A stretch of DNA of 64,000 nucleotides, taken from contig NZ_NHSQ01000090.1 of the NCBI RefSeq assembly GCF_016653465.1, forward strand, positions 1-64,000, in the 5' to 3' direction. Of the stretch, positions 1 to 64,000 are shown in pieces (position 1 is the first letter of the stretch; every line of letters begins with the position of its first letter). Source of the stretch: Thiocystis minor. Its GTDB lineage: Bacteria > Pseudomonadota > Gammaproteobacteria > Chromatiales > Chromatiaceae. The position numbers and the translations under genes are program-made. A model generated the notes under the pieces. The model was not told where the DNA came from. It saw only the letters and a program-made list of their open reading frames with translations, and did not search any database.

Positions 1-1909
1 ACTACATTCGTGAAATTTTGTGAAACCGGACGATTCAGACAATCATTTTCTGTATCCCTCCCGGGCTGGGATCGCTGCCCAGCGCCTGGATGATCGCCAG
101 CTGCGCCGGCTCGGCGCGGGTCGCCTTGCGCACATGCAGGGTGCGCCCGTCCGCCCGGCGGAAGGTGGCGGTCACCCGGCACTGGCCGGCGAGGCGATCG
201 CGCAGGGTCGACCAGCGCTCGCGGATGCCGTGCGCGCGCAAGCGGCGACGGATCAGTTGCACGAACTGATAGGCCAGCACCGAGATGAACAGGTGGCCGT
301 CGACCCGCGCCTCGGTGCGGTGATCGATCGGGCGCAAACCCAATTCGGATTTCAGGGAGCGGAACACGGCCTCCAGGTCGGTGAGCATGGTGTAGGTCCG
401 CCACAGTTGTTCGGCGTCCCAGGTCAATTCATTGGTGCGCAGGCAGTAGACCCCGGGGTGGGTCAGCATGGTCCCGGCGACCGGCTGGCGTTCCCAGCGG
501 ATCGCCTGGGCCGTCTTGCCCGTGGCGTCCGCATCGATCTCAATGCGGTAGTGCTGTCCGACCCCGTGGCTCTTGGCCTTCAGGCGCCCGATGCGTTCCC
601 AGAGCTTGTCGATCGCCTTGGTGGTGCGTGGCCGCGCCAAGCCGTCATGCAGGGCCTGCAAGGCGGCCTCGAAACGCTGGGTGAAACGCTCGGAGATCCC
701 CTTCTCCTTGCCGGCCCGGCATTCGGAAAAGCAATACAGCCGCACCTCCTCACCGTCGGCGTCAAGCACCCGTTGGATGGCCAGCGCCTCACCACTGGCG
801 GTCGTCAGCGACGTGGCCGCGGTGGCATCGAACTGGCGCTGGCGCTCGCGGCTGACCACCAGGTAGCGATAGCCCTGGGTGCGCAGCCAGAGCATGTTCT
901 CTGCGGTCGCGATCCCGGCGTCCATCACCACCAAGGCGCCGCGCGGCGCCCCCAATCCCCGCAGCATGCCGTCCAGGGTCGTGCCCTCGCTCACCGCGCC
1001 ATCGAAGGTTTGGGAGCGGCGTACAAAGCCACTGCCATCCAGCACCAGCCCCAACGTCACCAGCGGGCAGTCGCTACGCTTCTCCTTGGAGTGTCCGCGC
1101 TGCGCCTTGGGGTTGGCCGCCGCCGCCCCCTCGAAAAAAGTGTTGGTCAGATCATCGAGGGTGACCGTCCAGTCCAGCCCGAACAGGTCACTGACGCGCG
1201 TAAAGACCGTTTGTTCGATCACCGCCCGGTGCCGCATCAGCAAGTCCGCCGCCCGGTAGAACGGTGCCAAGGGGAGGGTCTCGAAGTCGACCTCCAGCCA
1301 TTCCCCCAGCGCACTGCGCTCACCCAGCCAGCGGTGCGTCGCCCGTTCCGAGCCCGGCGCGGCCATGCGCCCAACCACCGCCCCGACGATCAGCGCCCGT
1401 TGCGGGCCGCTCAGCCCCAAGTCCTGAAGCAGTTCAACAAACCGCACCTCGGCCATCGCCCACAGCGCCACCGACTCCACGCCCACGCTGCGCGGGCGGC
1501 TCAACTCCAGCGAGTCGACATCGACCGCCTGGACATCGCCGCCCGCAGGGCCGCCGGTCGGCGGGGCCTCGCCCTGGCGCGCCAACAACCGGGCGAACAG
1601 CCGCTGCGCCTCCCGTTCGACGGGTCCGGCGCCGGCCAGTAAGACGCCCTGGCCGCTGCGTAACTCATCCAGCCGCGCACAGAGTGCCGGCCACTCCTCC
1701 TGGGACAGCGCGAACTGGCGGCCCAAGTTCAGCAGGGTGACCTGCCGCACCCGACCGCCCACGCGTTCGGACTGCACCAGGCGGTGGGTGGTGTAGCGCT
1801 CCCCGGTGGCGCTGTTCGTGGTGTGGGTGCGACGAATGTACATCCCGGTACTCTACGACACCCGGCACCGGTTTTACTCTTCCACTATTGAATAACTTGG
1901 CACTACATT
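1..1909 (-). mobile_element. IS1634-family insertion sequence
   Basis: The element consists of one transposase gene plus short flanks. The octamer ACTACATT occurs at 1-8 and again at 1902-1909 in direct orientation, so it may be a target-site duplication with the element lying between the copies. Just inside it, the left end (from about 10) and the reverse complement of the right end (to about 1901) match at roughly 11 of 20 positions, which is weak support for terminal inverted repeats. The left boundary coincides with the window edge, so the real end may lie outside. The transposase frame is open, so the copy may be active. Confidence 0.7.
35..1843 (-). CDS. IS1634-family DDE transposase
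   Basis: This 602-residue protein is of full length for the family and would cut and paste the surrounding insertion sequence. The N-terminus is typical of the family (MYIRRTHT, then a region tolerating repeated substrate residues). The RNase H-like core shows aspartates in VLDGSGF and VVMDAGIA, and the glutamate in LEAVFRSLKSELGLRP, followed by a conserved C-terminal helix region. No frameshift or internal stop is seen. Its strand is the same as that of the permease gene downstream, and about 150 bases separate it from that gene's stop. The family call rests on recognised motifs; the boundaries of the element are less sure. Confidence 0.88.
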   Translation of the reverse strand: MYIRRTHTTNSATGERYTTHRLVQSERVGGRVRQVTLLNLGRQFALSQEEWPALCARLDELRSGQGVLLAGAGPVEREAQRLFARLLARQGEAPPTGGPAGGDVQAVDVDSLELSRPRSVGVESVALWAMAEVRFVELLQDLGLSGPQRALIVGAVVGRMAAPGSERATHRWLGERSALGEWLEVDFETLPLAPFYRAADLLMRHRAVIEQTVFTRVSDLFGLDWTVTLDDLTNTFFEGAAAANPKAQRGHSKEKRSDCPLVTLGLVLDGSGFVRRSQTFDGAVSEGTTLDGMLRGLGAPRGALVVMDAGIATAENMLWLRTQGYRYLVVSRERQRQFDATAATSLTTASGEALAIQRVLDADGEEVRLYCFSECRAGKEKGISERFTQRFEAALQALHDGLARPRTTKAIDKLWERIGRLKAKSHGVGQHYRIEIDADATGKTAQAIRWERQPVAGTMLTHPGVYCLRTNELTWDAEQLWRTYTMLTDLEAVFRSLKSELGLRPIDHRTEARVDGHLFISVLAYQFVQLIRRRLRAHGIRERWSTLRDRLAGQCRVTATFRRADGRTLHVRKATRAEPAQLAIIQALGSDPSPGGIQKMIV

Positions 1910-1995
1910 GCGATTTTCGGCCGGCGTGTACATAAAGATCAGATGGTTAGATGCCATCTGGGGGTGTTTATCAATGGGGTTATGTTAAAGATGGG

Positions 1996-3237
1996 TTAGC
2001 GCATTTGCTGAACCCAGAGCGCCAGGGCCGCAATCCCCAGGGTCACCAGCGTGACCGGGATGCCGACGCGGGCATGGGTGCGCCAATCCAGGCGGATGGC
2101 GTGCTGCGCGGCGGCCTGCGCCACGATGAGGTTGGCGATGCTGCCGATCAGCAACAGATTCCCCGCCAAGGTACTGGAGAGCGCCAACAGCGGACCGCTG
2201 AGCGGATGCGTCGCCACCGGCAACAGCAGCATGACCGCCGGGACATTGGAGACCAGATTACTGAGCAGCACACTGGCGGCAAAGAGCGGGAGAGGTGCCT
2301 GCAGATCCAGCCCGGCCTGTGCCAGGTCACTGACCGCCCGCGCCGGCAGTCCCGTCTGCTGAAGCGCATGATTGACGATGAACAGACCGACGAACAGGAT
2401 CAACAGTTGCCAATCGACCAGGCCCAGCATGTGTCGGGAGTGCAACCGACGGCTCGTCAGCAGCAGCCCGGCCCCGGCGAGCGCCAGCAGATCCCGTGGC
2501 CAGGGTGCCCAGAGAAACGCGGCGAAGAGGACGCCGGCGACCGTCAGCCCCTTGAACGTCTGCCAGCGGTCGAAGGCAATCCCCCGATCTTCGATGCGCT
2601 GGCATTCGCACGGTTCGCTCGGCCCGGCGGCGCGCTGCCAGTGGTCGCGACCGCTCCAGGCGATGATGCCCCAGATCGCCACCAGCCCCAGAATCACCGG
2701 GAGCGCGGCCGTGGCCAGATAGTCGGCGAAGCCCAACCGGAGCGTCTCGCCGATCAGCATGTTTTGCGGATTGCCGATGAGGGTTGCCGCCGAACCGAGA
2801 TTGGCGGCGCAGGCGAGCGCCAGCAGAAACGGGATCGGATCGAGTCGGCGCCGCTGGCACACCTGGGCGAGCACCGGCGCGATGACCAGACACACGATGT
2901 CGTTGCTGAAGATCGCCGACAGGAGGGCGGCGACCGCGATCACGGCCCCCAGGAGTGCCGGCGGCGACAGCGCCGGACGGTCCAGGCGCCTGATCGTCCA
3001 GTCGTAGAAACCGCTCAGGCGCAGTTGTGCCGAGATCACCATGAAGGCAAACAGGAGGGCGAGCGTCGGCAGATGCACCGCTTGCCACACCTGATCGAGC
3101 GGGACCGCCTCGGTGGCCACGAGGGCGATGGCCCCGAGCAGCACCACGCCGGTGCGGTCGAGTTGGAGCCAGGGCAGTCCCCCGAGCAGCATCCCCAGGT
3201 AGACCAGCACGAAGACGGTGACGATGAAGGGCGTCAA
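1996..3237 (-). CDS. SLC13/ArsB-type anion permease
   Basis: The 413-residue integral membrane protein has about ten to eleven hydrophobic segments and belongs to the ion transporter superfamily that includes SLC13, ArsB and NhaD carriers. The conserved pattern of two repeated halves is visible, with SNDIVCLVIAPV near residue 120 and SNLVSNVPAVMLLLP near residue 325. These paired Ser-Asn loops form the substrate and ion sites in the family. The substrate cannot be read from sequence; sulfate, another dicarboxylate-like anion or arsenite are candidates. The start is TTG and overlaps the stop of the upstream DUF2269 gene as TTGA, which indicates translational coupling. Confidence 0.8.
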   Translation of the reverse strand: MTPFIVTVFVLVYLGMLLGGLPWLQLDRTGVVLLGAIALVATEAVPLDQVWQAVHLPTLALLFAFMVISAQLRLSGFYDWTIRRLDRPALSPPALLGAVIAVAALLSAIFSNDIVCLVIAPVLAQVCQRRRLDPIPFLLALACAANLGSAATLIGNPQNMLIGETLRLGFADYLATAALPVILGLVAIWGIIAWSGRDHWQRAAGPSEPCECQRIEDRGIAFDRWQTFKGLTVAGVLFAAFLWAPWPRDLLALAGAGLLLTSRRLHSRHMLGLVDWQLLILFVGLFIVNHALQQTGLPARAVSDLAQAGLDLQAPLPLFAASVLLSNLVSNVPAVMLLLPVATHPLSGPLLALSSTLAGNLLLIGSIANLIVAQAAAQHAIRLDWRTHARVGIPVTLVTLGIAALALWVQQMR

Positions 3238-3755
3238 GGAATTCTCAAGAGGGGATCAGGGCCGGGCGTCCGATGCGCTGCCGGCGGCGCGATCGGTTTC
3301 GCGATCATCAGCCAAAGCGCGCCCAGCAGCGGCACGATGGCCAGAATCCCCCACCCAGTCCAGCGCCGCGCGTCGCGCCAGTAGCTCGCCGGAATCTCGC
3401 CGCCGGCGGCGAAGTCGCGCGCCTGGCGTGCTTGGCGGATCTGGGCCGGGATCAGGATCCCGACCCAGAGCAGGCCCGAGAGCCCAAAGAGCACCTGCCC
3501 CCAAAGCAGCCAGCGTACCGCCAAGAGGTCGAGCCCCGCGACCAGGGCCGCCCCATAGCCGCCGAGCAGGATCAGCACGACCCCGCCAACCGTGAACCAC
3601 CAGTCCGTCAGCGTCACCAACCGCTGGCCGAAGGCGACCACGCGCGGGTCGCCGCTGCGGTCGGCGGCCAGCTTCCAGACCAGCGTCACGATGACGTTGC
3701 CGACCAGCAGCACGACGCCGAGGAGGTGGAGCGTTTTCAGCAGCGTGTAACTCAT
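3234..3755 (-). CDS. DUF2269 family integral membrane protein
   Basis: The 173-residue protein has four predicted membrane segments (about residues 5-25, 50-75, 80-102 and 138-155) and matches the DUF2269 family pattern, with the N-terminal LLKTLHLLGVVLLVGN and the later TDWWFTVGGVVLILLGGY. Its function is unknown. The ATG start at 3755 is in the right place for the family. The gene overlaps the start of the anion permease, so the pair is probably one operon transcribed from a promoter upstream of 3755. An accessory role for the permease is possible but is inference from position only. Confidence 0.75.
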   Translation of the reverse strand: MSYTLLKTLHLLGVVLLVGNVIVTLVWKLAADRSGDPRVVAFGQRLVTLTDWWFTVGGVVLILLGGYGAALVAGLDLLAVRWLLWGQVLFGLSGLLWVGILIPAQIRQARQARDFAAGGEIPASYWRDARRWTGWGILAIVPLLGALWLMIAKPIAPPAAHRTPGPDPLLRIP

Positions 3756-3838
3756 GCGATCTCACCCATGGGGCCTGTCTCCCTGGTGCCTTATCACCTG
3801 TCGGTTTCCGAAACCAGCCGGAACTGCCGCTCCAGACC

Positions 3839-3894
3839 TGCGTAGCCAGGCCATCTTGGCCTGATATTCCAGGGCTGGAAGCCCGGGCTACGCA
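3839..3894. repeat. Three-arm palindromic (REP-like) element
   Basis: A perfect 9-base inverted repeat (TGCGTAGCC at 3839-3847, GGCTACGCA at 3886-3894) encloses two further hairpins: CAGGCC/GGCCTG at 3847-3852 and 3858-3863, and GGGC/GCCC at 3872-3875 and 3881-3884. A single strand could fold into a three-way junction. The element lies upstream of the DUF2269 gene and beside a restriction-gene remnant. Similar compound palindromes are dispersed repeats in many gammaproteobacterial genomes. No second copy was noticed in this window. Confidence 0.7.
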
Positions 3895-3946
3895 GGGATC
3901 GCCAGCAGTTGGACCAAACGATGCTCAAGGCCGCGAAGTCTATACC

Positions 3947-4048
3947 CTATTGGACGAGGATCGCCTTCATGGTGTCGTGCGGGTCTTTGATCTCGACGAA
4001 CCCCCAGCGCCCGAATCGCCCGTCGTTCTTGACCGCCGGCACCCAAGC
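3947..4048 (-). pseudogene. C-terminal remnant of a restriction endonuclease (BPTD_3080-like)
   Basis: The minus strand encodes 33 residues ending at a TAG at 3947. They include WVPAVKNDGRFGRWGFVEI followed by KDPHDTMKA, which matches the extreme C-terminus of large type III-like/BPTD_3080 restriction endonucleases (family pattern WVPAVNN-GFGRWAFVEI-DPWD). Nothing upstream (4049-4211) continues the protein, so the rest of the gene has been lost. This is a decayed fragment, not a gene. The family was recognised from memory of the motif; a protein search would confirm it. Confidence 0.6.
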
Positions 4049-4211
4049 AAAATGGGAGCCCCCCTGCCGTGAAGGTCGGGGGCTGCCGATGTGTAACGAG
4101 CCTCCTTCCCATGACCGTCTGATCTTCAGCGTATGATGGGCGGTGTCGAGAGGGCGGTCGTTCATCACGGCCCGCCAGTCCAACGCAGAACACGCCTTCG
4201 GGAGGCGGCGC

Positions 4212-7200
4212 ATGTCAACGACTGACCCCAAGAGCATCCGTGCGGGGCAAGGCTTGTCGGCTCTGGCGCATGGCGAGGCGATAATGGCCAGCGACCTGTC
4301 CAGCAAGGTGTTGGAACTCATGCCCAACGGCCTGGCGGTGTGTCGGATGTTGTTCGAGGAGGGGATTCCCTGCGACTACATCCATCTCTATACGAATCCG
4401 GCCTTCCACGCGCAAACCGGGCTGGGACCGGTCTGCGGCCAGCGGATCACGGACGTGATTCCCGGGATCCGCGAGGCCGATCCCCAGTTGTTCGAGATCT
4501 ATGGGCGGGTGGCGGCGGGTGGCGACCCGGAACGCGTCGAACTCGCGATCAACGCCCTCAACAAGCGGTTTTCGATTCAAGTCTTTTGTCCGCAACCCGA
4601 CCACTTCGTCGTCATTTTCGATGACATCACCCAGCGTCAGCAGGATGAGGTTCAGCTCCGCCTCCAGGCGCTGGCGCTCGATCAGATCCAGGATCATGTC
4701 ACCATCACGGATCTGAACGGCGTCGTGACCTACGTCAACCGCACCCAAGTCGAGGCCGCGTTACGCGACAGTGAACGCCATTGCCGCGTCCTGTTTGACA
4801 ACCTCTTCGCCGGCGTGGTGGTGCACGGCCCCGACACCGGCATCCTGTTCTCCAATCCGATGGCCTCGCAGCTCCTGGGGCTGACGAGCGCACAGCTGCG
4901 TGGCGTCACGGCCATGGATCCGGCGTGGTGTTTCATCCGCGAAGACGGAACCCGGATGCCGGTGGCGGAGTATCCGGTGCATCGCGTCGCCGCGTCCGGC
5001 GTCGCGACGCACCAGGTGATCTTGGGGATTCTCAGGTCCGACCGCAAAAGACCGACCTGGGTGCAGTGTCAAGCGCATCCCATCCTGGGGGAGCAGGGTC
5101 AAATCGAGCAGATCGTCGTGATCTTTTTCGAGATGACCGAACGCAAGCAGACCGAGGAGATCCAGACTTTTTTAGCGCAGACCAGTAGCAAGGCGACGGA
5201 TGCGTCCTTTTTCCAGGCGTTAGCGCGTTTCCTGGCCGAGCGTCTGGACGTGTTTTACGTGTGCATCGATCGTCTCGAAGGGGATGGCTTGAACGCCCGT
5301 ACCCTGGCCATCTGGTGCGATGGACACTTCGAGGATAACGTCACCTATGCCTTGCGGGACACGCCCTGCGGCGAGGTCGTTGGGCAGCAGATCTGTTGCT
5401 TTCCGGCCAGCGTCTGTCAGCGCTTCCCGCTGGATCCGGTGCTCCAAGAGCTGCGCGCCGAGAGCTATCTCGGGACGACGCTCTGGAGCCATACCGGCCA
5501 GCCGATCGGTCTGATTGCCGTCATTGGACGGGAACCCTTGAACCACCGCCCGCAGGCGGAAGCGATCTTAAAGCAGGTGGCGATCCGGGCGGCGGGCGAA
5601 TTGGAGCGGCTGTTTGCGGAGGAATCGCTGCGCGAGAGCGAACAGCATTTCCGCACCCTGGCCAATGGCGGCGAAACGCTGATATGGACCTCCGGACAAG
5701 ACAAGCTGTGCGACTACTTCAATGAACCTTGGTTGCGGTTTACCGGACGCGCGCTCGCGCAGGAAGTCGGCAATGGTTGGACGGAAGGCGTGCATCCCGA
5801 GGATTTCGACCGGTGTTTGCAGACCTATGTCACCGCGTTCGACCAACGCCAACCCTTTAGCATGAACTATCGCTTGCGCCATGCCGACGGCACCTATCGC
5901 TGGCTGCGCGATGATGGCAATCCGCGCTACGACAGCCAGGGCGACTTTCTTGGCTATATCGGGTTCTGTGTCGACATCACCGAGCAGAAAGCGGCCGCCG
6001 AGGAACTGGATCGTTACCGTCAGCATCTGGAACAACTGGTCGAGGCGCGGACCCGCGAACTCATCCTCGCCAAGGACGCCGCTGAAACGGCCAATGTCGC
6101 CAAGAGCGCCTTCCTCGCGAACATGAGCCATGAAATTCGCACCCCGTTGAATGCGATCACGGGAATGACGTATCTGCTCAAGCGCGCCGGTGTCACCGCC
6201 CAACAAGCCCAACGACTCGGCACGATCGAGACGGCGGGACGCCACCTGTTGGAGATCATCAATGCCGTGCTGGATCTCTCCAAAATCGAGGCCGGTCAGT
6301 TCGCCCTTGAGGAGGTCGAGGTCAATGTACCAACCCTCATCGCGAATGTCGCCTCGATCCTCTGCGAAGGCGCGCGCGCGAAAGGGCTCGCCTTGGTCAT
6401 CGACACCCAACCGCTCCCGTCTTCACTGCGCGGCGACCCCACCCGACTCCAGCAAGCCTTGCTGAACTACGCCACCAATGCGATCAAGTTCACCGAGACG
6501 GGGACCGTCACCCTGCGCACGCGGGTTGACGTGGACCTGAGCGACCGCGTGTTGGTCCGATTTGAGGTGCAGGACACCGGCATTGGGATCGCCCCGGCCA
6601 TCCTGCCCAAGTTATTTTCCAACTTCGAGCAGGCCGACAATTCGATCAGTCGCCACTATGGCGGCACCGGGTTAGGGTTGGCCATCACGAAAAAACTCGC
6701 GCAGTTGATGGGCGGAGAGGTCGGCGTGGAGAGTACGCCGGGCGTGGGAAGTACCTTTTGGTTCACGGCACGACTCAACAAAGACCCGTGCGCGACCACC
6801 GCCGTCCCCGCGCTCACGGATGCCGCCGAAGCCATCCTCCTGCGGGACTATTCGGGCCGACGGATCTTGTTGGTCGAGGATGAACCGATCAATCGCGAGG
6901 TAGCCAAAATGCTGCTGGACGATCTGGGGATGATCGTCGAGATGGCCGAGGATGGGGCGCAAGCCGTTGAGCTGGCCTGCCGCCACGAGTATGACCTGAT
7001 CCTGATGGACATGCAGATGCCGAACCTCGATGGATTAGAGGCCACCCGGCGCATCCGGCAGATGCCTGACCGTTCCCTGGTGCCCATCCTGGCCTTGACC
7101 GCCAATGCCTTTGCCGACGATAAAGCGCGCTGTTTCGCGGCGGGAATGAACGATTTCATCGCCAAGCCGATCGATCCGGAAGCGCTGTTCGCGGCCCTGT

Positions 7201-7229
7201 TGACCTGGTTGGCGCGGTCTTCAGCCTGA
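4212..7229 (+). CDS. PAS/GAF hybrid sensor histidine kinase with receiver domain
   Basis: This is a soluble 1005-residue hybrid kinase; no membrane segment or signal peptide is seen. Domains in order: PAS-like regions in the first 310 residues (one appears cut short around the sequence [18 protein letters not shown]), a GAF-like domain (about 325-465), a PAS/PAC domain (about 480-600), a coiled linker, HisKA with phosphorylatable His640 in [10 protein letters not shown], HATPase ([15 protein letters not shown]), and a C-terminal receiver with Asp933 in LILMDMQMP, Lys near KPIDPE intact. The ATG at 4212 has GGGAGGCGG just upstream and is preferred over a GTG at 4143. The input signal and output partner are unknown; the next genes are unrelated. 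Confidence 0.85.
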
Positions 7230-7456
7230 GGAGTTGGCCAGTGCGGATTACCCTCCAACGTTCTCCGTCGGGGTGTTTCGGATCGTCTCGAAGGGCAGCG
7301 GTTGCGCTCCGCGGATCGCGCATCTCCAGGTGCGGGACGTGGATACGTGGCGCTGGCTCGACGTGAGCGACTGCGAGTCCCTGGAATGAGACAGCGACTG
7401 ATCGCCCAATTCCCGCCCGCCTTCCCCTCGACGCCCCACTGACCCCGGAGAACATC

Positions 7457-7744
7457 GTGACCGGTCGCCTCGAACTCACCGTGAAGTTTACCGAACTGCC
7501 TCAGCCCCTCCCGGTCAAGGCCGGCATGAAGATCGGCATTCAGACGGACACGGCGCTGGTGGTCGCCACCCTGCCGCCAAAGGTCTGGAAGAAGCTGGAA
7601 CAGGCCGCGTGCGATTGGCCGTCCTGGATCGCCTCGCTGACCGGCAAACTCGGTGCCCAGGCGGGTTCGGATGCCGGGGCTGTGGTGGTACTGGAGCAAG
7701 CGGCGGTGCAGGTGTTCGAGCGGAAGGCGAAGGGTGCGGACTAA
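7457..7744 (+). CDS. Small FinO-like (fertility inhibition-like) conserved protein
   Basis: The 95-residue protein starts with GTG at 7457 after GGAGAACATC, a reasonable ribosome site. The opening pattern (RLELTVKFTELPQ) and the central KVWKKLEQAACDWPSWIASLTGKLG followed by a C-terminal VFERK resemble small proteins annotated as fertility inhibition FinO-like in cyanobacteria and some gammaproteobacteria. These are not full FinO/ProQ RNA chaperones, and their function is unproven. The 227 bases upstream carry no gene I can support. The call is by resemblance only. Confidence 0.5.
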   Translation: MTGRLELTVKFTELPQPLPVKAGMKIGIQTDTALVVATLPPKVWKKLEQAACDWPSWIASLTGKLGAQAGSDAGAVVVLEQAAVQVFERKAKGAD

Positions 7745-7800
7745 CCCATGCGCTAGCGTCGGAATCGGAGCGCGACCATCAACACAGGAGAGCTGTCCAA

Positions 7801-8655
7801 GTGTCCTTGACGATTCGCACCATGACCCCTGACGAGATCGGTCTCGCGCTCGATTGGGCCGCTGCCGAAGGCTGGAACCCTGGGCTGTACGATGCCGCGC
7901 CCTTCCTGGCCGCCGACCCCGAGGGTTTCCTGATCGGTTTTCTTGAAGACGTGCCGGTCGCCATGATCTCGGCGGTTCGCTATGGGAAGACGTTCGGCTT
8001 CCTGGGCTTCTATCTGGTCCGTCCGGATCGGCGCGGACAGGGGTATGGCTGGGCCATCTGGCAGGCCGCCATGGCGCGTCTGGCGGGCCGCACCATCGGT
8101 CTCGATGGCGTTCTGGCGCAACAGGACAACTACCGTCGCAGCGGCTTCCAACTCGCCGATCGGCATGTCCGCTACCAGGGGCAGGGCCAGCCCGATCCGG
8201 CTCCCGAGCCTGCCGACGGGACGCGCACGATCCCGCTGACCGCCTGGTCCTTCGCGTCGCTGGCCGCCTATGACCGCGCCTTCTTCCCGACCGAGCGTCA
8301 CGCCTTCCTGCAACGCTGGATCGCGCAACCCCAGACCCTGGCGCTCGGCCTGCTGCACGGCGACCGTCTCCTCGGCTATGGCGTGCGGCGCGCCTGCCGC
8401 GAGGGCTATAAGGTCGGCCCGCTCTTCGCGGACACGCCGGACGCCGCCGAGACCCTTTTCGGTGCGCTATGCGCTCGGTTGCCGGCCAGCGACCCGGTGT
8501 TCCTCGACACGCCCGCATCCAATCCCGCTGCCATCGCCCTCGCCGAGCGCCACGGCCTGCGGCCCACGTTCGAGACGGCCCGCATGTACGCCGGCCCCGC
8601 TCCTGCGCTGGCCTCTGAGTGCACCTATGGCATCACCAGCTTCGAGTTGGGTTGA
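7801..8655 (+). CDS. GNAT family N-acetyltransferase
   Basis: The 284-residue protein has an N-terminal GNAT fold (residues about 5-135) with the acetyl-CoA loop in VRPDRRGQGYGWAIW, and a C-terminal half of the type found in YitH-like acetyltransferases, which forms a second GNAT-like lobe. The acetyl acceptor is unknown. The GTG start at 7801 follows AGGAGAGC with good spacing; the frame is open further upstream to 7609, but that region overlaps the preceding gene and lacks a better start. It follows the FinO-like gene by 56 bases on the same strand and could share its transcript. Confidence 0.8.
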   Translation: MSLTIRTMTPDEIGLALDWAAAEGWNPGLYDAAPFLAADPEGFLIGFLEDVPVAMISAVRYGKTFGFLGFYLVRPDRRGQGYGWAIWQAAMARLAGRTIGLDGVLAQQDNYRRSGFQLADRHVRYQGQGQPDPAPEPADGTRTIPLTAWSFASLAAYDRAFFPTERHAFLQRWIAQPQTLALGLLHGDRLLGYGVRRACREGYKVGPLFADTPDAAETLFGALCARLPASDPVFLDTPASNPAAIALAERHGLRPTFETARMYAGPAPALASECTYGITSFELG

Positions 8656-9043
8656 TCCGAAGAGCGCCAGTTCGGCGACACCGAATCATCGGAGCACCAC
8701 CGCGACCGCCATGGCTCGCGAGCTGGAAACGAACGCGGCGGTCATCGTTGGAAGGACGACCCTAAGACACCAGGGCGCCATACTCTATGAACGCGGGTGA
8801 TCGCGAAGCGGGCGGGGGCGACGGTTTGGATCGCTGTTGGGTCGAGACGACGAACTTCCAGCACACAGGTCGCGTCCTGGCTGGCAGCCGACACGCGACT
8901 TGCGGTGAAGAATGCGCGTGTGTTCCGGCAGGGTCTGCATCGGCTGGCGTAAGCGCAGCATGCTCCCGGCAGGGATTTCTACCCAATCCCTAGGAACGGA
9001 CTCGCGCAGAGGAAGTCAGTTCCACTCGCATCGCGGCCTCCTC
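8656..9043. other. Gene-free interval
   Basis: These 388 bases separate two convergent genes. Open frames exist on both strands, but none shows protein-like composition, a recognised motif or a convincing ribosome site. No strong terminator hairpin with a T-run was found. Confidence 0.5.
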
Positions 9044-10675
9044 TCATTCCGCGCCGAGCGCCGGTGCATCCGTCAGACCCTCGATCTCCCCGGCCAGTCG
9101 GCGGGCCTCGTCCTCCAGTGCCACGATCTCGGCGCGAATCGCCTCGGCCTGCTGTTCGGCGATGGTCTCCAGCAGCTCCGGGCGCTCCTGGCTGAGTCGA
9201 TGGAGTTCATGGTCGCTGCTCTCGCGTAGTTGCGCCAGTTCCTCCAGCGTGGCGAGGAGACGCACCTGGAGGCTCTCATAGAGCTGCCGGAGCTTGGTCA
9301 GATCCGCGTCGTCGGCGAAGTCCAGACCGCCCAGACCCTGACGGGCGAGGAAAGCGTTGGGGTCGTGGGCGATCTCGCGCAGCCGCGCGATGTCGCCCTG
9401 ATCGTGGGCCTGATTGATCATCTGCATCAGGCGCTCGTGGATCGCCTGCCGTTCGGGGTCGTGAGTGTAGCGGTCGGGATGATAGAGCCGCACCAGTGAG
9501 CGAAACAGCGTCTTGAGTTCGTGCGCGTCGGCCTCGCTCAGTTCGCGCCGCGCGCTGGCTTCGGCGGCGGCCTCGGCATAGTCGCGCTCGGTCTCGGCGC
9601 GCGCCCGTTCATAGTCCGACCCGAGCGCCTCGGCGGCCTCCTCGCCCTCGACCAGCAGGAGGTCGAGATAGCGGCGCCGGTAGTTGATCGCCAGCCGCAA
9701 CCGGTCGCGTCGTTCGTAGTGCGGACGCAGGAGCGAAAACAGCCGCGACTGGATCACGGCCACCGCCTGATGCTCGCGCGCGGACTCCGCCTCCAGATCC
9801 GCCAGCCGGGTGCGCGCAGCCTCGATCAGTCGGTTCAGCGTCGCGCGTTCGGGGTCGCGGTACAGCACCAGACCCTCGCTATCCCCTGTCGCGGTCGCGA
9901 TGACCAGGGTGGGCGCGTCGGCTGACTCGCGCCCGGCGTCGACCGCGAGCCGTTCCAGATACCAGCGGCCCATCTCGGCGCTGCGCGGATTGCTGGACCC
10001 GGCGAGCCATTCCAGCCAGGCGCGCAGCGCCGTGTCATGGCGCGCGTCCAGGAAGGGACGGCCCTTGTACTTGCCAAAGGCGAAACGGGACGGAAACCAG
10101 GTCTCGGCGGCATAGACGCGCCATGCATCCCAACTCGCCAGGCCGCGCGCCTCGGCCAGTGGGAATAAGACCTGCCGCAGCAGATCGACCACGGTTTCGA
10201 CATCGCCCAGCGCGGTATGAGCACTGTGCGCGGGCAGACGGTAATACTGGCGCAGGGTCTGGAGCTTGCAGTTGCCCGCCGGGATCGGATCGAGCAGCCG
10301 TTGCGCCAGACGCAGGGCGCAGAACCCGGCCCGTCCGATGGGCGCACGCCCCAGACGCTGCCATTCCGGGCGCAACACCTGATCGAGATCGTAGCTCAGA
10401 TTGTAGGTCACCAGCGGGCGTTCGCCCGCATAGTCCGCGAAGGCGTCATAGACTGCCAGCGGCGGCTCGCCGTTGCGCTCCAGGATCTCGCGGGTATTGC
10501 CATTGACCCGCGCCGTCTCGGGCGGGATCGCGACCCCATGATCGAGCAGACGCACGAAGGGCGGACCTTCCGGCTCCCAGCCGCGCATCCGCTGTGCGGC
10601 CAGTTCGACCACGTAGATTGGTTCCTTGAGGCCGGTGGTTTCGGTGTCGAGGAGGAGCCAGTGGGTGTGGGGCAT
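9044..10675 (-). CDS. DEDDh exonuclease fused to a J-domain-like region
   Basis: The 543-residue protein begins with a DnaQ-like 3'-5' exonuclease domain (about 1-180): DTETTG supplies Asp and Glu, YNLSYDLDQV the second Asp, and HTALGDVETVVD the catalytic His and final Asp. The middle (about 190-250) holds FGKYKGRPF, a DUF3820-like short motif seen in exonuclease partners. A long charged helical region follows, then a J-domain-like segment (about 415-465) with LVRLYHPDRYTHDPERQA, including the HPD tripeptide. The end is coiled coil. The ATG at 10675 lies 3 bases after the stop of the LRR gene, so the two are almost certainly co-transcribed. A nucleic-acid nuclease recruiting an Hsp70 is inference. 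Confidence 0.78.
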   Translation of the reverse strand: MPHTHWLLLDTETTGLKEPIYVVELAAQRMRGWEPEGPPFVRLLDHGVAIPPETARVNGNTREILERNGEPPLAVYDAFADYAGERPLVTYNLSYDLDQVLRPEWQRLGRAPIGRAGFCALRLAQRLLDPIPAGNCKLQTLRQYYRLPAHSAHTALGDVETVVDLLRQVLFPLAEARGLASWDAWRVYAAETWFPSRFAFGKYKGRPFLDARHDTALRAWLEWLAGSSNPRSAEMGRWYLERLAVDAGRESADAPTLVIATATGDSEGLVLYRDPERATLNRLIEAARTRLADLEAESAREHQAVAVIQSRLFSLLRPHYERRDRLRLAINYRRRYLDLLLVEGEEAAEALGSDYERARAETERDYAEAAAEASARRELSEADAHELKTLFRSLVRLYHPDRYTHDPERQAIHERLMQMINQAHDQGDIARLREIAHDPNAFLARQGLGGLDFADDADLTKLRQLYESLQVRLLATLEELAQLRESSDHELHRLSQERPELLETIAEQQAEAIRAEIVALEDEARRLAGEIEGLTDAPALGAE

Positions 10676-10678
10676 GGG

Positions 10679-11728
10679 TTATCGCCTCTGGACCTTGAGA
10701 TTGGCAGGGGTATTGAGGAGGCGGACAGACTGATCGCATTCGAGCCTGGTCAGCCCCGGCACAGGCGAGAGATCCAGCGCGGCGAGTTGATTGCGCCAGC
10801 AAAAGAGCGTAGTCAGCCCCGGCACAGGCGAGAGATCCAGCGCGGTGAGTTGATTGCCCCCGCAGCCGAGCGTGGTCAGCCCCGGCACTGGCGAAAGATC
10901 CAGCGCGGTGAGTTGATTGCCCCCGCAGCCGAGCGTGGTCAGCCCCGGTACTGGCGAAAGATCCAGCATGGTGAGTTGATTGCGCCAGCAAAAGAGCGTG
11001 GTCAGCCCCGGCACTGGCGAGAGATCCAGCGCGGTGAGTTGATTGCCCTCGCAGTTGAGCGTGGTCAGCCCCGGCACTGACGAGAGATCCAGCGTGGTGA
11101 ATTGCTTGTGACCGCAATCAAGTTTGGTCAGCGCCTGCCCCGGCGAGAGATCCAGCGCGGTGAGTTGGTTGTCACCGCAATCCAGTTTGATCAGTTCAGG
11201 CGTTCGAGAGAGATCAATGTTTGTTATCTCAAAATTACGACAGACGAGGATCTGAAGCCAGGCCAGATCAGGTCGCAGTGTCTGCCTGGAATCGGACCGA
11301 GTGCCTGTCAATCCAAGCGAGCGGATCAGCAGGCCTTCCTGCCAATGCCTCGGCACAAGGGGCAGGCGCTCGAAGTCCCATGTAAGGCTGCGGATAGTGC
11401 CGTCTTCGATCACCAGGGTGATAGGATCAAAGAAATCCCAAACTGCAGGCTCCAACCTGGAATCCGCCAACTGCTTCAACACCCATTCCGGCGCCCTCCC
11501 CAGAGCCGCCGCCCAATCCAGAATCTGCCGATAATCCGGCTCGCGCAGCAGATATTCCTCGATGCGATACCGCGCCGCGCTGAGTCCCTGCGATTCGGCC
11601 CGCGCCAGCACATCGCGGGCCATGCGGGCGATGACCGGATTGACGCGCCGCCCGGTTTCGGCGGGGTCCGTGCCAGGACGCGGCACGATGGCGTTCGATC
11701 TGGAATCCTGATGCTCGTCTGAAAACAT
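10679..11728 (-). CDS. Leucine-rich repeat protein
   Basis: The 349-residue protein has an N-terminal helical region (about 1-130) that I do not recognise and a C-terminal array of about eight 21-residue leucine-rich repeats, pattern LTALDLSPVPGLTTLxCxxNQ. No signal peptide or membrane segment is visible, so it should be cytoplasmic. LRR arrays of this kind bind proteins. The gene is first in a two-gene unit with the exonuclease/J-domain gene, only 3 bases apart. The repeat units are nearly identical at DNA level, which indicates recent duplication or gene conversion. Function is unknown; a partner or specificity subunit for the nuclease is a guess. Confidence 0.8.
   Translation of the reverse strand: MFSDEHQDSRSNAIVPRPGTDPAETGRRVNPVIARMARDVLARAESQGLSAARYRIEEYLLREPDYRQILDWAAALGRAPEWVLKQLADSRLEPAVWDFFDPITLVIEDGTIRSLTWDFERLPLVPRHWQEGLLIRSLGLTGTRSDSRQTLRPDLAWLQILVCRNFEITNIDLSRTPELIKLDCGDNQLTALDLSPGQALTKLDCGHKQFTTLDLSSVPGLTTLNCEGNQLTALDLSPVPGLTTLFCWRNQLTMLDLSPVPGLTTLGCGGNQLTALDLSPVPGLTTLGCGGNQLTALDLSPVPGLTTLFCWRNQLAALDLSPVPGLTRLECDQSVRLLNTPANLKVQRR
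10736..11227. repeat. 63-base tandem repeats inside the LRR gene
   Basis: About seven to eight direct 63-base units encode the leucine-rich repeats. Each contains CAGCCCCGGCAC(T/A)GGCGA and ATCCAGCGCGGTGAGTTGATT on the plus strand. Two variant types, encoding FCWRNQ and GCGGNQ loops, occur in the order F-G-G-F within the inner units. The outer units are more diverged. Confidence 0.85.
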
Positions 11729-12128
11729 CGGCGGTAGTCTCCCTGTGGCCTGGATGGCGCAAGCCTATACCACCGTTCGCCCTGGACGCTAGATTCTACG
11801 ACGACGCTCGCTCCACCGTTGGCGATGATCCTGCTTTGGCGTTGCATCCGGAGGCTACACAGCAGGTCGATATTGATCGAAGGTAACGCCCGACCTTGTC
11901 TCTTGCGGCCCCTGGCGGTTAGCTCTCGTCACTCGATTCGCTACGTCCGCTGAGATGATCCATCCACTGCTTCAAGTCGGCAGATGGCCGAGCGGCTTCG
12001 TGTCCATAGCCTTCGTCATGGGATTCACATACACTTCGCTGGGGGATGCGGCAGTCGACAATGCGCTGCACCCGCTCCATCACGCGAAGGATCCGCAACC
12101 TTCTCACTCACGAGCACGGAGTGATTCA
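11729..12128. other. Divergent intergenic region
   Basis: These 400 bases lie between the start of the LRR gene (minus) and the start of the binding-protein gene (plus), so both promoters should be here. Short open frames are present, including 62 codons on the minus strand at 11919-12107, but none has a recognisable motif or ribosome site. I could not pick promoter elements with confidence. Confidence 0.4.
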
Positions 12129-13031
12129 ATGAATCCGAGATTCCGCACGATCCCGAGACAACTCATCCGCCTGCCGATCATCCTGGGCTTGGCCTTTGGA
12201 CTCTTCACGACCCTGGCCGCTTCGGCGGCGGAGCCCGCGGGCGACCAGGATACCCTCGTCTTTGGTACCCTCCCATTGACCAAGCCGACCAAGCTGCTCG
12301 AACAGTACAAGGGCCTGATCGACTACTACGAAAAGACCCTGGGACAACCGATCAAATTCGAGATTGGCAAGGACTACGCGGATGCCATCGCCAAGTTCCA
12401 ATCCGGACATTACGACTTCGGGCTTCTCGGCCCCTCGCCTTACGTCTTCGCCACGCAGACCAGCCCCTCCGGCAAGGACAATTTCAAGCTCATCGGCACC
12501 CTGGAAACCGACGGCAAACCCTACTACAGCGCGGTCATCGTTGCCGCCATCGGTAACGACGGCATCAACTCGCTGGCCGATCTCAAGGGCAAGCGTTTCG
12601 CCTTCGGTTCGCGTCTCTCGACCCTTGCCTGCTATCTCCCCGCCGACATGCTGATTCAGGCCGGCGTGATGGATGAACTCGCCGGCTTCGAATTCATCGA
12701 TAAGCACGACGCCGTGGCGAACGCCGTCAGTCTTGGACACTTCGACGCCGGCGGGATGCAGGAGAGTCTCTACAAAAAGGTGGCCGACAAAGTCAAGCTG
12801 GTCCAAAAATCGGAGCCGGTCTGGGACTTCATGATCCTCGCTCACAAGGACATGGATCCCGCGCTTTTCGAGCGGATCAAGACCGCCACGCTTGAGCTCA
12901 AGGATCCCGCGGTGCTCGAAAAGATCAAGCCCAAGGTCACCGGCTTCGTCGCAACCGACGACAGCAATTACGACAACCTCCGCGAGATCATGAAGCGCGT
13001 GGACGCCAAGCTGGGCGAGCCAGCCCTCTGA
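12129..13031 (+). CDS. PhnD-like periplasmic substrate-binding protein
   Basis: The 300-residue protein has a signal peptide (basic [15 protein letters not shown], hydrophobic core to about residue 34, cleavage near ASAAEP) and a phosphate/phosphite/phosphonate-type binding fold: [18 protein letters not shown] at the mature N-terminus, [10 protein letters not shown], and [17 protein letters not shown], the usual ligand-loop region. The ATG at 12129 places the signal peptide correctly. No ABC permease or cognate ATPase of the PhnCE type is adjacent. The next gene, 68 bases downstream, is a chemoreceptor, so the protein may feed a sensory receptor and not a transporter. The ligand is unknown. 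Confidence 0.82.
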
Positions 13032-13099
13032 CTCTCTTCCGAATGGATTCCGTCCCTGACGGGATCCATCGGACCTTCGCGCGGCAGGGCAAATCATCG

Positions 13100-14722
13100 A
13101 TGACGATCCTTCACGCAGGCAGTTTGACCTTCCGCTTTCTGGCCTCGATCCTGGGTGTCACCGTGCTTGCCCTGGCGCTTGCGATGGTTCTCCTGCATGT
13201 CGAAGTCAGCCGCCTGAGCGATCAGCAGACGAGCCTTGCGCGCGAGGCGCTGACGGTCGAGCGACAGCAGGCGGAGACACTTCAGAGCCGCGCATTGAAC
13301 ACAAAGGCCGAACTGCTCGGCAAGTTCATGGCGCGCACCGCTCCGGATCTCATCCTCACCTACGATCTCGATCTGCTCGCCCGCTACCAGGCGGAGGCAT
13401 CGTCCGACGCCGATATCGCCTACGCGGTCTATCTGGACCCACAGGGCGAGCCGATGGTCGACGTCGAGACCCGGATGACGGAGGCCATCGAAACCCGCTA
13501 CCCTGTCGAGTCACACGGCAAGCTGCTGGGGCATGTCCTGATCGGGCTGGACCCTCGCAATCTCTTCGTCTCCAATGAGGTTGCCGCCGAGCGGATCGAT
13601 ACCGCCATCGCCCACGCGCAGCAGTTGGGTAACACGGGCCAGGCGCGCTTCCTCGCGATCCTGGGCATCGGCTTCATCGGGATGCTCCTGCTGCTGGCGG
13701 TGCTGTTCCGCTTCATGTTCAGGCGACAGGTGATCCGCCCGCTCAAGGACACCACGGCCCTCATTCGCGAGCTCGCCCTTGGCGGGGGCGACCTGAGCCG
13801 TCGGCTGCCGATCGCCGAAGACAACGAGATTGCCCATCTGCGACTCGCCGTCAACGCCTTTATGGAGAATCTGCAGGGCATGGTCCGGATCATCGTCCAG
13901 GATATCCTGGAGTTGTCCCGGGTCGCCGCCGCGCTGCGGGAGTCGGCGACCATCCTGGTTGATGACATGAACACGGCCCACGCGCATACCAGCCAGGTCA
14001 CCACGGGCGTCGATCAGCTGCTTTCCACGATCAAACAGGTCGCCCACAGCACCCTGCAGGCTGCCGCGGCGGCCAGGGTCGGGGAGGACAAAGCGAACGA
14101 CGGCAAAACGATTGTCGCCGGGGCGGTGGCGGATATTCAGTCGCTCTCCAGCGAGGTGCAAGCCGCTTCGGCCGTGATCGCCCGACTGGAGGAGGCGAGC
14201 ACGCGGATTGGCGCTGTTCTCGACGTCATCGTCGCCATTTCCAATCAGACCAACCTGCTTGCGCTGAACGCCGCGATCGAGGCGGCGCGGGCGGGAGAGC
14301 ATGGTCGGGGATTCGCTGTCGTCGCCGACGAGGTTCGCTCGCTTGCCGTCCGCACCCAGGAATCCACGCTCGAAGTGCGCGACATCGTTGATCAGGTGAC
14401 TAACGGAACCAGAAACGCGATTGATGCCATGGAACTCAGCCAGTCCCAGGCCGGCGCCAGCGTCGCTCAATCCGAGAAGGCCAGCGCCGCTCTTGAGGCC
14501 ATTCTGCAGGCAGTGCACACCATCAATGCAATGAGTAAAGAGATAGCCGCCGTGGCCGACGAGCAGGCCAGGGTTGCCGAGGTGCTCAGTCAACAAATCG
14601 TCAGCATCGACGATCTGAGTGAAAAAACCGCCGAACGCGCGCAGATCACGCATCAGACCAGTCGCGAGCTAACCGACCTCGCGGACAGTCTCCATACCCT
14701 GGTGGGTCGCTTTAGCGTCTGA
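13100..14722 (+). CDS. Methyl-accepting chemotaxis protein
   Basis: The 540-residue chemoreceptor has a first membrane segment (about 12-33), a periplasmic domain of roughly 150 residues with a single-Cache-like look ([17 protein letters not shown]), a second membrane segment ([20 protein letters not shown]), a HAMP domain, and a cytoplasmic signalling helix bundle with the CheA/CheW hairpin tip ([19 protein letters not shown], then [15 protein letters not shown]). The ATG at 13100 is chosen because it directly precedes the membrane anchor; the ribosome site is weak. Its position behind the PhnD-like gene suggests a binding-protein/receptor pair. The following ABC ATPase gene begins 2 bases after its stop. 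Confidence 0.87.
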
Positions 14723-14723
14723 T

Positions 14724-16778
14724 ATGACCGATCCCCTGCTTCAAGTCGAAGGTCTGACCACCCAGCTCGGTGCCGTCGAGCGCCCGGCGAGGGTGGTCGA
14801 TGGACTGAATCTGACCATTCGCGCGGGCGAGACCTTCGCCTTGCTTGGCGAATCGGGTTGCGGCAAATCCATGACCGCGCTGTCGCTGATGCGACTCCTG
14901 CCGCCCTCGGGGCGGATCCTCGCGGGCTCGGTTCGGCTCAACGGGATCGATCTGCCGCGTCTGACCGAGACCGAGATGCGCCGCATCCGTGGCGGTCAGA
15001 TGGCGATGATCTTTCAGGAGCCGCAAACCTCGCTGAATCCGGTGCTGACGGTCGGCGATCAGATCGCCGAGGCGGTGCGGGTCCATGAAGGTCGCTCGCG
15101 CGCTCAGGTGCCGGCGCGGGTCGTCGAATTGTTGCGGGCGGTGGGTATTCCGGACCCCGAGCAACGGGTTGGCGAGTACCCCCATCAGCTTTCCGGCGGC
15201 ATGAAACAGCGCATCATGATCGCCATGGCGCTCGCCGGCGATCCGCGACTCCTGATCGCCGACGAGCCGACTACGGCGCTGGATGTCACCATCCAGGCAC
15301 AGGTGCTGCGCCTGCTGAAGGATCTTCAGCGCGAGACCGGCATGGCCGTGCTGCTGATTACCCACGATCTTGGCGTGGTGGCCGAAACCGCCGAGCGTCT
15401 GGCGGTGATGTATGCCGGCCAGCTCGTCGAAACCGCGACAGTGGCGGATTTTTTCGCTGCCCCGGCCCATCCCTACAGCCGCCGCTTGATGGAAAGCCTG
15501 CCGAGCGCCGACAAGCGCAGTGGCCGGCTGGCCGTGATTCCAGGCCGGGTACCGCCGCTGGAGACGGTCTTTGCGGGCTGCCGCTTCGCCGATCGCTGTC
15601 CCGCGGTCATGGACATTTGCCGCCAGGAGCCGCCGCGCTGGCTGGATCTCGGCGCGGGGCGGGGCGTGCGCTGCCATCTCTGGAACAGCGGTCAGCGGTC
15701 GGCGGTTAGCGATGCGTGGTCGGAATCAGGGAGTGCGGCGGCTGTCGAACCGAGCGCGCCACGGGATGAGCCGCTCCTGCGCGCGACGGATTTGAAGGTC
15801 CACTTCCCGATCCAGCGCGGCGTTCTGCGGCGGGTGGTCGGTCATGTCAAGGCCGTGGATGGCGTCTCGCTGGAGCTGCGCGCGGGCCAAACCCTCGCCC
15901 TCGTCGGTGAATCCGGTTGCGGCAAGACCACCGCCGGCAAGGGCATTCTGCAATTGATCCCGCCCACCGGCGGATCGATCCGCTATCGCGACCAGGAACT
16001 GGTCGGACTGGGGCATCGCCGGATGCGTCCCTTCCGCAAGGATCTGCAGATTATCTTTCAGGATCCCTATGCCGCCATGAACCCCCGCATGCTGGTGGGC
16101 GACGTGATCGGCGAGGGCTTGCAGGCCCTGGGGATCGAACCGCGCCGCGCCAACCGGATGCGCCGGGTGGCCGAATTGCTGGAACTGGTCGGCATGGATC
16201 CCGAATCGGCGCAACGCTATCCGCACGAATTCTCCGGCGGGCAGCGCCAACGGATCTGTATCGCCCGCGCACTGGCGGTAGAGCCGCGGATCATCGTCTG
16301 CGACGAACCCACCAGCGCCCTGGATGTCTCGGTTCAGGCGCAGATCCTGAATCTGCTCAAGGATCTTCAGGACCGACTCGGACTCGCCTATCTCTTCATC
16401 ACCCACAACCTGTCGGTCGTCGCCTATCTGGCCCATGAGGTCGCGGTCATGTACCTTGGGCGGGTGGTCGAACAGGGGCGGGTCGACGAGATTCTGGACG
16501 ACCCCCGTCATCCCTATACCCGCGCGCTGCTCTCGGCGGTCCCCGTGATCGACCCGGCGCAACGGCGTCAGGTCATTCGGCTGGAAGGCGACATGCCGTC
16601 GCCGGCGCATCCTCCCTCAGGGTGTTATTTTCATCCCCGTTGCCCAGAGGCCCTCGCGGAGTGCGCCCAAGCCTACCCCGCCCGGACACGCCTGAGCGAC
16701 TCGCGGCTGGTGCACTGTTTCCGGGCCGAGGTGCGAGCGGAAGCACAGAATCCATCCTGTCAACAGGATGCGTCTTGA
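14724..16778 (+). CDS. Double ABC ATPase of oligopeptide-type transporter (YejF/GsiA-like)
   Basis: The 684-residue protein carries two complete nucleotide-binding domains. The first has Walker A GESGCGKS, signature LSGGMKQR and Walker [13 protein letters not shown]; the second has [16 protein letters not shown] and [12 protein letters not shown]. Each is followed by the oligopeptide-transporter C-terminal extension with cysteines ([22 protein letters not shown]), a known Fe-S-like cysteine motif of the family. It would energise uptake of peptides or similar solutes, but no permease or binding-protein genes of that system lie in the window. The start is 1 base after the chemoreceptor stop, so translation is probably coupled. 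Confidence 0.85.
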
Positions 16779-16894
16779 TCATCGAAAAAGTTGAAGCCAC
16801 TCATTGACAACTGATTTTTGCTAGTCCGGCGCGACTGAGCGTCAAGGGCTTGAGTTGGGCGGCTCGCCGCGTCAACCAAGCGAGGATCAATCCG

Positions 16895-16914
16895 CCTAAT
16901 CAATGTTGATTAGG
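16895..16914. promoter_or_regulatory. Perfect palindrome spanning a candidate start codon
   Basis: CCTAATCAA (16895-16903) and TTGATTAGG (16906-16914) form a 9+9 inverted repeat with a 2-base centre; the ATG at 16903 sits in the middle, and TTTTT follows. It could be an operator for a dimeric regulator, an RNA hairpin hiding the start, or a short terminator if translation begins further downstream. Confidence 0.5.
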
Positions 16915-18765
16915 TTTTTGGAACAGGTTAAACGCGCCTTGTCGATTTATCAGGCCAATCCACCCGTTGACAGTCTCGTGCTCTACAAAATCCGCCCGGC
17001 GCGGGTCGTGAGCATTGGCGAGAAGATCGAGATTGAACTCGATGGCGGGCACAGTAAGCGCGTGCGCGCCAAGGATGTCGAACTGCTCCACCCCGGTCCC
17101 TTGCGCAGCCTGTCCGAGCTGGCGCCGCAGCATGGCGAGCTGACGGAGGCGTGGGAACTCCTGGAAGGAAGCGAAACCACCCTCAAGGATCTGGCCGAAC
17201 TGGCCTTCAACACCTTTACGCCCGCCACCGCCTGGGCCGTCTGGCAACTCGTCGCCGAGGGTCTGACCTTCAGCGGGACGCCGCGCGCGATCCAGGCCCG
17301 CCCCCGCGAACTGGTCGAGCGTGACCTGGCCGAGCGCGCCGCCCGCGAAGCCGCCGAGCGCGACTGGAAAGCCTTTCTGGAGCGCATGGCGGCGGCCTGT
17401 CCGGCGCCGGAAGACACCCATCGTCTGGGCGAGGTCGAACGACTGGCGCTCGGCCAGTCGGAGCATAGCCGAATCCTCGAAGCGCTCGGCCATCAACAGA
17501 CGCCGGGCAATGCGCATCGGACGCTGGTGCAGGTCGGCTACTGGGACCGCAATCACAATCCCTATCCGGTGCGGTGCGGCGCCCCCACACAGGATCCGGA
17601 TCTCCCGGTCCCGGCGTTGCCCGAAGAGGATCGGATCGATCTCACCCATCTGCCCGCCTATGCCATCGATGACGAAGGCAACCAGGATCCGGACGATGCG
17701 CTGAGTCTCGATGGCGATCGGCTCTGGGTGCATGTCGCCGACGTGGCCGCGCTGATCGATCCGGACAGCGATCTGGAACGTGAGGCGCGCGCGCGCGGGG
17801 CGAATCTTTACCTTCCCGAGCGGGTCGTCAACATGCTCCCGAGCGCCGTGACCGACCGGCTGGGGCTCGGTCTCCAGCCGCTCTCGCCAGCGCTGTCCTT
17901 CGGTTTTCGCTGCGGGGATGCCGGTGAAATCGACGAGATCGAGGTGTGTCGGAGTTGGGTGCGGGTCGAGCGGTTGAGCTATGACGTGGTCGAGACGCAA
18001 CTGGATACGATGCCATTCGCCGCGCTCCACACGATCGCCAACCGCTTTCGGGATCGCCGCTCGGCGCAGGGCGCGACCAGTCTGGAGCTACCGGAAGTCA
18101 GCGTTCGTGTCGTTGACGGGCAGGTCATCATTCGTCCGCTGCCAAGGCTCAAGAGTCGAGCGATGGTCATGGATGCGATGCTGATGGCCGGCGAGGCGGC
18201 GGCGCGCTTTTGTCTCGACCGGGGTATCCCGATCCCGTTCGCGACCCAGCCCCCGCCCGAGAATGCCGATGAGCCGCAAGATCTCGCGGGGATGTTCGCG
18301 CGGCGACGTTGCTTCAAGCCGACCCGTCTGTCGGTCGAGCCGGAGCCCCATGCGGGCTTGGGATTGGCGCTCTATACCCGCGCTACGAGTCCGCTGCGGC
18401 GCTATTCGGATTTGCTGGTCCATCAGCAGATTCGTGCCTGGCTCAACGGTTGCGAACCGCTGTCGGCGCAACGGATCATGGAGCGTAGCGGTGAGGCCGA
18501 TACCGCATCCATCGCCATTCGGCGTGGCGAACGCCTTTCGAATCAGCACTGGAAGATGTTGTTTTTACGGGATTGTCCAACCTGGAAAGGGGAGGGCGTC
18601 GTGGTTGGCCGCGAGGATCGCAAAGTGGTTCTGCTGCTTCCCGAGTTGGCCATGGAGGTCCGCGTCAGGGTCCGCGACGAGGTGGAACTGAATCAACGTC
18701 TGCGGGTTGCGGTGGCTGAGATCGACGTCGCAGAACTCGCAGCGAGCTTTCGGATCCTCGGTTAA
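16903..18765 (+). CDS. RNB-domain ribonuclease (RNase II/R family)
   Basis: The 620-residue protein has an N-terminal small beta domain and a helical linker, then the RNB catalytic domain from about residue 245, with the metal-binding aspartates in NQDPDDALSLDGD and the substrate region YTRATSPLRRYSDLLVHQQI near residue 490. The C-terminus is short, an S1-like barrel. It degrades RNA 3'-5' processively. It is shorter than E. coli RNase II (644) and RNase R. The start is unsure: the ATG at 16903 lies inside a palindrome with no clear ribosome site, and family members usually begin near the sequence VDSLVLYKIRPARV, so a TTG at 16939 or a nearby codon may be the true start. Confidence 0.85.
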   Translation: MLIRFLEQVKRALSIYQANPPVDSLVLYKIRPARVVSIGEKIEIELDGGHSKRVRAKDVELLHPGPLRSLSELAPQHGELTEAWELLEGSETTLKDLAELAFNTFTPATAWAVWQLVAEGLTFSGTPRAIQARPRELVERDLAERAAREAAERDWKAFLERMAAACPAPEDTHRLGEVERLALGQSEHSRILEALGHQQTPGNAHRTLVQVGYWDRNHNPYPVRCGAPTQDPDLPVPALPEEDRIDLTHLPAYAIDDEGNQDPDDALSLDGDRLWVHVADVAALIDPDSDLEREARARGANLYLPERVVNMLPSAVTDRLGLGLQPLSPALSFGFRCGDAGEIDEIEVCRSWVRVERLSYDVVETQLDTMPFAALHTIANRFRDRRSAQGATSLELPEVSVRVVDGQVIIRPLPRLKSRAMVMDAMLMAGEAAARFCLDRGIPIPFATQPPPENADEPQDLAGMFARRRCFKPTRLSVEPEPHAGLGLALYTRATSPLRRYSDLLVHQQIRAWLNGCEPLSAQRIMERSGEADTASIAIRRGERLSNQHWKMLFLRDCPTWKGEGVVVGREDRKVVLLLPELAMEVRVRVRDEVELNQRLRVAVAEIDVAELAASFRILG

Positions 18766-18868
18766 ACGGACGCGACTGCCCTATCTCATGATCTGGATCA
18801 ATTGAGCCTTGCGGTATCAACGTATAACCTCGCCTAAAAAGGGAGATTAGAGGCTTCTGCGGATTGCT

Positions 18869-18896
18869 GGAAACTCGGGCTTGGATCCGAGTTTCC
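18869..18896. terminator. Hairpin between convergent genes
   Basis: GGAAACTCGG (18869-18878) pairs perfectly with CCGAGTTTCC (18887-18896) across an 8-base loop. It lies about 100 bases after the ribonuclease stop. The T-run is missing, so it is a structural candidate only. Confidence 0.45.
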
Positions 18897-18915
18897 TACG
18901 CGACTCAGGACTCAA

Positions 18916-18948
18916 AGCGACACATCGGCTACTCGGATCGGTGTCGCT
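18916..18948. terminator. Hairpin directly after the DUF882 gene stop
   Basis: AGCGACAC (18916-18923) pairs with GTGTCGCT (18941-18948), immediately next to the minus-strand stop at 18949. It is placed to terminate or stabilise that transcript. On the minus strand only a short TTTG follows. Confidence 0.5.
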
Positions 18949-19476
18949 TCAAGCGCCCCAGCACCTGACCTCACCGGTATCCAGATGGACAAAATTCGAG
19001 CGCGGGTAATAGCCAACGCCGCCTTGGCCGAGTGTGACCGCTGCGTCACGAATGTGGCGGATGGACAAATCGGGAAAACGGACATCGATCGCCTGACCCG
19101 TCAGGTGCAGGCTGTTTTTTGCGACGCCACGCGAAGATCGCCGAAGCATCGAGTTGGTTGTTTGAGAACGGTAGGCGCTCAAGACATCGAAGCGGGCGTC
19201 GGGATCGCCCAGGTGGGTTTTGACATCGTACAGCAGGTCGAAGAGCTGGGGATCCATCGCGACGGTCTCGCTGGTGCGGAAATCCCGGAAGAAGTGGTTC
19301 AACTGCTGGAGCGCGCCTCGTTGGTAGCGGTCACCGATTCGATAGACCACGCTGATACGCTCTTCCGTATGCAAATGATGAAATGAAAGTTGACGTGGTC
19401 GTTCGTAGATTTTTTTCGCAAGGACGGGTGCGGACGCTAGGGACAATAATGTCCCAAGGAAATAACGTCGATTCAT
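18949..19476 (-). CDS. DUF882/YcbK-like murein endopeptidase
   Basis: The 175-residue exported protein (twin-residue N-terminus MNRRYFLGTLLSLASAPVLA, signal peptide) belongs to the DUF882 branch of the M15 peptidases, whose E. coli member YcbK/MepK cleaves peptidoglycan cross-links. The metal-site motif SLHLTGQAIDVRF and the later GVGYYPRSNFVHLDTG are intact. The ATG at 19476 follows GGGGGGAAC. It is transcribed away from a lytic transglycosylase gene at 19840, with a shared AT-rich intergenic region, so the two peptidoglycan enzymes may be co-regulated. Confidence 0.83.
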   Translation of the reverse strand: MNRRYFLGTLLSLASAPVLAKKIYERPRQLSFHHLHTEERISVVYRIGDRYQRGALQQLNHFFRDFRTSETVAMDPQLFDLLYDVKTHLGDPDARFDVLSAYRSQTTNSMLRRSSRGVAKNSLHLTGQAIDVRFPDLSIRHIRDAAVTLGQGGVGYYPRSNFVHLDTGEVRCWGA

Positions 19477-19839
19477 GTTCCCCCCGGTACATTCTAGACG
19501 TTGACTGACTTTAAGTATGTGATTATAGACATGCACATCAAGAAATCAATCAAAAATTTTCTTCGCGCAGTTTCTCAAGAAAACTTAAAGTTTTACATGA
19601 GGTAAAAAACATAAGCAACTAACGTACAAGATTTAAGAATAAGTCGCTCACGATCTACTTGATTCGACTTTAACTTGCTTAATTAAAAAGGAATTTTCCT
19701 GGAAGCAGGGATTTTATGGCCGAATCTCATCGCGTCAGGGAAGTTAAAAATCGGCCGAGCAAGACGTTCGCTTCAACGATGTCTTGGAGCGTGAATTGAA
19801 CTATGATGGAGCTGTTGCAGCCTTTCTGGGAGGTAATTG
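19477..19839. other. AT-rich divergent intergenic region
   Basis: These 363 bases are conspicuously AT-rich compared with the flanking GC-rich genes, particularly from about 19540 to 19700. They separate the divergent DUF882 and lytic transglycosylase genes. No coding frame is supported. Curved or H-NS/MvaT-type silenced DNA, or dual promoters, are possible readings. Confidence 0.5.
19522..19549 (-). promoter_or_regulatory. Sigma70-type promoter for the DUF882 gene
   Basis: On the minus strand a perfect TATAAT (-10, 19527 to 19522) lies 16 bases after TTGATT (-35, 19549 to 19544; four of six consensus bases). The start codon is at 19476, giving a leader of about 40 bases. The spacing and position are right, but this was read by eye. 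Confidence 0.5.
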
Positions 19840-20517
19840 ATGCTTGTTGCAATACGAGCTGTTTTGACGGTTGGCCTCGTTGCTGCGCTGTGTGGAGAGC
19901 CGGCTTGGGCGGATGTCTACAAATACGTGGATGGCGCCGGCAATGTTTATTTCACCGACACGCCTCTTAAGGGCAACCGATATCGGTTGGAATGGCATCG
20001 TGAAGCGAGAAAAATGGCGAGCAAGAGTCAGCAGCAAGAGGTTGACGCCAATTTTCAGCAGTTCGTTCCGAAAGCCTCTTCAAACAAGTCGCTGTCGAAG
20101 CGCCGATCCAACTATCACAGCCTGATCCTGGCGAACGCTCGTCGTTATCGCTTGTCTCCGGGGCTTCTGCATGCCGTGATCCGCGCGGAATCTTCCTACA
20201 ATCCCGCAGCCGTCTCTTCAGCGGGTGCGCAGGGGTTAATGCAATTGATGCCGGGCACCGCCGCTCGTTATGGGGTCTCGGACAGTTTCAATCCGGTCGA
20301 GAATGTTCGTGGTGGAGCAGCCTATCTGCGCGATTTGCTTGATATGTTCGATCAGGATTTGCGGCTTGCGCTCGCGGGCTACAACGCGGGGGAGGGCGCG
20401 GTGATGAAACATGGTCGCAAGATCCCTCCCTATGCCGAGACGCAGGGCTATGTACGCAAGGTTCTCCAGTATTTCCGCGACGAACAGCCCGCCAGCATCG
20501 CGATGACCGTTCGCTGA
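19840..20517 (+). CDS. SLT-domain lytic transglycosylase with DUF4124 N-terminus
   Basis: The 225-residue protein has a signal peptide (to about ...CGEPAWA), a DUF4124-like segment (DVYKYVDGAGNVYFTDTP), a basic linker and a soluble lytic transglycosylase domain (about 100-215). The catalytic Glu is in IRAESSYNPAAVSSAGAQG, followed by LMQLMPGTAARYG and the ALAGYNAGEGAV motif. It cleaves glycan strands of peptidoglycan with formation of 1,6-anhydroMurNAc. The ATG at 19840 follows GGGAGGT with correct spacing. It is divergent from the DUF882 endopeptidase gene. Confidence 0.87.
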   Translation: MLVAIRAVLTVGLVAALCGEPAWADVYKYVDGAGNVYFTDTPLKGNRYRLEWHREARKMASKSQQQEVDANFQQFVPKASSNKSLSKRRSNYHSLILANARRYRLSPGLLHAVIRAESSYNPAAVSSAGAQGLMQLMPGTAARYGVSDSFNPVENVRGGAAYLRDLLDMFDQDLRLALAGYNAGEGAVMKHGRKIPPYAETQGYVRKVLQYFRDEQPASIAMTVR

Positions 20518-20559
20518 GGGCTCGTCACCCCCGATCGGCGGATTCATCTGCCTCGCCGA

Positions 20560-20778
20560 TCAATCCTCTCCGATCACGCGTTCATCGCGCGGGGTCGAGA
20601 GGATTTTCTCCGCTTCGCCTTGTTGTCTCGCGAAAATAAGTCGGTACTCAACTCCCGTCTCGCGGGGCTCCTGCTCGCGGCGTCCGCGGACGGTCGCACG
20701 CGCGTCCTGATACTGATCGACCGTTGCGAGGTGTTCGAGTTGTCGGGGTGGGGAAATTTTGTAGACGAAGTAAGGCAT
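20560..20778 (-). CDS. Small conserved protein of unknown function
   Basis: The 72-residue minus-strand protein begins MPYFVYKI and continues with a helix rich in charged residues, then EYRLIFARQQGEAEKILSTP. This resembles a small family found in many gammaproteobacteria (start MPYFVYRI, later IKVIFA-NE-EAEE-L). It has no signal peptide or membrane segment. An in-frame ATG 15 bases upstream (MDSLD) is an alternative start. Plus-strand open frames over the same DNA look like shadows. Confidence 0.65.
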   Translation of the reverse strand: MPYFVYKISPPRQLEHLATVDQYQDARATVRGRREQEPRETGVEYRLIFARQQGEAEKILSTPRDERVIGED

Positions 20779-21091
20779 GTCAAGAGAATCCATGGACTGT
20801 TGGTCTTGTACCAAGACATTGGGAGTGAGATGCGCGCCCAGGAGCCTGCCGATCTTCATCCGCATCCGGTACGGCCCACATCGGCTTTGGTCACGCGCCC
20901 AACGACGATCATCGCGCTTGAGGCAGTTTAAACAGAGTCGAGTTTATCGTAAATCCTCACTCGGATTGTGCCGCAAACCCTTGGAAAATTGTTCGATCCA
21001 TAAGCAGAACCATGCCAGGACCGGCCCGCGGTCGTGCTAAGGTTCCGGCGCGTTTAACCAATATAGAGATAGCCGAGAGGAGAGACAGGCG
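20779..21091. other. Upstream region of sat
   Basis: These 313 bases carry no supported gene. They contain the leader of sat with a strong ribosome site (GAGGAGAG) just before the ATG at 21092, and presumably its promoter, which I could not assign. Confidence 0.5.
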
Positions 21092-22279
21092 ATGATCAAA
21101 CCCGTGGGTTCCGAGACCTTGAAACCACTTTTTGTCTACGACCCGGACAGCCACCACGCACTGATGAGCGAGGCTGAAACCCTGCCATCGGTCATCATCA
21201 GTTCACAGGCCGCCGGCAATGCCGTCATGATGGGCGGCGGTTACTTCAGTCCGCTCGCTGGATTCATGAATGTAGCGGATGCCGTCAGCGTGGCCAACAC
21301 CATGCGCATGACCGACGGTCTCTTTTTCCCGGTGCCGATCCTCTGCCTGCTGGAAAGTGTCGCGGCCATCGGCGATGCCCGGCGGATTGCCCTGCGCGAT
21401 CCGAACGTCGCGGGGAATCCGGTGCTGGCCATCATGGATGTCGCGGCCATCGAGCAGATCTCCGACGCTCAGATGAACCTGATGACCGAGAAGGTCTATC
21501 GCACCTTGGATCCAGCGCATCCTGGAGTGGCGGCCTTCAACAGCCAGGGGCGACATGCCGTGTCCGGCCCGATCCAGGTGCTGAATTTCTCCTATTTTCA
21601 GGACGATTTCCCGGATACCTTCCGGACCGCGGTCGAAATCAGAAACGAGATCGCGGAGCACGGCTGGCAGCGCGTGGTGGCCTTCCAGACTCGGAATCCC
21701 ATGCACCTTGCCCACGAAGAACTTTGCCACATGGCCATGGAGCGTCTCGATTGCGACGGTTTGGTCATTCATATGCTCCTCGGGAAGTTGAAGCCGGGCG
21801 ACATCCCCGCCCCGGTTCGCGACGCCGCGATTCGCAAAATGGTCGAACTCTATTTCCCGCCCAACAGCGCCATGGTGACCGGCTATGGCTTCGACATGCT
21901 CTATGCCGGGCCTCGCGAGGCGGTGCTGCATGCCTATTTCCGACAGAATATGGGTGCGACCCACTTCATCGTCGGCCGCGACCATGCTGGCGTGGGTGAT
22001 TATTATGGGGCATTCGATGCTCAGGTAATCTTCGAGGAAGAAGTTCCGTCGGGTGCGATGCAGATCGAGATTTTCAAGGCGGATCACACTGCTTACTCGA
22101 AGAAGCTCAACCGAGTTGTGATGATGTGCGAGGCGCCGGATCATACCAAGGATGACTTCGTTCTGCTCTCCGGCACCAGGGTGCGCGAACTGCTCGGCAG
22201 CGGGGTGGCGCCGCCGCCGGAGTTCTCGCGACCGGAGGTGGCCCAAATCCTGATGGATTATTATCAGTCGCTGGATTGA
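21092..22279 (+). CDS. sat: Sulfate adenylyltransferase (ATP sulfurylase), dissimilatory type
   Basis: The 395-residue enzyme interconverts ATP plus sulfate with APS plus pyrophosphate. It has the monofunctional homo-oligomeric Sat architecture: an N-terminal PUA-like domain, then the catalytic domain with FQTRNPMHLAHEELC (QxRN and HxxH motifs) and the later VGRDHAGVGDYYG. It lacks a C-terminal APS-kinase domain. Proteins of this type act in the oxidative direction in purple sulfur bacteria, releasing sulfate and ATP from APS. The APS reductase genes (aprA, aprB, aprM) that often accompany it are absent here; the next gene is metY-like. The ATG follows GAGGAGAGACAGGCG. Confidence 0.93.
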   Translation: MIKPVGSETLKPLFVYDPDSHHALMSEAETLPSVIISSQAAGNAVMMGGGYFSPLAGFMNVADAVSVANTMRMTDGLFFPVPILCLLESVAAIGDARRIALRDPNVAGNPVLAIMDVAAIEQISDAQMNLMTEKVYRTLDPAHPGVAAFNSQGRHAVSGPIQVLNFSYFQDDFPDTFRTAVEIRNEIAEHGWQRVVAFQTRNPMHLAHEELCHMAMERLDCDGLVIHMLLGKLKPGDIPAPVRDAAIRKMVELYFPPNSAMVTGYGFDMLYAGPREAVLHAYFRQNMGATHFIVGRDHAGVGDYYGAFDAQVIFEEEVPSGAMQIEIFKADHTAYSKKLNRVVMMCEAPDHTKDDFVLLSGTRVRELLGSGVAPPPEFSRPEVAQILMDYYQSLD

Positions 22280-22593
<314 letters not shown>

Positions 22594-23868
22594 ATGAAGA
22601 TCGAAACCCTCGCCATCCATGCCGGCTTCGCGCCGGACCCGACGACCAAGTCGGTTGCCACGCCCATCTATCAGACCACCAGTTACGCCTTCGACGACAC
22701 CCAGCACGGGGCCGATCTGTTCGATCTGAAGGTCGCGGGCAACATCTATACCCGCATGATGAATCCCACCAGCGATGTGCTGGAACAGCGGGTCGCGGCG
22801 CTGGAAGGCGGCGTTGGCGCGCTGGCGCTAGCCTCGGGCATGGCCGCCGTGACCGCCGCGCTCCTGACCCTCGCCCAGGCCGGCGACAACATCGTCGCGG
22901 TCTCGACGCTTTATGGCGGAACCTACAACCTGTTTGCCCACACCCTGCCACGGCTCGGTATTCAGGTGCGGTTTGCGGCACCCAACGACATCGCCGGGAT
23001 GGACGCCCAGATCGACGCCCACACCCGCGCGGTCTTCTGCGAATCCATCGGCAACCCGGCCGGCAATGTCGCCGACATCCAGGCGATCGCCGACATGGCC
23101 CACGCGCATGGCGTGCCGCTCATCGTCGATAACACGGTGCCTACGCCTTATCTCTGCCGTCCCTTCGAGCATGGCGCAGATATCGTGGTGCATGCCCTGA
23201 CCAAGTACATGGGCGGTCACGGCACCACCCTCGCCGGCGCGCTGGTGGATTCGGGCAAATTCCCCTGGACCGAGCATGCCGAGCGTTTTCCGCTGCTCAA
23301 TCAGCCGGATATCTCCTATCACGGCGTGGTTTATCCCGAGGCATTCGGCCCGGCGGCCTTTATCGGCCGCGCCCGCGTGGTGCCGCTGCGCAACATGGGC
23401 GCCACGATCTCGCCCTTTAACAGCTTTCTGATCCTTCAGGGGATCGAGACCATTCATGTCCGCATGGATCGCCATTGCGAGAATGCCGTCGCGGTGGCCA
23501 ATTTCCTCAAGGATCATCCCAAAGTGGGCTGGGTGCGCTACGCCGGACTGCCCGACAGCCCGGATTATCCGCTGATCCAGAAATACATGGACGGCGCCAA
23601 GGCGAGTTCCATTCTGTCGTTCGGCATCAAGGGCGGCATCGAGGCCGGCGCGCGCTTCATCGACGCGCTCAAGCTCACGGTGCGTCTGGTCAATATCGGC
23701 GACGCCAAAACGCTCGCCTGCCATCCGGCCACCACCACGCACCGCCAGCTCGCGCCGGAGGAGCTGGCGCGCGCGGGGGTCTCGGAGGATCTGATCCGGC
23801 TGTCCATCGGCATCGAGCATCTCGACGACATCGTGGCCGATCTGGAGCAGGCATTGGCGGCGGCGTAA
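22594..23868 (+). CDS. metY: O-acetylhomoserine aminocarboxypropyltransferase (sulfhydrylase)
   Basis: The 424-residue PLP enzyme of the Cys/Met metabolism family makes homocysteine directly from O-acetyl- (or O-succinyl-) homoserine and sulfide. MKIETLAIHAGFAPDP, QTTSYAFDDTQHGADLF, and the PLP-lysine region VVHALTKYMGGHGTT identify the MetY branch, as does its length of about 425. The ATG at 22594 has AGGAA six bases upstream; an ATG at 22573 is possible. It follows sat, so inorganic sulfur activation and assimilation genes sit side by side, though a hairpin lies between them. Confidence 0.88.
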   Translation: MKIETLAIHAGFAPDPTTKSVATPIYQTTSYAFDDTQHGADLFDLKVAGNIYTRMMNPTSDVLEQRVAALEGGVGALALASGMAAVTAALLTLAQAGDNIVAVSTLYGGTYNLFAHTLPRLGIQVRFAAPNDIAGMDAQIDAHTRAVFCESIGNPAGNVADIQAIADMAHAHGVPLIVDNTVPTPYLCRPFEHGADIVVHALTKYMGGHGTTLAGALVDSGKFPWTEHAERFPLLNQPDISYHGVVYPEAFGPAAFIGRARVVPLRNMGATISPFNSFLILQGIETIHVRMDRHCENAVAVANFLKDHPKVGWVRYAGLPDSPDYPLIQKYMDGAKASSILSFGIKGGIEAGARFIDALKLTVRLVNIGDAKTLACHPATTTHRQLAPEELARAGVSEDLIRLSIGIEHLDDIVADLEQALAAA

Positions 23869-23903
23869 ATCCAACGCTCATCTCCGCGCACGGACGATCC
23901 ATC

Positions 23904-26900
23904 ATGTGGCGTGATCGCTTCCTGCTCACTCGGCTCCTGCCCTGGCTCGTGCTGGTCGCCGGTCTTGTCGTCGCTTACGCGAGCTGGTTCAACGCGCGGC
24001 AGGATGCCCTGGAGCAACTCCAGGCGGAATTTGAATATCGCGCCGACGAGATCCTGGACGGCATTCAGGATCGTCTGAGTCGCTACGAAGAGATCCTGCG
24101 GGGCACGGCGGGCCTGTTCAATGCCTCCGAGACGGTCACGCGCGAGGAGTTTCGGGAGTATGTCAACGCGCTGAATTTGCAGCAGCGTTATCCGGGCATC
24201 CAGGGCATCGGTTTCGCGCGCTGGATTCCGGCTCACGAGAAGGCCGCGCATCTCGACCGGGTCCGCCGGGAAGGGTTCCCGGAGTATCGGATCTGGCCCG
24301 AGAACGACCGCGAAGACTGGACCTCGATCCTCTATCTGGAACCCTTCGCCGACCGCAATCTCCGCGCTTTCGGCTATGACATGTATTCGGAGCCGGTGCG
24401 GCGGGCGGCCATGGAACGCGCGCGGGATCGGGGCGAACTGGCGATCTCCGGCAAGGTCACGCTGGTGCAGGAGACGGAACAGGACGTTCAGGCCGGTTTT
24501 CTGATGTACGTGCCGCTGTACGTCAAACACGCGCCGCAGGCGACCCCGGACGAACGCCGGCGTCACCTCTTGGGTTGGGTCTATGCGCCGTTTCGCATGA
24601 ACGATCTGATGCGGGGCATTCTCAAGGATCACTACGAGGACATGGGTCGCTCCATGAGCCTGGCCATCCATGATGGAGACTCGTCTGCGCCGATGGCTCT
24701 GCTGTTCGCTTCCGATCTCGAAAAAACGACTGACCGGGCGGCCTTTCGCGTCGAGCGGGAGATCGAGATCGCCGGGCATCGTTGGTTCGTCGTGATTCGC
24801 TCGCTGCCCGGTTTCGACGCAAGACAACCGAGTGAGCGGGCAACCTATCTCGCGATCCTCGGCGGCGTTGGGACGATCGCCCTGACCCTGGTGGTCTGGC
24901 TTCTGGTCCACGGTCGCGCGCGCGCCCTGCGGATCACCGCCGAGCTGACCCGCGAGCTGTCGGAGAGCGAGGCGCGCTACCGTCAGGCGTTCGAGGTCAA
25001 CAGCGCGATCAAGCTGATGGTCGATCCGGAAACCGGACGGATCGTCGATGCCAATTCGGCGGCGGTCGCATTCTACGGGTATCCGCGCGAGCGGCTCCTG
25101 TCGCTCTCCATCACGGACATCAATCCGCTGCCCGCCAAGTCGATGGTCCGCGGAATGGCACAGGCCGTGAGCGGAGCCAAACGGTATTTCCAATTCAAGC
25201 ATCGCCTGGCCTGCGGCGATCTCCGCGACGTGGAAGTCTATTCCGGCCCGGTGACCGTCGGCGGGCGCACCCTCCTGCATTCGATCGTGCATGACATCAC
25301 CGAGCGTCGGAGGATCGAGGCGGCGCTGCTCGCGTCCGAGACCATGCTGCGGACCGTCTACGATCTGGTGCCGATGGGGATCTCCATCACCGATCCCTCG
25401 GGGCATATCGTCGATTGCAACCGGGCCTCGGAAACCCTGCTGGGCATCACGCGGGACGAACATCTCCAGCGGGATTATGACGGCAGGGAATGGGCGATCA
25501 TTCGCCCGGACGGTTCGCCGATGCCAGCGGAGGAATACGCCAGCGTCCGCGCGATGGTCGAACAGCGAACGGTGCGCGACGTCGAAATGGGCATCGTCCA
25601 ACCCGAGGGTGTCACCTGGATCTCGGTCAGTGCCATGCCCTCCAATCATCCCGACTATGGGGTGGTTATCGCCTTCGTGGATATCACGGAGCGCAAGTGG
25701 GCGGAAGAGACGCAGCGTCAACTTGCCGAACGCCTGCGACTGGCGACCGAGTCCGGCGGCATCGGGGTGTGGGAGTGGGACTTCGGCGACAACCATCTGA
25801 TCTGGGATGCGCGAATGTACGCCCTTTATGGCCGGCGGGAGGAAGATGGCGTCGTTTCTTATGCGGACTGGCGGGGCTGGGTACATCCCGAGGATCTGAC
25901 TCGAACCGAGGCGAGTCTCGAACGCGCGCGGCAAGAAGGCGATCTGTTTCGGGAGTCATTCCGCATCGTCTGGCCGGATGGCACACTACGCTTTCTCGCG
26001 GCCTCCGGCAAAGCGATCCGGGATGCGGCGGGCAGACCCCGCCGGATGATCGGGGTGAATCGGGACATTACGGAACGCCGGCGGGCCGAAGTGGAATTGC
26101 GCGAGAGCGAGGCGAAAACGCGCGCCATTATCGACGCCTCGCCGGTGCCCCTGGCCATCGGCTATGCGATGCGCGACATCACCTATCTGAATCCGGCCTT
26201 CGTCGCGACCTTCGGCTATACGCTGGAAGACATTCCGACCTGGGCGGATTGGCGGCGCCTGGCCTATCCCGATCCGAATTATCGCCACTGGATCGAAAAT
26301 CTCCTGTCCGAAGGTCTGGCAAGGATTCAGTGCGAAGGCGGATCGTTCGAGCCGATGGAACTGAACGTCCGCTGCAAAGATGGCCTGATCCGCACGGTGG
26401 TCATCGCCCGGGCCGCGCTGCCGGGTCAATCCTTCGAGGACGTACATCTGGCGACTTTCCATGACGTGTCCGAACTCAAGCGGGCGCGCGAACTGGCCGA
26501 GGAATCGGCGCGGATCAAATCCGAATTCCTGGCCAACATGAGCCATGAAATCCGCACGCCGATGAATGCGATCATCGGCTTGTCCCAACTGGCGCTGGAT
26601 AAAGCCTTGTCTCCCGACGTGCGCGACGATCTGGAGACGATTCACCGCTCGTCGCGGAGTCTGCTGCGGATTCTGAACGATCTTCTCGATTACTCGAAGA
26701 TCGAGGCGGAGCGGATGACCATCGAGCAGGCCGACTTCGATCTGGACGAATTGCTGAAAACGCTCCAGGCGTTGTTTGCCTTCGCCGCCGAGGAAAAGGC
26801 GCTCGCTTTTCGGATCGAGGTCGCGCCCCAGGTTCCCCGTCGTTTGATCGGAGACGCACTGCGTCTGCAACAGGTGCTCGCCAACCTGCTGGGCAACGCC

Positions 26901-28292
26901 ATCAAGTTCACGGAGCAGGGCGGGGTTTTGCTGCGGATCACCGCGCTTGCGGTCGACGAGACGCAGGCCCGGTTGCGCTGGCGGGTGGAAGACAGCGGGA
27001 TCGGGATGTCGCCGGAAACGCTGTCCGGTCTTTTCCGGCCCTTCGCCCAAGCCGACGGATCGATCTCGCGACGCTTCGGCGGCACCGGCCTGGGGCTGGT
27101 CATCAGTCGTCAACTACTGTCCTTGATGGGCGGCCAGTTCGAGGTTGAAAGCAGTTCCGGCATCGGAAGCGTCTTCGCGTTTGACTTGACGCTGGAACGG
27201 GCCGCCGCGCCCGCGTCCGACCAGGAGACGCCGCCCTGGAGCGGCTGGACTGGCGCGGAGCGCCGTCACCCGCTGGCGGGCGCGCGGGTCTTGATCGCTG
27301 AAAACGACCCCGTCAACCAGCGAATCACCCGGCAATTGCTGGAGCGTTCGGGCATCGAGGTCGCCTTGGCCGAGCATGGTGAGGCGGCGCTGGACCGGCT
27401 GGCGAGCGAACGCTTCGATGCCGTCCTGATGAACGTGCAGATGCCGGAGATGGATGGGCTGACCGCCACCCGGCGGATTCGCGAGAACGCATCGCTGGCG
27501 GCGTTGCCGGTGATTGCCTTGACCGCGGGCGTGACCGCCGGGGAACGCCAGCAGGCGATGGACAGCGGAATGAACGATTTCATCGGCAAGCCGATCCATC
27601 CCGACGAACTGCTGACGACGCTCGCGCGCTGGATCCTCGGGCCGGACGCGAGCGACCTCGGTGCCTTCGACACCCCGGCCGCGCCTTGGATGCCCGTGTT
27701 GCCCGGATTCGATCTCACCGATCTCGCGATCATCTTGGAGGATCGAGCGTCCGTGATCGATCTGCTGCGCCAGTTCGCCGAGACGATTCGCGACGATCTG
27801 GACGGGATCGGGGGCGCGCTCGCCGCCGGTGATCTTCAGCGGACCTGTCAACGTCTGCATCAGCTCAAGGGCGTCTCCGGCAATGTCGGCGCCATCGAAC
27901 TGGCGGCGGCGGCGGAGCGGCTTGACACCGCTCTCGGAGAGGGGAATGATCCGACACCCGCGCTGGAAGCGTTGCGTCAGGCGTATGCCCGAGCATTGGA
28001 CCAGATCGCGGCACTCACCGACGAGCCGCCATCCGCCGACGCGACGGACGCGTCCTCCGAGGCGCTGGTGGAACTGGCGAGCCGAATCAAGGCGCTGCTG
28101 ATTGGGATGGACTTGATCCCCGATCAGCTGCTGGAGGAACTGGAGGCGACGGTGCCAGCCCGCGACGCGGCGCTCTACCGCGCCTTCAGACGCCAGGTTG
28201 ATCAGATCGACTACCGGAAGGCGAGAGCATGTCTGGAACAGTTGATTCATCGCAAGCAGGGATCCATGGACACCGATGATGACAGCCAATGA
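23904..28292 (+). CDS. CHASE-PAS hybrid histidine kinase with degenerate receiver and HPt
   Basis: The 1462-residue protein has a membrane segment (about 10-30), a periplasmic CHASE domain (about 60-290), a second membrane segment (about 312-335), four PAS domains, HisKA with His881 in [10 protein letters not shown], HATPase (DSGIGM, GGTGLGLVI), a receiver domain and an HPt domain with His1319 in LHQLKGVSGNVGA. In the receiver the phosphoacceptor position is Asn1177 (LMNVQMPEMDG, codon AAC) where an Asp is expected. The ATG at 23904 precedes the membrane anchor. Its end overlaps the start of the REC-GGDEF gene by 17 bases, so that protein is the likely output. Confidence 0.88.
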   Translation: MWRDRFLLTRLLPWLVLVAGLVVAYASWFNARQDALEQLQAEFEYRADEILDGIQDRLSRYEEILRGTAGLFNASETVTREEFREYVNALNLQQRYPGIQGIGFARWIPAHEKAAHLDRVRREGFPEYRIWPENDREDWTSILYLEPFADRNLRAFGYDMYSEPVRRAAMERARDRGELAISGKVTLVQETEQDVQAGFLMYVPLYVKHAPQATPDERRRHLLGWVYAPFRMNDLMRGILKDHYEDMGRSMSLAIHDGDSSAPMALLFASDLEKTTDRAAFRVEREIEIAGHRWFVVIRSLPGFDARQPSERATYLAILGGVGTIALTLVVWLLVHGRARALRITAELTRELSESEARYRQAFEVNSAIKLMVDPETGRIVDANSAAVAFYGYPRERLLSLSITDINPLPAKSMVRGMAQAVSGAKRYFQFKHRLACGDLRDVEVYSGPVTVGGRTLLHSIVHDITERRRIEAALLASETMLRTVYDLVPMGISITDPSGHIVDCNRASETLLGITRDEHLQRDYDGREWAIIRPDGSPMPAEEYASVRAMVEQRTVRDVEMGIVQPEGVTWISVSAMPSNHPDYGVVIAFVDITERKWAEETQRQLAERLRLATESGGIGVWEWDFGDNHLIWDARMYALYGRREEDGVVSYADWRGWVHPEDLTRTEASLERARQEGDLFRESFRIVWPDGTLRFLAASGKAIRDAAGRPRRMIGVNRDITERRRAEVELRESEAKTRAIIDASPVPLAIGYAMRDITYLNPAFVATFGYTLEDIPTWADWRRLAYPDPNYRHWIENLLSEGLARIQCEGGSFEPMELNVRCKDGLIRTVVIARAALPGQSFEDVHLATFHDVSELKRARELAEESARIKSEFLANMSHEIRTPMNAIIGLSQLALDKALSPDVRDDLETIHRSSRSLLRILNDLLDYSKIEAERMTIEQADFDLDELLKTLQALFAFAAEEKALAFRIEVAPQVPRRLIGDALRLQQVLANLLGNAIKFTEQGGVLLRITALAVDETQARLRWRVEDSGIGMSPETLSGLFRPFAQADGSISRRFGGTGLGLVISRQLLSLMGGQFEVESSSGIGSVFAFDLTLERAAAPASDQETPPWSGWTGAERRHPLAGARVLIAENDPVNQRITRQLLERSGIEVALAEHGEAALDRLASERFDAVLMNVQMPEMDGLTATRRIRENASLAALPVIALTAGVTAGERQQAMDSGMNDFIGKPIHPDELLTTLARWILGPDASDLGAFDTPAAPWMPVLPGFDLTDLAIILEDRASVIDLLRQFAETIRDDLDGIGGALAAGDLQRTCQRLHQLKGVSGNVGAIELAAAAERLDTALGEGNDPTPALEALRQAYARALDQIAALTDEPPSADATDASSEALVELASRIKALLIGMDLIPDQLLEELEATVPARDAALYRAFRRQVDQIDYRKARACLEQLIHRKQGSMDTDDDSQ

Positions 28293-29199
28293 GACGATTC
28301 CCGTTGTATTGATCGTCGACGACGTACCGACCAATATCAAACTGCTCGCCAGTGCGCTGCGGCAGGACTACCGGGTCAAGGTCGCCAGCCGTGGCGAGGA
28401 CGCGCTGCAAGGCGCGCGGCTTGAGCCCCAGCCCGATCTGATCCTGCTGGATGTGATGATGCCGGACATGGATGGCTACGAGGTGTGCCGGCGCCTGAAA
28501 AGCGATCCGGTCACCGAGTTCATCCCGGTGATTTTCATCACGGCCCGGGATACGGACGAGGATCAGGAGCTGGGATTTAACCTGGGCTGCGTGGATTACA
28601 TCACCAAGCCGTTTTCGGTTCCCATCGTGAAGGCGCGCATCCGCACCCACCTGCGACTCAAGCGACAGGCCGACGCGCTGGAAAGACTGTCGCACATCGA
28701 TCAGCTCACGGGCCTGGCGAACCGCCGCCAGTTGGCGACCACCTTCGAGATGGAATTGAAGCGCGCGGCGCGCGAGGGCATGCCGCTCTCGATCCTGATC
28801 GTCGATATCGATCATTTCAAGGATTACAACGATCACTATGGGCATGGCGCGGGCGATGTCTGTCTGCGCCAGGTCGCCTCGTCCTTAATGAACAGCCTGT
28901 CCCGGCCAGGGGATCTGGTCACCCGCTACGGCGGAGAAGAGTTTGTCGTCATTCTGCCCATGATCGACAGCGCCGCCGCCTATGCACTGGGCGAACGACT
29001 GCGCGAAAACATCGTGCAACTGAACATCCCTCACGCCTTTTCGAGCGCCGCATCGGTGGTGAGCGTCAGCATCGGCGGAACCACGGCGGAACCCCTGGTC
29101 GACGCCGACTCGCCCGAGAGTCTGCTGGAAAGGGCCGACAAAATGCTCTACCGCGCCAAGGAAATGGGGCGCAATCGGACGGTGTTGACGACGACTTAA
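28276..29199 (+). CDS. REC-GGDEF diguanylate cyclase response regulator
   Basis: The 307-residue protein has a receiver domain with intact phosphoacceptor (LILLDVMMPDMDG, Asp near residue 58; Lys in TKPFS) and a GGDEF domain with VDIDHFK metal site, catalytic RYGGEEF and an upstream RPGD inhibitory site at the correct five-residue distance. It should make cyclic di-GMP when phosphorylated and be product-inhibited. ATG at 28276 or 28279. It overlaps the upstream hybrid kinase gene and is probably its target through the HPt domain. Its TAA overlaps the stop of the convergent gene. Confidence 0.9.
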   Translation: MMTANETIPVVLIVDDVPTNIKLLASALRQDYRVKVASRGEDALQGARLEPQPDLILLDVMMPDMDGYEVCRRLKSDPVTEFIPVIFITARDTDEDQELGFNLGCVDYITKPFSVPIVKARIRTHLRLKRQADALERLSHIDQLTGLANRRQLATTFEMELKRAAREGMPLSILIVDIDHFKDYNDHYGHGAGDVCLRQVASSLMNSLSRPGDLVTRYGGEEFVVILPMIDSAAAYALGERLRENIVQLNIPHAFSSAASVVSVSIGGTTAEPLVDADSPESLLERADKMLYRAKEMGRNRTVLTTT

Positions 29200-30380
29200 C
29201 TCATCAAAACCTGCTTGGCCTCGTTGACTTTCGCGGCCAGATAATCCGACCCGCCGCGATCCGGATGTAGTCGTTGCATCAGCCGCCGATGCGCGGTCTT
29301 GATTTCCACTGGCCCGGCTTCCAGAGCAATCCCCAGGATGGCGCGCGCCTCATGGCCGTCCATGGGGGATGCTTGAGGTTGGGGCGCGGCTTCGGGCCGA
29401 TGTCTTGGCGGCGGTTCGTCGATCCGATGGCCGCGTTCGCGCGACAGATACACCTCCAATGCCTCGGCCGATTCTGCGTCCGTGAGATAACAGGTACGCA
29501 GCAGTTCCAGCAGATCCTCGGTCGCGGTTTGTTCAAGCGCCTGGCCCTGCAAGGGTCCGGCGAGAATCTCACCGCTGATCCGCCCCGAAAGATGATTGAT
29601 CGCCAGCAGGACATAGCGGGTCGCGACCTTGGACTCATGGGGTCCCTGATAGTTGGTCGCATCCTTGAACTCGCGCACCCACATGGCGGTCGCGCCCGCG
29701 ACCGCGCTCGGCATCAGCAGAAAATTGAGCACGGGGATCATGCCCATGCCCGCCGCTGCGGCGCCGAAGCTCAGGCTGAGCGTCCGTCGTCCGCGCAGCC
29801 GGCGGCGCATCTCGCGGAATTTCAGACCGTGATTCCCCATGGGGTAGTCGCTGTACTGGACGACTAAAATCCAGGCAGTATAGAGAAACCACAAAACAGG
29901 TCCGATCACGGGAACGAACAGCAGAAGCAGAAAGGGGATCGCCCAAAGCAGGGCATAGACAATCTTCCCGAGCTCGTCGAGAAGGGTCGGAATCAACTCC
30001 GCGAGTAGCCGTGCATAATCGTTCTCCTGCTCCAACGGCTGGCCAGTCAGGACCAGTTCGACCTTTTCGGCCAGCAGACTGTTGAATGGCGAGGCAATCA
30101 GGTTGGCGACCAGGCTGAAGCCGTAAAACACCAGCACGAGCAGCAGCAGAACGAAGACCGGCCAGAGGATCCAGTCGAGCCAGCTCAGCCAACTCGGCAC
30201 GCTGGCTTCCAGGCTTCCCATGAGCCGCTCGAACTGGGTGACGCCGACATAGAGGGCGCCGGAGAACACCAGGATGTTGACCAGCAGCGGAATCAGCACG
30301 AAGCGCCGCAGTCCGGGGCGGGCAATGAGCCGGAGGCCCTCGAACAGATAGCCCGCGCCAGAGATGGAGTGGTTAACCAT
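29196..30380 (-). CDS. CysZ/EI24-like membrane protein fused to a J domain
   Basis: The 394-residue protein begins with an EI24/CysZ-like domain (about 1-235) of four to six membrane segments, with the family features GLRLIARPGLRRFVLIPLLVN and NLIASPFNSLLAEKVE. The linker (about 245-325, GEILAGPLQGQALEQ... LLELLRTC) and C-terminal J domain (about 340-394, AHRRLMQRLHPDRGGSDYLA with HPD) are those of small Pam18/DnaJ-like membrane proteins. CysZ proteins pass sulfate; the J domain should recruit DnaK. The single open frame shows no shift. The stop overlaps that of the convergent diguanylate cyclase gene (shared TTAA). Confidence 0.82.
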   Translation of the reverse strand: MVNHSISGAGYLFEGLRLIARPGLRRFVLIPLLVNILVFSGALYVGVTQFERLMGSLEASVPSWLSWLDWILWPVFVLLLLVLVFYGFSLVANLIASPFNSLLAEKVELVLTGQPLEQENDYARLLAELIPTLLDELGKIVYALLWAIPFLLLLFVPVIGPVLWFLYTAWILVVQYSDYPMGNHGLKFREMRRRLRGRRTLSLSFGAAAAGMGMIPVLNFLLMPSAVAGATAMWVREFKDATNYQGPHESKVATRYVLLAINHLSGRISGEILAGPLQGQALEQTATEDLLELLRTCYLTDAESAEALEVYLSRERGHRIDEPPPRHRPEAAPQPQASPMDGHEARAILGIALEAGPVEIKTAHRRLMQRLHPDRGGSDYLAAKVNEAKQVLMS

Positions 30381-30410
30381 GGGTTGCTTTGCTCTTGATG
30401 AAGGGTTCGC

Positions 30411-30707
30411 TCACGAAACCGACAAAACCTCGGCAAGAATGTCGGCAATCTCGTCGATTTCATCGATGATTTGCGCGGGTGCCTGGCCTTGGATCGCGAG
30501 ATTTCGGATCAACGTCACGAGCGGCGCCATCCGTTCCAGATGGCGCACCGTCTCCCAACTCATTGCTTCGTCGGTGTGAAACAGCAGTTTATCCCAACCT
30601 GCGAAACCGGCCTGCTCGACGAGCGTCGCCCGCAAACATTCCCAGGCACCCTGGAGATCGGAGAGGAGCGTTTTTTCGTAAGCGGTCGGTTCGATGAAAA
30701 AGCTCAT
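30411..30707 (-). CDS. Conserved hypothetical protein
   Basis: The 98-residue acidic, mostly helical protein (MSFFIEPTAYEKTLLSDLQ...) has no recognised domain, signal or membrane segment. The ATG at 30707 is preferred over longer in-frame options because upstream codons lack protein-like character. It ends 30 bases before the CysZ/J-domain gene on the same strand, so the two probably form an operon. Confidence 0.55.
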   Translation of the reverse strand: MSFFIEPTAYEKTLLSDLQGAWECLRATLVEQAGFAGWDKLLFHTDEAMSWETVRHLERMAPLVTLIRNLAIQGQAPAQIIDEIDEIADILAEVLSVS

Positions 30708-30760
30708 GGTCCCGATGCGATGGCTTGAGTGGGCAAACGCCTCGCGTCTCAAGACGCGGC

Positions 30761-30943
30761 TTAGGCGCGATCCTTGGGTGAGGTCAGCATGCCCAGGAGC
30801 GTTGCCGCGAGACTGAAAAATCGGAACAGCACCTTGAATCCCCATTCGGCGATCAGGATGCGCGGGTTATTGTCCTCGGCCTGAAGATAGTCAGTCGCGG
30901 TTTGGCGATGTTCGGCGCGCGGTACGTTGTTATTGCCTTGCAT
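30761..30943 (-). CDS. Small membrane protein, unknown function
   Basis: The 60-residue protein has a polar N-terminus (MQGNNNVPRAEHRQTATDYL) and one hydrophobic segment near the C-terminus (VLFRFFSLAATLLGML). I do not recognise it. It precedes the hypothetical gene at 30707 on the same strand and follows the MenH-like gene. The start could also lie at 30991. It is supported by composition and context only. Confidence 0.4.
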   Translation of the reverse strand: MQGNNNVPRAEHRQTATDYLQAEDNNPRILIAEWGFKVLFRFFSLAATLLGMLTSPKDRA

Positions 30944-30997
30944 GATCGGGTTTCTCGTCGGTTGGTGTTCGGCTTGATGAAGAACGATCACAAAAAA

Positions 30998-31717
30998 TTA
31001 TAAGAGATCGGCCAGAAGATCGGGAGATTCCAGCAGCGGATTGTGGCCGATACCCTCCAAGACTCTCAGATCGGTTGTCGGACGGCGTTCCGCGACCTGA
31101 CGCGCGATGCGCAGAAATTTGCTGTCTTCTCCGCCCACGATCCAGCGCAACTGTCCCGGAAAACGTATCAGATCATCCCAGGTGCTGGGCATCTCCGCCA
31201 ATCCCAGCCGTTCCAGGCAACTCGCCAGACCCTCGGCCCGTTGGTTCAGGCGGCATGCCCGCTGTCGGTCAAGGACCGAGCGCGGCAGATGATCTTGGGT
31301 GGCAAAGAGCGGGAGCTTCTCCCAGCCCTGGACGAAGGCCTCGATCCCCTGCGTCCGCAGGAGTCGAATCCACAGCCGATCGGCCTCGCGTCGCTGTTCT
31401 CGGAGCCGGGGATCCGTGAGTCCCGGATGGGCGGAAAGGATGGTCGCGGCACGGAAGCGTTCCGGGGCGGCCTGGATAAGCCCCAGCGCGATCCGTCCAC
31501 CGAACGAGTAACCGACCACACGCTCGATGCTGGTTGGCAGTTCCTGGAGAAGGGCATGAATCTCGTCGCGAAAGGTTCCGCGCGGATCGCCCCTGCGGCC
31601 GTGACCGGGGAGATCGATTGCTAGCCGGGCGCGATCCTGGCCGATCAGCGTTCGCCAGTCCTCCGCGCAGCCGGTGAAGCCATGTAGCAGCAGGCAATCC
31701 GGCGAAAGTTCGCTCAG
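30998..31717 (-). CDS. MenH-like alpha/beta hydrolase, non-canonical start
   Basis: The 239-residue protein resembles SHCHC synthase (MenH) of menaquinone synthesis: [23 protein letters not shown], nucleophile elbow GYSFGGR, late Asp in IVGGEDSK and catalytic His in GIGHNP. No ATG, GTG or TTG exists in frame near the expected N-terminus. The likeliest start is a CTG at 31717 whose bases overlap the FolE2 stop as CTGA, the geometry of translational coupling. The frame is open upstream, but only as a shadow of folE2. A closely related hydrolase of other substrate is possible. Confidence 0.72.
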
Positions 31718-32568
31718 CGCGCTGTCCCAGCGACGTTGGACTCGCGCGTCTTGTCCCGTTCGATCAGGGCATAGGCCGAATGGTTGTGGATGGACTCGAA
31801 ATTCTCCGCTTCCACGACATAGGCCGCGATGCGTGCGTCTTCGTTCAGACACTTGGCAACGTCGCGCACCATGTCCTCGACAAATTTGGGATTGTTGTAG
31901 GCGCGTTCGGTGACGTACTTCTCGTCGGGCCGTTTCAGCAGGCCGAAAAGTTCGGAGGATGCCTCCCGTTCGATCATCTCGATGATCTCTTCGAGCCAGA
32001 TGAAGCCCTGAGTGCGCACCTGAACCGTCACATGGGAGCGTTGATTGTGCGCGCCATAGGCCGAGATTTTTTTGGAACAGGGACAAAGGCTGGTGACCGG
32101 AACCAGTACCTTGATCTCCAGGGTCGGCTGACCGTGGCGGATCTCGCCGATAAAGGTGACGTCGTAATCGAGCAGGCTTTCGACCCCCGAGACCGGTGCC
32201 TTTTTATTGACGAAGTAGGGAAAGCGCATCTCGATATGTCCGGCCTCGGACTCCAGGAGTTGCGACATCTCGGTGAGCATGTCCTTGAACGAGTCGACGC
32301 TGATCTCGCGCTCGTGGTTGTTCAGGATCTGCACGAAGCGCGACATGTGCGTGCCCTTGAAGTCGTGCGGGAGGTACACATACATGTTGAAGTTCGCGAC
32401 CGTGTGCTGTTCGGCACCGCCGCGTTCACGCACCCGTACCGGATGGCGGATGTCCTTGATACCGACCTTGTCGATGGCAATGCGGCGGGTATCGGCGCTC
32501 CCCTGTACGTCGGCGATATCCGTGCCAGCGAGGGTTGCACGGCAGTTGGGTTCGAGCGCTTGCTCCAT
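31714..32568 (-). CDS. folE2: GTP cyclohydrolase IB (FolE2)
   Basis: The 284-residue enzyme converts GTP to 7,8-dihydroneopterin triphosphate, the first step of folate or related pterin synthesis. It is the metal-flexible type IB. Hallmarks include [11 protein letters not shown] at the start, the active-site Cys region [11 protein letters not shown], and the C-terminal [16 protein letters not shown]. The ATG is at 32568. Its stop overlaps the proposed CTG start of the MenH-like gene. It is 190 bases downstream of the ATPase B-subunit gene on the same strand. Confidence 0.92.
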
Positions 32569-32758
32569 GGGTTACTTCCTCGACGGGTCGTCAAGCTGTC
32601 TATCGTCGCTTAACTGGGGGCTGACGGGTAAAAAAACAGCGTGAAAGGGTATTGTGGGGTGTTTCGGTCGCGCGGACTCGTCGGTCATTGTGCGCCGTTT
32701 CCGGCCATGGCCAGGCAACGGTCACGGGAACCGACAGGGGCAATCGCCGATTCGGCGG

Positions 32759-34123
32759 CTATGCCGCCATGTTCGACAGCTCGGCGTCGAGTTTCGGGAA
32801 GTATTTTTCGATCAACGCTTCTTTCATCAGTAGTGTCTCGGGCTCGAAGCACTCGGCCAGGGTCTGCCAGCAGAGATCCAGGGCCTTTTCGAGCGGCAGA
32901 CTGATCTCGATGCTCATGAAGCGCTCGCGGAAGAGTTGTCCGAACTTGAGCAGTTGGAGATCGAAATCCGATAGCTCGAAGGCCATCGCCTGTTTCTGTT
33001 CGGCATCCCGGGCGCTGGAATAGAAGCGGATCATGGTGTTCATGATCTGGCCGTGGTCCTCGCGGGTGACCTTGCCGATCACATGCTGTTTCAGGCGCGA
33101 TAGCGAACCGAAGGGGTCCAACTCGCCATTGTGCAGATAAAATTGACCCTCGGTGATATAGCCGGTGTTGTCCGGAACCGGATGGGTCACGTCGTCGCCC
33201 GGCATGGTAGTGACGGTGAGAATGGTCAGCGAACCGCCATCTTTATAGTCGGCGGCCTTCTCGTAGCGGCGCGCCAGTTGCGAATAGAGATCGCCCATGT
33301 AGCCGCGGTTGGAAGGCACGGCCTCCATGGCGATGCCGACCTCCTTCATGGCGTCGGCATAGGCGGTCATGTCGGTGAGCAGCACCAGCACCCGCTTGCC
33401 TTCCTCGACCGCGAACTTTTCGGCCACCGCGAGCGCCATGTCCGGAACCAGCAGACGTTCGACCACCGGATCGGAGGCCAGGTTGACGAACATCACGGTA
33501 CGGGCGAAGACGCCAGCGTCCTCGAAGCGGCGCAGAAAAAAATGATAGTCGTCGAAAATCAGTCCTAACCCGCCGAAGACGACAATGTCCGCATCGGCCT
33601 GGATGCCGATGCGCGCCAGCAGTTGGTTGTAGGGTTCGCCGGCGACCGAGAAGATCGGGATTTTCTGACTTTCCACCAGCGAGTTGAAGATGTCGATCAT
33701 GGGCACGTCGGTGCGGATCATCTTGGAGGCAAGCAGCCGCCGCGCCGGATTGACCGAGGGACCGCCGATCGGGAGCTTGGGATCCTGCGACAGGTCGGGG
33801 CCGGTATCCAGCGGCTCGCCGTCGCCACGGAACACGCGCCCGAGGATGTTCGACGAGTAGGTGACCCGCATCGGATGCCCGAGGAAGCGCACGGAAGCCT
33901 CCGTTGACAAGCCCTTGGTACCGGCGAAGACTTGCAGGGAGACCATGTCGCGATCCAGCTTGATCGCGCGCGCGAGCGAGGTGAATCCGCCTGGATCCTC
34001 GACCAGCGCCAGATCGTCGAAAGCGACTCGTGCCTGCTCGTTCGCCGAGGGCGGCACGCGAACCTTCAGAATGTCCCCGACGATTTCCAGTACCTTGGAG
34101 TAGCGGGCTAGGGTTTGAGCCAA
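32759..34123 (-). CDS. A/V-type ATP synthase subunit B, orphan
   Basis: The 454-residue protein is a complete B (non-catalytic nucleotide-binding) subunit of an archaeal/vacuolar-type ATPase: LGRVFRGDGEPLDTGP, IPIFSVAGEPYNQLLARI (no GKT P-loop, as normal for B), LVLLTDMTAYADAMKEV and SRLKQHVIGKVTREDHG. The start is TTG at 34123, chosen because the protein then begins at the family's usual place; the frame is open to 34231. Subunits A, D, E, I and K, which normally adjoin, are absent on both sides. Either the rest lies elsewhere or this is a solitary copy. Confidence 0.87.
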   Translation of the reverse strand: MAQTLARYSKVLEIVGDILKVRVPPSANEQARVAFDDLALVEDPGGFTSLARAIKLDRDMVSLQVFAGTKGLSTEASVRFLGHPMRVTYSSNILGRVFRGDGEPLDTGPDLSQDPKLPIGGPSVNPARRLLASKMIRTDVPMIDIFNSLVESQKIPIFSVAGEPYNQLLARIGIQADADIVVFGGLGLIFDDYHFFLRRFEDAGVFARTVMFVNLASDPVVERLLVPDMALAVAEKFAVEEGKRVLVLLTDMTAYADAMKEVGIAMEAVPSNRGYMGDLYSQLARRYEKAADYKDGGSLTILTVTTMPGDDVTHPVPDNTGYITEGQFYLHNGELDPFGSLSRLKQHVIGKVTREDHGQIMNTMIRFYSSARDAEQKQAMAFELSDFDLQLLKFGQLFRERFMSIEISLPLEKALDLCWQTLAECFEPETLLMKEALIEKYFPKLDAELSNMAA

Positions 34124-34293
34124 TGTACCGAACCTCGGAATGAATCTCTGAGGACATTGTATACATTGGCGGAGAAGTCGGACAATAGATCTCATGGCGA
34201 TCGGTGACGTGCACGTATCCTGTACAGGCATGGGACCGAGAGAAGTCGGACCTGCACCTTGCTCACTGAATCATTGAACGAGACGGATGAAAA

Positions 34294-34797
34294 ATGCGAA
34301 TACTTGCGATAATTTCCGGTTCGATCCTGGCGTTGGCCGTTACCTCGATCAGTGCACGGGAGGTGATCACGGCCAGTGACCAGCCGACGAAGCCAGTCGA
34401 CTCTGCCAGCGCTGACCCGGTTGGAGCGCAGGAAACCCGCGAGACGGGCGGCGGCCAGTCTTCAGCCGACATTCCCGCTCGTTTAAACAATCCAGGCGCG
34501 GCCAACCCCGGTGTTGAGCCGCCGATGCCTGAGTCGATTCAGGCGGATATCGAGAAGCCACTGGATCCCACGCGCATGGGATCCGTCCCGACAGGGGATG
34601 GCTCCGGGGCGGTGCCGATGCAACCCAGCCCGGATCCGTTCATGGCGCCGCGGCAGAAAAGCTCTCCGACTCGGCTGACGTCCCGCCTGATGACATCCAA
34701 GCGATCGCTGCTCACGACCCGTCTCGGCAGCTCGGCAAAGGGATCGAAGGAACCGACCGTTCGCCAGAAAGGGCTGCGCAGCACATTAGACGATTGA
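34294..34797 (+). CDS. Exported hypothetical protein
   Basis: The 167-residue protein has a good signal peptide (MRILAIISGSILALAVTSISA) and a proline-, serine- and glycine-rich low-complexity mature part. I recognise no domain. Its C-terminal third becomes unusually Arg/Ser/Leu-rich (from about 34640), while a different plus frame there is also open and looks more protein-like, so a frameshift near 34640 is possible. It is divergent from the ATPase B gene and lies upstream of the Nudix gene. Confidence 0.5.
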   Translation: MRILAIISGSILALAVTSISAREVITASDQPTKPVDSASADPVGAQETRETGGGQSSADIPARLNNPGAANPGVEPPMPESIQADIEKPLDPTRMGSVPTGDGSGAVPMQPSPDPFMAPRQKSSPTRLTSRLMTSKRSLLTTRLGSSAKGSKEPTVRQKGLRSTLDD

Positions 34798-34895
34798 TCC
34801 GCAAAGTAGAGGGTTGGCGCGATCGCCCAGCGCCTCGATGGAGATTTCTTGATGACCGCATCCCGCAACTCCGCCGACCCCAAGGGGTTGGCGCA

Positions 34896-35750
34896 ATGAG
34901 TTTCCTTGACAAGATTCACGCCTGCAACACTTGGAATCCGCGGGACTTCCTGCCCTTTCTGCTGGATGGCGAACGGATTGGCAGTCTCCGTCCGGGCGCC
35001 GCCGAGCAGCTCCGGCGTTGGCCGGCGCAGTTCCGAGTCGCAACCGACGCGGTGCACTGGTCCGGCGCACCCGCTGATTTCACGGGACGGACCGCTGTGC
35101 TGGCGGAGGTGGTCCAATGTCTCGCGGAGGAGGGGGTAGTCAGTCATCTCCATGGTGAGCCGTATCCGGTCACCGCCGGACATCGGGAGCAGGCGCGGTG
35201 TCTGATCGATCGCGCCAGCGCGCCGTTTTTTGGCATACGCGCGTTCGGGCAGCATCTGAATGGGTTTGTGCGCACTCCGCACGGGATCGAGATGTGGATC
35301 GGTCGACGCTCGGCGGATCGTCGTCTGTACCCTCGGTGTCTCGATAATCTGGTCGCCGGCGGCCTTCCCCATGGACTCAGTCTGTCTGAAAATCTTCGCA
35401 AGGAATGCGCGGAGGAGGCGGGGATGTCGGGCGCGCTGGCCGATCAGGCCGTGGCGGTCAGCGCCGTGACGTATTGCCGGGACTCGGAACGGGGACTGAA
35501 GCCCGATGTCATGTATTGCTACGATCTGGAGTTACCCGAGGATTTCGCGCCCCGCTGCACGGATGGCGAGGTAGAGACCTTCTACCGCCTGCCCGTCGAG
35601 GAAGTGCGCGATTTGGTCCGCGACACGGGGGAATTCAAACTCAATTGCAATCTGGTGATTATCGATTTCCTGATCCGTCATGGCCTGCTTGCGCAGAGCG
35701 ACCCAGAGTATCTGACGATACTCCGGGGGCTACGCGCGGATTTGCCCTAG
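34896..35750 (+). CDS. DUF4743-Nudix hydrolase
   Basis: The 284-residue protein pairs an N-terminal DUF4743 domain (about 1-120) with a Nudix domain. This is the arrangement of the Tnr3/YJR142W group, some of which hydrolyse damaged thiamine diphosphate. The Nudix box spans GGLPHGLSLSENLRKECAEE but has Leu at the first Glu position and Lys for Arg, as is usual in this group. The ATG at 34896 follows AAGGGG; the frame is open upstream to 34794. The stop is followed by a hexanucleotide repeat region. Confidence 0.8.
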   Translation: MSFLDKIHACNTWNPRDFLPFLLDGERIGSLRPGAAEQLRRWPAQFRVATDAVHWSGAPADFTGRTAVLAEVVQCLAEEGVVSHLHGEPYPVTAGHREQARCLIDRASAPFFGIRAFGQHLNGFVRTPHGIEMWIGRRSADRRLYPRCLDNLVAGGLPHGLSLSENLRKECAEEAGMSGALADQAVAVSAVTYCRDSERGLKPDVMYCYDLELPEDFAPRCTDGEVETFYRLPVEEVRDLVRDTGEFKLNCNLVIIDFLIRHGLLAQSDPEYLTILRGLRADLP

Positions 35751-35782
35751 TGCTTCGCTGCTCAAGTTCCGAGACCGGGGCA

Positions 35783-35897
<115 letters not shown>

Positions 35898-35998
35898 CCT
35901 GAGACGGTCTTGGGGCTTTCGCACAGTTGCTCTAGGCAGGCAAAAACCATCTAAAACTGTCAAAATAGAACTTTCATCGTATTTGCGGGAAAGGCACC

Positions 35999-37246
35999 AT
36001 GAGCCCAGTTCGACAACCGATCAAAAGACGCATCACCGTTCCCGTGGCCATTGGCCCAGTTACCGTCGGCGGTCTGGCGCCGATCCTGGTTCAGTCCATG
36101 ACCAACACCGACACCGCGGATGTGGACGCCACGGTACGTCAGGTGGCCGATCTGGCGCGGGCTGGGTCGGAGCTGGTGCGGATCACGGTTAACCATGAAT
36201 CGGCCGCGCGCGCGGTCCCGGCCATCCGCGAGGCGCTCGACGCCCAGGGTTGCGGCGTCCCGCTGGTGGGCGACTTCCATTTCAACGGACATCGTCTGCT
36301 GACCGATTATCCCGAGTGCGCGCAGGCGCTGGCTAAATACCGCATCAATCCGGGCAATGTCGGCACCGGCGAGAAAAAGGACAGTCAGTTCGCGACCATG
36401 ATCGAACTGGCCTGCCGCTACGGGCGGCCGGTACGTATCGGAGTCAATTGGGGCAGTCTGGATCAGGATCTGATCGTGCGCCTGATGGACGACAACGCCC
36501 GTTCCGCCGCTCCGCGCGAGGCCGAACAGGTGATGCACGAGGCCATGGTGCAGTCGGCCATCTCCAGCGCCGAGCGTGCCATGGCGCTGGGCTTGCCGAA
36601 GGATCGTATCATCCTGTCCTGCAAGATGAGCGGCGTACAGGATCTGATCGCGGTCTACCGCAAACTGGCCGAGCGTGGCGACTATGCCCTGCATCTCGGC
36701 CTGACCGAGGCCGGCATGGGTTCCAAGGGGATCGTCGGCTCGACCGCCGCGCTGGCGGTGCTGCTGCAGGAAGGCATCGGCGACACCATCCGCGTTTCGT
36801 TGACCCCGGCCCCCGGCGAGGCGCGCACCCGCGAGGTGGTGGTGGCCCAGGAAATTCTTCAGACCATGGGGCTGCGCGCCTTTGCGCCGATGGTCACCGC
36901 CTGTCCGGGCTGCGGTCGCACCACCAGCGATACCTTTCAGCATCTGGCGCAGAATATTCAGGGTTATCTGCGCGAGCAGATGCCGGCGTGGCGCACGCAG
37001 TACCCTGGCGTCGAGACCATGCAAGTGGCCGTCATGGGTTGCGTGGTCAATGGTCCCGGCGAGAGCAAGCATGCCAATATCGGCATCAGTCTGCCGGGCA
37101 GCGGCGAACGACCGTCCGCCCCGGTCTATGTGGATGGCGAAAAAGTGACGACGCTCAAAGGCGAGGGAATCGCCGAGCAGTTCAAACGCATGGTGGATGA
37201 GTATATCGAGGCTCGCTATGGTCAAGGACCACGGGCTGGAAACTGA
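35999..37246 (+). CDS. ispG: 4-hydroxy-3-methylbut-2-en-1-yl diphosphate synthase
   Basis: The 415-residue [4Fe-4S] enzyme of the MEP isoprenoid pathway converts MEcPP to HMBPP. Its TIM-barrel domain begins with [14 protein letters not shown] and QSMTNTDT; the cluster ligands are in [10 protein letters not shown] and GCVVNGPGE, and NPGNVG is present. The length fits the proteobacterial form. The ATG at 35999 follows GGGAAAGGCACC. It stands alone; the flanking genes are functionally unrelated. Confidence 0.94.
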
Positions 37247-37323
37247 TCCGGCGGTCGGCGTTGCGTGCGCCTCCGCCAGCTTAAGCCTTTTGCTCCAATG
37301 GCAGACATCATGAGGAAATCAAG

Positions 37324-37815
37324 ATGAACAAGCGTTTGATGGCAGGCTTGATCGCGTTCTGCGTGGCGGCACCGGTGCTGGCGGAGGATCCGTTGACGGT
37401 GCCGCTCAAGCGGTTGTCGCTCGATGCGGCGACCGCCGTGGCCCAGGGCGCGATTGCGGCCTGTCGCGAGAAAGGGATTCAGATCGCGGTGACGGTGGTC
37501 GATCGCGAGGGTAACGTTCAAGTTGCCCTGCGCGACACCATCGCCGCCCCGATCACGCTCAACATCAGCCGTATGAAAGCCTTTACCGCCGTCAATTTCA
37601 ATGCCGCGACCTCGGCCATGGCGGCACGCGCGGAGTCGCCGATCGGACGCGTAGAGGGGTTGGTGATGTCGGCCGGCGGCGTGCCCGTGCTGGTGGGTGG
37701 GGCCGCGCTGGTCGCTGGTGTGGGCGTCAGTGGCGCGCCGGATGGGGCGGATGACGAAGCCTGTGCACTAGCCGGGCTCGCCCGGATCCAGGACGATCTG
37801 GATATGGCCCTGTAG
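37324..37815 (+). CDS. GlcG/HbpS family protein, exported
   Basis: The 163-residue protein has a signal peptide (MNKRLMAGLIAFCVAAPVLA) and a GlcG/HbpS-like fold: LSLDAATAVAQGAIAACRE, VTVVDREGNVQVALRDT, and PVLVGGAALVAGVGVSGA with the closing acidic stretch. Members bind haem or act as small accessory proteins of unclear role. The ATG at 37324 follows GAGGAAATCAAG. It is downstream of ispG by 77 bases, with a small gene following it. Confidence 0.8.
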   Translation: MNKRLMAGLIAFCVAAPVLAEDPLTVPLKRLSLDAATAVAQGAIAACREKGIQIAVTVVDREGNVQVALRDTIAAPITLNISRMKAFTAVNFNAATSAMAARAESPIGRVEGLVMSAGGVPVLVGGAALVAGVGVSGAPDGADDEACALAGLARIQDDLDMAL

Positions 37816-37845
37816 ACTGACACTCTAAAAGCCGGAGGTTTCCCC

Positions 37846-38025
37846 ATGCGCTTGATCGATGCCGAGGCGGCCATCCTTGAGGATTTGAAGGAAGAAAGCG
37901 AGATCATCGCCGAGAAGCGCGTTGCAGGTATCACGGTCTATACGGCCCGACACCCGACTCTTGGCAAGCTGGTGCTCGTCAAAGCGCCAAATGGCTCGGG
38001 GGTTTTGGTCGAGGTTGACAATTAG
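37846..38025 (+). CDS. Small conserved protein, 59 residues
   Basis: The ATG at 37846 follows GGAGGTTTCCCC, a strong ribosome site, and opens a frame that reads MRLIDAEAAILEDLKEESE and ends with LVLVKAPNGSGVLVEVDN. Codon use is normal for the window. It appears to be a small acidic alpha/beta protein; I believe related short proteins occur in purple sulfur bacteria, but I cannot name a family. It lies between the GlcG-like gene and the convergent arfB. Confidence 0.65.
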   Translation: MRLIDAEAAILEDLKEESEIIAEKRVAGITVYTARHPTLGKLVLVKAPNGSGVLVEVDN

Positions 38026-38033
38026 GCCGATCT

Positions 38034-38456
38034 TCAGTCCTCGCCTGGCCGAGTCGTCCGCAGTCGTTTGTTGGTGCCCGTGCGGCGTTTTGCTTCGAGG
38101 CGTCGTTCTTTCGATGCCTTGGTCGGGCGAGTGGCAATGCGCGGTTTGGGACGATGCGCGGCCTGCCTGAGTAGCGCCGCCAGACGCTCCCGCGCGTCCT
38201 GGCGGTTGCGCTCGCGGGTGCGAAATCGATGCGCCTCGATCATGAGCACTCCCGACGAATCCACCCGCCTGCCGCCCAGTCGCAACAGCCGCTGTCGCAC
38301 GTCCTCCGGTAGCGACGGCGATCCCGCCACATCAAACCGTAACTGCACCGCGGTCTCGACCTTGTTGACATTCTGCCCGCCCGGTCCGGGCGAGCGGGTA
38401 AATTGTTCCCGCAATTCGGACTCGTCGATCTGGATGCGGTGGTTAATCTGAAGCAT
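38034..38456 (-). CDS. arfB: Peptidyl-tRNA hydrolase / ribosome rescue factor ArfB (YaeJ)
   Basis: The 140-residue protein rescues stalled ribosomes by hydrolysing peptidyl-tRNA without a stop codon. It has the catalytic GGQ in TRSPGPGGQNVNKVET and a long basic C-terminal tail (KASKERRLEAKRRTG...) that inserts in the mRNA channel. The ATG at 38456 is the family start (MLQINHRI). It faces the small gene at 37846 and is divergent from the universal stress gene. Confidence 0.9.
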   Translation of the reverse strand: MLQINHRIQIDESELREQFTRSPGPGGQNVNKVETAVQLRFDVAGSPSLPEDVRQRLLRLGGRRVDSSGVLMIEAHRFRTRERNRQDARERLAALLRQAAHRPKPRIATRPTKASKERRLEAKRRTGTNKRLRTTRPGED

Positions 38457-38584
38457 GCAGGCCATTCCTGGAATTCTTGCGCCAGCCGAGGATGTTTTCA
38501 GCGTGGCGAAAAGACCGCTATCGCTCGTTATACTTAAAAGTGCGTCCGACGTGGACAATACGCGAACAATCAGCGAGGTGCGCG

Positions 38585-39058
38585 ATGGAAACCGGGGATT
38601 ACAAACATCTGTTACTCGCCGTGGATTTCGAGCGGGAGAGCGCGCCCGTCGTGGCCCGCGCCCAAGGTTTACGTCGTCTTACCGGCGCGCGGCTGACCTT
38701 GCTGCATGTCATCGAACACATTCCGCCGGCCATGGAGTACATGACCCTGGGCTATTCCGGCGAGATCGCCTTGCCGGAGAACCACGAGCTGGAGGCCGAA
38801 CTGATGGCGGTTGCCATGCGCCAGATGGACGTTTTGGGCGAGCAACTCAATGTCGCGACGGTCGATCGGTTGATCCGGATTGGCTCGACCGGACATCTCA
38901 TCGATGAGGTCGCGGCCGAACTGGACGCGGATCTGGTGGTGCTTGGAAGTCACGGGCGTCACGGCCTGTTTAGCGTATTCGGGTCAACGGCGCGAACGGT
39001 ACTGCGTCACTCCAAATGCGATGTTCTGTGCGTCAAAATCGACGAAAACAATGCTTGA
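38585..39058 (+). CDS. Universal stress protein (UspA family)
   Basis: The 157-residue single-domain Usp starts HLLLAVDFERES and ends with the ATP-binding signature GSHGRHGLFSVFGSTA followed by VLRHSKCDVLCVKI. It is of the nucleotide-binding type. The ATG at 38585 follows GCGAGGTGCGCG. The gene is monocistronic and divergent from arfB; a DUF349 gene converges on it. Confidence 0.85.
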   Translation: METGDYKHLLLAVDFERESAPVVARAQGLRRLTGARLTLLHVIEHIPPAMEYMTLGYSGEIALPENHELEAELMAVAMRQMDVLGEQLNVATVDRLIRIGSTGHLIDEVAAELDADLVVLGSHGRHGLFSVFGSTARTVLRHSKCDVLCVKIDENNA

Positions 39059-39116
39059 ACACGGAGGGGTTTAGGTTGAAGGTCCGCGCACTGACCGTCA
39101 TTCAGCACAGACCCGG

Positions 39117-42002
39117 CTAAACAGCCGCCGTTTCGCGTGTTCGCCGGGGCTCCAGGGCGTGGCGAACCCGCTCGAAGCGTGCGTTCAGACTCTCGTTGCG
39201 AGGCGCTGGGCCACACAGATACCACTTGTGCAGCAGTTGGTTTGCGCCCTGGAGCGGATCCTCCTCGCCCGCGGCCATGCGTTCGGCAAGCCTTGCAACC
39301 TGGAACTCCAGTCGTTGTTGCGCAAGCTCCGGCGGCGATTCCACGCCAGCGATGATCTCCAACTGGAGGCAAAGCCGGCTGCGTTGCGAGTCGTTTTCCG
39401 CAAAACGACGCTTGAGTTCGGCCAGTCGCGCGGGATCCTGCGCGGCGTCGAGCGCGTATTCGAAACGTGCCGACAGCGCATGACTTACCGGCAGATCTTG
39501 TTGCAATTCGCTCCACAAGTGTCGCGCGGCGGCGGGATCGATCGCTTCGGAGGTCGCGCCGAGCGCACTGAGCTCAAGCCGTTCGCAGAGTTCAGCCTGA
39601 CGCTGCACGAGATCCAGCACGGCTTGCCGTTGCTGGTCCTCGCCCGCGCGAATGCGTTGCTCCAGTTCGTCGCGGCAGTCGTGCCATTGACGCGCCAATT
39701 GGCTGGCGGACGGGCGGGGGACCGGAAGTGCCTGGGCGGTGCGCCAGCGCTCGTCGAGTTCCCGCAGCCCGGCGGCCAGTCGTTGCGGATCGGCGTCGCT
39801 CGCGGCCAATGCCCGTGCCTCGGCGCAGAGGTTCTCGCGAGTGGCGAGATGGTCCTTGAGTTCGTTCGTCTGAGCCTCGTACAGCGCGATCCGCCGTTCG
39901 AAGACGGCGTCGCAGGCCGCACGGAAGCTCTGCCAGAGTCTGTTTTCGTCTTTCTGGCGCGCCGGGACCGTCGTGCGCCATTCGCGTTGCAGCGCCTTGG
40001 TCTGTTCGATGGCGGCGTCCAGGTTGGGGGCATCGGCGAGCGCCCGCACGCGTTCGATCAAGTTGCGTTTGTGCGCCTGATTGAGCTTGCGTTCAGTCTC
40101 CAGGCGCTGATCGAGCTGTTTGAGCGATTGGTGAAAGCGACGCTCCAAGGCTTTGCGATGGCGACCCTCGGTCTCTCCGATGTTGGCCCAGGTCTGACGG
40201 GTCTCACGCTCGGCTCGCAGAATCCTTTTCCAGTCCACGCGATCCCAATCGACCTTGCTTAAAAAATCTTCGATCTGTTGGCAGACACTCTCGCGCGCGG
40301 ACCGGTTCGACTCGCGCTCGGCGGCCCGGGCCTCCATAAAGGGACGGCAGCGCGCATAGACGGACTCCGAGGCGGCGTGGAAACGTTCCCAGAGCGCCTG
40401 GTTGGCGGGCGAGCCGGATTGGTCGAGTCCCTTCCAGTCCAGTTGCAGTGTGTGCAATTGCTCGGCCAGCGCCGCGAGCGGCAGCTCCTGTTCAATGAGC
40501 GCTTCCATGTTCGCGCACAGCCCCTCGCGATGCTGATCCGCGCCCCAGCGGCGCCAATGCTGAAGTTCGCGCAGTTGGGGGGCGAGGATGCGCAGACGGC
40601 TGGCAATCTCGGTCGTGGCTTCCTTGGGCAATTCGCTCGCCTGGATCAGTTCGAGTCCGGCTTGCAGGCTTTGGTAGAGTGGATCGGCTTTTTTGAGTTC
40701 GCCGGCCGCGAGACGGGTCTCCAGTGCGAGCAGCCGCTCCGGAAGCTGTTGCAGGCGTTGCTCGGCGTGCCGGCGCTGCTGGTCGAGCCGGGATTCGAGC
40801 CGTTCGGCCAGCGTCAGAAAATCCCGTGTCACCTCCGATTCGGGCTGCCGTGCCACCAGTGTGCGACCCTGATCGAGGAGCGCCCTGGTCTTGCGATGAT
40901 CTGGCGTCCTGGTTTCGTCGAGGAGTCGTTGGGCGCGCGCGACCGTCCGCCGCAGACTTTCGACATTCTGACGTTGCTCCGTCAGGGCTTGCCGCACGGT
41001 ATCCGCGGTTTGAATGAGCGCTCGATAGCGTTCATTGAGACGACGTTGCTGGGGATCCGCAAGGGCGGGAAGCGCGTTCCAGGCCATGTCGATCCGCGCG
41101 CGCAGCGCGTCGATCTCGCTTTCCCCGGTCAGGTTGACAACGTCAGACAATTCGTCAAGCAACGCCTGGCGCTCCGCTCGCACCGCATCCAGGGCCTCAT
41201 GTCGCGCGATCTGGTTTGCGCTCTCTTGACGATCGTCCGCATGGGCTGTCAGAAAACGCTCGCGCTCGGCTTGATAACGTGCCTGCAAGTCGGCATCGCC
41301 CTCTGTCTCGGCGGCGAGCGACGCCCATTGGCGATCCAGATGTTCCAGGATCGCGCGATCCTGGCTCCAGTTGCCCAGACGTCCCAGTCGCTCGGCCTTG
41401 GCGCAGAGATCCTCGCGCTGGTCGCGAATTCGCTGTGGCAGCTCTTCCCGCTCGGCGATCAGGCGCAGCTTGTCGCGTGCGATGCGATAGACGTTTTTAT
41501 CTTTTTTCCCGATCTGTCGAGCGACGAGTTCCAGTCCTGCCTTGTCGTTCAAACGCTCGACCGCAAGGCCGCGGTTCGCCGCCAGCGAATCCTGCACGGC
41601 ACATTGAGCCAGCACCGTCGGAGATTGAATCCGAATGAGCGCGGCGCGTCGAATTTCGGGGGCGTTGGCCTGGATGGCGATCTGCTCGACGAGCGCAAGA
41701 TCCTCGATTTGGGACAACTCGCCAATCCGCTCCGCGAGTGGGATTTCCTCTTGATCGCCTTCGCACAGCAAGTGGCGCAAGCGCGCGGCGGCGGTTGCGC
41801 GCACTCCGGCATCGGCGTCATCGCTCAGAAGCTGGCGAAGCAACGGGAGATTCTGGAGTTGGCGTGCCGCGTTGCATCGTCTCTCGGGGTCCGCGGGATG
41901 CTGCGCCTGTTCGGCGAGGACTTCCTGGTTCTTGGAGACGACGGCCTGTTTGGTTTCGGCCGCGGCCTGTTGTCTTTTTTTGAGGAATCGCTCGAATAGC
42001 AT
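39117..42002 (-). CDS. DUF349 repeat protein
   Basis: The 961-residue protein is almost entirely helical and charged. The N-terminus (about 20-190) looks like HEAT-type repeats (LLSDDADAGVRATAAARLRHLL), followed by several DUF349 modules with repeated patterns of W...R..R. It has no membrane segment or signal peptide. Family members are large coiled-coil-like cytoplasmic proteins in gammaproteobacteria; their role is unknown. The ATG at 42002 begins MLFERFLKKR. It is the longest gene in this region and stands in its own minus-strand unit. Confidence 0.82.
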   Translation of the reverse strand: MLFERFLKKRQQAAAETKQAVVSKNQEVLAEQAQHPADPERRCNAARQLQNLPLLRQLLSDDADAGVRATAAARLRHLLCEGDQEEIPLAERIGELSQIEDLALVEQIAIQANAPEIRRAALIRIQSPTVLAQCAVQDSLAANRGLAVERLNDKAGLELVARQIGKKDKNVYRIARDKLRLIAEREELPQRIRDQREDLCAKAERLGRLGNWSQDRAILEHLDRQWASLAAETEGDADLQARYQAERERFLTAHADDRQESANQIARHEALDAVRAERQALLDELSDVVNLTGESEIDALRARIDMAWNALPALADPQQRRLNERYRALIQTADTVRQALTEQRQNVESLRRTVARAQRLLDETRTPDHRKTRALLDQGRTLVARQPESEVTRDFLTLAERLESRLDQQRRHAEQRLQQLPERLLALETRLAAGELKKADPLYQSLQAGLELIQASELPKEATTEIASRLRILAPQLRELQHWRRWGADQHREGLCANMEALIEQELPLAALAEQLHTLQLDWKGLDQSGSPANQALWERFHAASESVYARCRPFMEARAAERESNRSARESVCQQIEDFLSKVDWDRVDWKRILRAERETRQTWANIGETEGRHRKALERRFHQSLKQLDQRLETERKLNQAHKRNLIERVRALADAPNLDAAIEQTKALQREWRTTVPARQKDENRLWQSFRAACDAVFERRIALYEAQTNELKDHLATRENLCAEARALAASDADPQRLAAGLRELDERWRTAQALPVPRPSASQLARQWHDCRDELEQRIRAGEDQQRQAVLDLVQRQAELCERLELSALGATSEAIDPAAARHLWSELQQDLPVSHALSARFEYALDAAQDPARLAELKRRFAENDSQRSRLCLQLEIIAGVESPPELAQQRLEFQVARLAERMAAGEEDPLQGANQLLHKWYLCGPAPRNESLNARFERVRHALEPRRTRETAAV

Positions 42003-42207
42003 GTCAGCTCCGTCATTCGTTGCTTACAGCCCAACATTGTACCCGAGCGAACGGCTGTGTTTGCGCCAGACAGCGCATACCCAGCAATTTTCAGTTCGAG
42101 CGCCGTTTAGCCTCCTCTGCCAAGCGGTGTCCGCGCGGCGACGGGAATGCTGGAGAGCCCTGTGATGGAGCGCCGGTCTTTCTCGGTCCTCACGCCTCTT
42201 TAGGCGG

Positions 42208-42840
42208 CTAGCCCCGAACGTATGGATTGGCGCGTCGTTCGTGTCCGATGGTGGACATGGGGCCATGCCCCGGAATGAAGCGGACATCGTCGCCCAGCGC
42301 GAAGAGTCGCTGTTGAATCGAGTCGAGCAGTTGCTGATGATTGCCGCGCGGAAAGTCGGTGCGCCCGATGGAGCCCCGAAAGAGCACGTCGCCGACCTGC
42401 GCCAGTCGGTTCGCGGCGTCGACGAACACCACATGTCCGGGGGTGTGCCCCGGACAATGCAGCACTTCCAGCCGTTCCTCGCCGACGCTGACGGTATCGC
42501 CCTGTTGCAGCCATTGGTCCGGCTCGAAATCGCGTACAGGCGGAAATCCGAACATCTGACACTGGGCCGGTAGCGCATGGATCAGAAAGGCGTCGTCGGG
42601 ATGCGGCCCGACAATGGGCAGACCGAGCCGCTCGGCAAGATCGCCGCTCGCGCCCACATGATCCAGATGACCGTGGGTCAGGAGGATGCGTTCGGGCTCA
42701 AGGTTCAACTCGGCGATCAGTGCGAGGATGCGATCCGGTTCGCCGCCAGGATCGATAATGGCGGCGCGCCGGGTGCGTTCGCACCAGAACAGGGTGCAGT
42801 TCTGCTGGAACGGGGTGACGGGCAGGATGCGATAGTCCAC
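42208..42840 (-). CDS. GloC/YcbL-like metallo-beta-lactamase-fold hydrolase
   Basis: The 210-residue protein shows the metal motif LTHGHLDHVGASGDL, later HCPGHTPGHVVF and VGDVLF, and a C-terminal FIPGHGP. It resembles the short glyoxalase II type (YcbL/GloC), which hydrolyses S-lactoylglutathione, though other thioester hydrolases share the fold. The ATG at 42840 gives MDYRILPVTPFQQNC, the typical start. It lies 36 bases downstream of the DUF465 gene on the same strand. Confidence 0.83.
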   Translation of the reverse strand: MDYRILPVTPFQQNCTLFWCERTRRAAIIDPGGEPDRILALIAELNLEPERILLTHGHLDHVGASGDLAERLGLPIVGPHPDDAFLIHALPAQCQMFGFPPVRDFEPDQWLQQGDTVSVGEERLEVLHCPGHTPGHVVFVDAANRLAQVGDVLFRGSIGRTDFPRGNHQQLLDSIQQRLFALGDDVRFIPGHGPMSTIGHERRANPYVRG

Positions 42841-42876
42841 GTCGATTTGGCATTCAGACAGTCATTGGAGACCGGC

Positions 42877-43113
42877 TCAGGCGCGCAGCATCAGATAGAG
42901 AGAGTCCTTGAGAAGAAGACGTTTTTTCTTCAGTTCCTCGATGGTTTCATCGGCGACCGGGGTTCCGAGTTCCTCGATGCTCCGCACGCGGGCATCGAGT
43001 TCGTCATAGTCGTCCATGCGTTGCGCGAACTCGGGGTTCGCGGAGCGGAGTGCCGCGATCTTGTTTTCCAAATCCGGAAATTCATGGAGCAGGTCGTGCG
43101 ATTCGCCGAGCAT
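42877..43113 (-). CDS. DUF465 (YdcH-like) protein
   Basis: The 78-residue protein is a two-helix coiled coil with the DUF465 pattern: HDLLHEFPDLENKI, later DYDELDARV, and KKKRLLLKDSLYLML at the end. Its function is unknown. The ATG at 43113 fits the family. It is upstream of the GloC-like gene and may share its transcript. Confidence 0.82.
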   Translation of the reverse strand: MLGESHDLLHEFPDLENKIAALRSANPEFAQRMDDYDELDARVRSIEELGTPVADETIEELKKKRLLLKDSLYLMLRA

Positions 43114-43345
43114 GGTGTCGCTTCCTCTTCAGGGGCGACCGCCGCGCGGAGTGCGCGGACAGTCGGGATGGTTGGTCGACATTGATTGGTTTGGGCGCCA
43201 GAAACGGGACGCCGAACGTCCGAAAAGTATACTCCAGGACGCGGGATCCGAAATAGTCCGGTCACATTCGAGCGCATTCCTCCAATCAATCGCGCCCCTG
43301 GATGACGGGCATTGTTGGTGCGTTGGCTCGGTTTTGACTGAACTT

Positions 43346-43861
43346 CTATTTCGTCCTGGTATCCAGTTCCGTGATCACCTCTGCGCTGATCTCAAGTGAA
43401 TCGTCGAGGTAGAGCATACCCGCCATGCTACGTTCTACCACCATGCCAAGCTTTTTCCGTTTCGCCACGGCGTTGACCGCCTCGCGCGCGGGCACGATGA
43501 TTTCCCGGCCCTTTTCTTGCTGCACTTTCATTAGTTCCTGCTGAATCGGCAGCGTTTTTTTCTGATAGTCCTCGATGCGGGCTTGGATCTCCTTTTCCTT
43601 CTTGGCGAGTTGGTCCTTGCTCATCAGCGCCTTATCGCGCTCCAGCGATTGTTGCATGGTCTGGATCTGCTTTTCGTCTTCCGCGAACTGTCTGGCTTTC
43701 GGCTCGAACTCTTTGCGCAATTGTTCCTGTAAACGCTGACCGAGCTTGCTTTGCTCCAGAACTTTCTGCATGTCGACGTAGCCGACGCTGGTGTTGTTGG
43801 CCGCAAGTGTCGGCAGAACCATGAAGAGGGAAAGCGCGAGGAACAGAATCGGACGGGGCAT
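43346..43861 (-). CDS. OmpH/Skp-family periplasmic chaperone
   Basis: The 171-residue protein has a signal peptide (to about TLAAN) and the Skp/OmpH layout: VGYVDMQKVLEQSKLG at the mature start, a long charged coiled coil, and a closing beta strand region. Members hold outer-membrane proteins unfolded in the periplasm. The usual skp neighbours (bamA, lpxD) are absent, so this is probably a paralogue outside the bam cluster. The ATG is at 43861; a longer frame upstream lacks sense. Confidence 0.8.
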   Translation of the reverse strand: MPRPILFLALSLFMVLPTLAANNTSVGYVDMQKVLEQSKLGQRLQEQLRKEFEPKARQFAEDEKQIQTMQQSLERDKALMSKDQLAKKEKEIQARIEDYQKKTLPIQQELMKVQQEKGREIIVPAREAVNAVAKRKKLGMVVERSMAGMLYLDDSLEISAEVITELDTRTK

Positions 43862-44232
43862 AGAATGGCACTCCGAGAGAATGGCTTGAGGTTGGGGATG
43901 AAAACATCGAGGGTTGGTCCGGGCACGCGGGGCACGGACGAATCCATCGGGGTTTGCGATTGTAACCATGCCGGGCGTGTGACGACAGAATTGTCTGACG
44001 TCTAAACCGCGTCCCTGCCAAGGACCGCGGATGCGCCAAACGTCGATCTCACTCGACACGCAGTCTTTCGCTCTGGACGCGGTTTAAACGTCGTTAGCGG
44101 TTGCCTGGCGGATCGGAAAAAATCGGTGAGTCGACGATGCCGGGCTTGCGTCAAGGTCACGCCTGTCGGATGCTCTCAATCGTTTATTCCCGGTTCGCCA
44201 TCACTCAAAATTTCATTCCGGAGAACCTCATC
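43862..44232. other. Divergent intergenic region
   Basis: These 371 bases separate the OmpH-like gene (minus) and the DUF2058 gene (plus). They hold the 18-base inverted repeat described separately and no supported gene; short open frames lack protein character. Both promoters should be here. Confidence 0.5.
43997..44092. repeat. 18-base inverted repeat bounding a 96-base segment
   Basis: GACGTCTAAACCGCGTCC (43997-44014) and GGACGCGGTTTAAACGTC (44075-44092) are inverted copies with one mismatch, enclosing 60 bases. The arrangement fits a small non-autonomous mobile element or a dispersed repeat. A terminator or operator role is less likely given the arm distance. Confidence 0.65.
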
Positions 44233-44772
44233 GTGGGTAATTCACTGCAAGACCAGCTCCTCAAGGCCGGCCTGGTCGATCAGCACAAGCTCAAGCAGTC
44301 GCGTTCGACGCAACACAAACAAGGGAAGCAGGCCGGAAAACGCGGTCCTCACGTCGATGCCGAGGCGCGTCAGGCGGCCGAGCGGGCACGCGTCGAGAAG
44401 GCCGAGCGCGACCGCGAACTCAATCGCCAGCGTCAGGAAGAGGCGGCGCTGCATGCCGCCGAAAACGAAATCCGTCAGTTGATCCATGCCAACCGGGTGG
44501 TCCGCGACGGCGGCGAACTGGTCTACAACTTTACCGATGGGGCAACGCTCAAGCGCATCTATGTCAACAAAGAGCAACACGCCAAGCTGGTCTCCGGGCG
44601 GCTGGCGGTGGTGCGTCAGGATACCTTCTACGAAGTCATTCCGGCCGAGATCGTCGAACGGGTGCGCGCCCGCGACGCCAGTCTGGTGCTGGTCTTCAAC
44701 CAGCCGACGGCGCAACCGGATGCCGACGATCCCTATGCGGAGTTTCAGGTTCCCGACGATCTCATGTGGTAA
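44233..44772 (+). CDS. DUF2058 (YaiL-like) nucleoid/RNA-associated protein
   Basis: The 179-residue protein begins with GTG at 44233 (VGNSLQDQLLKAGLVDQHKLK), the place where DUF2058 proteins begin. A highly charged middle helix with RQAAERARVEKAERD follows, and then a conserved C-terminal domain (NRVVRDGGELVYNFTDG, ARLAVVRQ region). E. coli YaiL is of this family; its role is not settled. GGAG precedes the start by about ten bases. The NYN gene follows within 12 bases, so they are likely one operon. Confidence 0.8.
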   Translation: MGNSLQDQLLKAGLVDQHKLKQSRSTQHKQGKQAGKRGPHVDAEARQAAERARVEKAERDRELNRQRQEEAALHAAENEIRQLIHANRVVRDGGELVYNFTDGATLKRIYVNKEQHAKLVSGRLAVVRQDTFYEVIPAEIVERVRARDASLVLVFNQPTAQPDADDPYAEFQVPDDLMW

Positions 44773-44784
44773 GGGAGCGCGTCC

Positions 44785-45531
44785 ATGTCCGACCCCATCA
44801 ATCTCAAGCTCGCGGTTCTGATCGACGCCGATAATGCTCAGGCGAGCATCGTCGAGGGCCTGTTGGCCGAAATCGCGAAATATGGCACCGCCCATGCCAA
44901 GCGAATCTATGGCGACTGGACCCTGCCCAATCTGGGCTCCTGGAAAGATACCCTGCTGCGCCATTCGATCCAGCCCATGCAGCAGTTTCGCTATACCAAG
45001 GGCAAGAACGCCACCGATGGGGCCATGATGATCGACGCCATGGACCTGCTCTACTCGCGCAACTTCGACGGTTTCTGCATCGTCTCCAGCGACAGCGACT
45101 TTACGCGCCTCGCCTCGCGTCTGCGCGAGTCCGGTATGACGGTCTACGGCTTCGGCGAGCAGAAGACGCCCGAGCCCTTCGTCGCCGCCTGCGATAAATT
45201 CGTCTATACCGAGGTGCTGCGCGAGGACGTCGGCGGCGACGCTACCACCCGCAAGAGCGGCAAGGAACTCAAGCGCGATCCCAAGCTTGTCGCCCTGCTG
45301 CGCAACGCGGTCGACAGCGCGGCCGACGATACCGGCTGGGCCGGGCTCGGCATGGTCGGCACGGCCATCGCCAAGCGCAGCCCGGAGTTCGACTCGCGCA
45401 ATTACGGATATGCCAAGCTGAGCGGTCTGCTCAAGGCGATGCAACTGTTCGATCTGGAAGAACGCCCGGTCGGGCGGGGGCCGAACAAAGCGCTCTATGT
45501 GCGCGATCAGAAGACCGCGGCCGGGGCCTGA
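44785..45531 (+). CDS. NYN-domain putative ribonuclease with OST-HTH/LOTUS-like C-terminus
   Basis: The 248-residue protein has an N-terminal NYN (PIN-like) domain with the acidic cluster in LAVLIDADNAQ, DGAMMIDAMDLLY and CIVSSDSDFTRLA, typical of metal-dependent RNases. The C-terminal 70 residues (KLVALLRNAVDSAADDTGWAG...) look like an OST-HTH/LOTUS RNA-binding module. The ATG at 44785 comes 12 bases after the DUF2058 stop. RNA processing is the likely role; the substrate is unknown. Confidence 0.85.
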   Translation: MSDPINLKLAVLIDADNAQASIVEGLLAEIAKYGTAHAKRIYGDWTLPNLGSWKDTLLRHSIQPMQQFRYTKGKNATDGAMMIDAMDLLYSRNFDGFCIVSSDSDFTRLASRLRESGMTVYGFGEQKTPEPFVAACDKFVYTEVLREDVGGDATTRKSGKELKRDPKLVALLRNAVDSAADDTGWAGLGMVGTAIAKRSPEFDSRNYGYAKLSGLLKAMQLFDLEERPVGRGPNKALYVRDQKTAAGA

Positions 45532-45543
45532 GTCCGGTTCACG

Positions 45544-46320
45544 ATGGAATTGATCGACACCCACTGTCATCTGGATGTGCCTGAATTTTCCGTCGACCGC
45601 ACGGCGGTCAGACAGCGCAGCGGGTCAGCCGGCCTGGTGGGGATCGTCATTCCGGCGATTCATGCCGATGGCTGGCCGGATTTGCTGGCGCTGTGTTCTG
45701 ACGGATCGGCGATTGGCCCGGCGCTCCATCCGGCGCTGGGGCTGCATCCGGTCTATCTGGACCGGCATCGCGAGACGGACATCGCTGCCTTGGAACGGGC
45801 GGTGGCGGACGCCCGGCCCGTGGCGATCGGCGAGATCGGGCTCGATTATGTTGTCCGCGAGCTGGATCCCACGCGCCAGCAGACCCTGTTCGAGGCCCAG
45901 TTGGAGATCGCCCGGAGCGTGGGGCTGCCGGTACTGCTGCATGTCCGCAAAGCCCACGACGAGGTGCTGGCCACCTTGCGCCGTCTCCCGGTGATCGGCG
46001 GGATCGCCCATGCCTTCAACGGCAGTTTGCAACAGGCGCGACAGTATCGGGATCTGGGGTTCAAACTCGGCTTCGGCGGCATGCTGACCTTCGAACGCTC
46101 CACCAAACTTCGACGTCTGGCCGCCCAGGTTCCGCTGGAGTCCATCGTGCTGGAGACGGACGCGCCCGACCTGACGGTCGCCGCGCATCGGGGCGAACGC
46201 AACAGCCCGGAATATCTGCCGGATGTGCTCGCGGCGCTCGCCCGCGTCCGCGACGCCGACCCCGGCGATCTGGCCGCCCTCACCACGGCCAATGCCCGCG
46301 CGGTGCTGAATCTTCCATGA
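45544..46320 (+). CDS. TatD-family metal-dependent hydrolase
   Basis: The 258-residue protein carries the TatD TIM-barrel metal sites: IDTHCHLD at the start, IGEIGLDYV, LLHVRKAHDE and LETDAP. Members are DNases or related phosphodiesterases; this one resembles the YjjV branch in length and pattern. The ATG at 45544 is 12 bases after the NYN gene stop. The final ATGA overlaps the TcdA start, which couples the two. Confidence 0.88.
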   Translation: MELIDTHCHLDVPEFSVDRTAVRQRSGSAGLVGIVIPAIHADGWPDLLALCSDGSAIGPALHPALGLHPVYLDRHRETDIAALERAVADARPVAIGEIGLDYVVRELDPTRQQTLFEAQLEIARSVGLPVLLHVRKAHDEVLATLRRLPVIGGIAHAFNGSLQQARQYRDLGFKLGFGGMLTFERSTKLRRLAAQVPLESIVLETDAPDLTVAAHRGERNSPEYLPDVLAALARVRDADPGDLAALTTANARAVLNLP

Positions 46321-47051
46321 ATTCTGAATTGCCCGCCGACGCGCATCTCTGGGAGCGCACCCGAATCCTGGTCGGCGACGACGGGGTGGCAAGACTGCGC
46401 GCGAGTCATGTGCTGCTCGCCGGGCTGGGCGGGGTCGGCTCCTTCGCCGCCGAGGCGCTGGCGCGCGCGGGCGTCGGGGCGCTGACGCTCGCCGATCATG
46501 ACCGGGTGGTGCCCTCGAATCTGAACCGTCAACTGGTGGCCCTGGCATCCACGGTCGGACGGCGCAAGACCGAGGTCATGGCGGAGCGGATCGCCGACAT
46601 CAATCCGGCCTGTCGGCTGACCCTGATCGAGGAATTCCTGCCGGCGGAGGGGATGGAGTCTCTCCTGGCCGGCGGGTTCGATCAGGTGGCCGATGCCATC
46701 GACAGCCTCAACAGCAAGCTCGCGCTGATCGAAACCGCCGTGCGTCTGGGCGTTCCCATTGTCAGCAGCATGGGCGCTGGCGGGCGTCTCGATCCGACTC
46801 GGGTCCAGGTTGGCGACCTGATGGATACCCAGGTCTGCCCACTGGCGCGCGAGGTTCGCAGCCGTCTGCGCCGGCGCGGGATCGGGCGCGGCGTCACCGT
46901 GGTCTGGTCCGACGAGTCTCCCATGCCAGCCTTGTCCCCCGAGGCGACTGATCGCGGTCGGCCACGCGCGGTCAATGGCACCCTGAGTTATCTGCCGTCG
47001 TTATTCGGACTGATGCTGGCGGGGGTCGTGGTGCGGCGTTTGCTGGCGTAA
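46317..47051 (+). CDS. tcdA: tRNA threonylcarbamoyladenosine dehydratase
   Basis: The 244-residue ThiF/E1-like protein cyclises t6A37 of tRNA to ct6A using ATP. It has LLAGLGGVGSFAAEALARAG (nucleotide loop), DHDRVVPSNLNRQL, DAIDSLNSKLALI and VVWSDESP, the TcdA signatures. It lacks the CxxC pairs of MoeB/ThiF. ATG at 46317 overlaps the TatD stop as ATGA. It ends before a 29-base palindrome. Confidence 0.88.
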   Translation: MNSELPADAHLWERTRILVGDDGVARLRASHVLLAGLGGVGSFAAEALARAGVGALTLADHDRVVPSNLNRQLVALASTVGRRKTEVMAERIADINPACRLTLIEEFLPAEGMESLLAGGFDQVADAIDSLNSKLALIETAVRLGVPIVSSMGAGGRLDPTRVQVGDLMDTQVCPLAREVRSRLRRRGIGRGVTVVWSDESPMPALSPEATDRGRPRAVNGTLSYLPSLFGLMLAGVVVRRLLA

Positions 47052-47119
47052 CCTGTCGTTGGCGTTCAAGGGGCCGTGATCGGCGTTGGGGGCGATGGGT
47101 TTTGTGAGTAGGGATCGGC

Positions 47120-47148
47120 GTAGAGACAAGGCAATGCCTTGTCTCTAC
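47120..47148. repeat. 29-base perfect palindrome (terminator position)
   Basis: GTAGAGACAAGGCA (47120-47133) and TGCCTTGTCTCTAC (47135-47148) are exact inverted copies around one central base. It lies between the convergent tcdA and EAL genes, so it can act as a bidirectional terminator. No long T-run is present. GTAGAGAC-type palindromes are known as dispersed repeats in cyanobacteria. Confidence 0.75.
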
Positions 47149-47157
47149 ATGGGCGAA

Positions 47158-49632
47158 TTATGTCCAACCATCGCCTGAAGCGCCTGGCCGCGCTCGTTCC
47201 CGCGTCCACTCCGGCAGATCCGCGGGAGGCATCGGTCGGGCATAGAAATAGCCCTGACCAAGACAGCAGCCCTCGGCGAGGAGCAGTGCCCCCTGGTCCT
47301 GAGCTTCGATGCCCTCCGCCAGTACCTCCAGTCCGAGCGTGGCCCCCAGGGTGATGATGGCGCGTACGATATCGAGGTCGCGCCGGCTGGTGCCGATGTC
47401 GCGCACGAAGGAGCGATCGATCTTGAGCTGGTCCACCGGGAGTTGTTTCAGCCGCGATAGCGACGAGTAGCCGGTGCCGAAGTCGTCGATGGCGAGACTG
47501 ATCCCGTCGGCCTTGAGTCGCTCCAATTCCTCGATGATTTGGCTGGCGCAGCGTTCCATGGCGACGCCCTCGGTGATCTCCAGCCCCAGATGCTCGGCGG
47601 GCAGGCCCGTTTCGGCGAGAATCCGTTGCGTGACGCGATGCAGGTCGCCGCGATGCACTTGCGAGTGGGCGATATTGACATAGACCCGCCCAAAGGCGAT
47701 GCCCGCATCGAGCCACTGCCGCGCCTGCGCGCAGGCGCTGTGCAGCGCCCATTCGCCGATGGCGGCGAGACTGCCGCCTTCCTCGGCGATCTCGATAAAA
47801 TGTCCCGGCAGCAGGAATCCCAGCTCGGGATGCTCCCAGCGGATCAGGGCTTCAAGCCCGATCAACTCCCCGGTGTCGAGCCGGATCTGCGGCTGATAGT
47901 GCAGCCGTAATTCGCCGCCCTTGACCGCGCGACGCAGACCGTTCTCCATCATGGCGCGGTGTTGAACGTTCTCGGTGAGCTTGTCGGTGTAAAAGGCGTA
48001 GCCATTGCCGCCGGCCTTTTTGGCCTGGCGCAGCGCGAAGCCGGCGTTGCTCAACAGGGTGGCGCTGTCCTCTCCGTCGCGCGGATAGAGCGCGACCCCG
48101 ATGCTGGCGGTGATGAAGAGGTCGCGCCCGCCGATCTGGAAGGGCTGGACGATAGCGTGCAGCAGTGTCTCGGCGACCCGCCCAGCGTCCGCGTCGTCGC
48201 GGATGTCTTCGAGGATGACGGTCAATTCGTCGCCGCCGAAACGGGCGACGGTATCGTCGCGACGCACCCGCTCGCGCAGACGCTCCGCCACGGCGCGCAA
48301 CAGCCGATCCCCGCCGGGGTGTCCCAGGCTATCGTTGATGCCTTTGAAACGATCGAGATTGACGAAGAGCACCGCCAGTTGGTCGCGATCGCGCGCGGCG
48401 CGTCGGATCGCATGCTCCAGACGCGAGTCGAACAGCAGACGATTGGGCAGCCCGGTGAGCGCGTCGTGATGCGTGAGGAAATCGAGCCGTTCCTGCGAAT
48501 GCTTGGCCTGACTGAGATCGGAAAAGACCCCGACAAAATGCGTGGTCCGCCCTTGTGCGTTGGCGACCCTGGTGATCTGGAGCAGAATCGGATGGAGACT
48601 GCGATCCTGACAACGGATCGAGACCTCGCCGCGCCACTGACCGCTCGCGGTCAGCGAGCGGCGGATGGCTTGGAAAAAGGCCGGACGGTGGCGTCCGGAT
48701 TTGAACCTTGACAGATACTGGCCGACGAGCGCCTCGCGCGGGTAACCGGTCAGTTCCAGGCAGGCGCGATTGACTTCGAGAATGCGCGAGCGGGCGTTGG
48801 TCAGATAGATCCCCTCGGCGGTGCTGTCGAAGACCGTGGCGGTGAGACGCAGGCGTTCCTCGGCGGCCCGGATATCGCTCAGATCCAGATCGACGCAAAA
48901 CATTTCTTTGCGACCCGCGCTGTTGCACTGCATCACATGGCTGGAGAAGACGGTCACGGGCGAGCCGTCCTTGCGCCGCAGCGTCAATTCGCCCGCTGGA
49001 ACCGGAATATCGCGTTCCAGCCAGTCTATCACGGCGGCAACCACGCCCCCGCGCATCGGTTCCGGGATGATCAGATCCTCGAGGCGTCGTCCCATGGCCT
49101 CTTCACGGCGGTAGCCATAGATGCGCTCATTGGCGTCGTTCCAGAAGGTGACGCGGCGTTCCTCGTCATACCCCTGCACCGAGATCGCGGGCAGTTGCTC
49201 CAGAATGCCGCGAAAACGCGCCTCGCTCTCGCGCAGCGCGGCCTCCGCCCGCAGGCGCTCGCCGGGGTCGTTCAGCGTGATCAGCAAGAGATCGGTTCGT
49301 TCGACCGCCAACCGGCATGCGCGGACTTCCAGAGGGTTGCCGTTAGGCACCGTGGCGAGGCAGACCCGCTCCCCCGCGTCCTCGCGCAGGGCTCGCAAGG
49401 ACCAGTCCGAGGGCCAGAGGGTCAGGGATTCGACTGACTCGCCGAGCAGACGGTCCTCGTCGGTCGCGAGCAAGGCGCAAGCGACGGCGTTGGCCAGGAG
49501 AATCCGACCGTCGCGGGCGTCCGCCGCGAGCAGTCCCTCGCGACTTGCATCCAGCAGGCCGCGCAAGAGCCGAGAGCGTGCGTCAAGCGGGGCGAAAGTC
49601 GTGACATCCATCCTGATCCGAGACTGCTTCAT
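47158..49632 (-). CDS. PAS-GGDEF-EAL cyclic di-GMP phosphodiesterase
   Basis: The 824-residue soluble protein has three PAS-like domains (to about residue 385), a GGDEF domain and an EAL domain (about 560-810). The EAL domain has intact LEALIRWEHPE, IDDFGTGYSSL and LAEGIE, so it should hydrolyse cyclic di-GMP. In the GGDEF domain the metal-site Asp is Asn (FVNLDRFKGIND) and the signature reads RFGGDEL, so synthesis is unlikely. The ATG at 49632 follows AAAGGATCG. The gene is convergent with tcdA. Confidence 0.88.
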   Translation of the reverse strand: MKQSRIRMDVTTFAPLDARSRLLRGLLDASREGLLAADARDGRILLANAVACALLATDEDRLLGESVESLTLWPSDWSLRALREDAGERVCLATVPNGNPLEVRACRLAVERTDLLLITLNDPGERLRAEAALRESEARFRGILEQLPAISVQGYDEERRVTFWNDANERIYGYRREEAMGRRLEDLIIPEPMRGGVVAAVIDWLERDIPVPAGELTLRRKDGSPVTVFSSHVMQCNSAGRKEMFCVDLDLSDIRAAEERLRLTATVFDSTAEGIYLTNARSRILEVNRACLELTGYPREALVGQYLSRFKSGRHRPAFFQAIRRSLTASGQWRGEVSIRCQDRSLHPILLQITRVANAQGRTTHFVGVFSDLSQAKHSQERLDFLTHHDALTGLPNRLLFDSRLEHAIRRAARDRDQLAVLFVNLDRFKGINDSLGHPGGDRLLRAVAERLRERVRRDDTVARFGGDELTVILEDIRDDADAGRVAETLLHAIVQPFQIGGRDLFITASIGVALYPRDGEDSATLLSNAGFALRQAKKAGGNGYAFYTDKLTENVQHRAMMENGLRRAVKGGELRLHYQPQIRLDTGELIGLEALIRWEHPELGFLLPGHFIEIAEEGGSLAAIGEWALHSACAQARQWLDAGIAFGRVYVNIAHSQVHRGDLHRVTQRILAETGLPAEHLGLEITEGVAMERCASQIIEELERLKADGISLAIDDFGTGYSSLSRLKQLPVDQLKIDRSFVRDIGTSRRDLDIVRAIITLGATLGLEVLAEGIEAQDQGALLLAEGCCLGQGYFYARPMPPADLPEWTRERARPGASGDGWT

Positions 49633-49693
49633 CGCTGCGATCCTTTAGGCTGCGTGGACGGTCATGCTCCGTCGAGACGGGGGAAGCGTCTGT

Positions 49694-51163
49694 CTACTCG
49701 AACGCCGTGACCGGTGGATTCGGCCGGTTTCCCTTGACAGTGCCCCAGGCAGCGAGCGCCTCCTGGCGCGAGATGGCAAGGTCCACGATGGGTAGAGGAT
49801 AGTGACTTCCCAGCCGGATGTCAGCCGCCTTCAGGATTGGCGGGGGCGCTGTCCAGGGCTGATGGATATATTGGTTCGGGAGACGCGCCAGCTCCGGGCA
49901 CCAGCGGCGGACATAGCCGCCATCCGGATCGAAGCGCTCGCCCTGACGCACCGGATTGAAGACGCGGAAATAGGGGGCCGCGTCGGCGCCGCAGCCGGCG
50001 GTCCACTGCCAGCCCTGCGTGTTGCTCGCCAGATCGGCATCCACCAGCGTGTCCCAGAACCAGCGCGCGCCCGACTGCCAGGGGAGCCGCAGATTCTTGG
50101 TGAGCAGGGAGGCCACGACCATCCGCACTCGATTGTGCATCCAGCCCGTGTGCCAGAGTTCGCGCATCCCGGCGTCGACCAGCGGGATGCCCGTGCGACC
50201 GCGCTGCCAGGCGTCGAGCCGTTCTGCAGCCCCATCGGTGCGCCAGGGGAAATCCGCAAAGCGCGGATCCAGCGGTTCGGCGGGTGTCTGGGGGAAGTGA
50301 TACAGCAGGTGATAGGAAAATTCGCGCCAGCCGAGTTCGCGCACGAAGGGCTCGGCGGGTTCGGCTGTGGGGTCGCCGAAGCGCTCGACGATCATGGCCA
50401 GCAGGCGACGGGGGCCGATCTCGCCAAAGTGCAGATGCGGGGAAAGTCGGGAGGTGCCGGGCGCGTCGGGCCGGTCGCGTGTTGCGCCATAGTCCGCGAC
50501 GCGGGTATCGAGAAAGGCGTTGGCGCGCGCCAGCACGGCGGACTCGCCGGGCGTCCAGGTCGCACGCAAGCCTTGGTCCCAGGGGATCGTCGGCAAGAGG
50601 CCCAGATCCTCCACCGACAGACCGCCAACCGGAGCGACGCCGGCGGGGAGCGACTCCGGGGCCGGCTCGGGTCGGATGCCGGAGAGTTCCTTGACGCAGG
50701 CGCGCCAGAAAGCGCTGAAGACCCGGTAAGGCTGGCCATTTCCATTGGCGATTTCCCACGGCTCGAACAGCAGCGCAGCGTTGTGGCTCTCGCAACGCAG
50801 ACCGTCCGATCTGAGCGCCTGTTTGATCCGGGTATCGCGCTCGCGCGTGACCGGATCGTAGAGGCGGTTCCAGGACACCCCGATTGCGCCAGTGGCCGCG
50901 ACGATGCGCCGCAGTTCGGTCAGGCTATCCCCGCGCGCGATCCAGAGACGGCCGCCGAAGCGTTGCAACGATTCATCGAGCGCCAGCAGACTGCCGTGCA
51001 GCCACCAGCGGCTGGCCGCGCCCGGCGCCCAGGGCGCTTCCTCGTTGGGCGCGTGGATGTAGACCGGCACGATCCGCGCGCCAGTGCTCAGGGCGTGGGT
51101 CAGCGCCGGGTTGTCGTCGAGACGCAGATCGCGGCGAAACCAGAGGAGAATGGTTTGAGGCAT
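49694..51163 (-). CDS. phrB: Class I CPD photolyase
   Basis: The 489-residue flavoprotein repairs cyclobutane pyrimidine dimers with blue light. It has LLWFRRDLRLDDNPAL at the N-terminus (antenna domain), LSPHLHFGEIGPR, ELGWREFSYHLLYHFP, RTGIPLVDAGMRELW and the FAD-site DADLASNTQGWQWTAG. The tryptophans are those of the electron-transfer chain family. The ATG at 51163 starts MPQTILLW; an earlier in-frame ATG is less likely. It is monocistronic between the EAL gene and the kdp operon. Confidence 0.92.
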   Translation of the reverse strand: MPQTILLWFRRDLRLDDNPALTHALSTGARIVPVYIHAPNEEAPWAPGAASRWWLHGSLLALDESLQRFGGRLWIARGDSLTELRRIVAATGAIGVSWNRLYDPVTRERDTRIKQALRSDGLRCESHNAALLFEPWEIANGNGQPYRVFSAFWRACVKELSGIRPEPAPESLPAGVAPVGGLSVEDLGLLPTIPWDQGLRATWTPGESAVLARANAFLDTRVADYGATRDRPDAPGTSRLSPHLHFGEIGPRRLLAMIVERFGDPTAEPAEPFVRELGWREFSYHLLYHFPQTPAEPLDPRFADFPWRTDGAAERLDAWQRGRTGIPLVDAGMRELWHTGWMHNRVRMVVASLLTKNLRLPWQSGARWFWDTLVDADLASNTQGWQWTAGCGADAAPYFRVFNPVRQGERFDPDGGYVRRWCPELARLPNQYIHQPWTAPPPILKAADIRLGSHYPLPIVDLAISRQEALAAWGTVKGNRPNPPVTAFE

Positions 51164-51451
51164 GCATGTTGCGCTCGGTGTGGGGAAGACGTGGGTCGGC
51201 CGGCCCGGCAATTCCCCGGCATGTTCCTGGAGCCAAAACTTCCAATCAAGCCAAGAACGGCGGAGAGCGCGTCATGGTCGATTTAGGAATCACGTTCAAT
51301 TGGCGGTTTTTCCGCCTGCGGTTCTAAAAAAGTCGACAGGTGACGGGATCGCCGACGGGCACAGGGGGCGAGCCTCGGGCAAGGCGTACAGGATGCCTTA
51401 CTGGGTGCCCATCAGGATAGGCCGGGATTGCGGCTCCCTTTGGTCTCAAGG

Positions 51452-52147
51452 TTAGGGAACGAAGCGATAGCCGATTCCGGTCTCGGTGACGAGATGTCTC
51501 GGGATTGACGGATCGGCTTCGATCTTCCTGCGTAGCGCGCCCATATAGACGCGGACGTAGTGGCTTCGTTCCGCGTAGGCCGGCCCCCACACCTGCTTCA
51601 ACAGTTGCCGGTGCGTGAGCACGCCATGCGGATGGGTGGCCAGATAGACGAGCAGGCGGTATTCAATCGGCGTGAGATGCACGGAATTCCCCGCGCGCTC
51701 GACCATCCGGCGTGCCAGATCGATACGAATGTCGCCGAAGGCGATGAGGTTGTCTGGAGGCGTTCCAGTGGTGGCTTGACGACGCCGTTGGGCGCGCACC
51801 CGCGCCATCAGCTCGGCCACGCCGAAGGGCTTGGTCAGGTAGTCGTCGGCGCCGGCGTCGAGGGCCGCCACCTTGTCGGTCTCGGTCGTGCGGGCCGAGA
51901 GGACGATGATGGGGATGTCCGACCAGCCGCGCAGCTCGCGGATGAAATCCAGTCCATCGCCATCGGGCAGCCCCAAGTCAAGCAGCACCATCAGTGGCTG
52001 GGCGGTTGCCGCCTCCAGCAGCGCCTGGCGCACCGAAGCGGCTTCGATCGCCCGGAACCCTTCGGCTTTCAGGGCGCGACATACGAAGCGACGAATCATG
52101 GGCTCGTCTTCGATCACCAGGATGGCTGCCGTGGTGTCAGTCGTCAT
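51452..52147 (-). CDS. kdpE: Response regulator KdpE
   Basis: The 231-residue OmpR-type regulator has a receiver domain (VIEDEPMIRRF, LLDLGLPDGDG with the phosphoacceptor Asp, Lys in TKPFG) and a winged-helix DNA-binding domain ending VTETGIGYRFVP. It activates the kdp operon under potassium limitation. ATG at 52147 overlaps the kdpD stop as ATGA. It is the last gene of the operon. Confidence 0.93.
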   Translation of the reverse strand: MTTDTTAAILVIEDEPMIRRFVCRALKAEGFRAIEAASVRQALLEAATAQPLMVLLDLGLPDGDGLDFIRELRGWSDIPIIVLSARTTETDKVAALDAGADDYLTKPFGVAELMARVRAQRRRQATTGTPPDNLIAFGDIRIDLARRMVERAGNSVHLTPIEYRLLVYLATHPHGVLTHRQLLKQVWGPAYAERSHYVRVYMGALRRKIEADPSIPRHLVTETGIGYRFVP

Positions 52148-54864
52148 GAGGATTCGCAAGAAACGGCCGCCTCATCCAGGAGGTCCACCGTGGGGGGATT
52201 GCCGCGCGGCAGGGTGACGACGAAGCGTGCGCCCCCGCCGCCGCGGGCTTGCACGCGGATGGTCCCGCCATGCGCCTCGACGATGGCGCGGCAGAGCGAT
52301 AACCCGAGCCCCATCCCCGACATCGCTTGCGCTTCGTGCCCGCGTTCGAGAGTCTGGAGGACGGCCTCCGCTTTGTCCGATGGCAGGCCGGGGCCGGCGT
52401 CCTCGACCCAGAACTCGACCTGATCGGCGGATGGCATGGCGGCGCCGATGCCGATCGCGGTTCCGGACGGCGTGTACTTGGCCGCATTGTCGAGCAGGTT
52501 CACCAGGAGACGCTCCATGAGCATGGCGTCGAGTTCCAGCAAGGGTAAGTCCTCGGGCAGGTCCACGCTGACGCGATAGTGCGCGAGCACTGACTGGAGC
52601 GCCTTGAGCGCGCTGCCCACTACTTCTTCCAGTGGCTGCCACTGGCGGTTCAGCAGGACCGTTCCGGAGCGCAGGCGCGCCATGTCGAGCAGGTTGTTGG
52701 CAAGGGTCGTCATCCGCCGTGCCTCATCGCGGATCTCGGCGGCGATGTCGGCCTGATCGGGCGTCAGCGACGGGCGGGCGATCAGCAGCGAATCGGCCAA
52801 ACCGACCAGAACCGTGAGCGGCGTGCGCAGATCATGAGAGATCGCCGAGAGAAAGGCGTTGCGCAGGCGCTCGGATTCCATCTTGAGGGTCGTGGTCTGG
52901 GCGATCTCGACGTAATGCACCCGTTCGACCGCGATCGCGATCAGCCGCGCAAAGGTATCGAGCAGACGCCCCTGCTCGGGTGTCATGACGTCCGTCGGGT
53001 CGCGCGGTTCGATGGCCAGCACGCCCCGGATGCGCATTGGCGCCTTGAGCGGGACATACAGCAGCGGGCTCCCCGGCAGGGTGTCGGTGCCGCAACCGGC
53101 CTCGGCCTCGTGCTCGAAGGCCCATTTTCCGATGCCCAGGTCAACGGGCAGATCGGCTGGCGCGGGCAGCACCTGCTGACCGAGTTCGGCGCCCTCGTTC
53201 GCCAGTATCAGGACCGCGCGCGCACCGAACTCGGCCGCGGCGAAACGCTGGCCGATCTCGGCGATCTGTTGCGGTAGCAGCGCGCCCGAGAGATCGCGCG
53301 CGAGCTCGTAGAGGGCGCGCGAGCGGCGCTCCCGCCGGCTCGCCACGCGCGCCTGATAACGCATGCCCGTGGTCAGGTGGGCGGTGATCAGTCCGACGCC
53401 GAGCATCACGGCGAAGGTGATCAGGTACTGTACGTCGCTGACCGAGAGCGAAAAGCGCGGCGGGACGAAGAGCAGATCGAAGGCGACGACGTTGATAAAG
53501 GCCGCCATGACTGACGGCCCCAGCCCGTAGCGCGCCGCGACCACCACGATCGCGAGGAGAAAGAGCATGGCGATGTTGGCAAGCTCGAAGACGGAATGCA
53601 GCGGCGAGGCGAGCAAGGCCGTCGACGCACAGATGAGCAGGCTCATCGCATAGGACGACCAGGGCGCCTTGAAGCGTTCGCGCCACGAGGCGTCGCTGCC
53701 CCCCTTGACCGGGGAGGGCGCGCGCGTCTCCTCGTGGGCCACCAGGATGACCTCGAGATCCGGCCCCTGGCGGGCGATACGATCGGCGACCGATTGGCGC
53801 CAGGAACGCCAGGCGCGGACCCGGTCGCGTCCAACCAGGATCCGAAACAGGTTGTGACCGCGGGCGTATTCCACGATGACCTCGACCGGATCGGCGCCGG
53901 ACAGGGTCGCGGTCTCGGCCCCGAGTTCCTGCGCGAGCCGCAGACGCGCGAGGATGCGCTGGCGTTGGCGGCGCGGCAGACGCTGCAGGGCCGGCGTCTC
54001 GACATAGAGCGCGTGCCAGGGCACGTCATCGCGCGCGGCGATGCGCGCGGCGCTGCGGATCACGCGCTCGGCGTTTTCGCCGGGGCCGACGCAGGCCAGC
54101 ACGGTTTCGCGGGTCTGCCACACGGCCGAGACCGACTGGTCGCGCCGGTATTCGAGCATCTGCCGATCAACGCGGTCGGCGGTGCGCCGCAGGGCCAGTT
54201 CGCGCAGCGCGATCAGGTTGCCCTTGCGAAAGAAGTTCTGGATCGCCCGCGCCGCCTGATGCGGCAGGTAGACCTTGCCCTCCTTCAGCCGTTGCAGCAA
54301 CTCGTCCGGCGCGAGATCGACCAGGACCACCTCGTCGGCGGCGTCGAAGACGTGATCGGGCAGGGTCTCCCAGACCCGGATACCGGTGATCCCGCCGACG
54401 ATGTTGTTGAGCGTCTCCAGATGCTGGACATTGAGCGTGGTATAGACATCGATACCGGCGGCCAGCAGCTCATGGACGTCTTGCCAGCGTTTGGGGTGAC
54501 GCGAACCGGCCAGGTTGGAGTGGGCCAGTTCATCGACCAGGATCAGCGCCGGGTGACGGGCCAGGGCGCCGTCCAGATCGAGCTCGCGCATCCGCCGCCC
54601 GTGGTAGTCCACCTCCTTGAGCGGCAGACACTCCAACCCTTGGAGCAGGATCTCGGTCTCCCGGCGACCGTGGGTCTCCACCAGACCGACGACGACATCG
54701 ACCCCCTGCTCGCGCTGTTGATGGGCCGCGGCGAGCATCGCGTAGGTCTTGCCGACACCCGCCGAGGCGCCGAAAAAGACCTTGAGCCGCCCGCGTGCCG
54801 CGCGAGCCTCCTCGGCGACGATGCGCGCGAGGAGCGCGTCGGGGTCCGGACGCTGGTCGTTCAT
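52144..54864 (-). CDS. kdpD: Sensor histidine kinase KdpD
   Basis: The 906-residue kinase has the N-terminal KdpD domain with Walker A GASAGVGKTYAM, a Usp-like domain, four membrane segments (about 410-500), a GAF domain, HisKA with His in ISHDLRTPLTVLVG, and HATPase (DAGPGL, GMGLGLSLCR). It senses potassium and turgor. The stop overlaps the kdpE start; kdpC ends 25 bases upstream. Full length for the family. Confidence 0.94.
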   Translation of the reverse strand: MNDQRPDPDALLARIVAEEARAARGRLKVFFGASAGVGKTYAMLAAAHQQREQGVDVVVGLVETHGRRETEILLQGLECLPLKEVDYHGRRMRELDLDGALARHPALILVDELAHSNLAGSRHPKRWQDVHELLAAGIDVYTTLNVQHLETLNNIVGGITGIRVWETLPDHVFDAADEVVLVDLAPDELLQRLKEGKVYLPHQAARAIQNFFRKGNLIALRELALRRTADRVDRQMLEYRRDQSVSAVWQTRETVLACVGPGENAERVIRSAARIAARDDVPWHALYVETPALQRLPRRQRQRILARLRLAQELGAETATLSGADPVEVIVEYARGHNLFRILVGRDRVRAWRSWRQSVADRIARQGPDLEVILVAHEETRAPSPVKGGSDASWRERFKAPWSSYAMSLLICASTALLASPLHSVFELANIAMLFLLAIVVVAARYGLGPSVMAAFINVVAFDLLFVPPRFSLSVSDVQYLITFAVMLGVGLITAHLTTGMRYQARVASRRERRSRALYELARDLSGALLPQQIAEIGQRFAAAEFGARAVLILANEGAELGQQVLPAPADLPVDLGIGKWAFEHEAEAGCGTDTLPGSPLLYVPLKAPMRIRGVLAIEPRDPTDVMTPEQGRLLDTFARLIAIAVERVHYVEIAQTTTLKMESERLRNAFLSAISHDLRTPLTVLVGLADSLLIARPSLTPDQADIAAEIRDEARRMTTLANNLLDMARLRSGTVLLNRQWQPLEEVVGSALKALQSVLAHYRVSVDLPEDLPLLELDAMLMERLLVNLLDNAAKYTPSGTAIGIGAAMPSADQVEFWVEDAGPGLPSDKAEAVLQTLERGHEAQAMSGMGLGLSLCRAIVEAHGGTIRVQARGGGGARFVVTLPRGNPPTVDLLDEAAVSCESS

Positions 54865-54889
54865 GTCCGCTCTTCTCCTGGGTGACGGA

Positions 54890-55483
54890 CTAGGGGGTGC
54901 TGGGTTCGACCGGGGCGAGAAGGTCGAGCGCCCGATTCAGCGCGAGCACGTTGACGCGTGGCGCGCCGAAGAGACCGAAGTCGGAGCCCTGGGTATGCGC
55001 CTGAACGAGCGCCTCCACCTGCTTGGGATCGAGTCCGCGCCGGCTGGCCACGCGCGCCACCTGATAGGCCGCGGCGGCGGGGCTGATGTGCGGGTCCAGA
55101 CCGCTCGCCGATGCCTGAACCAGATCGCCGGGGATGGGTAGATGATGGTCCGGGTTCGCCGCCTTGAGCGCGGCGATGCGTCCCTGGACGGCCTCCACCA
55201 GCGTCGGATTCAATGGTCCCAGATTCGAGCCGCCCGAGGCGGCGCCGTTATAAGGTCCACCGGCAGTGGCCGACGGCCGTCCCCAGAAATCGTTGGGATC
55301 GGTGAAGGATTGGCCGATCAGGGTCGAGCCAACCGGTCGACCTTCCTCGAAGATAAGGCTGCCGCGCGCCTGTTCGGGGAACAGAACCCGCGCTATCCCG
55401 GTGACGGCGAGCGGGTAGAGGGCGCCGGTCAGGAGCGAGAGCAGGACGAAGATGCTGACGGCGGGACGGATCAGTGTGTTCAT
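54890..55483 (-). CDS. kdpC: Potassium-transporting ATPase subunit C
   Basis: The 197-residue subunit has one N-terminal membrane segment ([21 protein letters not shown]) and the periplasmic KdpC domain with [17 protein letters not shown] and [14 protein letters not shown]. It stabilises nucleotide binding in KdpB. ATG at 55483 lies 13 bases after the kdpB stop. Confidence 0.93.
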
Positions 55484-55496
55484 GTTGGCATGCTCC

Positions 55497-57563
55497 TCAG
55501 GCAAGACCGCTCGCGGCGATCAGGAGGTCGATCAGCTTGATCCCGATGAAGGGCGCGACGAGTCCGCCGAGACCGTAGATCGCTAGATTGCGCCGTAGCA
55601 GGGCGCCAGCGCCCGTGGGCCGGTAGGTCACGCCTCGGAGTGCCAGCGGAATCAGGGCGACGATGATCAGGGCGTTGAAGATGACGGCGGAGAGGATTGC
55701 CGAGGTGGGACTGGCGAGCCCCATGAGGTTGAGCGCCCCGAGCTGCGGGTAGGTGGTCACAAAGGCCGCCGGGATGATGGCGAAATACTTGGCGACATCG
55801 TTGGCGACGCTGAAGGTCGTGAGCGCGCCACGGGTCATGAGCATCTGTTTGCCGGTCTCGACCACCTCGATCAGCTTGGTCGGGTTGGAGTCCAGATCGA
55901 CCATGTTGCCGGCCTCCTTGGCGGCCTGGGTGCCGGTGTTCATCGCCACCGCGACGTCGGCCTGGGCCAGCGCCGGGGCATCGTTGGTGCCGTCGCCGGT
56001 CATGGCGACCAGCCGCCCCTCGGCCTGATACTGGCGGATCAGTGCCAGCTTGGCCTCCGGCGTGGCCTCGGCCAGGAAGTCGTCGACCCCGGCCTCGGCG
56101 GCGATGGCGGCGGCGGTGAGGCGGTTGTCGCCGGTGATCATGACGGTGCGGATGCCCATGCGCCGCAGCCGCGCGAAACGCTCCTTGATCCCGCCCTTGA
56201 CGATGTCCTTGAGTTCCACCACGCCCAGCACCCGCTTCCCCTCGGCCACCACGAGCGGTGTGCTGCCGCGTCGCGCGACCGCGTCGACGCCTTGCAGCAC
56301 CCCCGCCGGAAAGTGCCCGCCGATGGCTTCGACGTGCCGGCGGATCGCATCGACCGCGCCCTTGCGGATCGGTATCCCCTTTGCATCCACCCCGCTCATG
56401 CGTGTCTGCGCCGAGAAATGGATGAATTGCGCCTCCAGCGTCTGCAGATCGCGCTCGCGCAGGCCGAACCGCTGCTTGGCCAGCACCATGATGCTGCGCC
56501 CCTCCGGCGTCTCGTCGGCGAGCGAGGCCAGATGCGCGGCACTCGCCAGCTCGCGCTCGCTCACGCCGTCCGCCGGGAGGAAGGCCGATGCCTGCCGGTT
56601 GCCCAGGGTGATGGTGCCGGTCTTGTCCAGCAGCAGCACATCCACGTCGCCGGCCGCCTCGACCGCGCGACCGGAGGTGGCGATGACGTTGGCCTGCATC
56701 ATCCGGCTCATCCCGGAGATACCCACGGCCGAGAGCAGCCCCGCGATCGTCGTCGGGATGAGGCAGACCAGGAGTGCCACCAGGGTGGTGACGCTGACCG
56801 GCGCGCCGGCCCCAGCCGCCGCGACGCCGAAGATCGAGAAGGGCAGCAGGGTGACGGTGACCGCCAGGAAGATGATCGTCAGGGCGACCAGCAGGATGGT
56901 CAGCGCGATCTCGTTCGGCGTTTTCCTGCGCCTCGCGTTCTCGACCATCGCAATCATGCGGTCGACGAAGGTCTCGCCAGGGTTGGCCGTCACGCGCGCC
57001 AGGATCCAGTCCGAGAGCACGCGCGTCCCGCCGGTCACGGCCGAGAAATCGCCCCCGGCCTCGCGGATGACGGGTGCCGACTCGCCGGTGATGGCGGACT
57101 CGTCGACCGAGGCGACGCCCTCGATCACCTCGCCATCCGCCGGGATGGTTTCGCCGGCCTCCACCAATACCAGATCGCCGCGCCGCAGATCGGTGGCGGG
57201 AACCAGGGACCATTGGTCGCGTGCCGCTCCAGGCACGACACGCTTGGCCTGGGTCTCCTGTTTCAGTCCGCGCAGGGAGGCCGCCTGCGCCTTGCTGCGC
57301 CCCTCGGCCAGCGCCTCGGCGAAGTTGGCGAACAGCACGGTGAACCACAGCCAGAGCGTGACCGCGAGGATATCGCCCGCCGGCGCCTCGCCGGATCCCG
57401 CGAGCGCCTGCAGCCAGAGCAGGGTCGTCAGCAGGCTCCCGATGTAGACGACGAACATCACCGGATTGCGCCACTGGACCGCCGGATTCAGCTTGCGCAG
57501 TGCATCGAAAATGGCCGGACGCAGCAGCGCCGGGTCGAACAGGGTCAGCGTTTGGCGTGACAT
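55497..57563 (-). CDS. kdpB: Potassium-transporting P-type ATPase subunit B
   Basis: The 688-residue P-type ATPase has TGESAP, the phosphorylation motif [20 protein letters not shown], and the hinge [15 protein letters not shown]. It hydrolyses ATP to drive potassium through KdpA. ATG at 57563; kdpA stop is 15 bases upstream. Length and motifs are normal. Confidence 0.95.
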
Positions 57564-57578
57564 GGTCGTCTCCCCCGA

Positions 57579-59303
57579 TCAGCGCGCGGACTGGAGCATG
57601 AGATGCTCGACCACCGGCCCCAGGGCCAGGGCCGGGACATAGTTCAGGGCGCCGACCAACACGACAGTGCCCATCAGCAGCAACACGAACAGCGGGCCAT
57701 GGGTCGGCAGGGTTCCCGCGCTCGCGGCGAGGCGCTTCTTCGCGGCCAGATGCCCGGCGAGCGCCAGTACCGGGACGATGACGCCAAAGCGTCCGAGCCA
57801 CATGACGATGCCGAGCAGGGTGTTATAGAACGGCGTGTTGGCCGAGAGCCCGGCGAAGGCGCTGCCATTGTTGTTGGCCGCCGAGGTGAAGGCATAAAGG
57901 ATCTCGGAAAAGCCGTGCGCGCCGGGGTTGGCGATGCCGGCCACCCCGGCCGGCACCAGGACGGCGATCGCCGTGCCGAGCAGCACCAGCAGCGGCGTCA
58001 CCAGGATGGCGAGCGAGACCATCTTGATGTCGTGCGCCTCGATCTTCTTGCCCAGATACTCCGGGGTGCGTCCGATCATGAGTCCGGCGAGGAAGACCGC
58101 CATCACGGCGAACACCAGCATCCCGTACAGCCCGGATCCGACCCCACCGAAGACCACCTCGCCGAGCATCATGTTCCAGAGCGTCACCAGCCCGCCGAGC
58201 GGCGTGAAGGAATCGTGCATGGAATTGACCGCCCCGCAGGAGGCGAGCGTGGTGATGGTGGCGAAGAGCGCCGAGTCGGCACTACCGAAGCGCGTTTCCT
58301 TGCCCTCCAGATTGCCGCCGGACAGATCGACGCCCAGCGCGGACAGGAGCGGATTGCCCTGCTGCTCGACGCTCATCGCCGCGACCGCCATGACGACGAA
58401 CAGCAAGGTCATGGCCGCCAGCACCGCCCAGCCTTGCCGCCGATCACCCACGATGCGTCCGAAGGTCAGGCAGAGCGCCGCCGGGATCAGAAAGATCGAC
58501 AGCATCTCGACGAAGTTGGTGAGCGGCGTCGGGTTCTCGTAGGGATGCGCCGAGTTGGCATTGAAGAAGCCGCCGCCGTTGGTGCCGAGCATCTTGATCG
58601 CCTCCTGCGAGGCGACCGGCCCCATCGGCAGGGTCTGAGTCCCGGACGTTGCCTCGGACACGGCGGTCTCAAGGGTCGCAATTGTTTGGTAGGCATCGAG
58701 GTTCTGGATCACGCCCTGGCTCGCCAGGAACACCGCAGACAGCAGCGCGAGCGGCAGCAGAAGATAGAGGGTGACGCGGGTGAGATCGACCCAGGCGTTG
58801 CCGATGGTCGCGGACGTGTGGCGCGCGAAGCCGCGCATCAGGGCGACGGCGACCGCGATCCCGGTGGCGGCCGAGAGGAAGTTCTGCACCGTGAGACCCA
58901 GCATCTGCGTCAGGTAGCTCATGGTCGACTCGCCGGTATAGCCCTGCCAGTTGGTGTTGGTGGCAAAGCTGACGGCGGTGTTGAACGCGGAATCCGGGCT
59001 GATGTTGGCCAATTGCTGCGGGTTGAGCGGCAACCAGACCTGCCAGCGTTGCAGGGCATAGACCGAGACGGCGCCGAGCGCGTTGAACGCCAGGATCGCC
59101 AGCGCGTAGCGGAGCCAGTCCATTTCTTCGTCCTGGTTCACGCCGCACAGGCGATAGATGGCCGCTTCGACACCGCCGCCGAGCCGCCGCGTCAGGCCCG
59201 CCCGCCCCTCGACGAGATCGGCCAGATAGCGCCCCAGTGGAACCGCCGCGAGCAACAGCACCGCGAGATAGATTCCAAGCAACTGCCAGGCGTGGAGCGT
59301 CAT
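57579..59303 (-). CDS. kdpA: Potassium-transporting ATPase subunit A
   Basis: The 574-residue channel-like subunit has about ten membrane segments and four selectivity-filter regions, seen as [37 protein letters not shown] and [13 protein letters not shown] at 59303 overlaps the kdpF stop as ATGA. Confidence 0.94.
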
Positions 59304-59392
59304 GAGAAGTCCTCCGGGTTGAGCAGGGCCGCGACCAAATAGACCAGCAGACCGAGGGCGAGACCCGCCCCAAGGAGATGCAGCCAGTTCAT
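59300..59392 (-). CDS. kdpF: KdpF small membrane subunit
   Basis: The 30-residue peptide [20 protein letters not shown] plus [10 protein letters not shown] is a single membrane helix ending with the KdpF signature (YLxxALLxPExF). It stabilises the KdpABC complex. Its stop overlaps the kdpA start, and its ATG overlaps the stop of another 30-residue peptide. Confidence 0.88.
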
Positions 59393-59481
59393 CGATGGCC
59401 TCCCAGACGCGCGCAACCGAACGCCAGTCCGACCGTCAACGCGGTCAACAGCAGGAGAACAGAAAGGTAGAAAAGATCCAT
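59389..59481 (-). CDS. Small membrane peptide at the head of the kdp operon
   Basis: The minus strand encodes 30 residues, [20 protein letters not shown] followed by [10 protein letters not shown], a single membrane helix with a basic tail. Its TGA overlaps the kdpF ATG. Similar short unnamed peptides precede kdpF in other gammaproteobacteria. It is probably a further accessory to the Kdp complex or a leader, but no function is established. Confidence 0.65.
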
Positions 59482-59714
59482 GGATTGCCTCGCCGGCGGA
59501 AAGCGCCTGCCGTCAGACTAGTCAAGCCGGTATCAAAATGCTGAAAAAATCACGGGCGCGGAGGGAAAGAGCGTGTGTCGACGGATACAGCGCGGATCGC
59601 GCTTATCGAGGCTTTGGCGCATGATGACGGACGTAAGACATGGGCCAGAATCAAGTGCCATGGGGGTTGGGCGTCTCGCCCGCCCCATTCCCCCGAAACG
59701 GTCAAGGGGCCAGG

Positions 59715-59909
59715 ATGACCAGCGCCACGAACCACCAAACCCCGGAACAGAAAGCGCGCGACGAGATCGATCGGCAACTCGACACTCAGGATCAGGCCCG
59801 CATCCAGCAGGCCGCGGGCGGCGTCAGATTCGGTGCCATCGTCAAGGCGCTGATCGACGCCATCGACCCCGATGCGTCAGCCCTCTCGGGACGCGGATTA
59901 ATGCGGTAA
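59715..59909 (+). pseudogene. Internally deleted type I restriction subunit (HsdR) remnant
   Basis: The 64-residue frame begins at an ATG after AAGGGGCCAGG. Its start, TPEQKARDEIDRQL, matches the N-terminus of type I restriction subunit R. The following IQQAAGGVRFGAIVKALIDA plus IDPDA resembles a segment near the C-terminal part of the same family (GK-LK-IV-LVDALDPD). The thousand or so residues between are missing, so this is a deletion relic. Its 3' end overlaps the PhoQ gene. The assignment relies on memory of family motifs. Confidence 0.5.
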
Positions 59910-61232
59910 GCGCAGTCGGACCCGCGCCCCGCCCAGCGCACCGCGCTCGACCCGAACGTCGCCGCCATACGCCTCGCACAACTCGCGCACCACGGCGAGT
60001 CCGATGCCATGTCCAGGCGTCGCCTCGTCCGCGCGCGCCCCTCGTTCGAGAAGTCGGACCGCCTGGTCGGGCGGGATGCCGGGGCCATCGTCCTCGACCG
60101 TGATGGTCAGCACGGCCCGACTGGATACGCCGGAGACGCGGATCTGTCGATTGCACCACTTGAAGGCGTTTTCCAGCAGATTGCCGAGCATCTCGAACAG
60201 ATCTCCTTCGACGCCACGAAAATGCGCCGCCGGGTCAATGTTCAGCGTGACCGCCACCGATTTGTCGCGGTGCACCTTGGTCAAGGACGCCGACAGACGT
60301 TCCGCGACCCGCCGCACGGGGATCGGAGGGGCCAGAGTCGCCGCCTGTTGGCCGCTGGCGCGTGCGCGCTGCAACTGATATTCGACGATCGTCCCCATGC
60401 GCGCCAGTTGCTCCCGCAACAGGTCTGCGGTCGGGGAATCCTCTTCGTCGAGCGCGCCGCGCATGACCGCGAGCGGCGTCTTGAGACTGTGGGCAAGGTC
60501 GCCGAGCGTATTGTCGAGACGCCGTTGACGCGCCCGTTCATGGGCGAGCAGGGCGTTCAGATTGCCGGTCAGGGCGCGAATCTCGGCGGGATAGCGGCCC
60601 TGGATCTGCGTTCGATCGCCGGACTCGATGGCCGCCACCTCCGCCGCGACCCGACGTAAGGGAGTCAGTCCCCAACGCAAAATCAGCACCAGCGCCACGA
60701 GCATCAGCAGCCCCATGAGGCCCAGCCAGCCGGCGAGGCTGGCGCGAAACTGGCCCACCTCGGACTCGAACGCGGACGAATCCTCGGCGACGACGAAGCT
60801 GTAGTCCTGCGGCACGGGGCCGGTGGCCCAGGACACGCCGAACCCGAGCACCAGATAGTCTTGTCCATCGTTCCCCTGCCGGCGCTCGAAGCGTCGCTGT
60901 CCGGGGGCGAGCGGCTGGGGCAGTGGGATGTCCACGCCCACGGCGGACGGGGATTGCCAGATCGGATCGCCCAGTGCGTTCAGGACCAGCGCGTACAGCC
61001 CGGAACCCGGCAGGGCGAGTCGGGATTCGGCGAGCGCATTGGGAAACACCAGTCCCGACGCTTCCTCCTCGCCCGCCGCCATCAGCAGAAAAATCTGCGC
61101 CTGCAAGCGATCCTCGCGCGCGGATTCGGCGGTCTCGCGCACCGCGCGCTCCAGGGCAAGGCTGGTCAGGAGGATGAAGACGGTCAGCACGGCGGCGGCG
61201 GACAGCACTACGCGCGTGCGCAGCGACATCAT
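59898..61232 (-). CDS. PhoQ-like sensor histidine kinase
   Basis: The 444-residue kinase has two membrane segments (about 8-28 and 170-188), a periplasmic sensor of about 140 residues (ALVLNALGDPIWQSP), a HAMP domain, HisKA with His in LGDLAHSLKTPLAVMRGAL and HATPase (ENAFKW, DDGPGIP, GHGIGLAVV). The SLKTPL motif and layout are those of the PhoQ group. ATG at 61232 overlaps the response-regulator stop. The sensed ligand (divalent cations or peptides) is inferred from the family. Confidence 0.87.
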   Translation of the reverse strand: MMSLRTRVVLSAAAVLTVFILLTSLALERAVRETAESAREDRLQAQIFLLMAAGEEEASGLVFPNALAESRLALPGSGLYALVLNALGDPIWQSPSAVGVDIPLPQPLAPGQRRFERRQGNDGQDYLVLGFGVSWATGPVPQDYSFVVAEDSSAFESEVGQFRASLAGWLGLMGLLMLVALVLILRWGLTPLRRVAAEVAAIESGDRTQIQGRYPAEIRALTGNLNALLAHERARQRRLDNTLGDLAHSLKTPLAVMRGALDEEDSPTADLLREQLARMGTIVEYQLQRARASGQQAATLAPPIPVRRVAERLSASLTKVHRDKSVAVTLNIDPAAHFRGVEGDLFEMLGNLLENAFKWCNRQIRVSGVSSRAVLTITVEDDGPGIPPDQAVRLLERGARADEATPGHGIGLAVVRELCEAYGGDVRVERGALGGARVRLRLPH

Positions 61233-61927
61233 TCCGCGCCGTCCTGCGTGAGTTCGTCGGTCAGGGTCAGACGATACCCGCGTCCGCGCAGGGTTTCGAT
61301 GGGGGCAAGCGAGCCGTCCGGGTCGAGTTTGCGTCGCAGCCGCCCGACCAGCACCTCGATGACATTGCTCTCGCGGTCCTCGTCATGCGGATAGAGCCGG
61401 TCGGCCAGCGCCTGCTTGGAGAGCACCTTGCCCTGGCTGGCCGCGAGCTGTTCGAGCAGACGGTATTCGTAGGCGGTCAGATCCAGCGGACGGTCGTGGA
61501 TCCATGCCTTTTCGGTCGTCAGATCCAGCCGTAGCGGACCCCGGCGCAGCGCGCGCGAGGCGGTTCCGGCGGCGCGCCGGACCAGCGCGCGCAGACGGGC
61601 GAGGAGTTCCTCGGACTGGAAGGGTTTGACCAGATAATCGTCCGCGCCGGCTTCCAGACCTTCCACCTTGTCCTGCCAGCGGTCGCGGGCGGTCAGGATG
61701 AGGATGGGCAGCAGGCTTGCGCGCGCGCGAAGCTGGCGGATGATCTCCAGGCCGGAGAGTCCGGGCAGACCCAGGTCGATGACCGCCGCGTCGAAGCTGT
61801 ATTCGCTGGCCAGATAGAGTCCCTCCTGGCCGTCGCCGGTGCCCTCCGCGATGCAGCCATCGCGCGTCAGACGCGCGACGATCTGACGGCGCAGTTCGGG
61901 TTCGTCCTCGACGATCAGGAGATGCAC
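61229..61927 (-). CDS. PhoP-like OmpR-family response regulator
   Basis: The 232-residue regulator has a receiver domain (LLIVEDEPELRRQ, AVIDLGLPGLSG with phosphoacceptor Asp, VKPFQ) and a winged-helix domain ending RGRGYRLT. ATG at 61927; the stop overlaps the PhoQ-like start (ATGA). It is preceded by a PepSY gene, an arrangement typical of PhoP-type loci in gammaproteobacteria. Confidence 0.9.
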   Translation of the reverse strand: MHLLIVEDEPELRRQIVARLTRDGCIAEGTGDGQEGLYLASEYSFDAAVIDLGLPGLSGLEIIRQLRARASLLPILILTARDRWQDKVEGLEAGADDYLVKPFQSEELLARLRALVRRAAGTASRALRRGPLRLDLTTEKAWIHDRPLDLTAYEYRLLEQLAASQGKVLSKQALADRLYPHDEDRESNVIEVLVGRLRRKLDPDGSLAPIETLRGRGYRLTLTDELTQDGAE

Positions 61928-61948
61928 GATGTCCGGCGCGACGCGCTT

Positions 61949-62176
61949 TTAGCGGGCTGGAACAAAGACGTAACGCACCTGACCATCGGGCGTCAGGATC
62001 TTCACCCGATAGCCGCCGTCGGCCGGTTTGACCGCCAGTACCCGACCGCCGGTCTGCCGGCTGGCAATCTCGCCGGCTTCGCTCGGCGAGAGTTGCCCGT
62101 CCTGGCCGCGACCGGCCCAGGCCGGGGGCTGAGAGAATAGAATCAGTGCGGCGAAAACAAGTCTGACGAGGCGCAT
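61949..62176 (-). CDS. PepSY-domain exported protein
   Basis: The 75-residue protein has a signal peptide (to about ...PPAWA) and a short PepSY-like domain: LSPSEAGEIASRQTGGRVLAVK, then YRVKILTPDGQVRYVFVP. It lies 21 bases upstream of the PhoP-like gene and is probably in the operon. Such proteins may modulate the sensor kinase in the periplasm. Confidence 0.78.
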   Translation of the reverse strand: MRLVRLVFAALILFSQPPAWAGRGQDGQLSPSEAGEIASRQTGGRVLAVKPADGGYRVKILTPDGQVRYVFVPAR

Positions 62177-62319
62177 GGCGAACGGGCTCCCGGTTCTCCT
62201 GCCGGTGACGGTAGGCGCGAATCTAGCATAGTCGCGGCTGGTGCAGGCGCTCCGGCGCGGCGAAACGCTTCGCGCCGGATTGAAACCGCGCCCGCGCCGA
62301 CGCCAGGCGGTCGCGCCGA

Positions 62320-62649
62320 TCAGTCAAACGCGCCGCGATAGATGATGGTGAGTCCATTGTCCGCGCGATGCCGGGGAGGAGGATCCCGATAGATCACCCG
62401 TGGCGGGGGGGGCGGACTCTGGACATAGATCCTGCTATAACGGTCGTGATCGTGCCGGCGATGACGTTTCGCGTGTCTTGGCGGCTCCCAGCGGTCATAT
62501 CGGTCATATCGGTCATACTTGTCATATCGTTCGTAGCGGTCATCGTCTCCGCGATGACGGGGGCCATCGGCCGCCGCCAGAACCGGTAGCAGCAGTGAAC
62601 TTGCCAGGAAGGCGGTGGCCAGCGAAAGAAGCAGACGTTGACGTTTCAT
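62320..62649 (-). CDS. Exported Tyr/Arg-rich hypothetical protein
   Basis: The 109-residue protein has a signal peptide (MKRQRLLLSLATAFLASSLL, cleavage near VLAAADG) and a mature part of DRYDRYDRY repeats, a His/Arg-rich stretch and proline-rich SPPPPPR, ending GLTIIYRGAFD. It is low complexity and probably periplasmic or envelope-bound. No function is known. ATG at 62649. Confidence 0.65.
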   Translation of the reverse strand: MKRQRLLLSLATAFLASSLLLPVLAAADGPRHRGDDDRYERYDKYDRYDRYDRWEPPRHAKRHRRHDHDRYSRIYVQSPPPPPRVIYRDPPPRHRADNGLTIIYRGAFD

Positions 62650-62752
62650 CGATGAGATCCTCGGTGGATGCGACAGAAGCCCAATCTCCCGTCGTTGAGC
62701 ACATCCTATCCAATGCACCCTGAACCGATCCTGAACCGGAGACCCCAGTTTC

Positions 62753-64000
62753 GTGGAGAGCGCCGACATCCTTGCCATCGATCAGGCCCATGCCTGGCAT
62801 CCCTATACCTCGACTCTCGACCGCGATCCGGTCTATCCGGTGCGCGCGGCGTATGGCTGTTATCTGGAACTGATGGACGGCCGGGTGCTGATCGATGGCA
62901 TGTCGTCCTGGTGGTGCGCCATCCATGGCTACAACCATCCGGCGCTGAATCAGGCGGCGCGCGATCAGCTCGACCGGATGTCGCATGTCATGTTCGGCGG
63001 GCTGACCCACGAGCCGGCAATGCGTCTGGTGCGCTCGCTGATCGAACTGACGCCGGAGCCGCTTCAGCAGGTTTTTCTCTGCGACTCTGGCTCGGTCGCG
63101 GTGGAGGTCGCGATCAAGATGGCGCTCCAGTTCTGGATCGCCTCGGGACGCCCGGACAAGCACCGGCTCATGACCATCCGTTCCGGCTACCATGGGGACA
63201 CCTTCAACGCCATGTCGGTGTGCGATCCGGTCACCGGGATGCACCATCTCTTCAGCCGCGTGCTGCCCCAGCAGATCTTCGCGCCCGCGCCGACCAGCCG
63301 TTTCGGAGAGACCTGCCAACCGGAAGACATCGCGCCCTTCGCCGAACTGATCGAGCGCCATCATGATGAACTGGCCGCCGTCATCCTGGAGCCCATCGTC
63401 CAGGGCGCGGGCGGGATGCGGTTCTACAGCGCGGACTATCTGGCACAGGTCCGCGCGCTGTGCGACCGCTTCGAGGTGCTTCTGATCGTCGACGAGATCG
63501 CCACCGGGTTCGGACGCACCGGCCGTCTGTTCGCCTGCGAGCATGCCCGCATCTCGCCCGACATCATGACGGTCGGCAAGGCGCTGACCGGCGGCTATCT
63601 GACCCTGGCCGCGACGCTGGCGACCGAGCGGGTCGCGCACACCATTTCGTCCGGCGCGCCGGGCGTCTTCATGCACGGGCCGACCTTCATGGGCAATCCG
63701 CTCGCCTGCGCCATCGCCAATGCCAGTCTCGAGCTACTGCTGGCGGACGACTGGCAGGCGAATATCCGCCGGATCGAGGCTGGATTGAACGCGGGTCTTG
63801 CACCCTGTCGCGGCCTGCCGGGGGTGGCGGAGGTGCGCGTGCTGGGTGCCATTGGCGTGGTGGAAATGGAGCAGCCTGTGGCGATGCGCGAAATCCAGCG
63901 CCGGTTCGTCGAGCGAGGCGTCTGGGTACGCCCGTTCGGGCGGCTGGTGTATCTGATGCCGCCCTATCTCATGTCGGATGTCGAACTCGGGCTGCTCTGC
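62753..64000 (+). CDS. bioA: Adenosylmethionine-8-amino-7-oxononanoate aminotransferase (partial)
   Basis: At least 416 residues are present; the gene runs off the window. It starts with GTG at 62753 ([20 protein letters not shown]), preceded by GGAG. The class III PLP aminotransferase signatures are clear: [60 protein letters not shown] and the PLP lysine in [10 protein letters not shown]. It makes 7,8-diaminopelargonate for biotin synthesis. Confidence 0.93.

Follow-up and report, generated by a model that had tools for sequence, protein, structure and literature searches.

A DEDDh exonuclease-J protein paired with exchangeable partner proteins, a candidate receptor-effector system in Thiocystis minor and other bacteria

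Introduction

J proteins supply Hsp70 chaperones with substrates, and the part that binds the substrate usually lies in the same protein. Among described and predicted bacterial conflict systems, bNACHT25 requires host DnaJ for phage detection (PMC12169576), and the predicted GAP1-N2 GTPase systems contain Hsp70 and DnaJ-fused proteins (PMC7159879). Here we describe a pair of genes in a 64,000-nucleotide stretch of the genome of Thiocystis minor, a member of the Chromatiaceae (contig NZ_NHSQ01000090.1, positions 1 to 64,000, forward strand; hereafter the window), which encode a leucine-rich-repeat (LRR) protein and an exonuclease fused to a J domain. With the GAP1-N2 systems the pair has in common a J domain or Hsp70 in a predicted conflict system; it differs in that neither a GTPase nor a dedicated Hsp70 gene was seen with it, the nuclease is fused to the J domain, and the putative receptor is hypervariable. 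As in bNACHT and Avs/STAND proteins, repeat-domain sensing would be coupled to an effector, but in this case the proposed receptor is separate and exchangeable and the J domain lies within the effector protein. Scans with Pfam and PADLOC found no NACHT or STAND NTPase in either protein.

The DEDDh fold and catalytic residues are shared with Cas2-DEDDh and DnaQ-like DEDDh exonucleases, which are associated with CRISPR adaptation and proofreading. Unlike Cas2-DEDDh, the window nuclease contains no Cas2 domain, is fused to a coiled-coil/J/coiled-coil (CC-J-CC) module and is paired with a repeat protein as candidate receptor; no cas genes were recognized in the neighborhoods by eye or with scans for selected families. 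Free-standing CC-J-CC proteins annotated as "DnaJ family molecular chaperone" are homologous to the C-terminal half of the nuclease but lack the exonuclease, and in Enterobacterales they also lack an adjacent repeat partner. Internalin-type LRR proteins (InlJ) are nearest to the LRR protein in fold and sequence, including a cysteine-type repeat, whereas the window protein has no secretion or cell-wall signals (by eye), is operonic with a nuclease and has a different N-terminal domain.

No PADLOC system model was matched by both genes. The LRR protein had no match of any kind, and the nuclease matched only a generic CRISPR-associated DEDDh model and, weakly, LmuB. We found no description in the literature of an exonuclease and J domain combined with LRR, Sel1 or FGE proteins. 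As far as we have searched, the pair belongs to no existing system and its architecture is new, and the function that we give it is put forward as a hypothesis.

Results

Layout of the gene pair

In the window, the open reading frames of the LRR partner and the exonuclease-J protein lie on the minus strand, 3 bp apart, as a preliminary description of this DNA had placed them. The LRR gene is transcribed first and the nuclease gene follows. Their parts are as follows.

10679..11728, minus strand: LRR partner gene, 349 aa, proposed receptor/sensor (LRR_4, E 3.6e-23)
11591..11692, minus strand: N-terminal segment AIVPRPGTDPAETGRRVNPVIARMARDVLARA, residues 13-46 of the LRR partner, proposed docking element (HMM, model)
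11258..11590, minus strand: small alpha/beta domain, residues 47-157 of the LRR partner, between helix and repeats (alignment, model)
10754..11257, minus strand: LRR array, 8 units of 21 aa, residues 158-325 of the LRR partner (63-bp tandem repeat)
9044..10675, minus strand: exonuclease-J gene, 543 aa, proposed effector/adaptor (RNase_T and DnaJ matches)
10121..10666, minus strand: DEDDh 3'-5' exonuclease domain, residues 4-185 (RNase_T; PDB 8fyc, 8fy9)
10052..10084, minus strand: ExoX-like C-terminal motif, residues 198-208, FAFGKYKGRPF region (PF20600, E 0.36, weak)
9071..9853, minus strand: CC-J-CC module, residues 275-535, about 260 aa (model helices; J-protein homology)
9401..9535, minus strand: J domain core, helix II - HPD loop - helix III, residues 381-425 (Pfam, model, family profile)
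9473..9481, minus strand: HPD motif, residues 399-401 (invariant among homologues; read in the DNA)

The nuclease protein combines a DEDDh exonuclease with a J module

Pfam assigns residues 8-165 to RNase_T (E 2.6e-11), and the best PDB sequence matches are the Cas2-DEDDh/DEDDh entries 8fyc and 8fy9 (E 5e-12 to 2e-11). The catalytic residues D10, E12, D96, H153 and D158 are invariant in ten nuclease representatives; by the D-E-D-H-D residues together with the RNase_T domain, these proteins are DEDDh exonucleases, with the exception of the copy in genome G102 (L045:7296-8867). That copy, which lies inside an Hma/DISARM island, has lost two catalytic acidic residues (D96E and D158H) and, judged from these substitutions, may be inactive as a nuclease. 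The ExoX-like motif is mostly kept across the family. Two candidates, L039 and L040, were rejected as family members, as the exonuclease domain alone was matched. Exonuclease-only relatives with neither J module nor partner (L079:5968-6633, about 48% identical, and L112-L116) occur in the class to which genome G544 belongs.

For the window protein, the DnaJ match (E 4.6e-4) falls under the Pfam cut-off for a single sequence. A family profile recovers solved J domains with E-values of 1.9e-4 to 2e-3 and an alignment spanning helix II, the HPD loop and helix III, so that the nuclease family has the helix II - HPD - helix III arrangement of an Hsp40 even with Pfam alone below threshold. H399, P400 and D401 are invariant in all homologues, and the alignment of the C-terminal half (residues 265-525) with the free-standing J proteins covers 241 columns (hhalign 98.8%, E 4.5e-17). 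The segment called J-like in the preliminary description is thus homologous both to solved J domains and to a family of J proteins. Structure prediction agreed in part. In the AlphaFold model, helices 381-397 and 407-425 flank the HPD loop with moderate confidence, but the nuclease half of the protein lies largely below pLDDT 50, and Foldseek with this poor model gave no match at E 0.001 or better and none to a J domain. Because of the invariant HPD, the matches to solved J domains and the long homology to J proteins, the identification of the C-terminal half as a CC-J-CC module is firm at the level of the family. This module is proposed to recruit DnaK.

The LRR partner has a conserved scaffold and a variable face

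The LRR protein is modeled well (mean pLDDT 86), with an amphipathic helix at residues 31-46 followed by the small alpha/beta domain (pLDDT mostly above 70) and the repeats, which are encoded by 7.1 copies of the 63-bp unit. The nearest solved folds found by Foldseek are InlJ and SDS22. An orthologue of this partner (L032) is 61% identical. Across 137 LRR units taken from 11 partner genes, entropy reaches 3.1-3.6 bits at positions 3, 5, 7, 8 and 10, which are the exposed positions of a canonical LRR, and stays at or below 2.3 bits at all others. Within single arrays, the ratio of pN at exposed positions to pS of the scaffold among units is 1.89 (bootstrap over arrays, 95% 1.45-2.47), and the scaffold itself is constrained (pN/pS 0.40). 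DNA identity between the window and the congener G549 is 92-94% in the syntenic flanks, 85% in the nuclease-LRR stretch and about 75% in the LRR part. These comparisons make diversifying selection on the exposed LRR positions likely. In genome G069, a 778-aa LRR protein (L049:3583-5919) repeats the N-terminal domain internally and is apparently a fusion of two tandem partner genes.

The pair is patchily distributed and its partner is exchanged

The nuclease was found in 9 of 210 genomes of the order and in 1 of 398 genomes across a sample of the phylum, the one being that of the window. The pair is also present as single cases in Binatota and in another bacterial class, and on two IMG/VR contigs; plasmid and phage (INPHARED) collections held no full-length nuclease relatives. 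An adjacent partner is encoded at about 13 of the 15 testable nuclease loci, a count that takes in L052 and three G069 copies and treats the window and its G549 orthologue as two, and the remaining two loci retain partner remnants. Directly upstream of the partnerless first copy in G028 lies an LRR C-cap, DASVRLINPPANLKR, and in Binatia L076 a broken partner start lies 2.9 kb downstream of the nuclease. An FGE gene in L076 (1923-4100) was rejected as a partner; its product looks secreted and has a metalloprotease-like region. Because the same gene pair is conserved together in other genomes, a chance juxtaposition of open reading frames is ruled out.

Most partners are LRR proteins. Two have Sel1 repeats (L037 and L044, the latter with the second G028 copy; Sel1 E 6.6e-80 and 1.1e-76), and one, on the L052 phage contig, has an FGE-sulfatase fold (E 8e-32). 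The LRR gene is upstream of the nuclease in Chromatiaceae and L053; in Binatota L036 it is downstream and is followed by a second partner, and in Allochromatium warmingii one nuclease is flanked by LRR genes on both sides. Across the loci, the two genes are separated by small gaps or overlap by 4 bp. In addition, fragments of the nuclease gene adjoin LRR genes in G139, G026 and G069, which indicates turnover of the locus by duplication and decay.

The partners were also compared at their N-termini. An HMM trained on the N-termini of the Chromatiaceae LRR partners alone was scanned against 3484 open reading frames of the loci, and among those other than LRR partners the nuclease-adjacent Sel1 proteins of L037 (E 0.0048) and L044 (E 0.14) ranked first and second. 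On E-value alone, the evidence for an N-terminal segment common to LRR and Sel1 partners is weak in L044 and suggestive in L037; what persuades is the ranking. A second-round HMM independently located the partner start in L076 (E 3e-7). This segment may be what docks on the nuclease. Docking is unsupported in L052, because its FGE partner was not matched by the partner N-terminal HMMs; a similarity of its N-terminus to the shared segment, noted by eye, was set aside as it had no HMM support.

Genomic surroundings include defense islands and a phage cargo slot

The G102 pair is flanked by HmaA/B/C at one end and by DISARM genes (DrmB, DrmA, DrmMI, DrmD) at the other. Next to the pair in two Binatota genomes are HEC-01 ATPase/DUF4276 genes (in L036 by similarity to L077). 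The second G028 copy has genes for a GajB-like UvrD helicase, a PLD_Helicase and a phage integrase nearby, and L053 was seen by eye to carry a repressor together with a serine recombinase. In L052, a 3.6-kb cassette of GNAT, FGE and nuclease genes directly follows the gene for the major capsid protein in a tailed phage; the same slot is empty (98 bp) in the L129 phage, which has an identical capsid protein, and sister phages carry AbiEi/AbiEii (L157), SoFic (L130) or other cassettes there. The defense role raised as speculation in the preliminary description gains from these several defense-island and phage-cargo contexts, but six loci, including the window, have no recognized defense gene in the stretches examined (around the window, G549, G026, G139, the first G028 copy and G544).

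In the phages L129-L182 this slot is bounded by the major capsid gene and the head gene that follows it. Many relatives have it empty, and its contents elsewhere include AbiE, SoFic, Sel1-trypsin, DuOB/PP2C/kinase-FGE and J-protein cassettes, which makes it a good place to search for new defense genes. Beside the pair in the window, a segment with genes for a PhnD-like binding protein and a chemotaxis receptor (11793-14720) is missing from the matching place in G549. The six other genomes of the genus that were searched all lack the PhnD-like flank gene, so that no clean empty site could be read within the genus.

Free-standing CC-J-CC proteins form a second lineage in phages

In L133, a close relative of the L052 phage, the same slot holds a free-standing CC-J-CC protein (DnaJ E 2e-6; E 2e-10 to the profile of the nuclease C-terminus), whose gene overlaps that of a 511-aa LRR-like repeat protein. 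Partners in the phage lineage are of two types.

L133:8825-11351, L187:11084-12674, L218:1000-3436: phage CC-J-CC cassettes with an LRR-like partner
L210:3023-4847, L214:2739-4554, L215:1511-4243, L216:4001-6733: phage CC-J-CC cassettes with an FGE-fold partner

The LRR-like (L187, L218) and FGE-fold (L210-L216) partners have a common N-terminus (35-38% identity, "GGLIRRMD..L...R...EI"); homology of this N-terminus to that of the nuclease partners was unsupported (hhalign 9%). L215 and L216 encode two FGE partners in tandem, and the single partner in L214 matches the first of these identically up to about column 50 and the second identically from there on (about column 51), the pattern that recombination of receptors behind a fixed N-terminus would produce. 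Variable residues of the phage FGE partners cluster C-terminally, as in DGR targets. On the short phage contigs we saw no reverse transcriptase; the sole match of a crude motif search for one was the L133 LRR-like protein. Directly upstream of the J-LRR pair in L133 is a gene for a 521-aa protein with no Pfam or PADLOC family (L133:7263-8828), possibly an alternative effector. Chromosomal CC-J-CC relatives in Enterobacterales stand alone in ordinary neighborhoods. The preliminary description, which paired a nuclease that may recruit Hsp70 with a fast-changing binding protein, is supported in part; it missed that the LRR protein can be replaced by Sel1 or FGE proteins and that the J module also exists separately with exchangeable partners.

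Discussion

In our reading, which we hold with modest confidence, the two genes form a receptor-effector system, most likely a conflict module directed against phages or mobile elements; that it has some role in defense or conflict is probable. The partner would be the receptor, with its fixed N-terminal segment docked on the coiled coils of the nuclease and its exchangeable C-terminal part (hypervariable LRR, Sel1, or FGE/C-type-lectin-like fold) binding a target that is probably a phage protein. The adaptor would be the CC-J-CC module, a J protein with a separate and swappable client-binding polypeptide, which brings DnaK (Hsp70) to the bound target. DnaK may then remodel the target, and through target binding and DnaK action the DEDDh 3'-5' exonuclease would be recruited to nearby DNA or switched on there. 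In a guard variant, loss of DnaK caused by a phage would free the nuclease. We infer both nucleic-acid cleavage by the nuclease and the nature of the target, and the specific sequence of docking, DnaK and nuclease is tentative, a little short of an even chance. The receptor-effector reading is favored by the pairing, the exchange and diversification of partners, the birth and death of copies, the patchy distribution, the defense and phage contexts, the second phage lineage of CC-J-CC proteins with exchangeable partners and the precedent of bNACHT25 for J proteins in phage sensing. Counted against it are the phage J-plus-FGE copies that lie in a tail-gene region, where a role in tail assembly is possible, the catalytic loss in the G102 copy, which has the best defense context, the unmatched FGE partner of L052 and the six loci lacking a recognized defense gene.

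Hsp70 normally gains its specificity from a J protein together with a substrate binder, and the pair could accordingly serve protein quality control or remodeling, in which the receptor picks a host or phage complex, the J module delivers DnaK and the exonuclease clears or proofreads DNA there, in repair or replication rather than defense. The solitary Enterobacterales relatives in ordinary neighborhoods fit this explanation, but patchiness, decay, duplication, a diversifying face and defense or phage contexts are unlike housekeeping, and we consider it unlikely. The small adjacent or overlapping operon, sometimes on mobile elements, with copies that are born and lost, also resembles a toxin-antitoxin pair, with the LRR protein restraining a toxic nuclease whose release upon infection or loss of the partner leads to growth arrest. 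This is quite improbable, since a hypervariable and exchangeable partner would be unusual for an antitoxin and the partnerless G028 nuclease retains an open frame, unexpected for a freely toxic enzyme.

Two loci are on IMG/VR contigs, one of them within the structural operon of a tailed phage, as would suit counter-defense or superinfection cargo that a phage or element directs at other elements or host systems. Most copies are chromosomal, however, with several among defense genes, and the presence of AbiE at that position in a sister phage speaks for defense cargo, which leaves this explanation a slim prospect. That the genes are chance or loosely linked neighbors with no joint function is scarcely credible; their order does vary, with the partner upstream, downstream or on both sides, but they pair across distant taxa with small gaps or 4-bp overlaps, a common partner N-terminus and remnants where one is lost.

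If the receptor-effector reading is right, the pair would represent a new type of receptor in prokaryotic immunity, a separate, exchangeable and diversifying binder that steers Hsp70 and a nuclease. The use of chaperones in bacterial infection sensing would become directly testable, and the pair would offer a natural scaffold for swapping binding modules on one fixed partner. More speculatively, and rather doubtful at present, bacteria and phages may share a general "programmable Hsp70" immune architecture, with a CC-J adaptor, a fixed docking site, interchangeable and fast-diversifying receptors (LRR, Sel1, FGE/C-type-lectin fold), DnaK and an effector such as the DEDDh nuclease. Such an architecture, if true, would be the prokaryotic equivalent of receptor repertoires built on a shared signaling stalk. 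Even if the function proves to be another, a conserved CC-J-CC module with swappable sensors is, as far as we have searched, an undescribed architecture.
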